Positions 1-37,859 of a DNA stretch of 37,859 nt are shown piece after piece. The notes beneath the pieces are model-generated. The model saw only the letters and a program-made list of their open reading frames with translations, had not been told where the DNA came from and did not search any database. Within the stretch, counting starts at the first letter, position 1. The number at the start of each line of letters is the position of its first letter. Where the stretch lies: the NCBI GenBank assembly GCA_002897915.1, contig BDTS01000062.1:1-37859 (forward strand), read 5' to 3'. This stretch comes from a bacterium BMS3Bbin09 (GTDB lineage Bacteria; Nitrospirota; Thermodesulfovibrionia; UBA6902). The translations under genes and the position numbers were made by a program.

Positions 1-513
1 CTCAAATTTTGATTCTTCCTCTATCCTCCCGAGGAGTTCCTTCTTAGCGTCTTCGACACTAAGATTCGAGACCTGAGCCAGAACCTCTCTCTGTTTGATC
101 AGAAGCTCTTCATTCTCCTTCTCTTTTTCCAGCAGAGCCTTTTCACGGTTGCTGATCTCCCGTTCTTTCCTGTTGAAATTCTGGTCCTTCTTATCGAGCT
201 GCTCGATCTTCCTGTCGAACATCTCTTCCCTCTGCCGAAGCCTCTTATCAAGCCTGTCCTGCTCCTGCTGACGCTCCTTCCGCTCCTTTTCAGCCTCAGT
301 CTTCAGGCGAAGGGCTGTGTCCTTGGCCTCAAGCATGGCCTCTTTGGTAATGGAATCCGCCTCTCTCTTTGCATCTGCCAGCACTCTGTCGGCCTTTTCT
401 TGATCGTCTTTAATCTTTTTGCCTGTACTTGCTTTATAGTATATGAGGGACAAAACAAAGCCCAACACAAGTCCTGCAACCACAAGAATAACTGTCAACA
501 CTGTAGTATTCAT
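1..513 (-). CDS. rny: Ribonuclease Y, N-terminal part (runs off the window)
   Basis: The minus strand from 513 reads open to the window edge for 171 residues. Residues 1-25 are one hydrophobic membrane anchor ending in LSLIYYKAS. They are followed by a long, highly charged coiled coil rich in KREAD, EAKDTALRLK and REEMFDRKIEQLDKK patterns, ending near VSNLSVEDAKKELLGRIEEE. This is the standard N-terminus of RNase Y, a membrane-bound endonuclease that starts mRNA decay. The KH and HD catalytic domains lie outside the window. The ATG directly follows the rarA stop codon with no spacer, and its ribosome site AGGAGGAG lies inside the rarA 3' end, so translation is probably coupled. Confidence 0.9.
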   Translation of the reverse strand, partial: MNTTVLTVILVVAGLVLGFVLSLIYYKASTGKKIKDDQEKADRVLADAKREADSITKEAMLEAKDTALRLKTEAEKERKERQQEQDRLDKRLRQREEMFDRKIEQLDKKDQNFNRKEREISNREKALLEKEKENEELLIKQREVLAQVSNLSVEDAKKELLGRIEEESKFE

Positions 514-1779
514 CTATCTGCTCCTCCTCTTTTGTAATCTTTCCCTGAATATTTTTTCGTATCCTTCATCAGACGGAAAAAAATATTTTTTATTGTTTAT
601 AACATATTGTTGTTCAACATGATGTCCTTTGTAGTCATGCGGATATTTGTAACCCTTGCCCGCTCCAAGACGCTCGGCCCCTTTGTAATTCGCACTCTTG
701 AGTTGGGCCGGTACAGGGGAGAGCCTCTCCTCCCTGACAGACGCCAGTGCGTTCTCTATACCCTTATACGAAGCGTTGCTCTTTGGCGCCATCGCTATAT
801 ATATTGCTGCCTGTGATAACGGGATCCTGCCCTCAGGCATTCCAATCGACTCGACCGCATGAAAGGCCGAGACCGCAAGCTGAAGCGCCGCCGGGTCGGC
901 ATTGCCGACATCTTCTGAGGCGCAAATAACTATCCTGCGCGCTATAAATAATGGATCCTCTCCGGCCTCCACCATCTTTGCAAGCCAATAAAGCACGGCA
1001 TCAACGTCACCGCCTCTCATGCTCTTGATAAATGCAGAGATCGTATCATAATGTTCATCCTCACTGTAATAGAGCGACTTTTGCTGAAGGACCTCCTTTG
1101 CAAGCTGCATGTCATATGATGGACGTCCGGTACTCGTAATAATAAAAACTCCCATTTCGAGCGTATTCAACGCCTTTCTCGCATCACCCTCCGATATCGA
1201 TGCGATGTAATCAAGTGCTTCAGGCTCCATTTTGATGCCTGCCCCGCCATAGCCTTTCTCACTATCAGCAAGGGCCCTTTCGAGCAGCCCCCTGATATCG
1301 GCCTCACTCAGGGGAAATAGCTGAAATATCATCGACCTTGAAGAAAGAGCGGGAATGATCGAGAAAAATGGGTTCTGGGTGGACGCACCAATAAGGGTAA
1401 CTGTCCCGTTCTCTACATCAGGAAGCAGTGCGTCCTGCTGAAGCTTATTGAATCTGTGGATCTCATCGATAAAAAGAAGGGTTCTACCTGAGTGCCTCGC
1501 CCCCTTCAGGGCCTCTTTTATATCCCCAACACCTGAAGTGACCGCGTTCAAGGCAACAAAAAAGGCCTTTGTCTTTCTGGCAATTATATGGGCAAGTGCG
1601 GTCTTCCCTGTACCGGGAGGTCCGTAAAGAATAAGCGAGACAATAGAGTCCCTCTCGATCGCCTCCCTTAGAGGTTTCCCATGCCCGAGAATGTGAGACT
1701 GGCCGGAAAATTCATCCAAGTCCTGCGGCTGCATCCTCCACGCAAGTGGCGCTGTTCTGTCTGATTTAAATAGTTCCAT
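514..1779 (-). CDS. rarA: Replication-associated recombination protein A (AAA+ ATPase)
   Basis: A 421-residue AAA+ ATPase of the RarA/MgsA/WRNIP1 family, related to clamp-loader subunits and acting at stalled replication forks. Walker A GPPGTGKT is at residues 53-60 and Walker B LLFIDE at 101-106, followed by HRFNKLQQDALLP. Sensor 1 is GASTQNP. The C-terminal half has the family signature MAPKSNASYKGIENA and the PHDYKGH...QQYVIN region. The frame can be extended 16 codons upstream to a TTG, but the ATG at 1779 gives MELFKSDRTAPLAWRMQP, the usual family start, with AGGTAA just upstream. The length fits the family. It is followed immediately by rny. Confidence 0.93.
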   Translation of the reverse strand: MELFKSDRTAPLAWRMQPQDLDEFSGQSHILGHGKPLREAIERDSIVSLILYGPPGTGKTALAHIIARKTKAFFVALNAVTSGVGDIKEALKGARHSGRTLLFIDEIHRFNKLQQDALLPDVENGTVTLIGASTQNPFFSIIPALSSRSMIFQLFPLSEADIRGLLERALADSEKGYGGAGIKMEPEALDYIASISEGDARKALNTLEMGVFIITSTGRPSYDMQLAKEVLQQKSLYYSEDEHYDTISAFIKSMRGGDVDAVLYWLAKMVEAGEDPLFIARRIVICASEDVGNADPAALQLAVSAFHAVESIGMPEGRIPLSQAAIYIAMAPKSNASYKGIENALASVREERLSPVPAQLKSANYKGAERLGAGKGYKYPHDYKGHHVEQQYVINNKKYFFPSDEGYEKIFRERLQKRRSR

Positions 1780-2329
1780 TTCATTACCTGGGAGGTAACT
1801 CCGGCTCTCATCAGACGCAGCGTGCAAAGACTCTAAACACTTATAACAGAGATAATACTAAAAGGACGGAAGGATGGTATTGTGAAAAATCATTAAATCC
1901 GTATGCTTAACTCCGGTTGAATCTCCCTGCAAATAAAGGTTTTCGATTTAGATCGAAAATCAGGAAAAATTTTTCGAAGCCTGTATATATGATTTTTGTT
2001 TTTATTATCAACCATCCTCAAAATCCTTAACTGTCAAAGCATAAACTAATTTATAGTCTCTCTACTGCGAAATAAGAAACCCGCCTTGCCGTGTAGAACA
2101 AAACTTTAATCCCTGTATATACAGGTGGGTGTCTTGTAAGCAAGATCAGGCTTTTTCCCTTTCAGGCGCTCAACACTCACATTACGCTGACTCCCAAATT
2201 TGTGAACGTAGGAAAAAGTTTTATTTCTTATCACTAACAAGGCAGGAAATCCTCCCTTTTATTATCCTGTTATAACAAATAAGGCCTTATTTTATCAAGT
2301 AATTTATTACTGCCAGGCCGCACTACAAA
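1780..2329. other. About 550 bp without a gene between dapA and rarA
   Basis: I found no convincing reading frame or tRNA here. The stretch holds several small palindromes: an 8-bp-arm hairpin TTTTCGAT-ttag-ATCGAAAA at 1940-1959, the 14-bp palindrome CCTGTATATACAGG at 2112-2125, a 5-bp-arm hairpin at 2132-2145, and the loopless 16-bp palindrome AAATAAGGCCTTATTT at 2277-2292. The last lies just downstream of the dapA stop and may help end dapA transcription, although it lacks a clear U tract. The rarA promoter should also lie here but I cannot place it. Confidence 0.6.
2112..2125. repeat. 14-bp perfect palindrome, possible operator
   Basis: CCTGTATATACAGG is a perfect palindrome in the dapA-rarA gap. 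Its outer CTGTAT/ATACAG halves recall LexA-type half-sites, but the spacing is four bases shorter than the enterobacterial SOS box. The regulator is unknown. Confidence 0.35.
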
Positions 2330-3202
2330 TTACATAAGTCCGTAATCTGTAAGTATATTTTTAAGTTTATCCTTGTTTTCAGCAGCCATCGGGCAGAGCG
2401 GCAGCCTCATCTCTTCCTCAATTTTACCCATAAGGCTGAGGGCCGTCTTCACTGATATTGGGTTTGTCTCAATGAACATGCCCTTGTTCAAAGGCTCGAG
2501 CTTGAAATGCAGCTTCCTCGCCTCTTTAATATTTCCGTCCAGCATATATTGGCACATGTTAGATAAGTCCTTCGGGGCCACATTGGCTGAAACAGATATC
2601 GTTCCTTTTACTCCAAGTGCCATAGCGGGAAATGTCGTAAAGTCATCCCCTGATAGCACGTTTAACTTGTCACCGCAGAGACGGATCACCTCACTGACCT
2701 GTGCCAGATCACCGCTGGCCTCTTTTATCGCAACAATATTCTTTAAGGCAGCAAGTCTCGCAACTGTAGACGGAAGCATGTTCAACGCAGTACGTCCCGG
2801 CACATTATAAAGTACCTGCGGGATATCAACTGCCTCAGCAACAGCCTTATAATGTCTGTAAAGACCTTCCTGAGTAGGTTTGTTGTAATAAGGCACCACC
2901 AGAAGCGCACCATCCGCACCGATTTCCCTTGCCTTACCGGTCATCATGATGGTCTCACTCGTAGAGTTCGCGCCTGTACCGGCGATGACAGGTATCCTGC
3001 CGTTAACCACCTGGACCGTAAGTTCTATTACCCTGTAATGCTCTTCATACTCCAGGGTAGCGGATTCACCGGTCGTACCGCATGGCACTATCGCATGGGT
3101 ACCCTCGGCTATGTGCCATTCGATAAGATCGGTTAACGCCTTCTCATCAAGTTTGTTATCTTTAAATGGTGTGATTATAGCAACAATTGAACCTTGAAAC
3201 AT
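2330..3202 (-). CDS. dapA: 4-hydroxy-tetrahydrodipicolinate synthase
   Basis: A 290-residue class I aldolase of the DapA family. It condenses pyruvate with aspartate semialdehyde, the first committed step to lysine and diaminopimelate. Visible motifs are GTTGES at 42-47, PYYNKP at 104-109 with the relay tyrosine at 106, YNVPGRT at 132-138 with the catalytic tyrosine at 132, and the Schiff-base lysine at 160 in IKEASGD. The length equals the family norm. The ATG is preceded by AGGAGG (complement of 3208-3213) at good spacing. It stands alone: the divergent neighbour is tatA and a long gap follows it. Confidence 0.96.
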   Translation of the reverse strand: MFQGSIVAIITPFKDNKLDEKALTDLIEWHIAEGTHAIVPCGTTGESATLEYEEHYRVIELTVQVVNGRIPVIAGTGANSTSETIMMTGKAREIGADGALLVVPYYNKPTQEGLYRHYKAVAEAVDIPQVLYNVPGRTALNMLPSTVARLAALKNIVAIKEASGDLAQVSEVIRLCGDKLNVLSGDDFTTFPAMALGVKGTISVSANVAPKDLSNMCQYMLDGNIKEARKLHFKLEPLNKGMFIETNPISVKTALSLMGKIEEEMRLPLCPMAAENKDKLKNILTDYGLM

Positions 3203-3390
3203 ATTTACCTCCTGTATACATCATTAATTATTATCGAGTATCTATCCGAATTAAGCGGAATCTCTGATTACGCTTCAATGAGACTTATGCCAGTGGTATA
3301 AATTTTAGGTCAAACCGCGAATGAAGGTCAAGTATATAAAAATTATGCAATAGATATTCAGTGCCAAAATGCCCCCGAGTTTCCACAAAA

Positions 3391-3419
3391 TTGACACGCG
3401 GAGAGTTTTTCTGATATTT
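3391..3419 (+). promoter_or_regulatory. Candidate sigma-70 promoter for tatA-tatC
   Basis: TTGACA at 3391-3396 is followed after 17 bases by ATATTT at 3414-3419, about 80 bases before tatA. The -35 is perfect and the -10 is weak. Confidence 0.4.
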
Positions 3420-3498
3420 TCAATAGTAATGAAATTTGTATTAATTGCATTTTAACCGTTAGCAAGTGCCCTTATAAAAAAGAAAGCCTGTTCATTAA

Positions 3499-3939
3499 AT
3501 GTTTGATCTCGGAACACAGGAATTGATAATGATCTTTATCGTGGCCTTTCTCGTCTTCGGCCCGAAAAAACTCCCCGAACTCGCCAGGACACTCGGCAAG
3601 GGCCTAAAGCAACTCAAGTCCGCCATGCACGGGATAACGGAATCCCTTGAGGAAGCAGGGTCGGAGATCAAAGAAGAAGTGGAGAAAGCAGGGTCGGAGA
3701 TCAGAGAAGAAGTGGAGGAAGCAACCGGCCTTGAGGCATCCATCTATGAATCGATATCAGCCAATATAAATGATATAAGCAAGGCAACTGAAGAGAAAAA
3801 AGCAAAAAGCAAAAAAGAGGAAGATGATGAAACTCCCCGGCTATTTGGAGATAGCGAAGATAAAGAAAAACAGCAACAGGAAAACGACAACGCAGTGACG
3901 ACAAAAGAAGAGAAGAAAGAACCGGGGACAGATGGATAA
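3499..3939 (+). CDS. tatA: Sec-independent translocase TatA/TatB-type subunit
   Basis: A 146-residue Tat pore/receptor subunit. One membrane helix spans residues 8-20, followed by the FGPKKLPE hinge at 20-27 and an amphipathic helix (LARTLGKGLKQLKSAM). The MFDLGTQEL start and the long, acidic, lysine-rich tail recall TatB. As the only TatA/B gene in this operon it may serve both roles. A 33-bp tandem duplication at 3655-3720 repeats an 11-residue helical unit (AGSEIKEEVEK / AGSEIREEVEE). The ribosome site is poor. It overlaps tatC by 8 bases, so the two are translated together. The products export folded proteins carrying twin-arginine signals. Confidence 0.9.
   Translation: MFDLGTQELIMIFIVAFLVFGPKKLPELARTLGKGLKQLKSAMHGITESLEEAGSEIKEEVEKAGSEIREEVEEATGLEASIYESISANINDISKATEEKKAKSKKEEDDETPRLFGDSEDKEKQQQENDNAVTTKEEKKEPGTDG
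3655..3720 (+). repeat. 33-bp tandem duplication inside tatA
   Basis: Two adjacent 33-bp copies (3655-3687 and 3688-3720) differ at only two bases. Each encodes 11 residues of charged helix, so the reading frame is kept. The near identity at DNA level points to a recent duplication. Confidence 0.85.
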
Positions 3940-4714
3940 AGCTCCGCTTACTGAACACCTCGTTGAATTGAGAAACAGGATAGTCATCTCCCTCATTCTC
4001 GTCCTTGCTGCTTTCGCTACAAGTTTTTATTTTTCAGAGAATCTCTTCGACTTACTGACCATGCCAATACACAACACTGTCTCGTTCTCGATCCATAACC
4101 CGTTCATATTTTTTAGTCCAGGGGCAAACCCCGACCTGAAGCTGGTCTTTATCGCGCCCGCCGAGGCTGTATGGATGCACATAAAGATATCGTTCATAAG
4201 CGCTTTCATTGTCAGTTCACCGATCATCTTTTATGAGACATGGGGGTTCATTGCACCGGGCCTCCTCGAAAAGGAAAGGAAGTACGCGATCCCGTTCGTC
4301 TTTACCACGACCTTTCTTTTTTTATTGGGCTCGTTGTTCTGTTTTATTATCGTACTGCCGTTTGCAATGAACTTCCTGCTCACATACAAAACAGAGAACC
4401 TCCAGCCGATGATATCAGTCGGCAACTATATTGATTTCTGTCTGAAGTTCATACTCTCATTCGGAGCAATATTCGAACTGCCGGTCGTAATTGTCTTTCT
4501 CACAAGGATGGGGATAGTGACACCGGAGACCCTTGCAAAGAACAGAAAGTATTCCGTGCTCGTCGCCTTCATACTGGGCGCAATACTGACCCCGACACCT
4601 GACGCCTTCAACCAGACACTTATGGCAGTTCCGATAATTGTCCTTTATGAGGCGGGAATATTGGCATCAAAGATATTCAAGAAGAAAAAACCTGTTGTAG
4701 AAAAGGCTGAATAG
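3932..4714 (+). CDS. tatC: Sec-independent protein translocase subunit TatC
   Basis: A 260-residue polytopic membrane protein with about six hydrophobic segments. The cytoplasmic start has the family signature LTEHLVELRNRI, and the APAEAVWMHIKISF, PIIFYETWGFIAPGL and EKERKYAIPF stretches match the TatC core. The C-terminal end has GAILTPTPDAFNQTLMAVPI, also typical. TatC binds the twin-arginine signal and recruits TatA/B. It overlaps tatA by 8 bases. A weak hairpin (AGGCCAT...ATGGGCCT, 4714-4737) follows the stop but lacks a T run. Confidence 0.96.
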   Translation: MDKAPLTEHLVELRNRIVISLILVLAAFATSFYFSENLFDLLTMPIHNTVSFSIHNPFIFFSPGANPDLKLVFIAPAEAVWMHIKISFISAFIVSSPIIFYETWGFIAPGLLEKERKYAIPFVFTTTFLFLLGSLFCFIIVLPFAMNFLLTYKTENLQPMISVGNYIDFCLKFILSFGAIFELPVVIVFLTRMGIVTPETLAKNRKYSVLVAFILGAILTPTPDAFNQTLMAVPIIVLYEAGILASKIFKKKKPVVEKAE

Positions 4715-4847
4715 GCCATGACCCTGGCTATGGGCCTTAAATTCCCCGGATACAGGCCTTACTTACTTCTATCTTGTTGTTATTTAAGAGTTTAATTTGT
4801 GTTGTCATCTCTTATTAAATATATTTTCCAAAGATTATAAAAAGTAC

Positions 4848-4876
4848 TTGCCTATGACAAATAAATGGTATATAAT
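4848..4876 (+). promoter_or_regulatory. Candidate dnaA promoter
   Basis: TTGCCT at 4848-4853 and a perfect TATAAT at 4871-4876 are separated by 17 bases. Transcription would start near 4883, upstream of the DnaA-box-like repeats. Confidence 0.6.
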
Positions 4877-4900
4877 AACTAACTTTCCACCCCGGAAAGC

Positions 4901-4975
4901 CTATCAACAATTTATAAACATTTGTTAATAACTATAGTTGCCAGCCCTCAAAATACGGCAAAATGCGTATAAACA
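4901..4975. promoter_or_regulatory. Cluster of DnaA-box-like 9-mers in the dnaA leader; possible origin or autoregulatory region
   Basis: Four 9-mers share the pattern NTATNAACA: CTATCAACA (4901-4909), TTATAAACA (4912-4920), TGTTAATAA read on the other strand as TTATTAACA (4923-4931), and GTATAAACA (4967-4975). The second and third face each other across two bases. The classical box is TTATNCACA, so each copy deviates at position 6. The upstream 4790-4880 stretch is very AT-rich, as an unwinding region would be. Either autoregulation of dnaA or part of oriC is plausible. Confidence 0.45.
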
Positions 4976-4978
4976 GCA

Positions 4979-6316
4979 ATGAATATTGAAGAAGCCTGGT
5001 CAAAAACCGTTGAGTCCATTGGTCTTAAAGTCGGCAGTCAAACCTTTGATCTATGGTTCAGACCGTTAAAATTTCTACAGGTCCAGGATCGGCAGATAAT
5101 CCTTGAGGTTCCTAACAAGTTCTTTAAGGAATGGATAGAGGACCACTACCCCGGACTGATTTCCGAAGTAATGAAGGAACACCTGCAAAAAGATGTATCC
5201 ATACGATATAGGATCTTCGAAAGAAAAGAAGCTCCGGCAATAAAAAAGATCGAAACGATCCAGGAGAACAGAAGGGCAAAGCTGGCAAGCCGCGGCATAT
5301 TCCTGAGCCCTAAATTCACCTTTGACACCTTTGTGGTCGGCGGAAGCAACCAGTTCGCCAATGCCGCCGCCCGTGCTGTTGCAGATGCACCCGGCAAGGC
5401 TTATAACCCGCTCTTTATCTACGGCGGGGTCGGTCTCGGCAAGACCCACCTTATGAACGCGATCGGTAACAGGATAATCGATAGCTGGGACAATGTTAAG
5501 CTGCTCTATGCCCCTGCCGAACAGTTCACAAATGAATTCGTATACTCAATGAGAAACGATAAGATGGACGAGTTCAAGAAAAAGTACAGGGGCCTCGACG
5601 TTCTTATTATAGACGACATACAGTTCATTGCAGGTAAAAGCGGAACACAGGAAGAACTCTTCCACACATTCAACGCTCTGTATGATTCCCACAAGCAGAT
5701 AATCTTTTCTAGCGACAGGCCCCCAAAGGATATTGCCCCGATAACGGAAAGGCTCCGTTCAAGATTTGGTATGGGACTTATCGCAGATATCCAGATACCG
5801 GACGTTGAGACAAAGATGGCCATACTCGGGAAAAAGTCCGAGATCGAAGGCATACATCTGCCCGAAGACGTAAGTTTCTTTCTGGCAAGCAAAGTGAAAT
5901 CGAACACCAGGGACCTCGAAGCATGCATGATAAGGCTCGGGGCGCACTCTTCACTTACCGGCCAGCTCATAACCACCGACATGGCAAAGAACGTCCTTAA
6001 AGACCTTATACATGATGAGGAGAAGGCCCTCACTATAGAGTATGTCCAGAAGACGGTATGCGAATATTTTGGACTCAAACTTCAGGACATAAAGGCCAAG
6101 AAGAGGACCAGGGACATCGCGTTCCCGAGGCAGGTCGCCATGTATCTTTGCAAGCACCTTACTGATTCTTCTCTGAGCGAAATAGGAAAGCACTTCGGCG
6201 GCAAGGACCACTCGACGGTCATCCATTCATGCAAGCTCATTCAGGAGCGCAGAAATAACGACGAAGACTTCGAAAGTAAGATCGATTACCTGACAAAGAA
6301 GATCAAGAGCTATTAA
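4979..6316 (+). CDS. dnaA: Chromosomal replication initiator protein DnaA
   Basis: A 445-residue initiator AAA+ ATPase that binds DnaA boxes, melts oriC and recruits the helicase. Domain I is residues 1-85 (EEAWSKTVESIG...FDLWFRPL), followed by a short linker. The AAA+ domain has Walker A GGVGLGKT at 149-156 and Walker B LIIDD at 209-213, then IQFIAGK and the arginine-finger region RLRSRFGMGL. Domain IV carries the DnaA signature GGKDHSTVIHSCKLI at 407-421. No clear ribosome site precedes the ATG. The start is chosen by homology of MNIEEAWSK with the family N-terminus. Confidence 0.97.
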   Translation: MNIEEAWSKTVESIGLKVGSQTFDLWFRPLKFLQVQDRQIILEVPNKFFKEWIEDHYPGLISEVMKEHLQKDVSIRYRIFERKEAPAIKKIETIQENRRAKLASRGIFLSPKFTFDTFVVGGSNQFANAAARAVADAPGKAYNPLFIYGGVGLGKTHLMNAIGNRIIDSWDNVKLLYAPAEQFTNEFVYSMRNDKMDEFKKKYRGLDVLIIDDIQFIAGKSGTQEELFHTFNALYDSHKQIIFSSDRPPKDIAPITERLRSRFGMGLIADIQIPDVETKMAILGKKSEIEGIHLPEDVSFFLASKVKSNTRDLEACMIRLGAHSSLTGQLITTDMAKNVLKDLIHDEEKALTIEYVQKTVCEYFGLKLQDIKAKKRTRDIAFPRQVAMYLCKHLTDSSLSEIGKHFGGKDHSTVIHSCKLIQERRNNDEDFESKIDYLTKKIKSY

Positions 6317-6425
6317 TAAATTGATTTCTCAGATTAAAACATAAGATTGCACAGATATTAATATGGAAGTAATCTGTGGGATCATCGTTCAAAATCGGTG
6401 TAATCACGTTTACCGGGAGGATAGA

Positions 6426-7532
6426 ATGAAGCTTAAAATCCAAAAAGAAGAAATACAACACGCATTACAGAGCATCCAGGGGATTGTTGACAAGAAGACG
6501 ACCATGCCCATTCTCAGCCATTTCCTGTTAAAGGCCGACAAGGAAGCATCCTTAATGGCAACCGATCTCGACATCGCTCTCAAAGGACCGCTCAAGGCGG
6601 AGATCATCAAGAAGGGAAGCCTCTGTATACCTGCGCGCAAACTCTTTGAAATAGCCAAGGAAGTGGACGGTGACATATCGCTCGAAACACAGGACAATAA
6701 CTGGATAAAGGTCACATCCGGCAAAAGCACCTTTAAATTAATGGGACTCCCTGAAGAAGACTTTCCGGTACTGCCCGAGATGGAGAAATCGGATGAGCTG
6801 AACATATCGGCGGACACGCTCAAGACAATGATAGAGAAGACCATTTACGCGACCGGCGAAAGCGATACGCGGTACACATTGAACGGCCTGCTCATGCACT
6901 TAAAGCCTGTAAAAAACAAGATCGAGCTCAAGATCGTAGGTACCGACGGGCACCGGCTTTCGGTCATAGCCGCCGATATAAACGGCAAGATCTCTGAAGA
7001 GAAAAAACTTATCCTCCCCAAAAAAGCGGCCATGGAACTGAAAAAGCTTATCGAGGGAAGCTCCGAGAACATCACGATATATATCAGCAAGAACCATATA
7101 TTTTTCAGCACCGACCATATTGTTTTAACTTCAAGGCTCATAGAAGGGACATATCCTAACTACGAGCAGGTGGTGCCCAAGGACAACGATAAAAAGGTCA
7201 TCATTGATAAGATCGCATTCTTAAAGGCATTAAGAAGGACATCGATAATGAGCAGGGAGAGAACGAATGCAGTGAGGCTTGACCTCGAAGACGATAAGAT
7301 AACTTTGATCTCAATGAACCCCGACATAGGGGAAGCAAGAGAGGAACTGGCGGCCCAGTATAAGGGAGAACCAATGTCAGTAGGATATAACGCCCGTTAC
7401 CTGATGGACATACTCCAGGCAATGGACGGCGAATCAGTAAGCCTCGAACTCCAGGAACCCCTCAGCCCGACGCTCCTGCTCGAGGCCGGCAATGAAGATT
7501 ATAAATGCGTCGTTATGCCGATGAGAACATGA
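6426..7532 (+). CDS. dnaN: DNA polymerase III beta sliding clamp
   Basis: A 368-residue sliding clamp with three repeated clamp domains. Typical features are MKLKIQKEEIQHAL at the start, TMPILSHFLLKA, the GTDGHRLSV segment in domain II, IEGTYPNYEQVVP, and the C-terminal VMPMRT that lines the partner-binding pocket. The frame is open for 21 more codons upstream, but the ATG at 6426 has GGGAGG at 6415-6420 and gives the normal family start. It lies 109 bases after dnaA and 62 bases before gyrB. recF, often found between dnaN and gyrB, is absent. Confidence 0.97.
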   Translation: MKLKIQKEEIQHALQSIQGIVDKKTTMPILSHFLLKADKEASLMATDLDIALKGPLKAEIIKKGSLCIPARKLFEIAKEVDGDISLETQDNNWIKVTSGKSTFKLMGLPEEDFPVLPEMEKSDELNISADTLKTMIEKTIYATGESDTRYTLNGLLMHLKPVKNKIELKIVGTDGHRLSVIAADINGKISEEKKLILPKKAAMELKKLIEGSSENITIYISKNHIFFSTDHIVLTSRLIEGTYPNYEQVVPKDNDKKVIIDKIAFLKALRRTSIMSRERTNAVRLDLEDDKITLISMNPDIGEAREELAAQYKGEPMSVGYNARYLMDILQAMDGESVSLELQEPLSPTLLLEAGNEDYKCVVMPMRT

Positions 7533-7594
7533 TTATGGATCCAGGTCGTTCGCGGAAGTTCGATCACTCATTGTTACAGATAGAAAGGGAATAA

Positions 7595-9991
<2,397 letters not shown>

Positions 9992-10031
9992 TAAAACAAT
10001 ACCAAAAAGATTCAGATAGATTTTGACAATG

Positions 10032-10062
10032 AAAAGGACAGGGTAAAACCTGTCCTTTTTTT
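10032..10062 (+). terminator. Rho-independent terminator after gyrB
   Basis: An 11-bp perfect stem, AAAAGGACAGG / CCTGTCCTTTT, with loop GTAAAA is followed by a run of seven Ts, 41 bases after the gyrB stop. It closes the dnaA-dnaN-gyrB unit and marks the left border of the accessory island. Confidence 0.92.
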
Positions 10063-10104
10063 GTTTATGGGCGGCAAGATGATATCTGTTAGAGCTATTA
10101 AACA

Positions 10105-10662
10105 ATGAACAAATCTGATTTGACAGAAATGGATACTAAGAAGAATATCCCGTTTATACTTATCTCGTTATCATTAATTCTACTGAATATGGAAGTAATT
10201 CCACTTGATGAGATAATTAATAAAATCATTGGCATAAATATCCAGAGCAAGATAGTAGCAACAATTTTACTATGGTTAGTTTGGGCATACTTGCTCCTTC
10301 TGTATATACATTCCTATATATTATCTGGTCAGAATTTATTCAATAAAATAAAAGAAGGATTTAATGAGAAATTAGCCAGATATTCGAGAAAGAAAAAAGA
10401 AAAGAAAGAGCCTGGGTTATATACACCTCAGTATTTACCGACTCCGAAGTCAAAGCTTAAATTGTCTTGGGAGTGTAAATATTGCCAAGCCACCATAGGC
10501 GATTTAGAACCCTCCGTAACTATTCGCGTTACGGCTTTGCCGGTAATCATGATGCTTATTTCATCGAGTTTAAATATATTATTTGAAATTCAAATATTAT
10601 TAAACATAGTTATCCCATTGATAGTTGCTCTATTAGCTGTATTAAGTCTACTATTTACTTAG
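10105..10662 (+). CDS. Predicted membrane protein with a cytoplasmic CxxC loop, unknown function
   Basis: A 185-residue protein I do not recognise. Four hydrophobic segments are visible: about 16-30, 48-70, 143-162 and 164-185. Between pairs two and three is a soluble stretch, very basic at first (ARYSRKKKEKKEP), with a single CKYC pair near residues 124-127 that might be half of a metal site or a disulfide. It starts with ATG after ATTAAACA, without a good ribosome site. It is AT-rich compared with gyrB and is the first gene of the accessory island. Confidence 0.6.
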   Translation: MNKSDLTEMDTKKNIPFILISLSLILLNMEVIPLDEIINKIIGINIQSKIVATILLWLVWAYLLLLYIHSYILSGQNLFNKIKEGFNEKLARYSRKKKEKKEPGLYTPQYLPTPKSKLKLSWECKYCQATIGDLEPSVTIRVTALPVIMMLISSSLNILFEIQILLNIVIPLIVALLAVLSLLFT

Positions 10663-10677
10663 TACAGAACGAGTAAA

Positions 10678-10738
10678 GGACACGGGGTCAGCCCTTGCTT
10701 ATTATTCGTTATTCGTCATAAATAAGGGATGTGTCCCT
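10678..10738. repeat. REP-like degenerate palindromic element
   Basis: The 61-bp stretch begins GGACACGGGGTCAGCCCTTG and ends AAGGGATGTGTCCCT, so GGACAC faces GTGTCC at the tips with AT-rich filling. A sequence with similar end blocks lies on the minus strand near 22975-23044. The layout resembles REP/RAYT-type palindromes; no transposase gene is present here. Confidence 0.4.
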
Positions 10739-10757
10739 AATAATTATAAAATTAAAC

Positions 10758-10786
10758 TTGACACTTGTATATGATAGACATATACT
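10758..10786 (+). promoter_or_regulatory. Promoter with embedded operator for brnT-brnA
   Basis: TTGACA (10758-10763), a 17-base spacer and TATACT (10781-10786) form a near-consensus promoter. A perfect inverted repeat GTATATG-ATAGA-CATATAC (10767-10785) fills the spacer and the start of the -10 box, where a repressor would block polymerase. It is the likely binding site of the ribbon-helix-helix antitoxin. The predicted start of transcription (about 10793) is almost at the brnT ATG. Confidence 0.65.
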
Positions 10787-10794
10787 AATAAATA

Positions 10795-11118
10795 ATGGCA
10801 GATTACAATAATTTACTTAATTGTACGGGATTTGAATGGGATAACCACAATGCTGACAAGATATGGAACAAACATCATGTTATTCCATCTGAATGCGAGC
10901 AAATATTTTTTAATTTGCCATTAGTTGTAGCGGATGATGAAAAGCATTCAAAAAAAGAAAAACGATATTATGCACTTGGACATACCGATATTAAGCGGCT
11001 ATTATTTGTTGCATTCACTATACGTAAAGATAGAATCAGGGTAATATCGGCAAGAAATATGGGTCGCAAAGAAAGGAAGGTGTATCAGTCATATGAAGAA
11101 GAGAATCCCAAAATTTAA
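10795..11118 (+). CDS. brnT: BrnT-family toxin
   Basis: A 107-residue type II toxin with the BrnT layout: FEWDNHNADKIWNKHHV near the start, a central DDEKHSKKEKRYYALGHTD, then RLLFVAFTIR and IRVISARNMGRKERKVY. BrnT is a RelE-fold ribonuclease that blocks translation. The toxin comes first and overlaps brnA by 26 bases, the usual order of this family. There is no ribosome site before the ATG, and the promoter is so close that the message may be leaderless. Base composition is AT-rich like the rest of the island. Confidence 0.88.
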   Translation: MADYNNLLNCTGFEWDNHNADKIWNKHHVIPSECEQIFFNLPLVVADDEKHSKKEKRYYALGHTDIKRLLFVAFTIRKDRIRVISARNMGRKERKVYQSYEEENPKI

Positions 11119-11368
11119 GAACGAAAACGAGGAAAGAGAGTTTTGGGCTGCTCACGATTCAACCGATTATATCGATTGGAGCAAGGGCAAAAAGGTAGTC
11201 TTATCAAAACTGAAACCTTCAATAAAAACAATTTCTCTGCGTCTTCCTGAATCAATGCTCGAAGAGTTGAAACTTCTCGCGAACAAGAGAGACGTTCCAT
11301 ATCAATCTTTACTTAAGATTTTTCTTGCTGAGCGTATTGAAGAAGAGTTAGAAACAACAAAGGCATAA
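11093..11368 (+). CDS. brnA: BrnA-like ribbon-helix-helix antitoxin
   Basis: A 91-residue partner of BrnT. The N-terminal part PKFKNENEEREFWAAHDSTDYIDW is the toxin-binding segment of the CopG-type antitoxin family that pairs with BrnT. The C-terminal half, IKTISLRLPESMLEELKLLANKR followed by YQSLLKIFLAERIEEEL, is a ribbon-helix-helix DNA-binding domain. AAGGAAGGTG upstream of the ATG is a fair ribosome site. It should bind the inverted repeat at 10767-10785 and repress its own operon. Confidence 0.87.
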   Translation: MKKRIPKFKNENEEREFWAAHDSTDYIDWSKGKKVVLSKLKPSIKTISLRLPESMLEELKLLANKRDVPYQSLLKIFLAERIEEELETTKA

Positions 11369-11464
11369 ACGGAGATAAGTGGCAGGTCTTTAATCTTAGT
11401 GTTTTCACTATAACGGCAAATGGATGACCCCGTTCAGTTGTAGTACCTATGGTGCGCTTCTAAT

Positions 11465-12073
11465 ATGAAGAAAATCAAAAAGAAAACAAGCAGAATATTC
11501 CAGTTCAAAGTAGCATTGAAAAATATTAAGCCATTGATCTGGCGTCGCATACAGGTCGAAGATACATGTACATTTTGGGATCTGCATGTAGCTATTCAGG
11601 ATTCGATGGGATGGACAGATTCACATCTACATCATTTTGAAATATTAAATCCCGAAAGTGACAGAAAAGAAGAAATAGGGATTCCGGATGAAGATGAAAT
11701 ATCCGGAAAGATCCTTGCAGGATGGAAAAAGAAAATAGCCGACTATTTTACGGAAAATAACGACTTGGCAGAATATATCTATGATTATGGAGATGACTGG
11801 GAGCATGTGGTGAAACTGGAAAAGATACTGGAACATGCAGAGGGCGCAATGTATCCTGTTTGCATTGATGGTGAAAGGACTTGCCCCCCGGAGGATTGCG
11901 GAGGCATATGGGGCTACGAGGAATTTTTAGAGGCTATTATAGATCCGGCACATGAAAGACATGAGGAGTTATTGGAGTGGGTTGGAGGAGATTTTGACCC
12001 GGAGCATTTTGAAATAAAAGATATACATTTTGATAATCCCAAAAAACGTTTAAAGTTTATGCTGAACAATTAA
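11465..12073 (+). CDS. Plasmid pRiA4b ORF-3 family protein
   Basis: A 202-residue protein with the full pattern of the pRiA4b ORF-3-like family: FQFKVALKNIKPLIWRRIQV, TFWDLHVAIQDSMGWTDSHLHHFEI, YIYDYGDDWEHVVKLEKI, then ERTCPPEDCGGIWGYEEFLEAI and a tail ending in FDPEHFEIKDIHFDN. The family is frequent on plasmids and in genomic islands. Its biochemical function is not established. There is no clear ribosome site before the ATG. Confidence 0.85.
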   Translation: MKKIKKKTSRIFQFKVALKNIKPLIWRRIQVEDTCTFWDLHVAIQDSMGWTDSHLHHFEILNPESDRKEEIGIPDEDEISGKILAGWKKKIADYFTENNDLAEYIYDYGDDWEHVVKLEKILEHAEGAMYPVCIDGERTCPPEDCGGIWGYEEFLEAIIDPAHERHEELLEWVGGDFDPEHFEIKDIHFDNPKKRLKFMLNN

Positions 12074-12082
12074 GAGAAGAAA

Positions 12083-12397
12083 ATGGACGCCTTCAACTGG
12101 TCAAAAGCTGAAAAGAAAATTGCAAAGGAAGCATTTGATATAGCTTATCAGCGTGAAAGCAAAGCCTTAATTAAAGAAATTAGAGAGTATAAATTAGAGC
12201 AGCCAGAAGACATATGGTCTCTTAGCGAAATGCTTCAAGAACGAGAGAAAGAGATAAACAACATTTATGATTATCGGTACTCTCAATTAACTATTGTTTT
12301 TGGCATTTTAATAAAGAGGGGGTTTTTGAGTATCGATGAACTCAATGGCTTAAGTGACGATAAACTGGAGCAGATACAGAAAATTATGAACTTATAA
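12083..12397 (+). CDS. Fluorescence recovery protein (FRP) homologue
   Basis: A 104-residue, mostly helical protein that resembles cyanobacterial FRP along its whole length. It has NWSKAEKKIAKEAFDIAYQRE (6-25), a DIW element with the tryptophan at 45, YDYRYSQLTIVFGILIKRGFL (62-82) and DELNGLSDDKLEQIQKI. In cyanobacteria FRP turns off photoprotection by binding the orange carotenoid protein. Homologues without that partner occur in non-photosynthetic bacteria and have no agreed function. No carotenoid protein is in this window. The gene starts 9 bases after the pRiA4b-like gene, so the two probably share a transcript. Recognition is from memory of the family pattern. Confidence 0.65.
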   Translation: MDAFNWSKAEKKIAKEAFDIAYQRESKALIKEIREYKLEQPEDIWSLSEMLQEREKEINNIYDYRYSQLTIVFGILIKRGFLSIDELNGLSDDKLEQIQKIMNL

Positions 12398-12501
12398 TCG
12401 GCTAGCCGCGGGTTCCAACACCCAGCCCCCCGCAAAAATCCGCACACGGAGCGCCCCTTTCATAAGCACATAAAATTCCTGCATTACACCTCATATCAGA
12501 C

Positions 12502-12531
12502 TTGACATTTGGTTGACAAATCAACGATAAT
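12502..12531 (+). promoter_or_regulatory. Promoter region of the HTH-ImmA/IrrE-mazF operon
   Basis: TTGACA at 12502-12507 with GATAAT at 12526-12531 (18-base spacer) is a good promoter. A second TTGACA at 12513-12518 pairs with TGTAAA at 12536. GTTGA-CAAA-TCAAC (12512-12525) is a perfect small inverted repeat, and TTGGTT recurs inverted as AACCAA at 12545-12550. These could be operator sites for the HTH protein encoded downstream. Confidence 0.5.
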
Positions 12532-12570
12532 TTAGTGTAAATGTAAACCAATCAAGGGGAGAGGAACGCA

Positions 12571-13746
12571 ATGATAAGTAAAAGGCTAAAGCAGTTGCGC
12601 CTTGCGCGCGGGCTGTCTCTTGACGCCCTGGTTGCGCAAATGGGCGGCCTTGTTACAAAACAGGCCTTGTCCAAATACGAACTCGGCAAAGCCAAACCAT
12701 CTCCAGTTGTGCTAAACAAAATTGCTTCTGTCTTAGGTGTTAAGTCCGCATACTTTTGGAGTGAACCTGATATTAATGTCCAGTTTATAGCCTACAGAAA
12801 AGGCTCCGGCCTCGTAAAAAAAGAACAGGCTAGAGTAGAAGCCCTCGTTACAAATGCTTTGGAAGACAGGATCAAGCTACAGGAAATTACACAGCAAAGA
12901 AACGGCTCCAGCATACCCATTCAGAAACTACGGCTCAGGAAATTAAAGGATTCAGAAGATGCAGCAGAAAGCTTACGTTCTACTTGGGACTTAGGACTTG
13001 ACCCGATCGCTGATATAACAGCAGTCCTGGAAGACCACCTCGTTTATGTAATAGAAGTGAAAGCAGGTGAGAAGTTTGATGGCATCTCCGCTGTTGCATA
13101 TGATAATGAGAAAAATATAAAAGCAGCGTCCGTTGTTTCACGCCTCGGAGTGCCGGGCGAAAGGCAACGTCTAAATCTTGCCCACGAACTAGGACATCTT
13201 GTCCTTAAAACTCCCAGTAATGTTGATGAAGAAAAAGCAGCATTCCGTTTCGGTGCTGCTTTTCTAGCCCCTGCAGATGGTATCTACCGTGAAGTAGGCA
13301 ATAAAAGGGGCTTTATTCAGACAGAAGAATTGCTCATGTTAAAACGGCGTTTTGGAATTAGCATTCAGGCATTGTTATACAGACTGCATGATCTGGAAGT
13401 AATAACAGATTCATATTACAAAAAATGGTGTATGGACATAAACCGCTTAAAATGGAAAAAAACAGAACCTCTCGAATTAGACCCTGAACAACCCCAATGG
13501 TTACGCAGAAACGTACTGCGTGCACTTGCAGAGGAATTGATAACTAAAGAAGAAGCAGAGAAAATGCTTGGGGAATCTATTGAAGACGGGGAAACTCTTT
13601 CTTATATAGAACGCCGTTCCTTTATGAAATTGCCATTGGAGGAACGCCGCAGAATAATGGCTGAGCAGGCAGAAAAAATGGTAACATATTACGGGCTGGA
13701 TTCTGATATAAAAGAATTTCAAGGCGGGGACATTATTGAGTATTAA
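12571..13746 (+). CDS. HTH-ImmA/IrrE metallopeptidase protein with antitoxin-like C-terminal tail
   Basis: A 391-residue, three-part protein. Residues 1-62 are an XRE helix-turn-helix (VTKQALSKYELGKAKPS). The ImmA/IrrE zinc peptidase has NLAHELGHLVL, with ligands H205 and H209, catalytic E206 and probable third ligand E221 in EKAAFRFGAAFLAP. A helical segment follows (RRNVLRALAEELITKEEAEKMLG). The last 44 residues (348-391: RRSFMKLPLEERRRIMAEQA...EFQGGDIIEY) resemble tails I associate with MazE-like antitoxins of MazF/PemK toxins. A strong GGGGAGAGG ribosome site precedes the ATG. It overlaps mazF by 11 bases. I infer an antitoxin that carries its own protease and repressor domains. Confidence 0.85.
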   Translation: MISKRLKQLRLARGLSLDALVAQMGGLVTKQALSKYELGKAKPSPVVLNKIASVLGVKSAYFWSEPDINVQFIAYRKGSGLVKKEQARVEALVTNALEDRIKLQEITQQRNGSSIPIQKLRLRKLKDSEDAAESLRSTWDLGLDPIADITAVLEDHLVYVIEVKAGEKFDGISAVAYDNEKNIKAASVVSRLGVPGERQRLNLAHELGHLVLKTPSNVDEEKAAFRFGAAFLAPADGIYREVGNKRGFIQTEELLMLKRRFGISIQALLYRLHDLEVITDSYYKKWCMDINRLKWKKTEPLELDPEQPQWLRRNVLRALAEELITKEEAEKMLGESIEDGETLSYIERRSFMKLPLEERRRIMAEQAEKMVTYYGLDSDIKEFQGGDIIEY

Positions 13747-14095
13747 TCATTTCCCAAAACGGGGCGAAGTATGGCTTGTTAATTTCGATCCTACTATCGG
13801 AGCAGAAATCAGGAAAAAACGACCTGCTGTAGTTGTTAATTCCAATGCAGTCGGCATACTTCCTATTAAATTAATTGCTCCGATAACAGATTGGCAGGAC
13901 CGCTTTAAAAACAATATATGGCATATAAAGGTCTCTCCGGATGCTAAAAACGGACTGAAAAAAGCATCCGTTATTGACACACTTCAGTTACGCGGTGTTG
14001 ATACACAAAGGTTTATTAAAAGAATGGGGCTTCTTTCAGCACCCTTAATGGAAGAAGTTGCTGCAGCCATAGCAGCAGTAGTTGAATATCAGTAA
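13736..14095 (+). CDS. mazF: MazF/PemK-family endoribonuclease toxin
   Basis: A 119-residue toxin that cuts mRNA at short specific sequences. Family features are KRGEVWLVNFDPTIGAEIRKKRPAVVV near the start, with the catalytic arginine at 29, and LIAPITDW with the catalytic threonine at 51. Later motifs include VSPDAKNGLKKASVIDTLQLRGVD and the C-terminal helix EEVAAAIAAVVEYQ. The start is a TTG inside the end of the upstream gene, preceded by GGCGGGGA. The other in-frame choices would cut off conserved residues. Coupled translation would keep toxin output below that of the upstream protein. Confidence 0.9.
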   Translation: MSINHFPKRGEVWLVNFDPTIGAEIRKKRPAVVVNSNAVGILPIKLIAPITDWQDRFKNNIWHIKVSPDAKNGLKKASVIDTLQLRGVDTQRFIKRMGLLSAPLMEEVAAAIAAVVEYQ

Positions 14096-14127
14096 ACAGT
14101 ACGCAAAAATATTCCCATAAAAAACAT

Positions 14128-14898
14128 ATGCATATAGCCGCGATCCACAATTTGCCGAAGAATAAGGAAGAGCTTGCAGGTGCTCTTGCTTCTGCCCTGG
14201 GAGTAACGCTTTATGAGGCCGGCGCCCGCCTAAGGGTTCCCGGCAATGGCCCCATTGTTGTGGCTGTAAGCGGAGAGCATAAGGTAGTTGAAGATATTGC
14301 GGACAAACTTCATGCCAAAGGCTTTGAGGCCATTGTAGTTAATGAAGATGAGATCGAGACAGGATCAAGCCAATTTATCGTTAGAAAATTCAGTCTGGAT
14401 GAGAGAGAACTTGTTGTTGAATCTAGAGACGGAGAGAGTCTTGTAATTGACTATTCCGGCATTGACCTCATACTTCGCGGCACATGTATTGCGGTAAGTT
14501 CAAAAACTGAAACAATAAAGAAAAAAAAGTTCAGTCCGGGCATGGCCATACTTTCAAGTGGACTGATAATTAACAAGACAACAAAAGTTACACGGGAGAT
14601 AATAACCGAAAACCGGGAAGGCTTCTTTAATCTCTATTGCGAAAACAGGCCGACAACTGTCTTTTTCGAGAACGACCTGACCTATGATTCGCTCGGCTCA
14701 GAGATGAAACCTTCGCGCATGGCGAATTTCACATACCTGCTTGCAGAACTGCGGCAAAGACAACCCGATGCTATTTTTGATGACCGACTGTTGAGACGTG
14801 CGGAACAGGCCCTGTTGCTGGGACCACTACTCTCTCCGGAAGATCACCTGGATGTTGCAATAGCGCTCCTTGTTAAAGCCCTCCGGCAGAAGAAATGA
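14128..14898 (+). CDS. Conserved two-domain protein of unknown function
   Basis: A 256-residue soluble protein I cannot name. Residues 1-75 look like a compact alpha/beta domain: a helix with LYEAGARLRVPGNGP, then VVAVSGEHKVVEDIADKLHAKGFEAIVV, ending in an acidic NEDEIE linker. The rest is a separate domain with strands (ERELVVESRDGESLVIDYSGIDLILRG), a basic KKKK patch, then GLIINKTTKVTREIITENREGFFNLYCENRPTTVFFENDLTYDSLG, and a helical C-terminus. No membrane segment or signal peptide. The ribosome site is poor. I recall the N-terminal pattern in proteins of Deltaproteobacteria-like genomes, without a known role. Confidence 0.65.
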   Translation: MHIAAIHNLPKNKEELAGALASALGVTLYEAGARLRVPGNGPIVVAVSGEHKVVEDIADKLHAKGFEAIVVNEDEIETGSSQFIVRKFSLDERELVVESRDGESLVIDYSGIDLILRGTCIAVSSKTETIKKKKFSPGMAILSSGLIINKTTKVTREIITENREGFFNLYCENRPTTVFFENDLTYDSLGSEMKPSRMANFTYLLAELRQRQPDAIFDDRLLRRAEQALLLGPLLSPEDHLDVAIALLVKALRQKK

Positions 14899-14945
14899 TC
14901 CGGGATTGAACTAAATGAAAGCAGGAAAGGCGGGATCCTCTTTTA

Positions 14946-15314
14946 TTACCTCTTTTTTAATAGTGCCTTATCCACATAGTCCCGGAGTTCATTCACATTA
15001 AACGGTTTACTGAGAAAACCGTTTGCGCCCGACTCCCAGGACTTTTTTATATTTTCCTCTGTGGGATATGCCGTCAGCATCACAACACTTGTTTCAGGAT
15101 GCCTTTTCCTGATCTCATCCAGCGCTTCCAGGCCATTCATCCTCGGCATCTTAATGTCCAGCAATATGAGATCGACCTTATGGTCGGCTAAATAGTCGAA
15201 GGCGTCCAACGCGGAATCCACTGTGGCCACATCATACTTATCCTCCAGGGTGATCCTCACCCCGGTGCTTACTGATATGTCATCATCAACTACAAGGATA
15301 TTCTTCTCTGACAA
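14946..15314 (-). CDS. Single-domain response regulator (CheY-like receiver)
   Basis: A 122-residue stand-alone receiver domain. The acidic pocket is D10-D11, the phosphoacceptor is D53 in LLLDIKMP, the switch threonine is T81 in VMLTAYP and the conserved lysine is K103 in FLSKPF. No output domain follows, so it must act by protein contact or feed a phosphorelay. It starts with TTG, forced by an in-frame TGA two codons upstream, and has an excellent GGAGGTGA site. No histidine kinase is nearby. It is divergent from gyrA. Confidence 0.92.
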   Translation of the reverse strand: MSEKNILVVDDDISVSTGVRITLEDKYDVATVDSALDAFDYLADHKVDLILLDIKMPRMNGLEALDEIRKRHPETSVVMLTAYPTEENIKKSWESGANGFLSKPFNVNELRDYVDKALLKKR

Positions 15315-15374
15315 AACTCACCTCCAAAAATCATTATGGAATATAAATAATACATTTAAACACTCGAAACATAT

Positions 15375-15394
15375 ACCTGTCATTTCTGACAGGT
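15375..15394. repeat. Inverted repeat CTGTCA-N4-TGACAG type, copy 1
   Basis: A perfect 8-bp-arm inverted repeat with a TTTC centre. The same core CTGTCA-N4-TGACAG recurs at 24728-24743. Confidence 0.5.
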
Positions 15395-15588
15395 GCCCGT
15401 TTCTTAAGCAAAACTCTATTCGCTTCAATATGCGCATAATCTCCCTTGTAACAGGTCACAAAACAGGCGATCAGACACAAAAAGATCCGAATTTTCCCGA
15501 TATCCTTCCGTTTCATGTATCCCGGCATAAAAACAGACTAAAAACAGCTAAAAAACCTCGATTTTCTATACTATTTATGCCTTGAAAA

Positions 15589-15597
15589 TGTTATAAT
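15589..15597 (+). promoter_or_regulatory. Extended -10 promoter element for gyrA
   Basis: TGTTATAAT contains a consensus TATAAT with the TG extension, and no good -35 box at the right distance. It lies 75 bases before the gyrA ATG. Confidence 0.5.
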
Positions 15598-15671
15598 CTT
15601 AAGGCACTAAAACAGCCCATTACCTGCTGTAAAAACTATCTGAACAGTTATATTGATTTGAAGGAGTTACG

Positions 15672-18116
15672 ATGTCGAGATCTACAATAAATATTGAAGA
15701 AGAAATGAAAAAATCCTACCTCGATTACGCAATGAGCGTAATCGTCGGAAGGGCATTGCCGGACATAAAAGACGGGCTCAAACCGGTCCAGCGCAGAATA
15801 TTATATGCAATGTTCAGGGAGGGCCTTACCCCCGGCAAAAAATACTCCAAGTGCGCCGGTGTGGTCGGGGAAGTCCTAAAAAAATATCATCCCCACGGTG
15901 ACTCCGCCGTATATGACGCGCTTGTAAGGCTCGCCCAGGATTTTAATATGCGCTACATGCTGGTCGACGGTCAGGGAAACTTTGGTTCAATAGACGGTGA
16001 CTCTGCAGCTGCATACCGTTATACAGAGGCGAAACTGACAAAGGTCGCCGAAGAGATGCTCATTGATATCGACAAGGAGACAGTTGACTTCAAGGCTAAT
16101 TTCGATGAGACCACGCTCGAACCGATAGTCCTGCCGGCAAAGGTGCCGAACCTTCTTATAAACGGCTCATCAGGTATCGCGGTAGGAATGGCAACTAATA
16201 TACCGCCGCATAACCTCGGGGAAGTTGTTGACGGTCTCCTGATGGTGATAGATAAACCCGAGACCACGATCATGGAACTGATGAAAAAGATAAAGGGCCC
16301 TGACTTCCCGACAGGCAGTATAATTCACGGGAGAAATGGTATCGTCAATGCCTATACCACTGGCAGGGGCATTGTTCGGAGCCGTGCCAGGACCGAGATC
16401 GAAGAATACAAAAAGGGCCAGCGCATCATTATCAGCGAGATCCCCTACCAGGTCAATAAGGCAAGGCTCATCGAAAAGATCGCTGAACTCGTCCGCCATA
16501 AAAAGATCGAAGGCCTTTCCGATCTCAGAGACGAATCCGACAGGCAGGGTATAAGGGTAGTTCTCGAACTGAAACGCGGCGAGATCCCTCAGGTCATACT
16601 CAACCAGCTCTTCAAACACACCGCTATGGAGTCGACCTTCGGCATTATAATGCTCGCGATAGTCAACGGCCAACCGAGGGTCCTGAACCTCTCGCAGATG
16701 CTCTTACTGTTCCTTTCGCACAGACGCGAAGTCATAGTCAGGAGAACGAAGTTCGAGCTCAGGAAGGCCGAAGAAAAGGCCCACATACTTGAAGGACTCA
16801 AGATCGCGCTCGACAACCTGGACAAGGTCATCAAGCTTATACGCGCTTCAAAGAGCCCTGAAGAGGCGCTTAACGGCCTTATAAGCAAGTTCCCGCTCAC
16901 AAAGATACAGGCTCAGGCTATCCTCGATATGAGGCTCCAGAGACTGACCGGCCTCGAGAGGGACAAGATAATCGAGGACTACACGAACCTGATGAAAGAG
17001 ATAAAACGGTTGAAGGCAATCCTTGCGGACCCTAAACTCGTGGATAATATCATCAGGGACGACCTCAACGAGATAAAGAAAAAATATGCCGACAAGAGGC
17101 GCACGGAAATAACTGACGCCGCTGAAGAGATAACCCTTGAGGACCTGATCCAGGAAGAGGATATGGTCGTTACCATGTCCCACCAGCAATATATCAAGAG
17201 GAACCCCCTCGACCTGTACAGGAGCCAGCACAGGGGAGGAAAAGGCCTTATCGGGATGGAGACAAGGGATGAGGACTTTGTCGAAACCCTCTTCATCTCC
17301 TCAACTCATAACCATGTCCTCTTCTTTACTAATTTCGGACGCCTCCACTGGCTCAAGGTATACCAGATACCCGAGACCGGAAGGGCGGCCAGAGGCAAGG
17401 CGATCGTTAATCTTCTCCAACTGCTTCCAGGAGAGAAGATCGCGTCCATCTTCCCTATAAAGGAATTCAAGGAGGACCAGTTCCTCCTGATGGTGACCAA
17501 AAAGGGCATTATCAAAAAGACCTCGCTCAACGCATACAACAACCCTAGGGCCAAAGGCATCGCTGCGATCAAGATCGATGATGATGATGAGCTGATCGAC
17601 GTAAGGATGACTGACGGCAATAAGGACGTCATCCTCAGTACGCGCAACGGACTTTCGATCAGATTCCATGAGAAGGGCGCAAGGCCAATGGGAAGGGTCG
17701 CCAGAGGTGTCAGGGGAATCAGGCTCAAGGAAAACGACGAGGTCGTCTCTCTCCGTATTGTCGAAAAAGACACCACACTGCTGACAATAACCGAAAACGG
17801 TTTCGGCAAGAGAACAAAGACCGAAGAATACAGGGTACAGAGCAGGGGCGGCAAGGGAATATTCACGATAAAGGTGACCCCGAAAAACGGCCCTGTTGTC
17901 GGCATGCTACGGGTAACAACCGAAGACGAGATAATAATAATCGCCAGCAGCGGAAAGCTGATCCGGCTCAGGGCGGCCAATATCAGAATAATAGGCCGTT
18001 CCACACAGGGCGTCAAGCTCATTAACCTCGCCAAGGACGACAAGGTCGTGAGCATAGCCCGTGTCGCGGAAGATGATGTGGAACCAACCAAGAACAAGGA
18101 ATTGTTCGAGAAATAA
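15672..18116 (+). CDS. gyrA: DNA gyrase subunit A
   Basis: An 814-residue DNA cleavage subunit. The catalytic tyrosine is Y117 in SAAAYRYTE, equivalent to E. coli Y122. The quinolone region [17 protein letters not shown] keeps S78 and D82, the residues expected in quinolone-sensitive enzymes. The GyrA box is present as SQHRGGKG, and the C-terminal beta-pinwheel repeats ([38 protein letters not shown]) follow, so this is gyrase and not topoisomerase IV. GGAGTTACG before the ATG is the ribosome site. It is separated from gyrB by the accessory island and has its own promoter. Confidence 0.97.
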
Positions 18117-18217
18117 ATTAGTGCAATCGTAGGGGCGGGTTATTGCGGCGACTCATTATTAAAGATATATGGTGGCCTTGCCTTTTTTTATTATTTCAAA
18201 AAGTTAGCGGTTTAAGC

Positions 18218-20470
18218 CTACTTCTGCTCACCATTTGAGGGGAAGGATTCCTGGAATATCTCGAGCAGTTTCAGGTTCTGTTTGCCGAGCATCATGCAGT
18301 TTCCGACAATGGCGTAAAAGAGGATGCTGAGCCTGGTCTTGGACGACTCGTCCTGGATACGCTCGATCTGTTTGAAATGATAGGTGTCGGCATAGGACCT
18401 TATTTCGAGGAGTTGTTCCGTTATGATCTCGGGGGTAAAACTCTGCCGCTGATCGAATGTCGCTTCGACCTCAGAGAGAATGTTAAGTAAAGCCTCTTTG
18501 ACCTTTTTAAGCTCTTCGATCTGCACGGGTAGAAGTCCCTTGTGATGATTGCTCACATGCACATATGAACGCAGGACTATGTCCCTGTGTCCGTCCGATA
18601 ATTTCTGCAATCTCCTGATCGTCTGGGCATATTTGTATGATACGAGTATCTCGTCCTTCTGCTGCTGCAGGCGCAGCACCTTGAAGATATTGGCGGTTAT
18701 GATGTTAACCCAATTCTGTATCTGCTTGACCGTTTTCCTCTGCATGCGAAGCGTGGCAACATCCTCTGCGAACAGGGCGTCAAAGGTTATATCGAGTGAC
18801 ACCCTGACCTCTTTAAGAAGATAGGCCATATGCTCAAATGTAAATGCCCTGGATGCGGAAGCATCTTTGATCTTCCTGAGATTAAATACCTTTGCTTCTT
18901 CAGCTTCTTTTGTGCGTTTGCTGTGGGCCTTATGGGTCTTTATAATGACGAAACTGCAAAAGGCCAACAGTAATATCGCCCCGATGCCTTTTGTATAGTA
19001 AATAATATTGGCAAAGACGAATGCGATCGAGAAAGCGATGATCGCAGTCATGAACCAGCCCGAAATAACGGTAATCACTCCCGTTACCCTGTATACCGCG
19101 GTCTCGCGCCCCCAGGCACGATCAGAGAACGAGGTCCCCATGGCCACCATAAACGTAACGTATGTTGTCGAAAGCGGAAGCTTCAGCGATGTAGCGAACG
19201 ATATAATGGCTGACGCCACCATCAGGTTCACTGCTGCGCGTACAAGATCAAATGACTGATGTTCATCCTTATCCGAAGGGACATATTTAGTCGGGTCGAT
19301 CCTGCTGCCCACAAAGTTGCGCACTGGTAGCGGAACAACATTCTTCACCTTATTAAAGAATGTGTCGACTATCCTGACCAGCACACGGGAAAGGGTAGTG
19401 GATTCGAAGGATTCAATGCCTTCATGCTGGCTGCCCAGGCCTATCTCTGTTGCAGAGACCGACCTGGCCTTTCGGGAGAACCAGAGGGTAAGTACCATTA
19501 TACCCCCCGCGATCAGCAAGAGATATGTCTCGGTCGAGACCTTCCCGCTGAGTGCCTCCATTGTTATGTTCAGCGGGTCAGCTGAGACAATAGCCACCTT
19601 ATAGGCGTAAATTCCTGCCAGGGGAACACCGATAAAATTAACAAGGTCATTTGCCGCAAAGGCCATGGCCAGCGCAAAGGTGCCGGTAAGTATGATCGGC
19701 TTAAGGATATTTATACGGAAAAAAGATATCATTACCTGGAGCCCCACCGCAGAGGCCACAAAGGTCCACATCAGTATAGTGGCAAAATTCGATTTGATCC
19801 AGTCATGCTGCTCTGGCGAGATAAAAGATGCGCCACTCGCACCCTTAATAAGGATAAAGAATACTATCGAGGAGAGGGCCACTCCTCCCCATAACGCGCC
19901 ATAGCGCTTGATAGTCTTACTGTAGTCAAAGGTAAGTATCAAACGGCTTATGAATTGGACAATGGCACCCATCAGAAAGGCGATTATGACGGACATCAGT
20001 ATCCCGAGGATGATTATCATTGCCTTGGCAGTGTTTATGTATTCAGCGACAGCTGCCAGGCCCTGGCCAGTTGCCATGACCTTGATGATAGACATTGCAA
20101 CAGCTGCGCCGAGCAGTTCGAAAACTATCGATACGGTCGTGGACGTGGGCAGACCGAATGTATTGAACATGTCCAGAAGCAGGATATCCGTCAGCATTAC
20201 CGCAAGGAAGATGGTGATAAGCTCCGGCATTGTAAAGAACTGCGGATTGAATATGCCCTTTCGGGCGACCTCCATCATGCCGCTTGAAAAAGTAACACCG
20301 GCAATGATCCCAAGGCTCGCGATTATCATGATAACGTGGCGCGGGGCAACCTTGGAGCCGAGGGATGAATTCAGGAAATTGGCGGCATCGTTGCTGACGC
20401 CGATCACAAGATCAAAGACAGCACAGAAAATCAGGATGCCGACTGCTACAATGAATATTTCAGGACCCAT
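18218..20470 (-). CDS. pit: PiT-family inorganic phosphate transporter with C-terminal PhoU-like domain
   Basis: A 750-residue membrane transporter. Both PiT signatures are present: GVSNDAANFLNSSLGSK at 24-40 and AANDLVNFIGVPLAG near 270-285. About ten or more hydrophobic helices span residues 1-520. The last roughly 220 residues are soluble and helical (RKIKDASASRAFTFEHMAYLLKEVRVSLDITFDALF...), resembling the PhoU-like domains found in long PiT proteins. E. coli PitA is about 500 residues, so this is a fused form. No pho box is evident. It converges on gyrA and has only a weak AGGT ribosome site. Confidence 0.9.
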   Translation of the reverse strand: MGPEIFIVAVGILIFCAVFDLVIGVSNDAANFLNSSLGSKVAPRHVIMIIASLGIIAGVTFSSGMMEVARKGIFNPQFFTMPELITIFLAVMLTDILLLDMFNTFGLPTSTTVSIVFELLGAAVAMSIIKVMATGQGLAAVAEYINTAKAMIIILGILMSVIIAFLMGAIVQFISRLILTFDYSKTIKRYGALWGGVALSSIVFFILIKGASGASFISPEQHDWIKSNFATILMWTFVASAVGLQVMISFFRINILKPIILTGTFALAMAFAANDLVNFIGVPLAGIYAYKVAIVSADPLNITMEALSGKVSTETYLLLIAGGIMVLTLWFSRKARSVSATEIGLGSQHEGIESFESTTLSRVLVRIVDTFFNKVKNVVPLPVRNFVGSRIDPTKYVPSDKDEHQSFDLVRAAVNLMVASAIISFATSLKLPLSTTYVTFMVAMGTSFSDRAWGRETAVYRVTGVITVISGWFMTAIIAFSIAFVFANIIYYTKGIGAILLLAFCSFVIIKTHKAHSKRTKEAEEAKVFNLRKIKDASASRAFTFEHMAYLLKEVRVSLDITFDALFAEDVATLRMQRKTVKQIQNWVNIITANIFKVLRLQQQKDEILVSYKYAQTIRRLQKLSDGHRDIVLRSYVHVSNHHKGLLPVQIEELKKVKEALLNILSEVEATFDQRQSFTPEIITEQLLEIRSYADTYHFKQIERIQDESSKTRLSILFYAIVGNCMMLGKQNLKLLEIFQESFPSNGEQK

Positions 20471-20662
20471 TATCAGTTAAATACCTGTATAGCACTTTCT
20501 CTATATTCATTCGATATAATCAATCGCAAAAAGTATAACATGGGAAAATAATAAATGAAAGGGATATAACAAATAATTTCAATTAATAATTCTTATGAAT
20601 AAATAGGACATCAAACTCATTGAAAACAAACAAATACGTGAAAACAATTGGATATCATTTTG

Positions 20663-21541
20663 CTATAACCATCCCTTGAGACAATCTATCAACTGCTCCC
20701 GCAGGGGCATGGGTTTATAACCCAATGCAAAAGCCCTTGAGCTATCAAGCGAAAGATCAGGTGCCCTTGGCGCAGACATCTTCAGATCCTTCTGACTGCA
20801 CCTGACCAGGCGTGCTTCACTGACATTGAGGACATCCATCATCAGGAGGCCGAAGTTGAATCGCGATATGCGCTCTTTACCGCCAAGATGGATCAGGCCC
20901 CTGGCATTCTCGACAGCGAGCATCAGGCCGCGCGCTGCGGTCTGCCCGCTGACAGGTGTCCTGAACTCATCGACAAACAGATGCAGTTCATCACCCTCTT
21001 TTAAGGCATTGATCATTGATAGAAAAAAACCCGAGGCAACTGTTGTCGGCTCCCCGAACATCAAAGGCAGGCGGCAGACAGCGGCAGAAGGATATGTCTT
21101 CAATATCCCCTCTTCTGCCCTGACCTTCTGCTCCCCGTATATATTAACGGGACAGACAGGGGAATCCTCCCTGTATGGCGCGTTAAAGCCGTCAAATACC
21201 AGGTCGGTCGAGGTAAAGACAAAGGGGATATTTCTGTCAGCGCAAAGCCCGGCAAGATTAACTGCAGCGTCAACATTCATCTTTTCTGCTTCATCAGGGT
21301 GTTCCTGGCAATAATTTGGACTGGTCAAGGCAGCGGTTTGTATCACCGCATCGGGTTTGATATCATTAAATACCTTTTTAAATGCCTTGAAGTCCGTCAG
21401 GTCAATCCGGACGATATTTGCCCCACGCACTTTAACTGGATTGGAAAAGGCGGTTCCGTGTACTTCCCAGTTCCCCTTTGCCTCCTGGCAGATATTCCAG
21501 CCGAGAAAACCGCTTGCGCCTGAAATAAGGAGTTTCTTCAT
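20663..21541 (-). CDS. RmlD-like sugar-nucleotide reductase (extended SDR)
   Basis: A 292-residue NAD(P)-dependent extended short-chain dehydrogenase. The Rossmann glycine motif is GASGFLG at 8-14. DAVIQTAALTSPNYCQEHPDEAEKMNVDAAVNLA is the RmlD/RfbD pattern, followed by FTSTDLVFDG and the active-site NIYGEQKVRAEE (YxxxK). The family reduces dTDP-4-dehydrorhamnose, but no other rhamnose gene is nearby, so the substrate is open. The frame is open further upstream, but those residues look random. The ATG at 21541 gives a normal MKKLLISGASG start. It is divergent from the HAD gene. Confidence 0.85.
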   Translation of the reverse strand: MKKLLISGASGFLGWNICQEAKGNWEVHGTAFSNPVKVRGANIVRIDLTDFKAFKKVFNDIKPDAVIQTAALTSPNYCQEHPDEAEKMNVDAAVNLAGLCADRNIPFVFTSTDLVFDGFNAPYREDSPVCPVNIYGEQKVRAEEGILKTYPSAAVCRLPLMFGEPTTVASGFFLSMINALKEGDELHLFVDEFRTPVSGQTAARGLMLAVENARGLIHLGGKERISRFNFGLLMMDVLNVSEARLVRCSQKDLKMSAPRAPDLSLDSSRAFALGYKPMPLREQLIDCLKGWL

Positions 21542-21582
21542 ATTAAATGGTACAATACCTATCTTCTGAAAGGCAAAAAACC

Positions 21583-22239
21583 ATGCACAAAGAGATACCA
21601 TTAAAAGAGATAAAATACGTCCTGCTCGATCTGGACGGCACTCTGCTCGACCTCTATTTCGACGATTATTTCTGGGCCCATCTCGTGCCCGAGAAGTACG
21701 CTGAGAAACATGACATCTCATTCGGGGCTGCCAAGGACTATTTATATAGTACATACAAATCACATGAGAAGACCCTGAACTGGTGCGACATCGATTTCTG
21801 GTCCAGAGAACTTAATCTCGATATTCCGGCCCTCAAGGAACAGATCAGGCACCTTATTGAGGTACACCCGCATGTCATAGAGTTCCTCGAACTCATGAGG
21901 GAGCAGAAAAAGAAGATATATCTCCTGACAAACGCCCACGGCAAGACAGTAAAGATAAAATTAAGGAAGACAAAAATCGGGAAGTATTTTGACGATGTGC
22001 TCTGCTCGTTCGATGTCGGCCATCCCAAGGAGTTTGTCGAGTTCTGGGAAAAGGCACAGAAGAAGCTCGGGTTCAATAAGGAAAATTCGGTCTTTATTGA
22101 TGACACCGAGGATGTACTGAAATCAGCCAGGGATTTCGGGATCAAATACCTGATTTTCAAGTCAAGCGCCAATTCAAAGGCAGAGCCCAAGAAGGCAGAT
22201 GGGTTCATCACTATTCATGATTTCAGAGAACTTATGTAG
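21583..22239 (+). CDS. yrfG: HAD-family hydrolase, YrfG-like GMP/IMP nucleotidase
   Basis: A 218-residue HAD phosphatase. Motif I is DLDGTLLD at 16-23, motif II is LLTNAHGKTVKIKL, and motif IV is VFIDDTEDVLKSARDFGI. The TNAH motif and VGHPKEFVEFWEKAQ match the E. coli YrfG group, which removes phosphate from GMP and IMP. The length (222 in E. coli) agrees. The chosen ATG follows GAAAGG; an upstream ATG twelve codons earlier would add unrelated residues. The TAG stop is part of the palindromic element that follows. Confidence 0.85.
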   Translation: MHKEIPLKEIKYVLLDLDGTLLDLYFDDYFWAHLVPEKYAEKHDISFGAAKDYLYSTYKSHEKTLNWCDIDFWSRELNLDIPALKEQIRHLIEVHPHVIEFLELMREQKKKIYLLTNAHGKTVKIKLRKTKIGKYFDDVLCSFDVGHPKEFVEFWEKAQKKLGFNKENSVFIDDTEDVLKSARDFGIKYLIFKSSANSKAEPKKADGFITIHDFRELM

Positions 22240-22262
22240 GGGCACGGCATGCCGTGCCCTTA
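22237..22262. repeat. TAGGGGC-type palindromic repeat, copy at the yrfG 3' end; likely bidirectional terminator
   Basis: A 20-bp perfect palindrome, GGGCACGGCATGCCGTGCCC (22240-22259), is flanked by TAGG and TTA. It lies exactly between two convergent genes and would form a very stable hairpin in either RNA. It belongs to the TAGGGGC...GCCCYTA family also seen at 24778, 24830 and 24923. Confidence 0.7.
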
Positions 22263-22889
22263 CTATTGCTCTATTGCACTATTGAACTTCAGCACTGTCA
22301 GTACCGTCATCATTGCCGTTGACCACAAAATATCTATCGGGAGCTGCAGCGTGCAGGTCGAATCAAAAAGCAGCGACACCTTTGCCGGAAAATCATCATC
22401 CCCTGCCCAGACAATAAGTATTACAGGAATTCTCGGAAACGCGGAAAGTTCCAGCGATACATCCCCGTAATCAAGCACCGAGGCACCTAATGTTTTTCCG
22501 ATACTTAAGAACAACTCATGATCATGCCCGAAGGTTTCTGCTATCTCATCCAATGGAAGGACATGCGTACCGCGCACAAATATACCTCCTCCGGAGAGGT
22601 CGGCCGGCCGCACAAGCTCTCCTGACAACGGCAGGTCTTTTGCAGTAAGCAGATAACTCAGGATCGGGAGCCTCGAATATTCACCGAGGTCGTTAACGAT
22701 GAACTTGCCAGTTTCGGAAGAAGCAGTAATCTCGCGGTCCTTTAATGAAATATGGATATCCTGAGCGAGGCACTTCAATTCATACATGGAACTTTCTGAA
22801 TTAAAGGTTACGCCTGTTCTCGTCTCTGTTGATTTTGGATTAAGCTTTGCGAGCAGATCCCATGCCTTTTCTTCGCCCGGCCATATCAT
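22263..22889 (-). CDS. DUF3786 domain protein
   Basis: A 208-residue soluble protein. It has the DUF3786 pattern: LPILSYLLTAKDLPLSGELVRPADLSGGGIFVRGTHVLPLDEIAETFGHD, then KTLGASVLDYGDVSLELSAFPRIPVILIVWAGDDDFPAKVSLLFDS and a TLQLPIDILWS tail. The family is common in anaerobes such as sulfate reducers, clostridia and methanogens. Its biochemical role is not known to me. It converges on the HAD gene with only a palindromic element between them. Confidence 0.85.
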   Translation of the reverse strand: MIWPGEEKAWDLLAKLNPKSTETRTGVTFNSESSMYELKCLAQDIHISLKDREITASSETGKFIVNDLGEYSRLPILSYLLTAKDLPLSGELVRPADLSGGGIFVRGTHVLPLDEIAETFGHDHELFLSIGKTLGASVLDYGDVSLELSAFPRIPVILIVWAGDDDFPAKVSLLFDSTCTLQLPIDILWSTAMMTVLTVLKFNSAIEQ

Positions 22890-23320
22890 AAATTAGTAGC
22901 TTTCTATAATTGGATTATTGGAGATGATAACATGGGAGGGGGAAAGCTTGCTACGCCATTCAAAATTGTTAGGGTTCAGGGGACAATTTCAAGGGCCTGC
23001 CTGTCCGGTACCTGTCTGCCGAAGGTAGAAGCAGGGCTGACCCTTTATTGTGTTGTGTACTTATGAATATTGAAACAGAAAATGTCAATTTGCAAGCCCG
23101 GCCCCGCACATATGCCGCATAAAGAGCAACAAACCCTAAAGCTTTAATAATATCGTTATCTCTTTTCATGTTTTGTTTGCCTAACGCAGACATCATAGAT
23201 GTGTGACTGAATCGTAATGTCTTGCTCAAAATCTGATTTGAAAATCAAAAACTAATACTAGCAAGAAAGGTCTCTGCTGTCACGCATTCTAATGCATGGA
23301 CTTGTTATAACTTCTTTAGG
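22890..23320. other. 431 bp without a supported gene; REP-like and attC-like sequences
   Basis: On the minus strand 23044-22975 begins with GGGTCAGCCCTGCTT and ends with TTGTCCCCTGAACC, resembling the REP-like element at 10678. An attC-like sequence occupies 23179-23311. A minus-strand reading frame beginning at the ATG at 23169 has the start MKRDNDIIKALGFVALYAAY directly after the GTTAGGC box, as a cassette gene would, but it dissolves into the REP-like sequence and I do not call it. Confidence 0.5.
23179..23311 (-). other. attC-like integron cassette site (candidate)
   Basis: Read on the minus strand, the 133-bp stretch starts with GTTATAACAAG (23311 downward) and ends with GTTAGGC (23185-23179), which fits the GTTRRRY core site. 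Inner blocks ATGCGTGACAG and CAGTCACACAT are imperfect inverted complements (9 of 11, one more as G-T). It sits directly 3' to a toxin-antitoxin pair, the usual cargo. The left core deviates from consensus and no integrase gene is in the window. Confidence 0.35.
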
Positions 23321-23536
23321 TTAGCCCACCAGAATGTCTTCAGCAGAGGTGAAAGATACTTTGCCCTTTTTTTCTTTTGCCTCAAACTTTTTTATTTCAC
23401 TTAAATCCAGAACATTTTCATATAACTCAACTAGAGACTTCTTTATTAAAGTAGATTTGTCTTCATGAAAATGATCAGATAATTTTTTCAATATTTTTTC
23501 TTCGTCCTTGTTAAATCTGACAGATATTACTCCCAT
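23321..23536 (-). CDS. Ribbon-helix-helix antitoxin
   Basis: A 71-residue protein. VISVRFNKDEEKILKKLSDHFHEDKSTLIKKSLVELYENV is a ribbon-helix-helix DNA-binding domain, and a charged tail (KKFEAKEKKGKVSFTSAEDILVG) would bind the toxin, as in RelB-like antitoxins. It overlaps the upstream toxin gene by 10 bases, so translation is coupled, and its GGAG ribosome site lies inside the toxin gene. Toxin-first order is the reverse of classical relBE. Confidence 0.82.
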   Translation of the reverse strand: MGVISVRFNKDEEKILKKLSDHFHEDKSTLIKKSLVELYENVLDLSEIKKFEAKEKKGKVSFTSAEDILVG

Positions 23537-23796
23537 TGTTTGTACACCTCCTCTCTCTTTGCTATCGAAATTACATAATAATTATTTTTTTCAATATAGA
23601 ATATAGCTCTAAATTTGCCTTTTCTTAACCTGTAATATGATCGCTGTTCAGAAGACTTTAATTTTTTAATATCAAATAGCCCTAAATCGTTAGTAGCATT
23701 CAACGCAATAAAAACATTTTCAAATCTTTGAAAGACTTCTCTGAATAATGTTCCCTTTTTTACGGCCTTCTTAATACTGTCTTCATAAAGTATCAT
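23527..23796 (-). CDS. RelE/ParE-superfamily toxin
   Basis: An 89-residue toxin. A helix-rich first half (MILYEDSIKKAVKKGTLFREVFQRF) is followed by the diagnostic LFDIKKLKSS...YYRLRKGKFRAIFYIEKNNYYVISIAKREEVYKQW, matching the RelE/ParE pattern YRLRxGxyRvxY...v..i..R..vY. Such toxins cleave ribosome-bound mRNA or target gyrase; which of these applies cannot be told here. TTGACA at 23830-23825 may be its -35. It heads a two-gene operon with the antitoxin. Its AT-rich composition suggests transfer. Confidence 0.82.
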   Translation of the reverse strand: MILYEDSIKKAVKKGTLFREVFQRFENVFIALNATNDLGLFDIKKLKSSEQRSYYRLRKGKFRAIFYIEKNNYYVISIAKREEVYKQWE

Positions 23797-24105
23797 AATA
23801 TATGTTTACATTGTACTACATTTTTGTCAAGGCGTAATTTATTTGATTGGCTTAATCAGTTATAACGTATAGAGTTTTATCCTCAATGCCTCCGGCACTG
23901 CGGATAAAACTCTATACGATATACGTAATATCTATTTGCTGACTTTTTTGTCAAAAAGAGGCTCGGTGCAAAAAAATGGAAATTTCGAGCCAGGTCCCTG
24001 TGAAATTATAAATCATCCAAAGCCAACAGACAAGGAAAAAGATACGTAATGCCAATTACGAATTTCAAATTACGAATTACGAGAAGAAATAAAGACGGAA
24101 CGAAG
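23797..24105. other. 309 bp without a gene, containing a long hairpin
   Basis: It contains the 63-nt hairpin at 23861-23923, a GGCTCG...CGAGCC inverted repeat at 23960-23991 ending in CAGGTCCCTG, and a short repeated AATTACGAATT tract at 24053-24080. I see no coding region. Confidence 0.55.
23861..23923. repeat. 63-nt near-perfect palindrome
   Basis: Outer arms of 22 bp (23861-23882 and 23902-23923) pair with a single mismatch. The loop pairs again (TGCC-TCC-GGCA), so nearly the whole element folds. It lies 65 bases upstream of the toxin gene. It could be a miniature mobile element, an attC-like site or a terminator. Confidence 0.75.
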
Positions 24106-24612
24106 TTATTCTCTGTTGAAGCCTATCTTCCGGCTTTTTTTGATTTCATTGGTATCCATCAGACTATAAATCGCTTCAAAGACCACCTTAAACTGTTCAT
24201 CATATTTATTCTCAAGGGATTTAACTTTACGTGCCAATTGTGCATTGGAAGCAAGCATCTGTCTCAACTTAACAAATGTCCGAATAATAGCTATGTTTAC
24301 GTGAATGGCTCGTTGGCTTTTCAGGACTGTTGAAAGCATGGCCACTCCTTGCTCAGTAAATACAAATGGGGGATATCGTCTGCCGCCCCAACTTGAGGTC
24401 ACAAATTGTGACCTCAAGTGCCTAAACTCTTGAATATTAAGCTGAAACATAAAATCTTCAGGGAAGCGATCCATATTTCTTTTTACAGCTTGTACCAGCA
24501 CTTTTGTTTCAACTTCATAGAGTTTCGCCAAGTCCATATCGAGCATGATCTTTTGCTCTCTTATGAAATAGATTTTGTTTTCAATAATTTCCTGTGGAAT
24601 GATTTCAGTCAT
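24106..24612 (-). CDS. ORF6N domain protein (phage antirepressor-like DNA-binding protein)
   Basis: A 168-residue protein. Residues 8-100 are an ORF6N domain: [45 protein letters not shown], then [37 protein letters not shown]. The C-terminal part is a helical, coiled-coil segment ([29 protein letters not shown]) ending IKKSRKIGF, as in bacterial members. The family is named from phage antirepressors but is widespread as a lone chromosomal gene. AGAGGA precedes the ATG. A 27-bp palindrome sits 12 bases upstream of the start, and a 29-bp palindrome with the same core lies inside the gene where [10 protein letters not shown] is encoded. Confidence 0.9.
24391..24419. repeat. 29-bp perfect palindrome inside the ORF6N coding region
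   Basis: Perfect 14-bp arms surround a central base. The core is GGTCACAAATTGTGACC, extended by ACTTGA and TCAAGT. On the minus strand it encodes LRSQFVTSS in the most conserved part of the protein. Confidence 0.9.
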
Positions 24613-24624
24613 ACATATCCTCTG

Positions 24625-24651
24625 TTCAAGGTCACAAATTGTGACCTTGAA
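24625..24651. promoter_or_regulatory. 27-bp perfect palindrome upstream of the ORF6N gene; candidate operator
   Basis: Perfect 13-bp arms surround a central base, with the same GGTCACAAATTGTGACC core as the copy inside the gene. It ends 12 bases before the ribosome site and start codon, where a repressor would act. Confidence 0.75.
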
Positions 24652-24727
24652 GCTTATTGCACCTTATTATTTAGATAGAAACCCGAACGCCTTCAAGATT
24701 ATAGCAGTCAAGCGGTTGAATGGTTAG

Positions 24728-24743
24728 CTGTCAGGAATGACAG
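24728..24743. repeat. Inverted repeat CTGTCA-N4-TGACAG, copy 2
   Basis: CTGTCA-GGAA-TGACAG repeats the core found at 15375-15394 upstream of gyrA. It lies between the ORF6N promoter and the rho terminator. Confidence 0.45.
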
Positions 24744-24750
24744 GCAGCAC

Positions 24751-24775
24751 AGGTGGTCACAATCTGTGACCACCT
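24751..24775. repeat. Third GGTCACAA...TGTGACC palindrome
   Basis: A 25-bp palindrome with one mismatched pair next to the central base. It shares GGTCACAA-N2-TGTGACC and the same odd-base centre as the two ORF6N palindromes, but has different flanks (AGGT/ACCT). Confidence 0.7.
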
Positions 24776-24777
24776 TG

Positions 24778-24803
24778 TAGGGGCACGTTGCAACGTGCCC
24801 TTA
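24778..24803. repeat. TAGGGGC-type palindromic repeat
   Basis: TAGGGGCACGTTG faces CAACGTGCCCTTA, a palindrome with one weak pair near the tips. It has the same ends as the element at 22237-22262 but a different centre. Confidence 0.7.
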
Positions 24804-24829
24804 CGGCGGGGTTCAACACACAATAAAAA

Positions 24830-24855
24830 AGGGCACCCGCAAGGGGCGCCCCTAC
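24830..24855. repeat. TAGGGGC-type repeat, hairpin variant
   Basis: AGGGCACCC faces GGGGCGCCC across GCAA and is followed by CTAC. It includes the 12-bp palindrome AGGGGCGCCCCT at 24842-24853. It matches the family ends. Confidence 0.55.
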
Positions 24856-24873
24856 ATCAACATCCACACCCCA

Positions 24874-24905
24874 ACAAAAAAGCCCCAACCGTTTGGCCGG
24901 GGCTT
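24874..24905 (-). terminator. Rho-independent terminator downstream of rho
   Basis: On the minus strand AAGCCCCGGCC pairs with GGTTGGGGCTT (11 bp, two G-T pairs) around the loop AAAC, and TTTTTT follows. It lies 57 bases past the rho stop. Confidence 0.85.
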
Positions 24906-24922
24906 GTAATTAAAATCAATCT

Positions 24923-24950
24923 GTAAGGGCGTTGCATGCAACGCCCCTAC
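24923..24950. repeat. TAGGGGC-type palindromic repeat beside the rho stop
   Basis: GTAAGGGCGTTGCA faces TGCAACGCCCCTAC, a 28-bp palindrome with one mismatched pair, 11 bases downstream of the rho stop codon. Confidence 0.75.
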
Positions 24951-24961
24951 GAAAACAATAT

Positions 24962-26212
24962 CTATTTGTTCATCATATCGAGGAACTCCTGGTTGTCCTT
25001 GGTCCCCTTGATCTTGCCGAGCAGGAACTCCATGCTCTCGATTGTGCTGAGAGAGTGAAGGACCTTCCTGAGGATCCACATCCTCTGGAGCATCTCCTTT
25101 TCGACGAGGAGTTCTTCCTTCCTCGTTCCTGACGCGTTGATGTTGATGGTCGGGAATATCCTCTTGTCAACGAGCTTCCTGTCAAGGTGCAGCTCCATAT
25201 TACCGGTGCCCTTGAACTCCTCGAAGATAACATCGTCCATCCTGCTGCCTGTATCGACAAGCGCGGTCGCGATGATAGTCAGGCTGCCTCCGCCCTCGAT
25301 ATTACGCGCGGCACCGAAAAATCTCTTAGGCTTCTGGAGCGCGTTGGAATCAAGACCTCCGGAAAGGACCTTGCCGCTCGCGGGGATTACCGCGTTGTAC
25401 GCCCTCGCGAGTCTAGTGATCGAGTCGAGGAGGATTACGACATTCTTTTTCGTCTCAACAAGTCTCTTCGCCCTCTCGATGACCATCTCCGCTACCTGCA
25501 GATGCCTCTGCGGCGGCTCGTCAAATGTCGAGCTGATTATTTCATCCGCATCCACCTGCCTCCTCCAGTCAGTGACCTCTTCAGGCCTTTCATCTATAAG
25601 CAGGATAATAAGGTGAATATCTTTGTGGTTCTTTTTAATGCCCTTTGCAATGGACTGAAGCAGCATCGTCTTACCTGTCCTGGGCGCTGCAACGACCATT
25701 CCCCTCTGTCCCATACCGATCGGGGTCACAAGCTTCATTATCCTTGTCGAATAGTCCGTCTTGCTATGTTCAAGGTCTATGGCCTCTGTCGGATAGTAAG
25801 GGATGAGGTTGTCAAAGAACTGCCTCTTGATACTCTCATCAGGTGATCCGTGATTGACCGCCTCAACCTTGAGAAGCGCAAAGTATCTCTCGCTCTCCTT
25901 CGGAGGTCTGATCTGTCCTGTCACAAGATCTCCTGTCCTGAGGCTGAACCTTCTTATCTGTGAAGGTGATACATATATGTCATCAGGACCGGGGAGGTAG
26001 CTGTAGTTGGGTGAACGCAAAAAGCCAAACCCGTCAGGCAATATCTCAAGCACACCTTCTCCAAAGATCAATCCTGTCTTCTCTGTCTGTGCCTGCAATA
26101 TTGCAAATATGAGGTCCTGTTTTCTAAGTCCGCTCGCGCCATCAACGCTCAGTCCTTTGGCCATTATAGTCAAATCATCAATGGTCTTTTCTTTGAGTTC
26201 TGTAATATTCAT
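24962..26212 (-). CDS. rho: Transcription termination factor Rho
   Basis: A 416-residue hexameric RNA helicase that terminates transcription. The N-terminal RNA-binding domain shows the RNP1-like GFGFLR at 61-66 and [12 protein letters not shown]. The ATPase domain has Walker [10 protein letters not shown] at about 175-182 and Walker [18 protein letters not shown]. The Q-loop and R-loop regions are [28 protein letters not shown] and [27 protein letters not shown]. The ATG at 26212 has AAGGAG just upstream; an earlier in-frame ATG eleven codons up is less likely. A 150-base leader separates it from its promoter, as in other autoregulated rho genes. Confidence 0.97.
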
Positions 26213-26368
26213 ACTTTCTCCTTGATTCTTGTTTTTGTTCACCATGGGATTATGATTTCCTCTTCAAACAGGAATACATATTCGTGAGGAAAATATACTC
26301 TTGGAGGTTTTAACCTTTCAGCATAAAGGGATTGTTATGAAAAGAAGAAGATTTGTTACTTAATGAAA

Positions 26369-26397
26369 TAGTAAAACAGTTTTTAATTTTTGTCAAT
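26369..26397 (-). promoter_or_regulatory. rho promoter
   Basis: On the minus strand TTGACA (26397-26392), 17 bases, then TACTAT (26374-26369). Transcription would begin near 26362, giving a leader of about 150 nt before the rho ATG. Confidence 0.7.
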
Positions 26398-26527
26398 ACC
26401 TTTAAATATTAAAATCCATTTCAGCAGAAAACCACTTCACATAACTATAATTAAAAAATTAAACACTTCAAATAATAATTAGGCGTAGGTAATAGTAACT
26501 GAAAGAACAGTCGGGAGACATGCCGTC

Positions 26528-26812
26528 CTATATGTTCTTGTTCACCATCTCACGGAGTTCTTTGCCGACCTTGAAATAAGGCACCTTCTTCGGCGGAACA
26601 TCAACGGATTCGCCGGTCTTCGGGTTCCTCGCCTTCCTCGCGTTCCTGCTGCGAAGCTTGAAATTGCCAAAGCCCCTTATTTCGACCTTGCCTCCGTTTG
26701 CGAGGGACTCTTTGATACTATCAAAGATCGTCTCGATCACGACCTCTGTCTGTTTTTTCGAGAGGCCTTCCACTTTTTCAGCAATTTTTTCAATAAGAAC
26801 AGACTTTGTCAT
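26528..26812 (-). CDS. ihfB: HU/IHF-family DNA-bending protein, IHF beta-like
   Basis: A 94-residue nucleoid protein. The dimerisation half is MTKSVLIEKIAEKVEGLSKKQTEVVIETIFDSI, and GGKVEIRGFGNFKLRSRNARKARNPKTGESVDVPPKKVPYFKVGKELRE holds the DNA-inserting arm, with the intercalating proline in RNPKTGE. The start and GFGNF pattern favour IHF beta over HU. Its place after rpsA and sppA matches ihfB in many proteobacteria-like genomes. GGAGGG precedes the ATG. A 56-bp inverted repeat separates it from sppA. Confidence 0.92.
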   Translation of the reverse strand: MTKSVLIEKIAEKVEGLSKKQTEVVIETIFDSIKESLANGGKVEIRGFGNFKLRSRNARKARNPKTGESVDVPPKKVPYFKVGKELREMVNKNI

Positions 26813-26848
26813 ATTTCCCTCCTGTCAAATATAATAGTTCAATTCTAA

Positions 26849-26904
26849 CATAAAGCTGAGTTGAATAGTGAAATTAATATTTCACTATTCAACTCAGCTT
26901 TATG
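26849..26904. repeat. Perfect 26-bp inverted repeat with 4-base loop between sppA and ihfB
   Basis: Arms 26849-26874 and 26879-26904 are exact complements (CATAAAGCTGAGTTGAATAG...), separated by TAAT. The right arm covers the last codon and the stop of sppA. No T run follows in either direction, so it is not a standard terminator. A perfect AT-rich stem this long is unusual in an intergenic gap of this size. Confidence 0.9.
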
Positions 26905-27748
26905 GTGTTAACAGGTATTTCAGGCTGATACCTGAAAATACATTCCCAACAAGATGATTCGGGATCTCTCCCCGGAGCATATCAATAAAGCTGAACTCCT
27001 TTTCTTTATAAACCACCTCGGGCTCACCTTTGATACCGGCCAGCTTCCCGGCCAGTATTATCGCATCCTCAAGGTTTCCGAGTTCATCAACAAGTCCCAA
27101 CTCCTTGGCCATCCTGCCTGTAAAGATCCTGCCGTCTGATAGCTTCTTGACAACTTCATATTTCATGCCTCTTGCTTCAGATACAGCCTCTATAAACTGG
27201 TCATGCACGTCATCCAGCACCGTCTGGAGGATCTCTTTTTCTTCAGGGGTCAGCGACTTGAATACCGATGCCATGTCCTTGTGCCGGCCGCTCTTTACCA
27301 CCTGTGTCTCGACACCGATCTTTTCCATAAGGCCCGAGACATTGGGAATTTCCATGATAACCCCTATCGAACCGGTAAGGGTGCCGGCATTTGCAACTAT
27401 CACATCAGCTGGTGCGGATATATAATAACCGCCTGAAGCGGCCACTGAACCCATAGAGACAACAACTTTCTTCTTTTCTTTTATCTTTAAAATTTCTTCG
27501 TATATTTCCTGGGACGGGGCAACTCCGCCGCCCGGGCTGTCCACCCGGAGCACAATGGCCTTTACGGATCTGTCATTCGAGTACTCTTTAAGTTCTTCAA
27601 TCACACTGGTCGAGTCAAGTATGATTCCCGAGACACGTACAACCGCGACCTTCTCGCCTAACTGAAGCTTGCCTTTAAATATCGTCAAAAGGCTGAGGGC
27701 CGCGATAACAACAAAAACTATCAGAAAAAAAAGTAGTACCTTCTTCAC
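26900..27748 (-). CDS. sppA: Signal peptide peptidase SppA (S49 family)
   Basis: A 282-residue membrane serine peptidase that degrades leftover signal peptides. One membrane anchor spans residues 4-24. The conserved VLRVDSPGGGVAPSQEI precedes the nucleophile S105 in GSVAASGGYYI, and the general base lysine is K152 in VVKSGRHKDM. The length fits the short single-domain SppA form. The start is GTG, 15 bases after rpsA, with AAGGCGG upstream. The stop codon lies inside the 26-bp inverted repeat. Confidence 0.94.
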   Translation of the reverse strand: MKKVLLFFLIVFVVIAALSLLTIFKGKLQLGEKVAVVRVSGIILDSTSVIEELKEYSNDRSVKAIVLRVDSPGGGVAPSQEIYEEILKIKEKKKVVVSMGSVAASGGYYISAPADVIVANAGTLTGSIGVIMEIPNVSGLMEKIGVETQVVKSGRHKDMASVFKSLTPEEKEILQTVLDDVHDQFIEAVSEARGMKYEVVKKLSDGRIFTGRMAKELGLVDELGNLEDAIILAGKLAGIKGEPEVVYKEKEFSFIDMLRGEIPNHLVGNVFSGISLKYLLTP

Positions 27749-27763
27749 TTAAAATAAACCGCC

Positions 27764-29341
27764 TTAACTTATCATGGTTTTCATGCTAAGGTCTATTTTC
27801 CTCTCGGAAGGGTTTATATTCACTATTCTCGCGGTCAACTCGGCGCCAACTTCGAACATCTCTTCGATCTTCTCATCCGAATTTTTCTCGATCTCTTTAA
27901 CATGCACAAGCCCTTCGATCCCGTCCTCAAGTTCTATGAACAGTCCGAAGTCGGCAATGTTTACGATCTTCCCAGTAACGGTATCGCCAAGGTTGTATTT
28001 GTTCGGGATCTCTTCAACCCAGGGGTCTGTGCTCATCTCCTTGAGGCCTACGGATATTCTCTCTTTTTCTGCCTCAATGCTCAGGATAACTACCTCAACC
28101 TCCTGTCCCTTTTTCAGTATATCGGACGGGTGCTTGATGCGCTTTACCCATGACATGTCCGAAATATGGAGCAGGGCGTCAACCCCCTCATCCAGAGATA
28201 TAAATGCCCCGAAATCGGCAAAGCTCTTCACCTTTCCGGTAGTCTTCTGCCCGATAATGTATTTATCTTTAATAAGTTCCCAGGGGTTCGGCTTGAGCTG
28301 TTTAATGCTGAGGGATATCCTCTTTTCGCTGCTGCTTACTTTCAGGATCGAGGCCTCTACCTTGTCCCCGACAGAGAAGTACTTGGAAGGCTTTATCGAT
28401 TTTTCGACCCAGTCTATTTCAGTCACATGGATAAGACCTTCTACGCCTTCCTCCAGTTCAATGAATATGCCATAGTCGGTAGTGGTGATGACCTTCCCCA
28501 TGACCTTTTTGCCCGGAGGATATTTTTCCTCAACTGTTGTCCATGGATCCGGCTTCTTCTGTTTATAACCGAGGGTCACTTTTACGGTCTCGGTGTTAAA
28601 TGTAAGGACAAGTACTTCAACGGTATCTCCGATACTGAAGAGTTCACCCGGATGACTGATCCTTCCCCATGACATGTCCGATATATGGAGCAGGCCGTCT
28701 ATCCCGCCAAGGTCGATAAATACACCGTAGTCCGTGAGGTTCTTTACAACTCCTTCCACGGTCGCTCCCTCTTTTAGCGTGGCGAGTGTCTTCTCCCTGA
28801 GTTTTCCTCTTTCCTCCTCGAGGATAACACGTCTTGAGACAACCACATTGGAGCCTTTATGATTAATGTTCAGTATCTTGAACGAGAACGTCTGTCCCAT
28901 CAGCTTGTCCGTATTCTGCGGTGCCTTGAGGTCTATCTGTGAACCAGGCAGAAAAGCGGGCACCCCGCCTACATCCACTGTAAGTCCGCCTTTCACTTTA
29001 CCAATGATCTTTCCTTCAACAGTCTCTTCCGCCTTAAAGGCCTCTTCCAGTTTACTCCAGGTCTTTACTCCTTCAGCCTTCTGCCTTGAGAGCTTTACGA
29101 AACCGTCGGAATCGCTCAGCCTTTCGATAAAGACCTCGATCACATCCCCGGGCTTCATACTGCCCTGCTCGTCGCCGACCATATTTCTACTGGGTATGAA
29201 CCCCTCAGATTTAGCTCCAACGTCCACTATGACGCCGTCCGGTTTTACCTGTAGGACCGTCCCTTGTACTATATCGCCGGACTTTAATCCTTTAAAGGTA
29301 TCGGCATAAAATTTTTCTAAGTCGTTCATATCTAATTCCAT
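27764..29341 (-). CDS. rpsA: 30S ribosomal protein S1 (six S1 domains)
   Basis: A 525-residue protein made of six S1 RNA-binding domains at about 20-86, 104-170, 190-259, 276-346, 363-433 and 450-521. Domains 3-6 show the strong repeats GVFIDLGGIDGLLHISDMSW, GIFIELEEGVEGLIHVTEIDW, GAFISLDEGVDALLHISDMSW and GLFIELEDGIEGLVHV. It binds mRNA and helps start translation. The clear AGGAGG lies 16 bases before the ATG, farther than usual, and no in-frame start codon is closer. Position after cmk and plsC is typical of many Gram-negative genomes. Confidence 0.95.
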   Translation of the reverse strand: MELDMNDLEKFYADTFKGLKSGDIVQGTVLQVKPDGVIVDVGAKSEGFIPSRNMVGDEQGSMKPGDVIEVFIERLSDSDGFVKLSRQKAEGVKTWSKLEEAFKAEETVEGKIIGKVKGGLTVDVGGVPAFLPGSQIDLKAPQNTDKLMGQTFSFKILNINHKGSNVVVSRRVILEEERGKLREKTLATLKEGATVEGVVKNLTDYGVFIDLGGIDGLLHISDMSWGRISHPGELFSIGDTVEVLVLTFNTETVKVTLGYKQKKPDPWTTVEEKYPPGKKVMGKVITTTDYGIFIELEEGVEGLIHVTEIDWVEKSIKPSKYFSVGDKVEASILKVSSSEKRISLSIKQLKPNPWELIKDKYIIGQKTTGKVKSFADFGAFISLDEGVDALLHISDMSWVKRIKHPSDILKKGQEVEVVILSIEAEKERISVGLKEMSTDPWVEEIPNKYNLGDTVTGKIVNIADFGLFIELEDGIEGLVHVKEIEKNSDEKIEEMFEVGAELTARIVNINPSERKIDLSMKTMIS

Positions 29342-29498
29342 TGATTTATATTGAAAACCTCCTGATTGAATTTTCCCTGAAAAATTCGGGGCATATCATA
29401 TTTTTACAGTTTAAAACATTACAACTTAAGTCCTTTATCGTCTGAATAATGTAATACTTTCCTTAAATAAATGCAATTAACTGCAAATATTACCTTTC

Positions 29499-30140
29499 TT
29501 ATTTTCCTGCGAAACCGACTGCTTTCAGCTCCCTTATCGCGTCCATGATCATCATGCTTACTTCTTCACGCTTGCCCTGGCCGGTACGGCCCCTGCTTTC
29601 TTCTGTTGAAGTATAGTATATTGGTTTACCAAATACTACCTTAATCTTGGCCCTCTTCAGCCATCTTGCATTAGGCGGCAGAGCCTTGTCCGCCCCTGAA
29701 ATATAGGCTGGAACTATCGGGGCCCTGCTCATTACGGCCACCATCCCTATGCCGGGCTTTGGCTCCAGGAGCTCATCCGTCTCGTTTCTCTGACCCTCAG
29801 GGAAGACAACTACGATATGCCCGTTCCTGATCCTCTTTACCGCCTCTTTTATGGTCGACGGGCGGGGGGTTTCCCTGTCAACCGGAAAAGCTGCGAATTT
29901 TATCAGCCAGCCGAGCACAGGTACGTCAAAGAGCCCTTTCTTTGCCATAAAGTTACACCTCCTCGGTGTCACCGAACCTATTATCGGGGGATCGAGATAA
30001 CTTATATGGTTAGAGGCAATTATTACGCCCTCTTTCGGGATGTTCTCCTTCCCCACTACTTCCAGGCCGCCATTAAAGAAAAAAATGGTCCTTATTGTTA
30101 TCGCAATCAGCTTATATATTATGTCAGCTATAAGTTCCAT
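29499..30140 (-). CDS. plsC: 1-acyl-sn-glycerol-3-phosphate acyltransferase
   Basis: A 213-residue membrane acyltransferase that makes phosphatidic acid. The catalytic NHxxxxD motif is N44-H45 to D50 in SNHISYLD. PRRCNFMAKKGLF and the FPEG motif at 113-116 (VVFPEGQRNE) follow, then VPAYISGADKALPP. The hydrophobic N-terminus (about 5-23) anchors it in the membrane. It lies 9 bases after cmk in the same operon. Confidence 0.93.
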   Translation of the reverse strand: MELIADIIYKLIAITIRTIFFFNGGLEVVGKENIPKEGVIIASNHISYLDPPIIGSVTPRRCNFMAKKGLFDVPVLGWLIKFAAFPVDRETPRPSTIKEAVKRIRNGHIVVVFPEGQRNETDELLEPKPGIGMVAVMSRAPIVPAYISGADKALPPNARWLKRAKIKVVFGKPIYYTSTEESRGRTGQGKREEVSMMIMDAIRELKAVGFAGK

Positions 30141-30149
30141 GTTCGGCCC

Positions 30150-30794
30150 CTATTTCAGGCTCTCCTTTATCTTTGCGACAACTTCCGTAATATTCAGACC
30201 GGTAGAGTCTATATAGATCATCTCATCCGTCTGTTTAAGGGGGGATGTCTCTCTCGATGAGTCCCTTGCGTCCCGTTTCTCTATATCTTCGATCGTCTGC
30301 TCAAGGGTTATATCCGTGGACTTCTCCTTAAGTTCCTCATATCTCCTTCTCGCCCTCTCTTTAACATCAGCATCAAGAAAAAATTTATTCCCGGCCTCAG
30401 GGAATATGGTGGTGCCGGTGTCCCTTCCCTCTATAACGACCATTCCATGCAGACATATCTCCCTCTGTAGCTGAAACAGGCGCTCCCTGACAGCTGGTTT
30501 CGCGGAGACCTGTGAGCTAAGCTCGCCGATCTCACCGGTCCTTATCTCTGTGGTAACATCCACGCCGTTGACAGCGATGCTGTTACTGCTCAGGTTTATA
30601 TCGATCTCCTTTAATATCCTATCCATTGCCGCTTCGTCGTCAGGGTCGACCTTCTCCTCTTTTATCTTCCAGGCCACAGCCCTGTAAAGTGCACCTGTAT
30701 CGAGATAACTGTAATTGAGATCGCGCGCAAGGAGCCTCGATATCGTGCCCTTGCCCGATCCCGATGGGCCGTCTATTGTAATTACGCTTTGCAT
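30150..30794 (-). CDS. cmk: Cytidylate kinase
   Basis: A 214-residue kinase phosphorylating CMP and dCMP. The P-loop is DGPSGSGKGT at 8-17, followed by the YLDTGALYRAVAW substrate region, IEGRDTGTTIFP and the arginine-rich lid KERARRRYEE and EKRDARDSSRETSPL. It overlaps the end of aroA by 13 bases, so the two genes are translationally coupled. The aroA-cmk-rpsA arrangement is widely conserved. Confidence 0.95.
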   Translation of the reverse strand: MQSVITIDGPSGSGKGTISRLLARDLNYSYLDTGALYRAVAWKIKEEKVDPDDEAAMDRILKEIDINLSSNSIAVNGVDVTTEIRTGEIGELSSQVSAKPAVRERLFQLQREICLHGMVVIEGRDTGTTIFPEAGNKFFLDADVKERARRRYEELKEKSTDITLEQTIEDIEKRDARDSSRETSPLKQTDEMIYIDSTGLNITEVVAKIKESLK

Positions 30795-32098
30795 AATAAA
30801 CTCTCCAGGATCTGCATAAACCCCGGGAAAGATGTGTTCACGCAGTCAGTATCTTCAACAACAGTTTCACCCTCGGCGGTAAGCCCGGCTATTATCATCG
30901 ACATCGCGATCCTGTGGTCGCCGTGACTCATGACCTGCGCGGGCTTAAGGTCTTCCCTTCCTTCGATAATGATACCGCCTTCAAGCTCTTCAATATTTAC
31001 ACCCATCTTCTTTAATTCAGAGGCCATCGCCGATATCCTGTCAGACTCCTTGACCCTTAGCTCCCCTGCCCCGGTTATCTTTGTCATACCCTTTGCCTTT
31101 GCTGCCGCAACACAGATGATCGGAAACTCGTCTATTGCCTTAAGCACCATATCTCCGCCTATATCAATACCTTTGAGCTCAGAATAGCTTACAGATATGT
31201 CGGCCACGGGCTCGCCGGAGACATCCCTCTCATTCTCAATTCTGATGTCAGCACCCATTGCCTTGAGTACATCAATGATTCCGGTCCTTGCAGGATTTAT
31301 TCCAACATTCTTCACCACTAATTCAGAGCCGGAAACTATAAGACCGGCAACAATAAAAAATGCTGCTGAGGAAAGATCACCCGGCACGGTTATGTCCATC
31401 GGACCGAGGGCCGCCCCTCCGGTGATGCTTACCTGAAGTCCATCTATCTTTATGTCCGCACCCAGGGCTTTGAGCATTCTCTCTGTATGGTCGCGTGACC
31501 TGCCGGGTTCTATAACAGTGGTTGTCCCGTCACAATAAAGGCCCGCGAGCAGGACTGCTGACTTTACCTGCGCGCTTGCTATCGATGAATCATATTCTAT
31601 CGGCTTGAGGCTTCCGCCTTTTATCTTAAGGGGAGGCAGTCCGCCTTCTTCAGAACTTATCTCAGCGCCCATTTGTGTCAACGGTCCGATGACCCTCTGC
31701 ATCGGCCTTTTCAGCAGAAACTCGTCCCCTGTCAATGTTGAGTCGAACGGCTGTCCCGCGAGCAGACCGCTTAGCAGTCTCATCGTGGTGCCGGAGTTCC
31801 CGCAGTCAATGATACCTTCCGGTTTCTTTAAGCCGTGCAACCCTTTGCCGTTGACTATTATTTCATTGTCCTGAGAGCTGAGAGCTGAAAGCTGAAAGCT
31901 GTCTTTTATATCAACACCCATTTGTATAAAGGCCTCGAGTGTCCTCATGGGGTCTTCGGCACGGAGAAAATTCCTGATAACGCTCTCCCCCTCTGCCAGG
32001 GATGAGAACATTATTGCACGGTGGGAAATTGATTTGTCTGATGGCGGGGTCACCTCTCCGAGTAAAGGTCCCCTGTATCTGACGTTAATCCGATTCAA
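30782..32098 (-). CDS. aroA: 5-enolpyruvylshikimate-3-phosphate synthase
   Basis: About 438 residues; joins shikimate 3-phosphate with PEP, the sixth shikimate step. Motifs: PPSDKSISHRA (K22 and S23 bind substrate), DCGNSGTTMRLLSG, LKRPMQRVIGPL, the SSIASAQVKSAVLLAG region, IDEFPIICVAAA, RVKESDRI and GDHRIAMS. A TTG at 32098, with AAGG upstream and a 14-base overlap with tyrA, gives the normal MNRINVRYRGPLLGE start. The frame is open 14 codons farther. A 28-bp tandem heptamer tract encodes the insertion-like FQLSALSSQ segment near residue 75. Confidence 0.95.
   Translation of the reverse strand: MNRINVRYRGPLLGEVTPPSDKSISHRAIMFSSLAEGESVIRNFLRAEDPMRTLEAFIQMGVDIKDSFQLSALSSQDNEIIVNGKGLHGLKKPEGIIDCGNSGTTMRLLSGLLAGQPFDSTLTGDEFLLKRPMQRVIGPLTQMGAEISSEEGGLPPLKIKGGSLKPIEYDSSIASAQVKSAVLLAGLYCDGTTTVIEPGRSRDHTERMLKALGADIKIDGLQVSITGGAALGPMDITVPGDLSSAAFFIVAGLIVSGSELVVKNVGINPARTGIIDVLKAMGADIRIENERDVSGEPVADISVSYSELKGIDIGGDMVLKAIDEFPIICVAAAKAKGMTKITGAGELRVKESDRISAMASELKKMGVNIEELEGGIIIEGREDLKPAQVMSHGDHRIAMSMIIAGLTAEGETVVEDTDCVNTSFPGFMQILESLLCKA
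31873..31900. repeat. Four tandem 7-bp repeats (GARAGCT) inside aroA
   Basis: GAGAGCT, GAGAGCT, GAAAGCT and GAAAGCT follow one another without a gap. They encode part of DSFQLSALSSQD on the minus strand. The segment lies in a surface-type stretch before IIVNGKGLHGL. Confidence 0.85.
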
Positions 32099-32939
32099 TG
32101 GACTGCCTTGCCTCTTTGGCCCTTCTGAATTCCTTCTCAAGGCCGACCCAGTCAGATGCCTCGATAAGTTCTATCATGCCGGAGAGAGAGGATGAGAATG
32201 TCTTCAGAGACGCCAGTATCTCTTTTTGGTTGCAGGCGCATATATCCCGCCATAGTTCGGTCGGGCTCAACGCGATCCTTGTCATGTCCTTTAAGCCTTT
32301 GCCGCCGTTGTCGAGTATGCCGTCTTTCATCTCGGTGATAGAATTAACGAGTGCGTATGCGACCACATGCGGTAGATGGCTCACCGCGGCAAAGATCATG
32401 TCATGCTCTTCCGGGCTCATCAGGACTATCCTTGCTTCAACAGTTTCCCAGAGATCCCGGATCTTCTGCAGTGCATCCTTGTCCGTATTGTAACTAGGGG
32501 TAATAATGCATTTCGCGTTCTTAAAAAGATCAGGGATGGCAGCATCAAACCCAGGACATTCCTTGCCGGCAATGGGGTGTCCGCCTACAAAGCTCACGCC
32601 TTCGGGCATCAGAGGCTCGATCTTTTTTATGATATCAGCCTTAACACTGCCAACATCCGTTACGATCGCGCCCTTTTTTATACTGCTGCCTATCCTGTTG
32701 ATTATCTGTTCGAACTGTCCGACAGGAGAGGCAAGTATTATAAGGTCGGCGTCTTTGACCCCTTCCTCATATACCGTTGCGTAACGGTCTATTATACCTT
32801 TTTCTTTTGCCCTGGCCAGGTATTCTTCTCTTCGTCCAACACCTGTTATACTGCCTTTAAATCCCCGCTCTTTCAGAGCGAGGGCAAAAGAACTGCCGAT
32901 AAGTCCGACACCTATTATTGTTATATTATTAAAGTTCAT
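32085..32939 (-). CDS. tyrA: Prephenate dehydrogenase
   Basis: A 284-residue NAD-dependent enzyme converting prephenate to 4-hydroxyphenylpyruvate on the way to tyrosine. The dinucleotide motif GVGLIGSS is at 10-17. SPVGQFEQII, TDVGSVK, GGHPIAGKE (119-127) and the catalytic histidine region SHLPHVVAYAL (187-197) follow. LKDMTRIALSPTELWRDI is also typical. There is no ACT domain, so feedback control is probably placed elsewhere. It overlaps aroA. Confidence 0.95.
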   Translation of the reverse strand: MNFNNITIIGVGLIGSSFALALKERGFKGSITGVGRREEYLARAKEKGIIDRYATVYEEGVKDADLIILASPVGQFEQIINRIGSSIKKGAIVTDVGSVKADIIKKIEPLMPEGVSFVGGHPIAGKECPGFDAAIPDLFKNAKCIITPSYNTDKDALQKIRDLWETVEARIVLMSPEEHDMIFAAVSHLPHVVAYALVNSITEMKDGILDNGGKGLKDMTRIALSPTELWRDICACNQKEILASLKTFSSSLSGMIELIEASDWVGLEKEFRRAKEARQSIESD

Positions 32940-32984
32940 ACTGCAAAAAAAGCCTCATCCAGGAACATCGGGATCCGGGCTTCG

Positions 32985-34010
32985 TTACATCGTCCTTCCA
33001 ACTGCCTTTGCAACCGCCTTGAGTTCCCTCATGAGGGTCTTGAATTTGGCCGGTTTCAGAGACTGCTCTCCGTCCGAGTATGCCTCTTCCGGTTTTGTAT
33101 GGACCTCAATCATCAGTCCATCAGCTCCTGCCGCGATCGCTGCCTTGGCCATAGGGGCCACAAGGTCCCATTTGCCCACGCCATGGCTCGGGTCTACGAT
33201 AACAGGAAGATGGGAAAGTTTTTTCAGTACAGGCACGGCACTCAGGTCAAGCGTGTTTCTGGTAGCGGTCTCGAATGTCCTGATCCCTCTCTCGCAGAGT
33301 ATGACCTTGCTGTTGCCCTGCGCCATGATATATTCGGCGGCCATTAGAAAGTCCTTTATGGTTGCAGAAAGCCCCCTCTTAAGAAGCACCGGCTTATTGT
33401 AAGACCCGACCTCCTTGAGGAGCCTGAAATTCTGCATGTTCCTTGCGCCTATCTGTATAACATCGGTATATTTAAGAATAACTTCCATGTCTCTCGGGTC
33501 CATGAGTTCCGTAACAAAAGGAAGCCCGGTCGCTTTGCGGGCTGCTGCGAGATGTTTCAGCCCTTCCTCTTCAAGCCCCTGGAAACTGTAGGGTGAGGTC
33601 CTCGGCTTGAACGCGCCGCCCCTTATGAATGTCGCACCGGCCTTCTTTACCTCTTTGGATATCTCCATAAGTATAGACAAGCTTTCAACAGCGCACGGCC
33701 CTGCCATTACATGTATCTTCTTGCCGCCAATCGTATTCTTGCCAATCCTTATAGTTGTGTTTTTTGGTGTAAAGTCCCTGCTCGCGAGCTTGTACGGCTT
33801 GGTGATCCTGTGTACATTATCAACACCGGCCATGGTAGCAAACGCATTGCTTTCATCTTCCGTGATGTGCGAGGTATCACCGATAACTCCGATAACGGTC
33901 CTTTCGATCCCCTTCGACACATTGGCCTTAAAACCCTTGCTCTCGAGTTTCTTTACGATATGACGGAGCTCTTTTGCGGTCGCTCCTTTTTTTAAAACTA
34001 CAATATCCAT
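32985..34010 (-). CDS. aroF: DAHP synthase (KDO8P-like, type I beta) with N-terminal ferredoxin-like regulatory domain
   Basis: A 341-residue enzyme that starts the shikimate pathway by joining PEP and erythrose 4-phosphate. Residues 1-70 (MDIVVLKKGATAKELRHIVKKLESKGF...GVIGD) form the ferredoxin-like domain that binds phenylalanine or tyrosine in the Thermotoga type. The catalytic barrel has AGPCAVES at 103-110, GGAFKPRTSPYSFQG at 131-145, CERGIRTFE and the metal-site VDPSHGVGK. The N-terminal domain suggests feedback inhibition by aromatic products. It lies 45 bases before tyrA. Confidence 0.95.
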   Translation of the reverse strand: MDIVVLKKGATAKELRHIVKKLESKGFKANVSKGIERTVIGVIGDTSHITEDESNAFATMAGVDNVHRITKPYKLASRDFTPKNTTIRIGKNTIGGKKIHVMAGPCAVESLSILMEISKEVKKAGATFIRGGAFKPRTSPYSFQGLEEEGLKHLAAARKATGLPFVTELMDPRDMEVILKYTDVIQIGARNMQNFRLLKEVGSYNKPVLLKRGLSATIKDFLMAAEYIMAQGNSKVILCERGIRTFETATRNTLDLSAVPVLKKLSHLPVIVDPSHGVGKWDLVAPMAKAAIAAGADGLMIEVHTKPEEAYSDGEQSLKPAKFKTLMRELKAVAKAVGRTM

Positions 34011-34080
34011 TTTATTCCTCCAAGACTATTTCATATTCATGATCAAAATTCAAGATTATTGAGATTCTAATTATAATGAA

Positions 34081-35184
34081 TCATGATAGAAAATTCCTGC
34101 CACGGGCTTCCCATACCCCCCTCAGGGCCTCTATGAACCTCTTGTTTTCCCTTCTTGCAAGCCCAATCGTAACACGTATCGCACGCGGCCCCATGGGCCT
34201 TATAATAACGCCCTGTTTAAGGAGTTCCTCGTAGAGTTCAGCCGCGATATCGTTCTCAAAGGTCATGAATACAAAGTTTGCCTCAGTCGGCACGAAGCTA
34301 ATCCCAAGGGACTTAAGTCCTTTGTATATATACTTTTTTCCTCTTTCGTTTATACCCCTGGATCTTTCAATGTGTTTCCGGTCATCCAGTGCGGCAAGCG
34401 CGGCCCTCTGTGCAAGGGAGTTTACATTAAAAGGCTGGCGAATCCTGTTCATCTCCGAAACTATCCCGGCCTTTGAGATCCCGTACCCGATCCTCAACCC
34501 TGAAAGCCCGTAAATTTTTGAGAATGTCCTTAATATGAGAATGTCCCTCTCCTGCCTGAAATATTTCATACTGTCAGCATACTCCGGAGACGATACATAT
34601 TCATAATACGCCTCATCAACCACAACGAGCACATCATCAGGCACCCTTTTCATGAATGCGTCCATCTCAGCAGCTGTGTTGATCGTGCCGGTGGGGTTGT
34701 TGGGGTTTGCTATAAAGATGATCCTTGTCCTATCGGTAATGGCCGATGCCATGGCGTCAAGGTCATGTTTCGCGTTTTTCAGAGGAACAATTATATTTTT
34801 CCCTTTTACAGCCTGCACGATCATCGAATAGACCACAAATGAAGGATGGGCCATGACCGCTTCATCGCCCGGACCCATGAATGTCCTGACTGCAAGTTCT
34901 ATGATCTCGTTCGAGCCGTTACCGAATATTAGCTCATTCCCGTTTATCCCGAGCCTGACAGCAAGCGCGTCTCTCAGATAGTAACAATCCCCGTCAGGGT
35001 ACCTGTTAAGGTCGGCAACGCCCTTACGCAGGGCCTTTATCGCCATAGGGGACGGCCCTGCAGGATTTTCGTTCGAGGCAAGCTTGACCGGGTCCGATAT
35101 CCCGAGTTCCCTCTCAAGCTCTTCCACGGGCTTGCCTGGGACATAGGGTTTAATGCTTTTTATATGTTCAGGAGGTTGTATCAT
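34081..35184 (-). CDS. hisC: Histidinol-phosphate / aromatic aminotransferase
   Basis: A 367-residue PLP aminotransferase of fold type I. SNENPAGPSP (38-47), NPNNPTG at 160-166, DEAYYEY at 190-196 and the PLP lysine K223 in RTFSKIYGLSGLRIGYG identify it. By sequence it is HisC-like, but no other histidine gene is nearby. Its position between pheA and aroF suggests it transaminates phenylpyruvate or hydroxyphenylpyruvate, perhaps in addition to histidinol phosphate. It follows pheA by 36 bases. Confidence 0.92.
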   Translation of the reverse strand: MIQPPEHIKSIKPYVPGKPVEELERELGISDPVKLASNENPAGPSPMAIKALRKGVADLNRYPDGDCYYLRDALAVRLGINGNELIFGNGSNEIIELAVRTFMGPGDEAVMAHPSFVVYSMIVQAVKGKNIIVPLKNAKHDLDAMASAITDRTRIIFIANPNNPTGTINTAAEMDAFMKRVPDDVLVVVDEAYYEYVSSPEYADSMKYFRQERDILILRTFSKIYGLSGLRIGYGISKAGIVSEMNRIRQPFNVNSLAQRAALAALDDRKHIERSRGINERGKKYIYKGLKSLGISFVPTEANFVFMTFENDIAAELYEELLKQGVIIRPMGPRAIRVTIGLARRENKRFIEALRGVWEARGRNFLS

Positions 35185-35220
35185 TCTGAGATAATAAAGA
35201 GGTTAGAATCCTTATTTGCT

Positions 35221-36288
35221 TTATTCCGCTGAAGGGTAAGATCCCAGGACCTTCAAAAAGAGGCATTCCTTTTTCACATCATCTATTGCCTTCTTGACGC
35301 CCTTGTCTTCAATATGCCCTTCCATATCCACGAAGAATATATATTCCCACGCCCTTCTTCTTGAAGGTCTGGATTCAATCTTTGTAAGATTGATCTTGTG
35401 TTTGGCGAAAGGCTGCAAGATCAGAAAAAGAGCCCCGGGCTTGTCCTTGACCGAAAACATGATCGAGGTCTTGTCTTTGCCCGTTCTTTTGGGATTCTCT
35501 TTTGAGATCACCAGAAAACGCGTATAGTTATTCTTGTGGTCCTCTATCCCCTTTTCGACAAATTTCAGATCATACACTGCGGCAGCCAGCTCGCTGGCGA
35601 CTGCGGCCGATGACTTATCTTTTGAGACACGCTTGGCTGCGGCGGCGGTACTGAGCTCTTCAATGATCGGCATACCCGGAAAATTGCTCTCGAGCCAGCC
35701 CCTGCACTGCGCCTTTGGCTGAGGATGAGAATATATTGTTTTTATGTCCGATCTTTTACCCGTCTTTGAAAGGAGGTTGTGTGATATCGGGAGCATGATC
35801 TCAAACGCGATATTCAGGTCCGAATCTATGAACATATCAAGTGTGTAATTAATAACACCCTCTGTCGAATTCTCTATCGGAACCACCCCGTAATGGGTCG
35901 TGTCCCTGTAAACAGCTTCGAAAACTTCCTTTATGGTGCTCTCGGGTATGTATTCAGCGGAAGAACCGAATTGCCTCCTGGATGCCAGATGAGTAAAGGT
36001 GGCGGACGGCCCCAGGTACGCGACCTTCAGCGGCTGCTGGAGCGATAGTGATGCCGACATTATCTCTTCATAGATCAGCTTAAGGGGTTCGTTCGGGAAC
36101 GGGCCGGGGTTTTTCTTTTTGAGCCTCTCGAATACCGCGCGTTCCCTTTCGGGCGAATGGACCTTGATATGCTTGTCCTCCTTTGTCTTACCTACCTCAA
36201 GGACAACTTTGGTTCTTTTATTCAAAAGATCGAGGATCTTCAGGTCAAGTGCATCGATCTTTTTTCTTAGTTCGTTAAGTTCGGACAT
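35221..36288 (-). CDS. pheA: Bifunctional chorismate mutase / prephenate dehydratase
   Basis: A 355-residue, three-domain enzyme leading to phenylpyruvate. Residues 1-85 are an AroQ-type chorismate mutase (LRKKIDALDLKILDLLNKR...VHSPERERAVFERL). The dehydratase domain has YLGPSATFTH at 91-100, PIENSTEG at 137-144 and NYTRF at 254-258. The C-terminal ACT domain has KPGALFLIL and the ESRPS phenylalanine-binding motif at 305-309, so feedback inhibition by phenylalanine is expected. It is the first gene of the aromatic operon and has a good promoter. Confidence 0.96.
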   Translation of the reverse strand: MSELNELRKKIDALDLKILDLLNKRTKVVLEVGKTKEDKHIKVHSPERERAVFERLKKKNPGPFPNEPLKLIYEEIMSASLSLQQPLKVAYLGPSATFTHLASRRQFGSSAEYIPESTIKEVFEAVYRDTTHYGVVPIENSTEGVINYTLDMFIDSDLNIAFEIMLPISHNLLSKTGKRSDIKTIYSHPQPKAQCRGWLESNFPGMPIIEELSTAAAAKRVSKDKSSAAVASELAAAVYDLKFVEKGIEDHKNNYTRFLVISKENPKRTGKDKTSIMFSVKDKPGALFLILQPFAKHKINLTKIESRPSRRRAWEYIFFVDMEGHIEDKGVKKAIDDVKKECLFLKVLGSYPSAE

Positions 36289-36333
36289 ATTCTTTGTGTT
36301 TATCCTCTCGCTTCTCTATATCAACTGAAAGTT

Positions 36334-36362
36334 AATTTAGCAATAAAACCAAGTTTTTTCAA
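36334..36362 (-). promoter_or_regulatory. Promoter of the pheA-led aromatic operon
   Basis: On the minus strand TTGAAA (36362-36357), 17 bases, then TAAATT (36339-36334). Transcription would begin about 38 bases before the pheA ATG, which leaves no room for a leader-peptide attenuator. Confidence 0.6.
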
Positions 36363-36401
36363 GGGTGAAATGGCCTTTTGACAACCAGAAATGCTTTTAT
36401 T

Positions 36402-37859
36402 CTACGCCTTAATGATCTTAACCATAATGTCACCAAAGCCAGGGGTCCCGGTAAACCGGTTGAAATTGTCCGGGTCATGGAGCTCATTTATATTAGGAGT
36501 GTATTCAGACGCATGGTTCATTAAACCTATCCCGGAAGCCTTCTGCCCGCCGGGACCGAAAGCAGTCTTTATAACACCGGGCATTATCTCTTCTGTTAGG
36601 AAGACCTTGCCCTTTATCCTCTTTTGGAGCGGATTTTCGAGGGTAACGATATCTCCTGTTTTTAAACGCAGGCTTTCTCCATCCCCGCTGTTTACGGCAA
36701 AAACAGGTATTGAAATACTGCCGGTCTTGAAAGAATTTTCCTTATCATTCAAAAGGCCGGATCTATTGGGAACGTTTTCGACTTCAGGCATTGTATAAAT
36801 GAACTCATCATTTAACGGTTTCATGCATTCCGTGTTTGTACCTGCAAGATACGGACAGACCGCTGTCATTGTCATGGAATGATGCACACGCCCGCTTATC
36901 AGCTGAAATAGATATTCCCTGCCAGTCTCATTAAAATCAGGTGTCCGGGGGTTCCATTCAGGATCAGCCCAGTAAAAAGTAGTGGGATAATCCGTTCCCA
37001 GTTTTTCATTGATCTTTTTGAGCCAGCTGAATTTGAATTCAAACTTCTTTGAATCGGTTTCAGGGTATATTCCGGAAGGCGAACCACCTGCGTTTTTATA
37101 CCTGTGATAGCTCGTGGGCCATATGGCCACGCCATTATTCTTTCTGAGCCAGTCAACTGTTAGGAGTTCACCCTTCTTGATGACCTTATCACCCCATATT
37201 GCACGTGGATCATCTGGTGTACCGAGTATCAAACATCCCTTCGGAAGGTCAGGATATGGAAGAGGTTCGCCGATATTATAAAATCCGGGCGCCCCGCTTA
37301 ATATCTCATTTATAAATGCTTCTTCGTTTTCGTATTTAAGCTTGAAGTCCTCTGCCTTAATATCATTGTCCCCGTTCCTGATAAGTGCCTCGGACATAGT
37401 GATCATAAAATCAAAAGGGGTCTTTGATTCATAAAGCGGCTTTATAACCTGGTCCCTGATGGCCAGTTCAGGGTTCATCGTATAGACATCACTCACTCCC
37501 ATCCTCTCAAGAAACCCTGCTTCAGGAAGGACTATGTCCGCGTATTTACCGGTTACGTTTATATGTGTGTCTATAAAGACCATAAGGTCCAGATTATATT
37601 CTCCGTTCTCATCCCTGGAAGTAAGCGCGTCGATCCAGTCAGGTGTGCTGCCAGCCGTGATTACAGGGTTCCCGGCCCTTGTTACAAATGCCTTGACAGG
37701 ATAGGTATACCCCTTGAACCATCCATGTTTCAATGTGATTCCTTCCCTGATCTTTCGGGGCAGATCGGTCAATACCCCTTTCCATGCAGACGGATAATCA
37801 CCATAGTTGTCCTTATGAAGTTCTGAAAGAGTGCCGCTCACATCAATATCGCCGATCTT
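36402..37859 (-). CDS. Molybdopterin oxidoreductase catalytic subunit, C-terminal part (runs off the window)
   Basis: The frame is open to the window edge; about 486 residues are visible, the C-terminal part of a DMSO-reductase-family enzyme. The cofactor domain shows NLDLMVFIDTHINVTGKYADIVLPEAGFLERMG, the usual guanine-dinucleotide-binding pattern. The final domain has YLFQLISGRVHHSMTM, then RLKTGDIVTLENPLQKRIKGKVFLTEEIMPGVIKTAFGPGG, the typical MopB C-terminal barrel. The [4Fe-4S] site and any Tat signal lie outside the window. The substrate cannot be told; relatives reduce sulfur, arsenic or nitrogen compounds. Confidence 0.88.
   Translation of the reverse strand, partial: KIGDIDVSGTLSELHKDNYGDYPSAWKGVLTDLPRKIREGITLKHGWFKGYTYPVKAFVTRAGNPVITAGSTPDWIDALTSRDENGEYNLDLMVFIDTHINVTGKYADIVLPEAGFLERMGVSDVYTMNPELAIRDQVIKPLYESKTPFDFMITMSEALIRNGDNDIKAEDFKLKYENEEAFINEILSGAPGFYNIGEPLPYPDLPKGCLILGTPDDPRAIWGDKVIKKGELLTVDWLRKNNGVAIWPTSYHRYKNAGGSPSGIYPETDSKKFEFKFSWLKKINEKLGTDYPTTFYWADPEWNPRTPDFNETGREYLFQLISGRVHHSMTMTAVCPYLAGTNTECMKPLNDEFIYTMPEVENVPNRSGLLNDKENSFKTGSISIPVFAVNSGDGESLRLKTGDIVTLENPLQKRIKGKVFLTEEIMPGVIKTAFGPGGQKASGIGLMNHASEYTPNINELHDPDNFNRFTGTPGFGDIMVKIIKA

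Follow-up and report, generated by a model that had tools for sequence, protein, structure and literature searches.

The ORF6N locus and its palindromes

The window, that is the whole stretch of 37,859 nucleotides that was analysed, contains an ORF6N-domain gene on the minus strand (24106..24612), which encodes a protein of 168 amino acids and is the sole ORF6N gene of the genome. Three palindromes, none of them assigned to a strand, had been pointed out in and beside this gene in an initial annotation, and all are present at the places given there. The first, a perfect palindrome of 29 bp with 14-bp arms (ACTTGAGGTCACAAATTGTGACCTCAAGT, 24391..24419), lies inside the gene, about 207 bp into the ORF, and is the putative self-binding site. 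The second, in the leader, is perfect over 27 bp with 13-bp arms (TTCAAGGTCACAAATTGTGACCTTGAA, 24625..24651), and its centre is 26 nt 5' of the ATG at 24612, whereas the third spans 25 bp (AGGTGGTCACAATCTGTGACCACCT, 24751..24775) with a single mismatched pair, beside the centre. The candidate site sequence of the gene is TTGAGGTCACAAATTGTGACCTCAA. The codons under the 29-bp palindrome correspond to about residues 65-74 (LRSQFVTSS), in the last part of helix 60-70 and the loop after it.

The core GGTCACAANTTGTGACC is found three times in the window when up to three mismatches are allowed, versus a mean of 0.13 in shuffled sequences, which never reached three. In the whole 1.85-Mb genome there is only one other copy with at most one mismatch, which is part of a small remnant of an ORF6N gene on contig C83. 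The leader and internal palindromes are the same at base pairs 2-9 and unlike at 10-11, and the half-site of the third palindrome is of the type found in a subfamily that uses another reading frame (VVTNCDHL, see below); ORF6N-like flanks are absent around this third copy. A promoter of the ORF6N gene was looked for, and none was identified with confidence.

Several other elements are found nearby. Palindromes of the GTAGGGGCACGTTGCAACGTGCCCTTAC type are present at 24777-24804, abutting the third ORF6N palindrome, and at 24923-24950; they match many dispersed places of 28-30 bp in genomes of the same family as the window, as a REP-like repeat would. On the other side, a DUF6290/RelB-like antitoxin gene overlaps an ORF of 89 amino acids of unknown nature (23321-23796), the two probably forming a toxin-antitoxin pair, and between this pair and the ORF6N gene there is an inverted repeat whose 30-nt arms are 90% complementary and are separated by a 3-nt gap (23861-23923).

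The protein matches the ORF6N profile PF10543 over its full length (1-86 of 86) with 124 bits (E 2.9e-36), above the gathering threshold of 27.8 bits, and by profile it is also a member of PHROG 4792, which comprises phage antirepressors, and of PADLOC PDC-S05, a candidate phage-defence gene (E 2.2e-62). The match to Phage_pRha (PF09669; 23.2 bits, E 1e-4) falls below the gathering threshold of 29.9. The AlphaFold2 model (mean pLDDT 86) is composed only of a KilA-N/antirepressor-like DNA-binding domain and long helices, and its best structural matches are antirepressor/KilA-N-like. No PDB fold match was significant, the best of the weak ones being the DNA-binding Dachshund/Ski domains, and no nuclease family was detected in the Pfam, NCBIfam, PADLOC and PHROG scans. 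In the model, the palindrome-coded loop is a place of variable length where the fold tolerates changes. In the literature that was searched we found almost nothing on the function of ORF6N proteins, and neither a binding site nor a self-encoded site was found described. In the Treponema saccharophilum plasmid pTS1 (L128), the ORF6N gene is flanked by DNA methyltransferase and restriction S-subunit genes, a placement that fits the PDC-S05 label, which is given to genes embedded in defence loci.

The intragenic palindrome across the ORF6N family

ORF6N genes were retrieved from 296 genomes of the phylum to which the window belongs, from all phyla, and also from records of phages and plasmids and from viral contigs, many of the sampled genomes being metagenome-assembled. 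Within the phylum, an ORF6N gene was found in 136 of the 296 genomes, and each of the 120 distinct genes (120/120) has a palindrome at the homologous position, with nine or more of the 12 arm positions paired. Arm pairing in these genes averages 11.1 of 12, versus 6.95 after within-gene synonymous codon shuffling, so the check put forward in the initial annotation, whether the codons for LRSQ-VTSS form a palindrome beyond what synonymous codon choice predicts, has a positive outcome. With at least 9 of 11 pairs, the palindrome is also present in 72/75 genes from other phyla, 29/30 from viral contigs and 8/10 from phage and plasmid records; since the palindrome was placed as the best-scoring centre within the loop interval, these figures are to be compared with the background rate of 3% (53 of 1760 intervals passing the same test). 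A later batch of previously unused ORF6N genes had the palindrome in 72 of 72 cases. The same palindrome is found in plasmid records of cultured Bacteroides, Parabacteroides, Sulfuricurvum, Haliovirga, Segatella and Legionella, as well as in Geothrix fuzhouensis. Rha (PF09669) is a distant relative of the same domain, and in the three true Rha genes analysed the palindrome is absent from the homologous loop.

The family palindrome measures about 27 bp and has a free 3-nt centre. Pairing between the arms exceeds 90% at positions 2-6 and 9-12, is 83-85% at positions 7, 8 and 13, and declines outward, to about half at positions 14-15 and about 21% at position 16. All of the variable half-site positions present several types of pair, and the two arms mostly change in concert. 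The resulting half-sites are diverse, and include TTGAGGTCACAA, TTGAAATCACAA, TTGAGGTCGCAA, TTAAGATTCCAA, TTAAGGTGCCAA, TGGATATCACAA and TCAAGGTCACAA, among others. An exact-pattern search of the 296 genomes placed 25 of the 32 inspected matches in ORF6N genes. The remaining ones comprised a few solo copies along with upstream copies and ORF6N fragments, and a control with the reversed pattern gave none. Some ORF6N genes (L055, L117, L267, L269 and L270) have two palindromes 36-60 nt apart within one loop.

In one subfamily the palindrome is coded in another frame, so that EVVTNCDHL is found in place of LRSQIVTSS, and the palindrome is nonetheless kept, which indicates that it is the DNA, and not the protein sequence, that is conserved. 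Together with the synonymous shuffling, this agrees with the proposal that the LRSQ-VTSS residues are partly held by a DNA-level constraint.

The initial annotation also expected a matching copy upstream, and as a general feature this did not hold. Of 257 genes, only about 40 have an upstream palindrome of the ORF6N type. Such palindromes are cognate to their own gene in 22 of 45 cases, against 19.7 expected, and a permutation test gave p=0.16. A close match between upstream and internal palindromes is seen only in L129, L242 and L219. A promoter operator of the classical kind was thus not supported as the rule, upstream palindromes being in the minority and not preferentially cognate. A leader palindrome at the position found in the window (-25/-26) is also present in L019 (two genes), L048, L089, L064, L058, L027 and L022.

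Arrays of palindromes are present at a few loci. About seven diverged palindromes, with a spacing of about 54 bp, lie 5' of the ORF6N gene of L026 (1051-1476). The leader arrays of L019 (about -360 to -230 relative to the centre of the palindrome in its gene 3) and L089 (1594-1864) are homologous and have four palindromes apiece; the half-sites are unlike between the two copies while palindromy is retained. In L089 (631-1610; G008:C38) there are, in addition, two tandem N-terminal ORF6N halves, each ending at its palindrome and followed immediately by the next ORF6N start, such that a former internal palindrome has turned into the leader palindrome of the next gene.

Covariation between protein residues and half-site bases

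In an alignment of 248 genes, all well-filled columns other than the palindrome codons were tested for covariation with the half-site. Base pairs 4-5 are associated above all with residue 41 (93% of the column entropy, with z=84 where the median column has about 1), which in the window gene is a Gln coded at 24490-24492 on the minus strand. The next-best columns for these base pairs, 38, 42 and 37, all belong to the helix predicted by AlphaFold2 at residues 36-45 (24478..24507, minus strand), so that residues 37, 38, 41 and 42 share one helix with the spacing i, i+1, i+4, i+5. Base pairs 7-8 are tied to residues 37, 25, 36 and 80, whereas base pairs 9-12 are tied to the loop residues 77-80 (GRRY in the window protein, 24373..24384, minus strand).

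The identity of residue 41 corresponds closely to the bases of the half-site: Gln is found with TCACAA in 137/143 genes, Glu with TCGCAA in 41/42 and Lys with TTCCAA in 19/20, whereas Arg is found with TGCCAA, or mixed with TTCCAA. In total, 7 of the 248 genes break this code. In disjoint nearest-neighbour pairs (97 usable), residue 41 has changed in 41/41 pairs with changed bases and in 2/56 without (Fisher 2e-25), although the p-values are nominal and overstate independence, as the ORF6N genes share ancestry. A tree-based test restricted to well-supported branches left only three usable pairs, the domain being short, all of them in the predicted direction. When the half-site was predicted blindly from residue 41 in 72 unseen genes, 70 predictions were right, against a mean of 29 and a maximum of 40 in shuffled controls, and 34 of the 35 unseen genes with Lys at position 37 have G at base pair 7. 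Classical side-chain preferences pair Gln with A:T, Glu with C, and Lys or Arg with G, and the residue-41 code fits them.

From this coevolution and from the blind prediction we infer that the ORF6N protein very probably recognises the palindrome inside its own gene; the binding suggested in the initial annotation thus stands as a prediction, drawn from the way in which residues 41, 37 and 77-80 vary together with the base pairs in sequence comparisons. In the mechanism that we propose, ORF6N proteins would be DNA-binding proteins of the dimer type, with their own recognition palindrome placed within the codons of a length-variable loop. Helix 36-45 would be the recognition helix, with residue 41 reading base pairs 4-5 and residue 37 reading base pair 7 of each half-site. 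The outer base pairs 9-12 may be read by loop residues 77-80.

Explanations that do not involve recognition of the DNA have to be weighed against these data. The palindrome could be a by-product of a conserved LRSQ-VTSS segment, or residue 41 could simply touch the palindrome-coded residues, and indeed the segment belongs to the DNA-binding domain and adjoins loop residues 77-80. Nevertheless, the palindrome is lost on synonymous shuffling, and the other-frame genes, which have unrelated residues at this place, obey the residue-41 code in 22 of 24 cases, so that a cause confined to the protein is ruled out and this reading is virtually untenable. An mRNA hairpin in the coding region, controlling translation or decay, is structurally conceivable as a stem with a 3-nt loop, and it would agree with the free central pair. 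But the arm mismatches at positions 2-13 of the coding strand (43 G-T versus 61 A-C) show no preference for G-U, the palindrome has no Rfam match, and covariation with protein residues 37 and 41 is not expected of a hairpin, so that the residue-base code largely refutes this explanation and we regard it as very unlikely. The correction of imperfect palindromes by template switching is a known process, which could help the two arms to change together, and an old, functionless quasi-palindrome might be repeatedly repaired in this way. Such maintenance predicts neither the match of base pairs to distant recognition residues nor the constant place of the palindrome across phyla, and as the sole cause it is extremely unlikely in view of the residue-base code.

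Possible roles of the intragenic site

The initial annotation considered a role in self-homing, and more generally the palindrome could be the insertion target of ORF6N genes, with the protein acting in mobility. Truncated ORF6N remnants do end at or near the palindrome in L089, L271 and L004, and palindromes recur 25-34 nt 5' of some ORF6N start codons. Against this, a target is normally destroyed on insertion, yet the palindrome is intact in every gene; the protein has only a DNA-binding domain and long helices, with antirepressor/KilA-N-like structural matches and no match to nuclease families; and ORF6N homology on one side only was seen at just 10 of 349 distinct palindromes, for which reason the palindrome was rejected as a general break or insertion point. 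Self-homing is therefore disfavoured, and a homing or integration role seems improbable. The genes themselves do move: in 75 comparisons between similar ORF6N genes (at least 78% identity), homology typically extends, by the medians, from about 9 nt 5' of the ATG to the stop codon, and the rho neighbourhood is conserved in relatives, whose ORF6N matches are found at other places. In L276 (1501-1517; G245:C22:161152), a solo 29-bp palindrome that lacks ORF6N flanks lies between nuoN and a HigA-like antitoxin gene; the sequence on its two sides was not conserved in an empty-site comparison.

Instead, we propose that the ORF6N protein, bound at the palindrome about 207 bp into the ORF, would block transcription of its own gene as a roadblock and so exert negative feedback. 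The gene would spread as a nearly bare ORF without a promoter, in which case an upstream operator is left behind and an internal one is brought along, so that the internal switch would travel with the gene and could also silence incoming copies of the same specificity. The bare-ORF spread, the concentration of pattern matches in ORF6N genes and the differing paralogues fit a self-contained feedback site that excludes copies of the same specificity. Taken jointly, self-recognition and some regulatory use of the site are likely, and we lean towards autorepression as its main use.

It is also possible, though doubtful, that the site serves mainly in heteroimmunity or copy control, shutting down newcomers of the same specificity so that only different specificities settle together. 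The half-sites of co-resident paralogues differ at 4.38 of 11 positions, more than the 3.79 ± 0.13 of identity-matched pairs from different genomes, and ORF6N genes are nomadic and often multi-copy. Nevertheless, the effect is moderate, the pairs are non-independent, and avoidance of cross-talk among autoregulators would yield the same pattern. In a related and equally tentative reading, ORF6N genes might be self-referential single-ORF elements, whose own gene is the only common genomic target of the protein and whose palindrome acts as a specificity tag, the genome accepting only unused tags. Such elements would resemble heteroimmune phages in exclusion, but with tag and reader in one overlapping stretch.

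The arrangement that we propose for autorepression has partial counterparts. The E. coli repressor gene purR is autoregulated through two operators: purRo1 lies in the leader, between promoter and start codon, and purRo2 lies within the coding sequence. The leader and internal palindromes of the window gene have an arrangement of this kind. In the ORF6N case, the product's site inside its own coding sequence is a putative one, indicated by coevolution, and the counterpart of the leader operator would be the palindrome at 24625-24651, which has equivalents in the minority of genes described above. Furthermore, purR is a single gene, whereas almost all ORF6N genes, in whichever phylum, have the intragenic site, which varies along with the predicted recognition helix and is found in two reading frames. 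In mycobacteriophage L5, repressor bound at stoperators 3' of promoters stops elongation and confers immunity of one specificity, which resembles the proposed roadblock and its specificity-bound immunity; stoperators, however, are asymmetric and spread over the phage genome, in contrast to the one palindrome within the ORF of the regulator itself. Rickettsia palindromic elements are, like the ORF6N palindrome, carried in-frame inside coding sequences and tolerated in the protein, but they are longer and dispersed in unrelated genes, while the ORF6N palindrome has a fixed place in one family and coevolves with the protein.

The palindrome is thus a feature far more general than the window gene alone, and a clear case of DNA-level selection shaping, in two reading frames, a protein segment that looks conserved. 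ORF6N genes are found in nearly half of the sampled genomes of the phylum, in many other phyla and in phages, and their function is essentially undescribed. Each of these genes reveals the putative site of its own protein, which provides hundreds of protein-site pairs from sequence alone, linked by a simple residue-to-base code.
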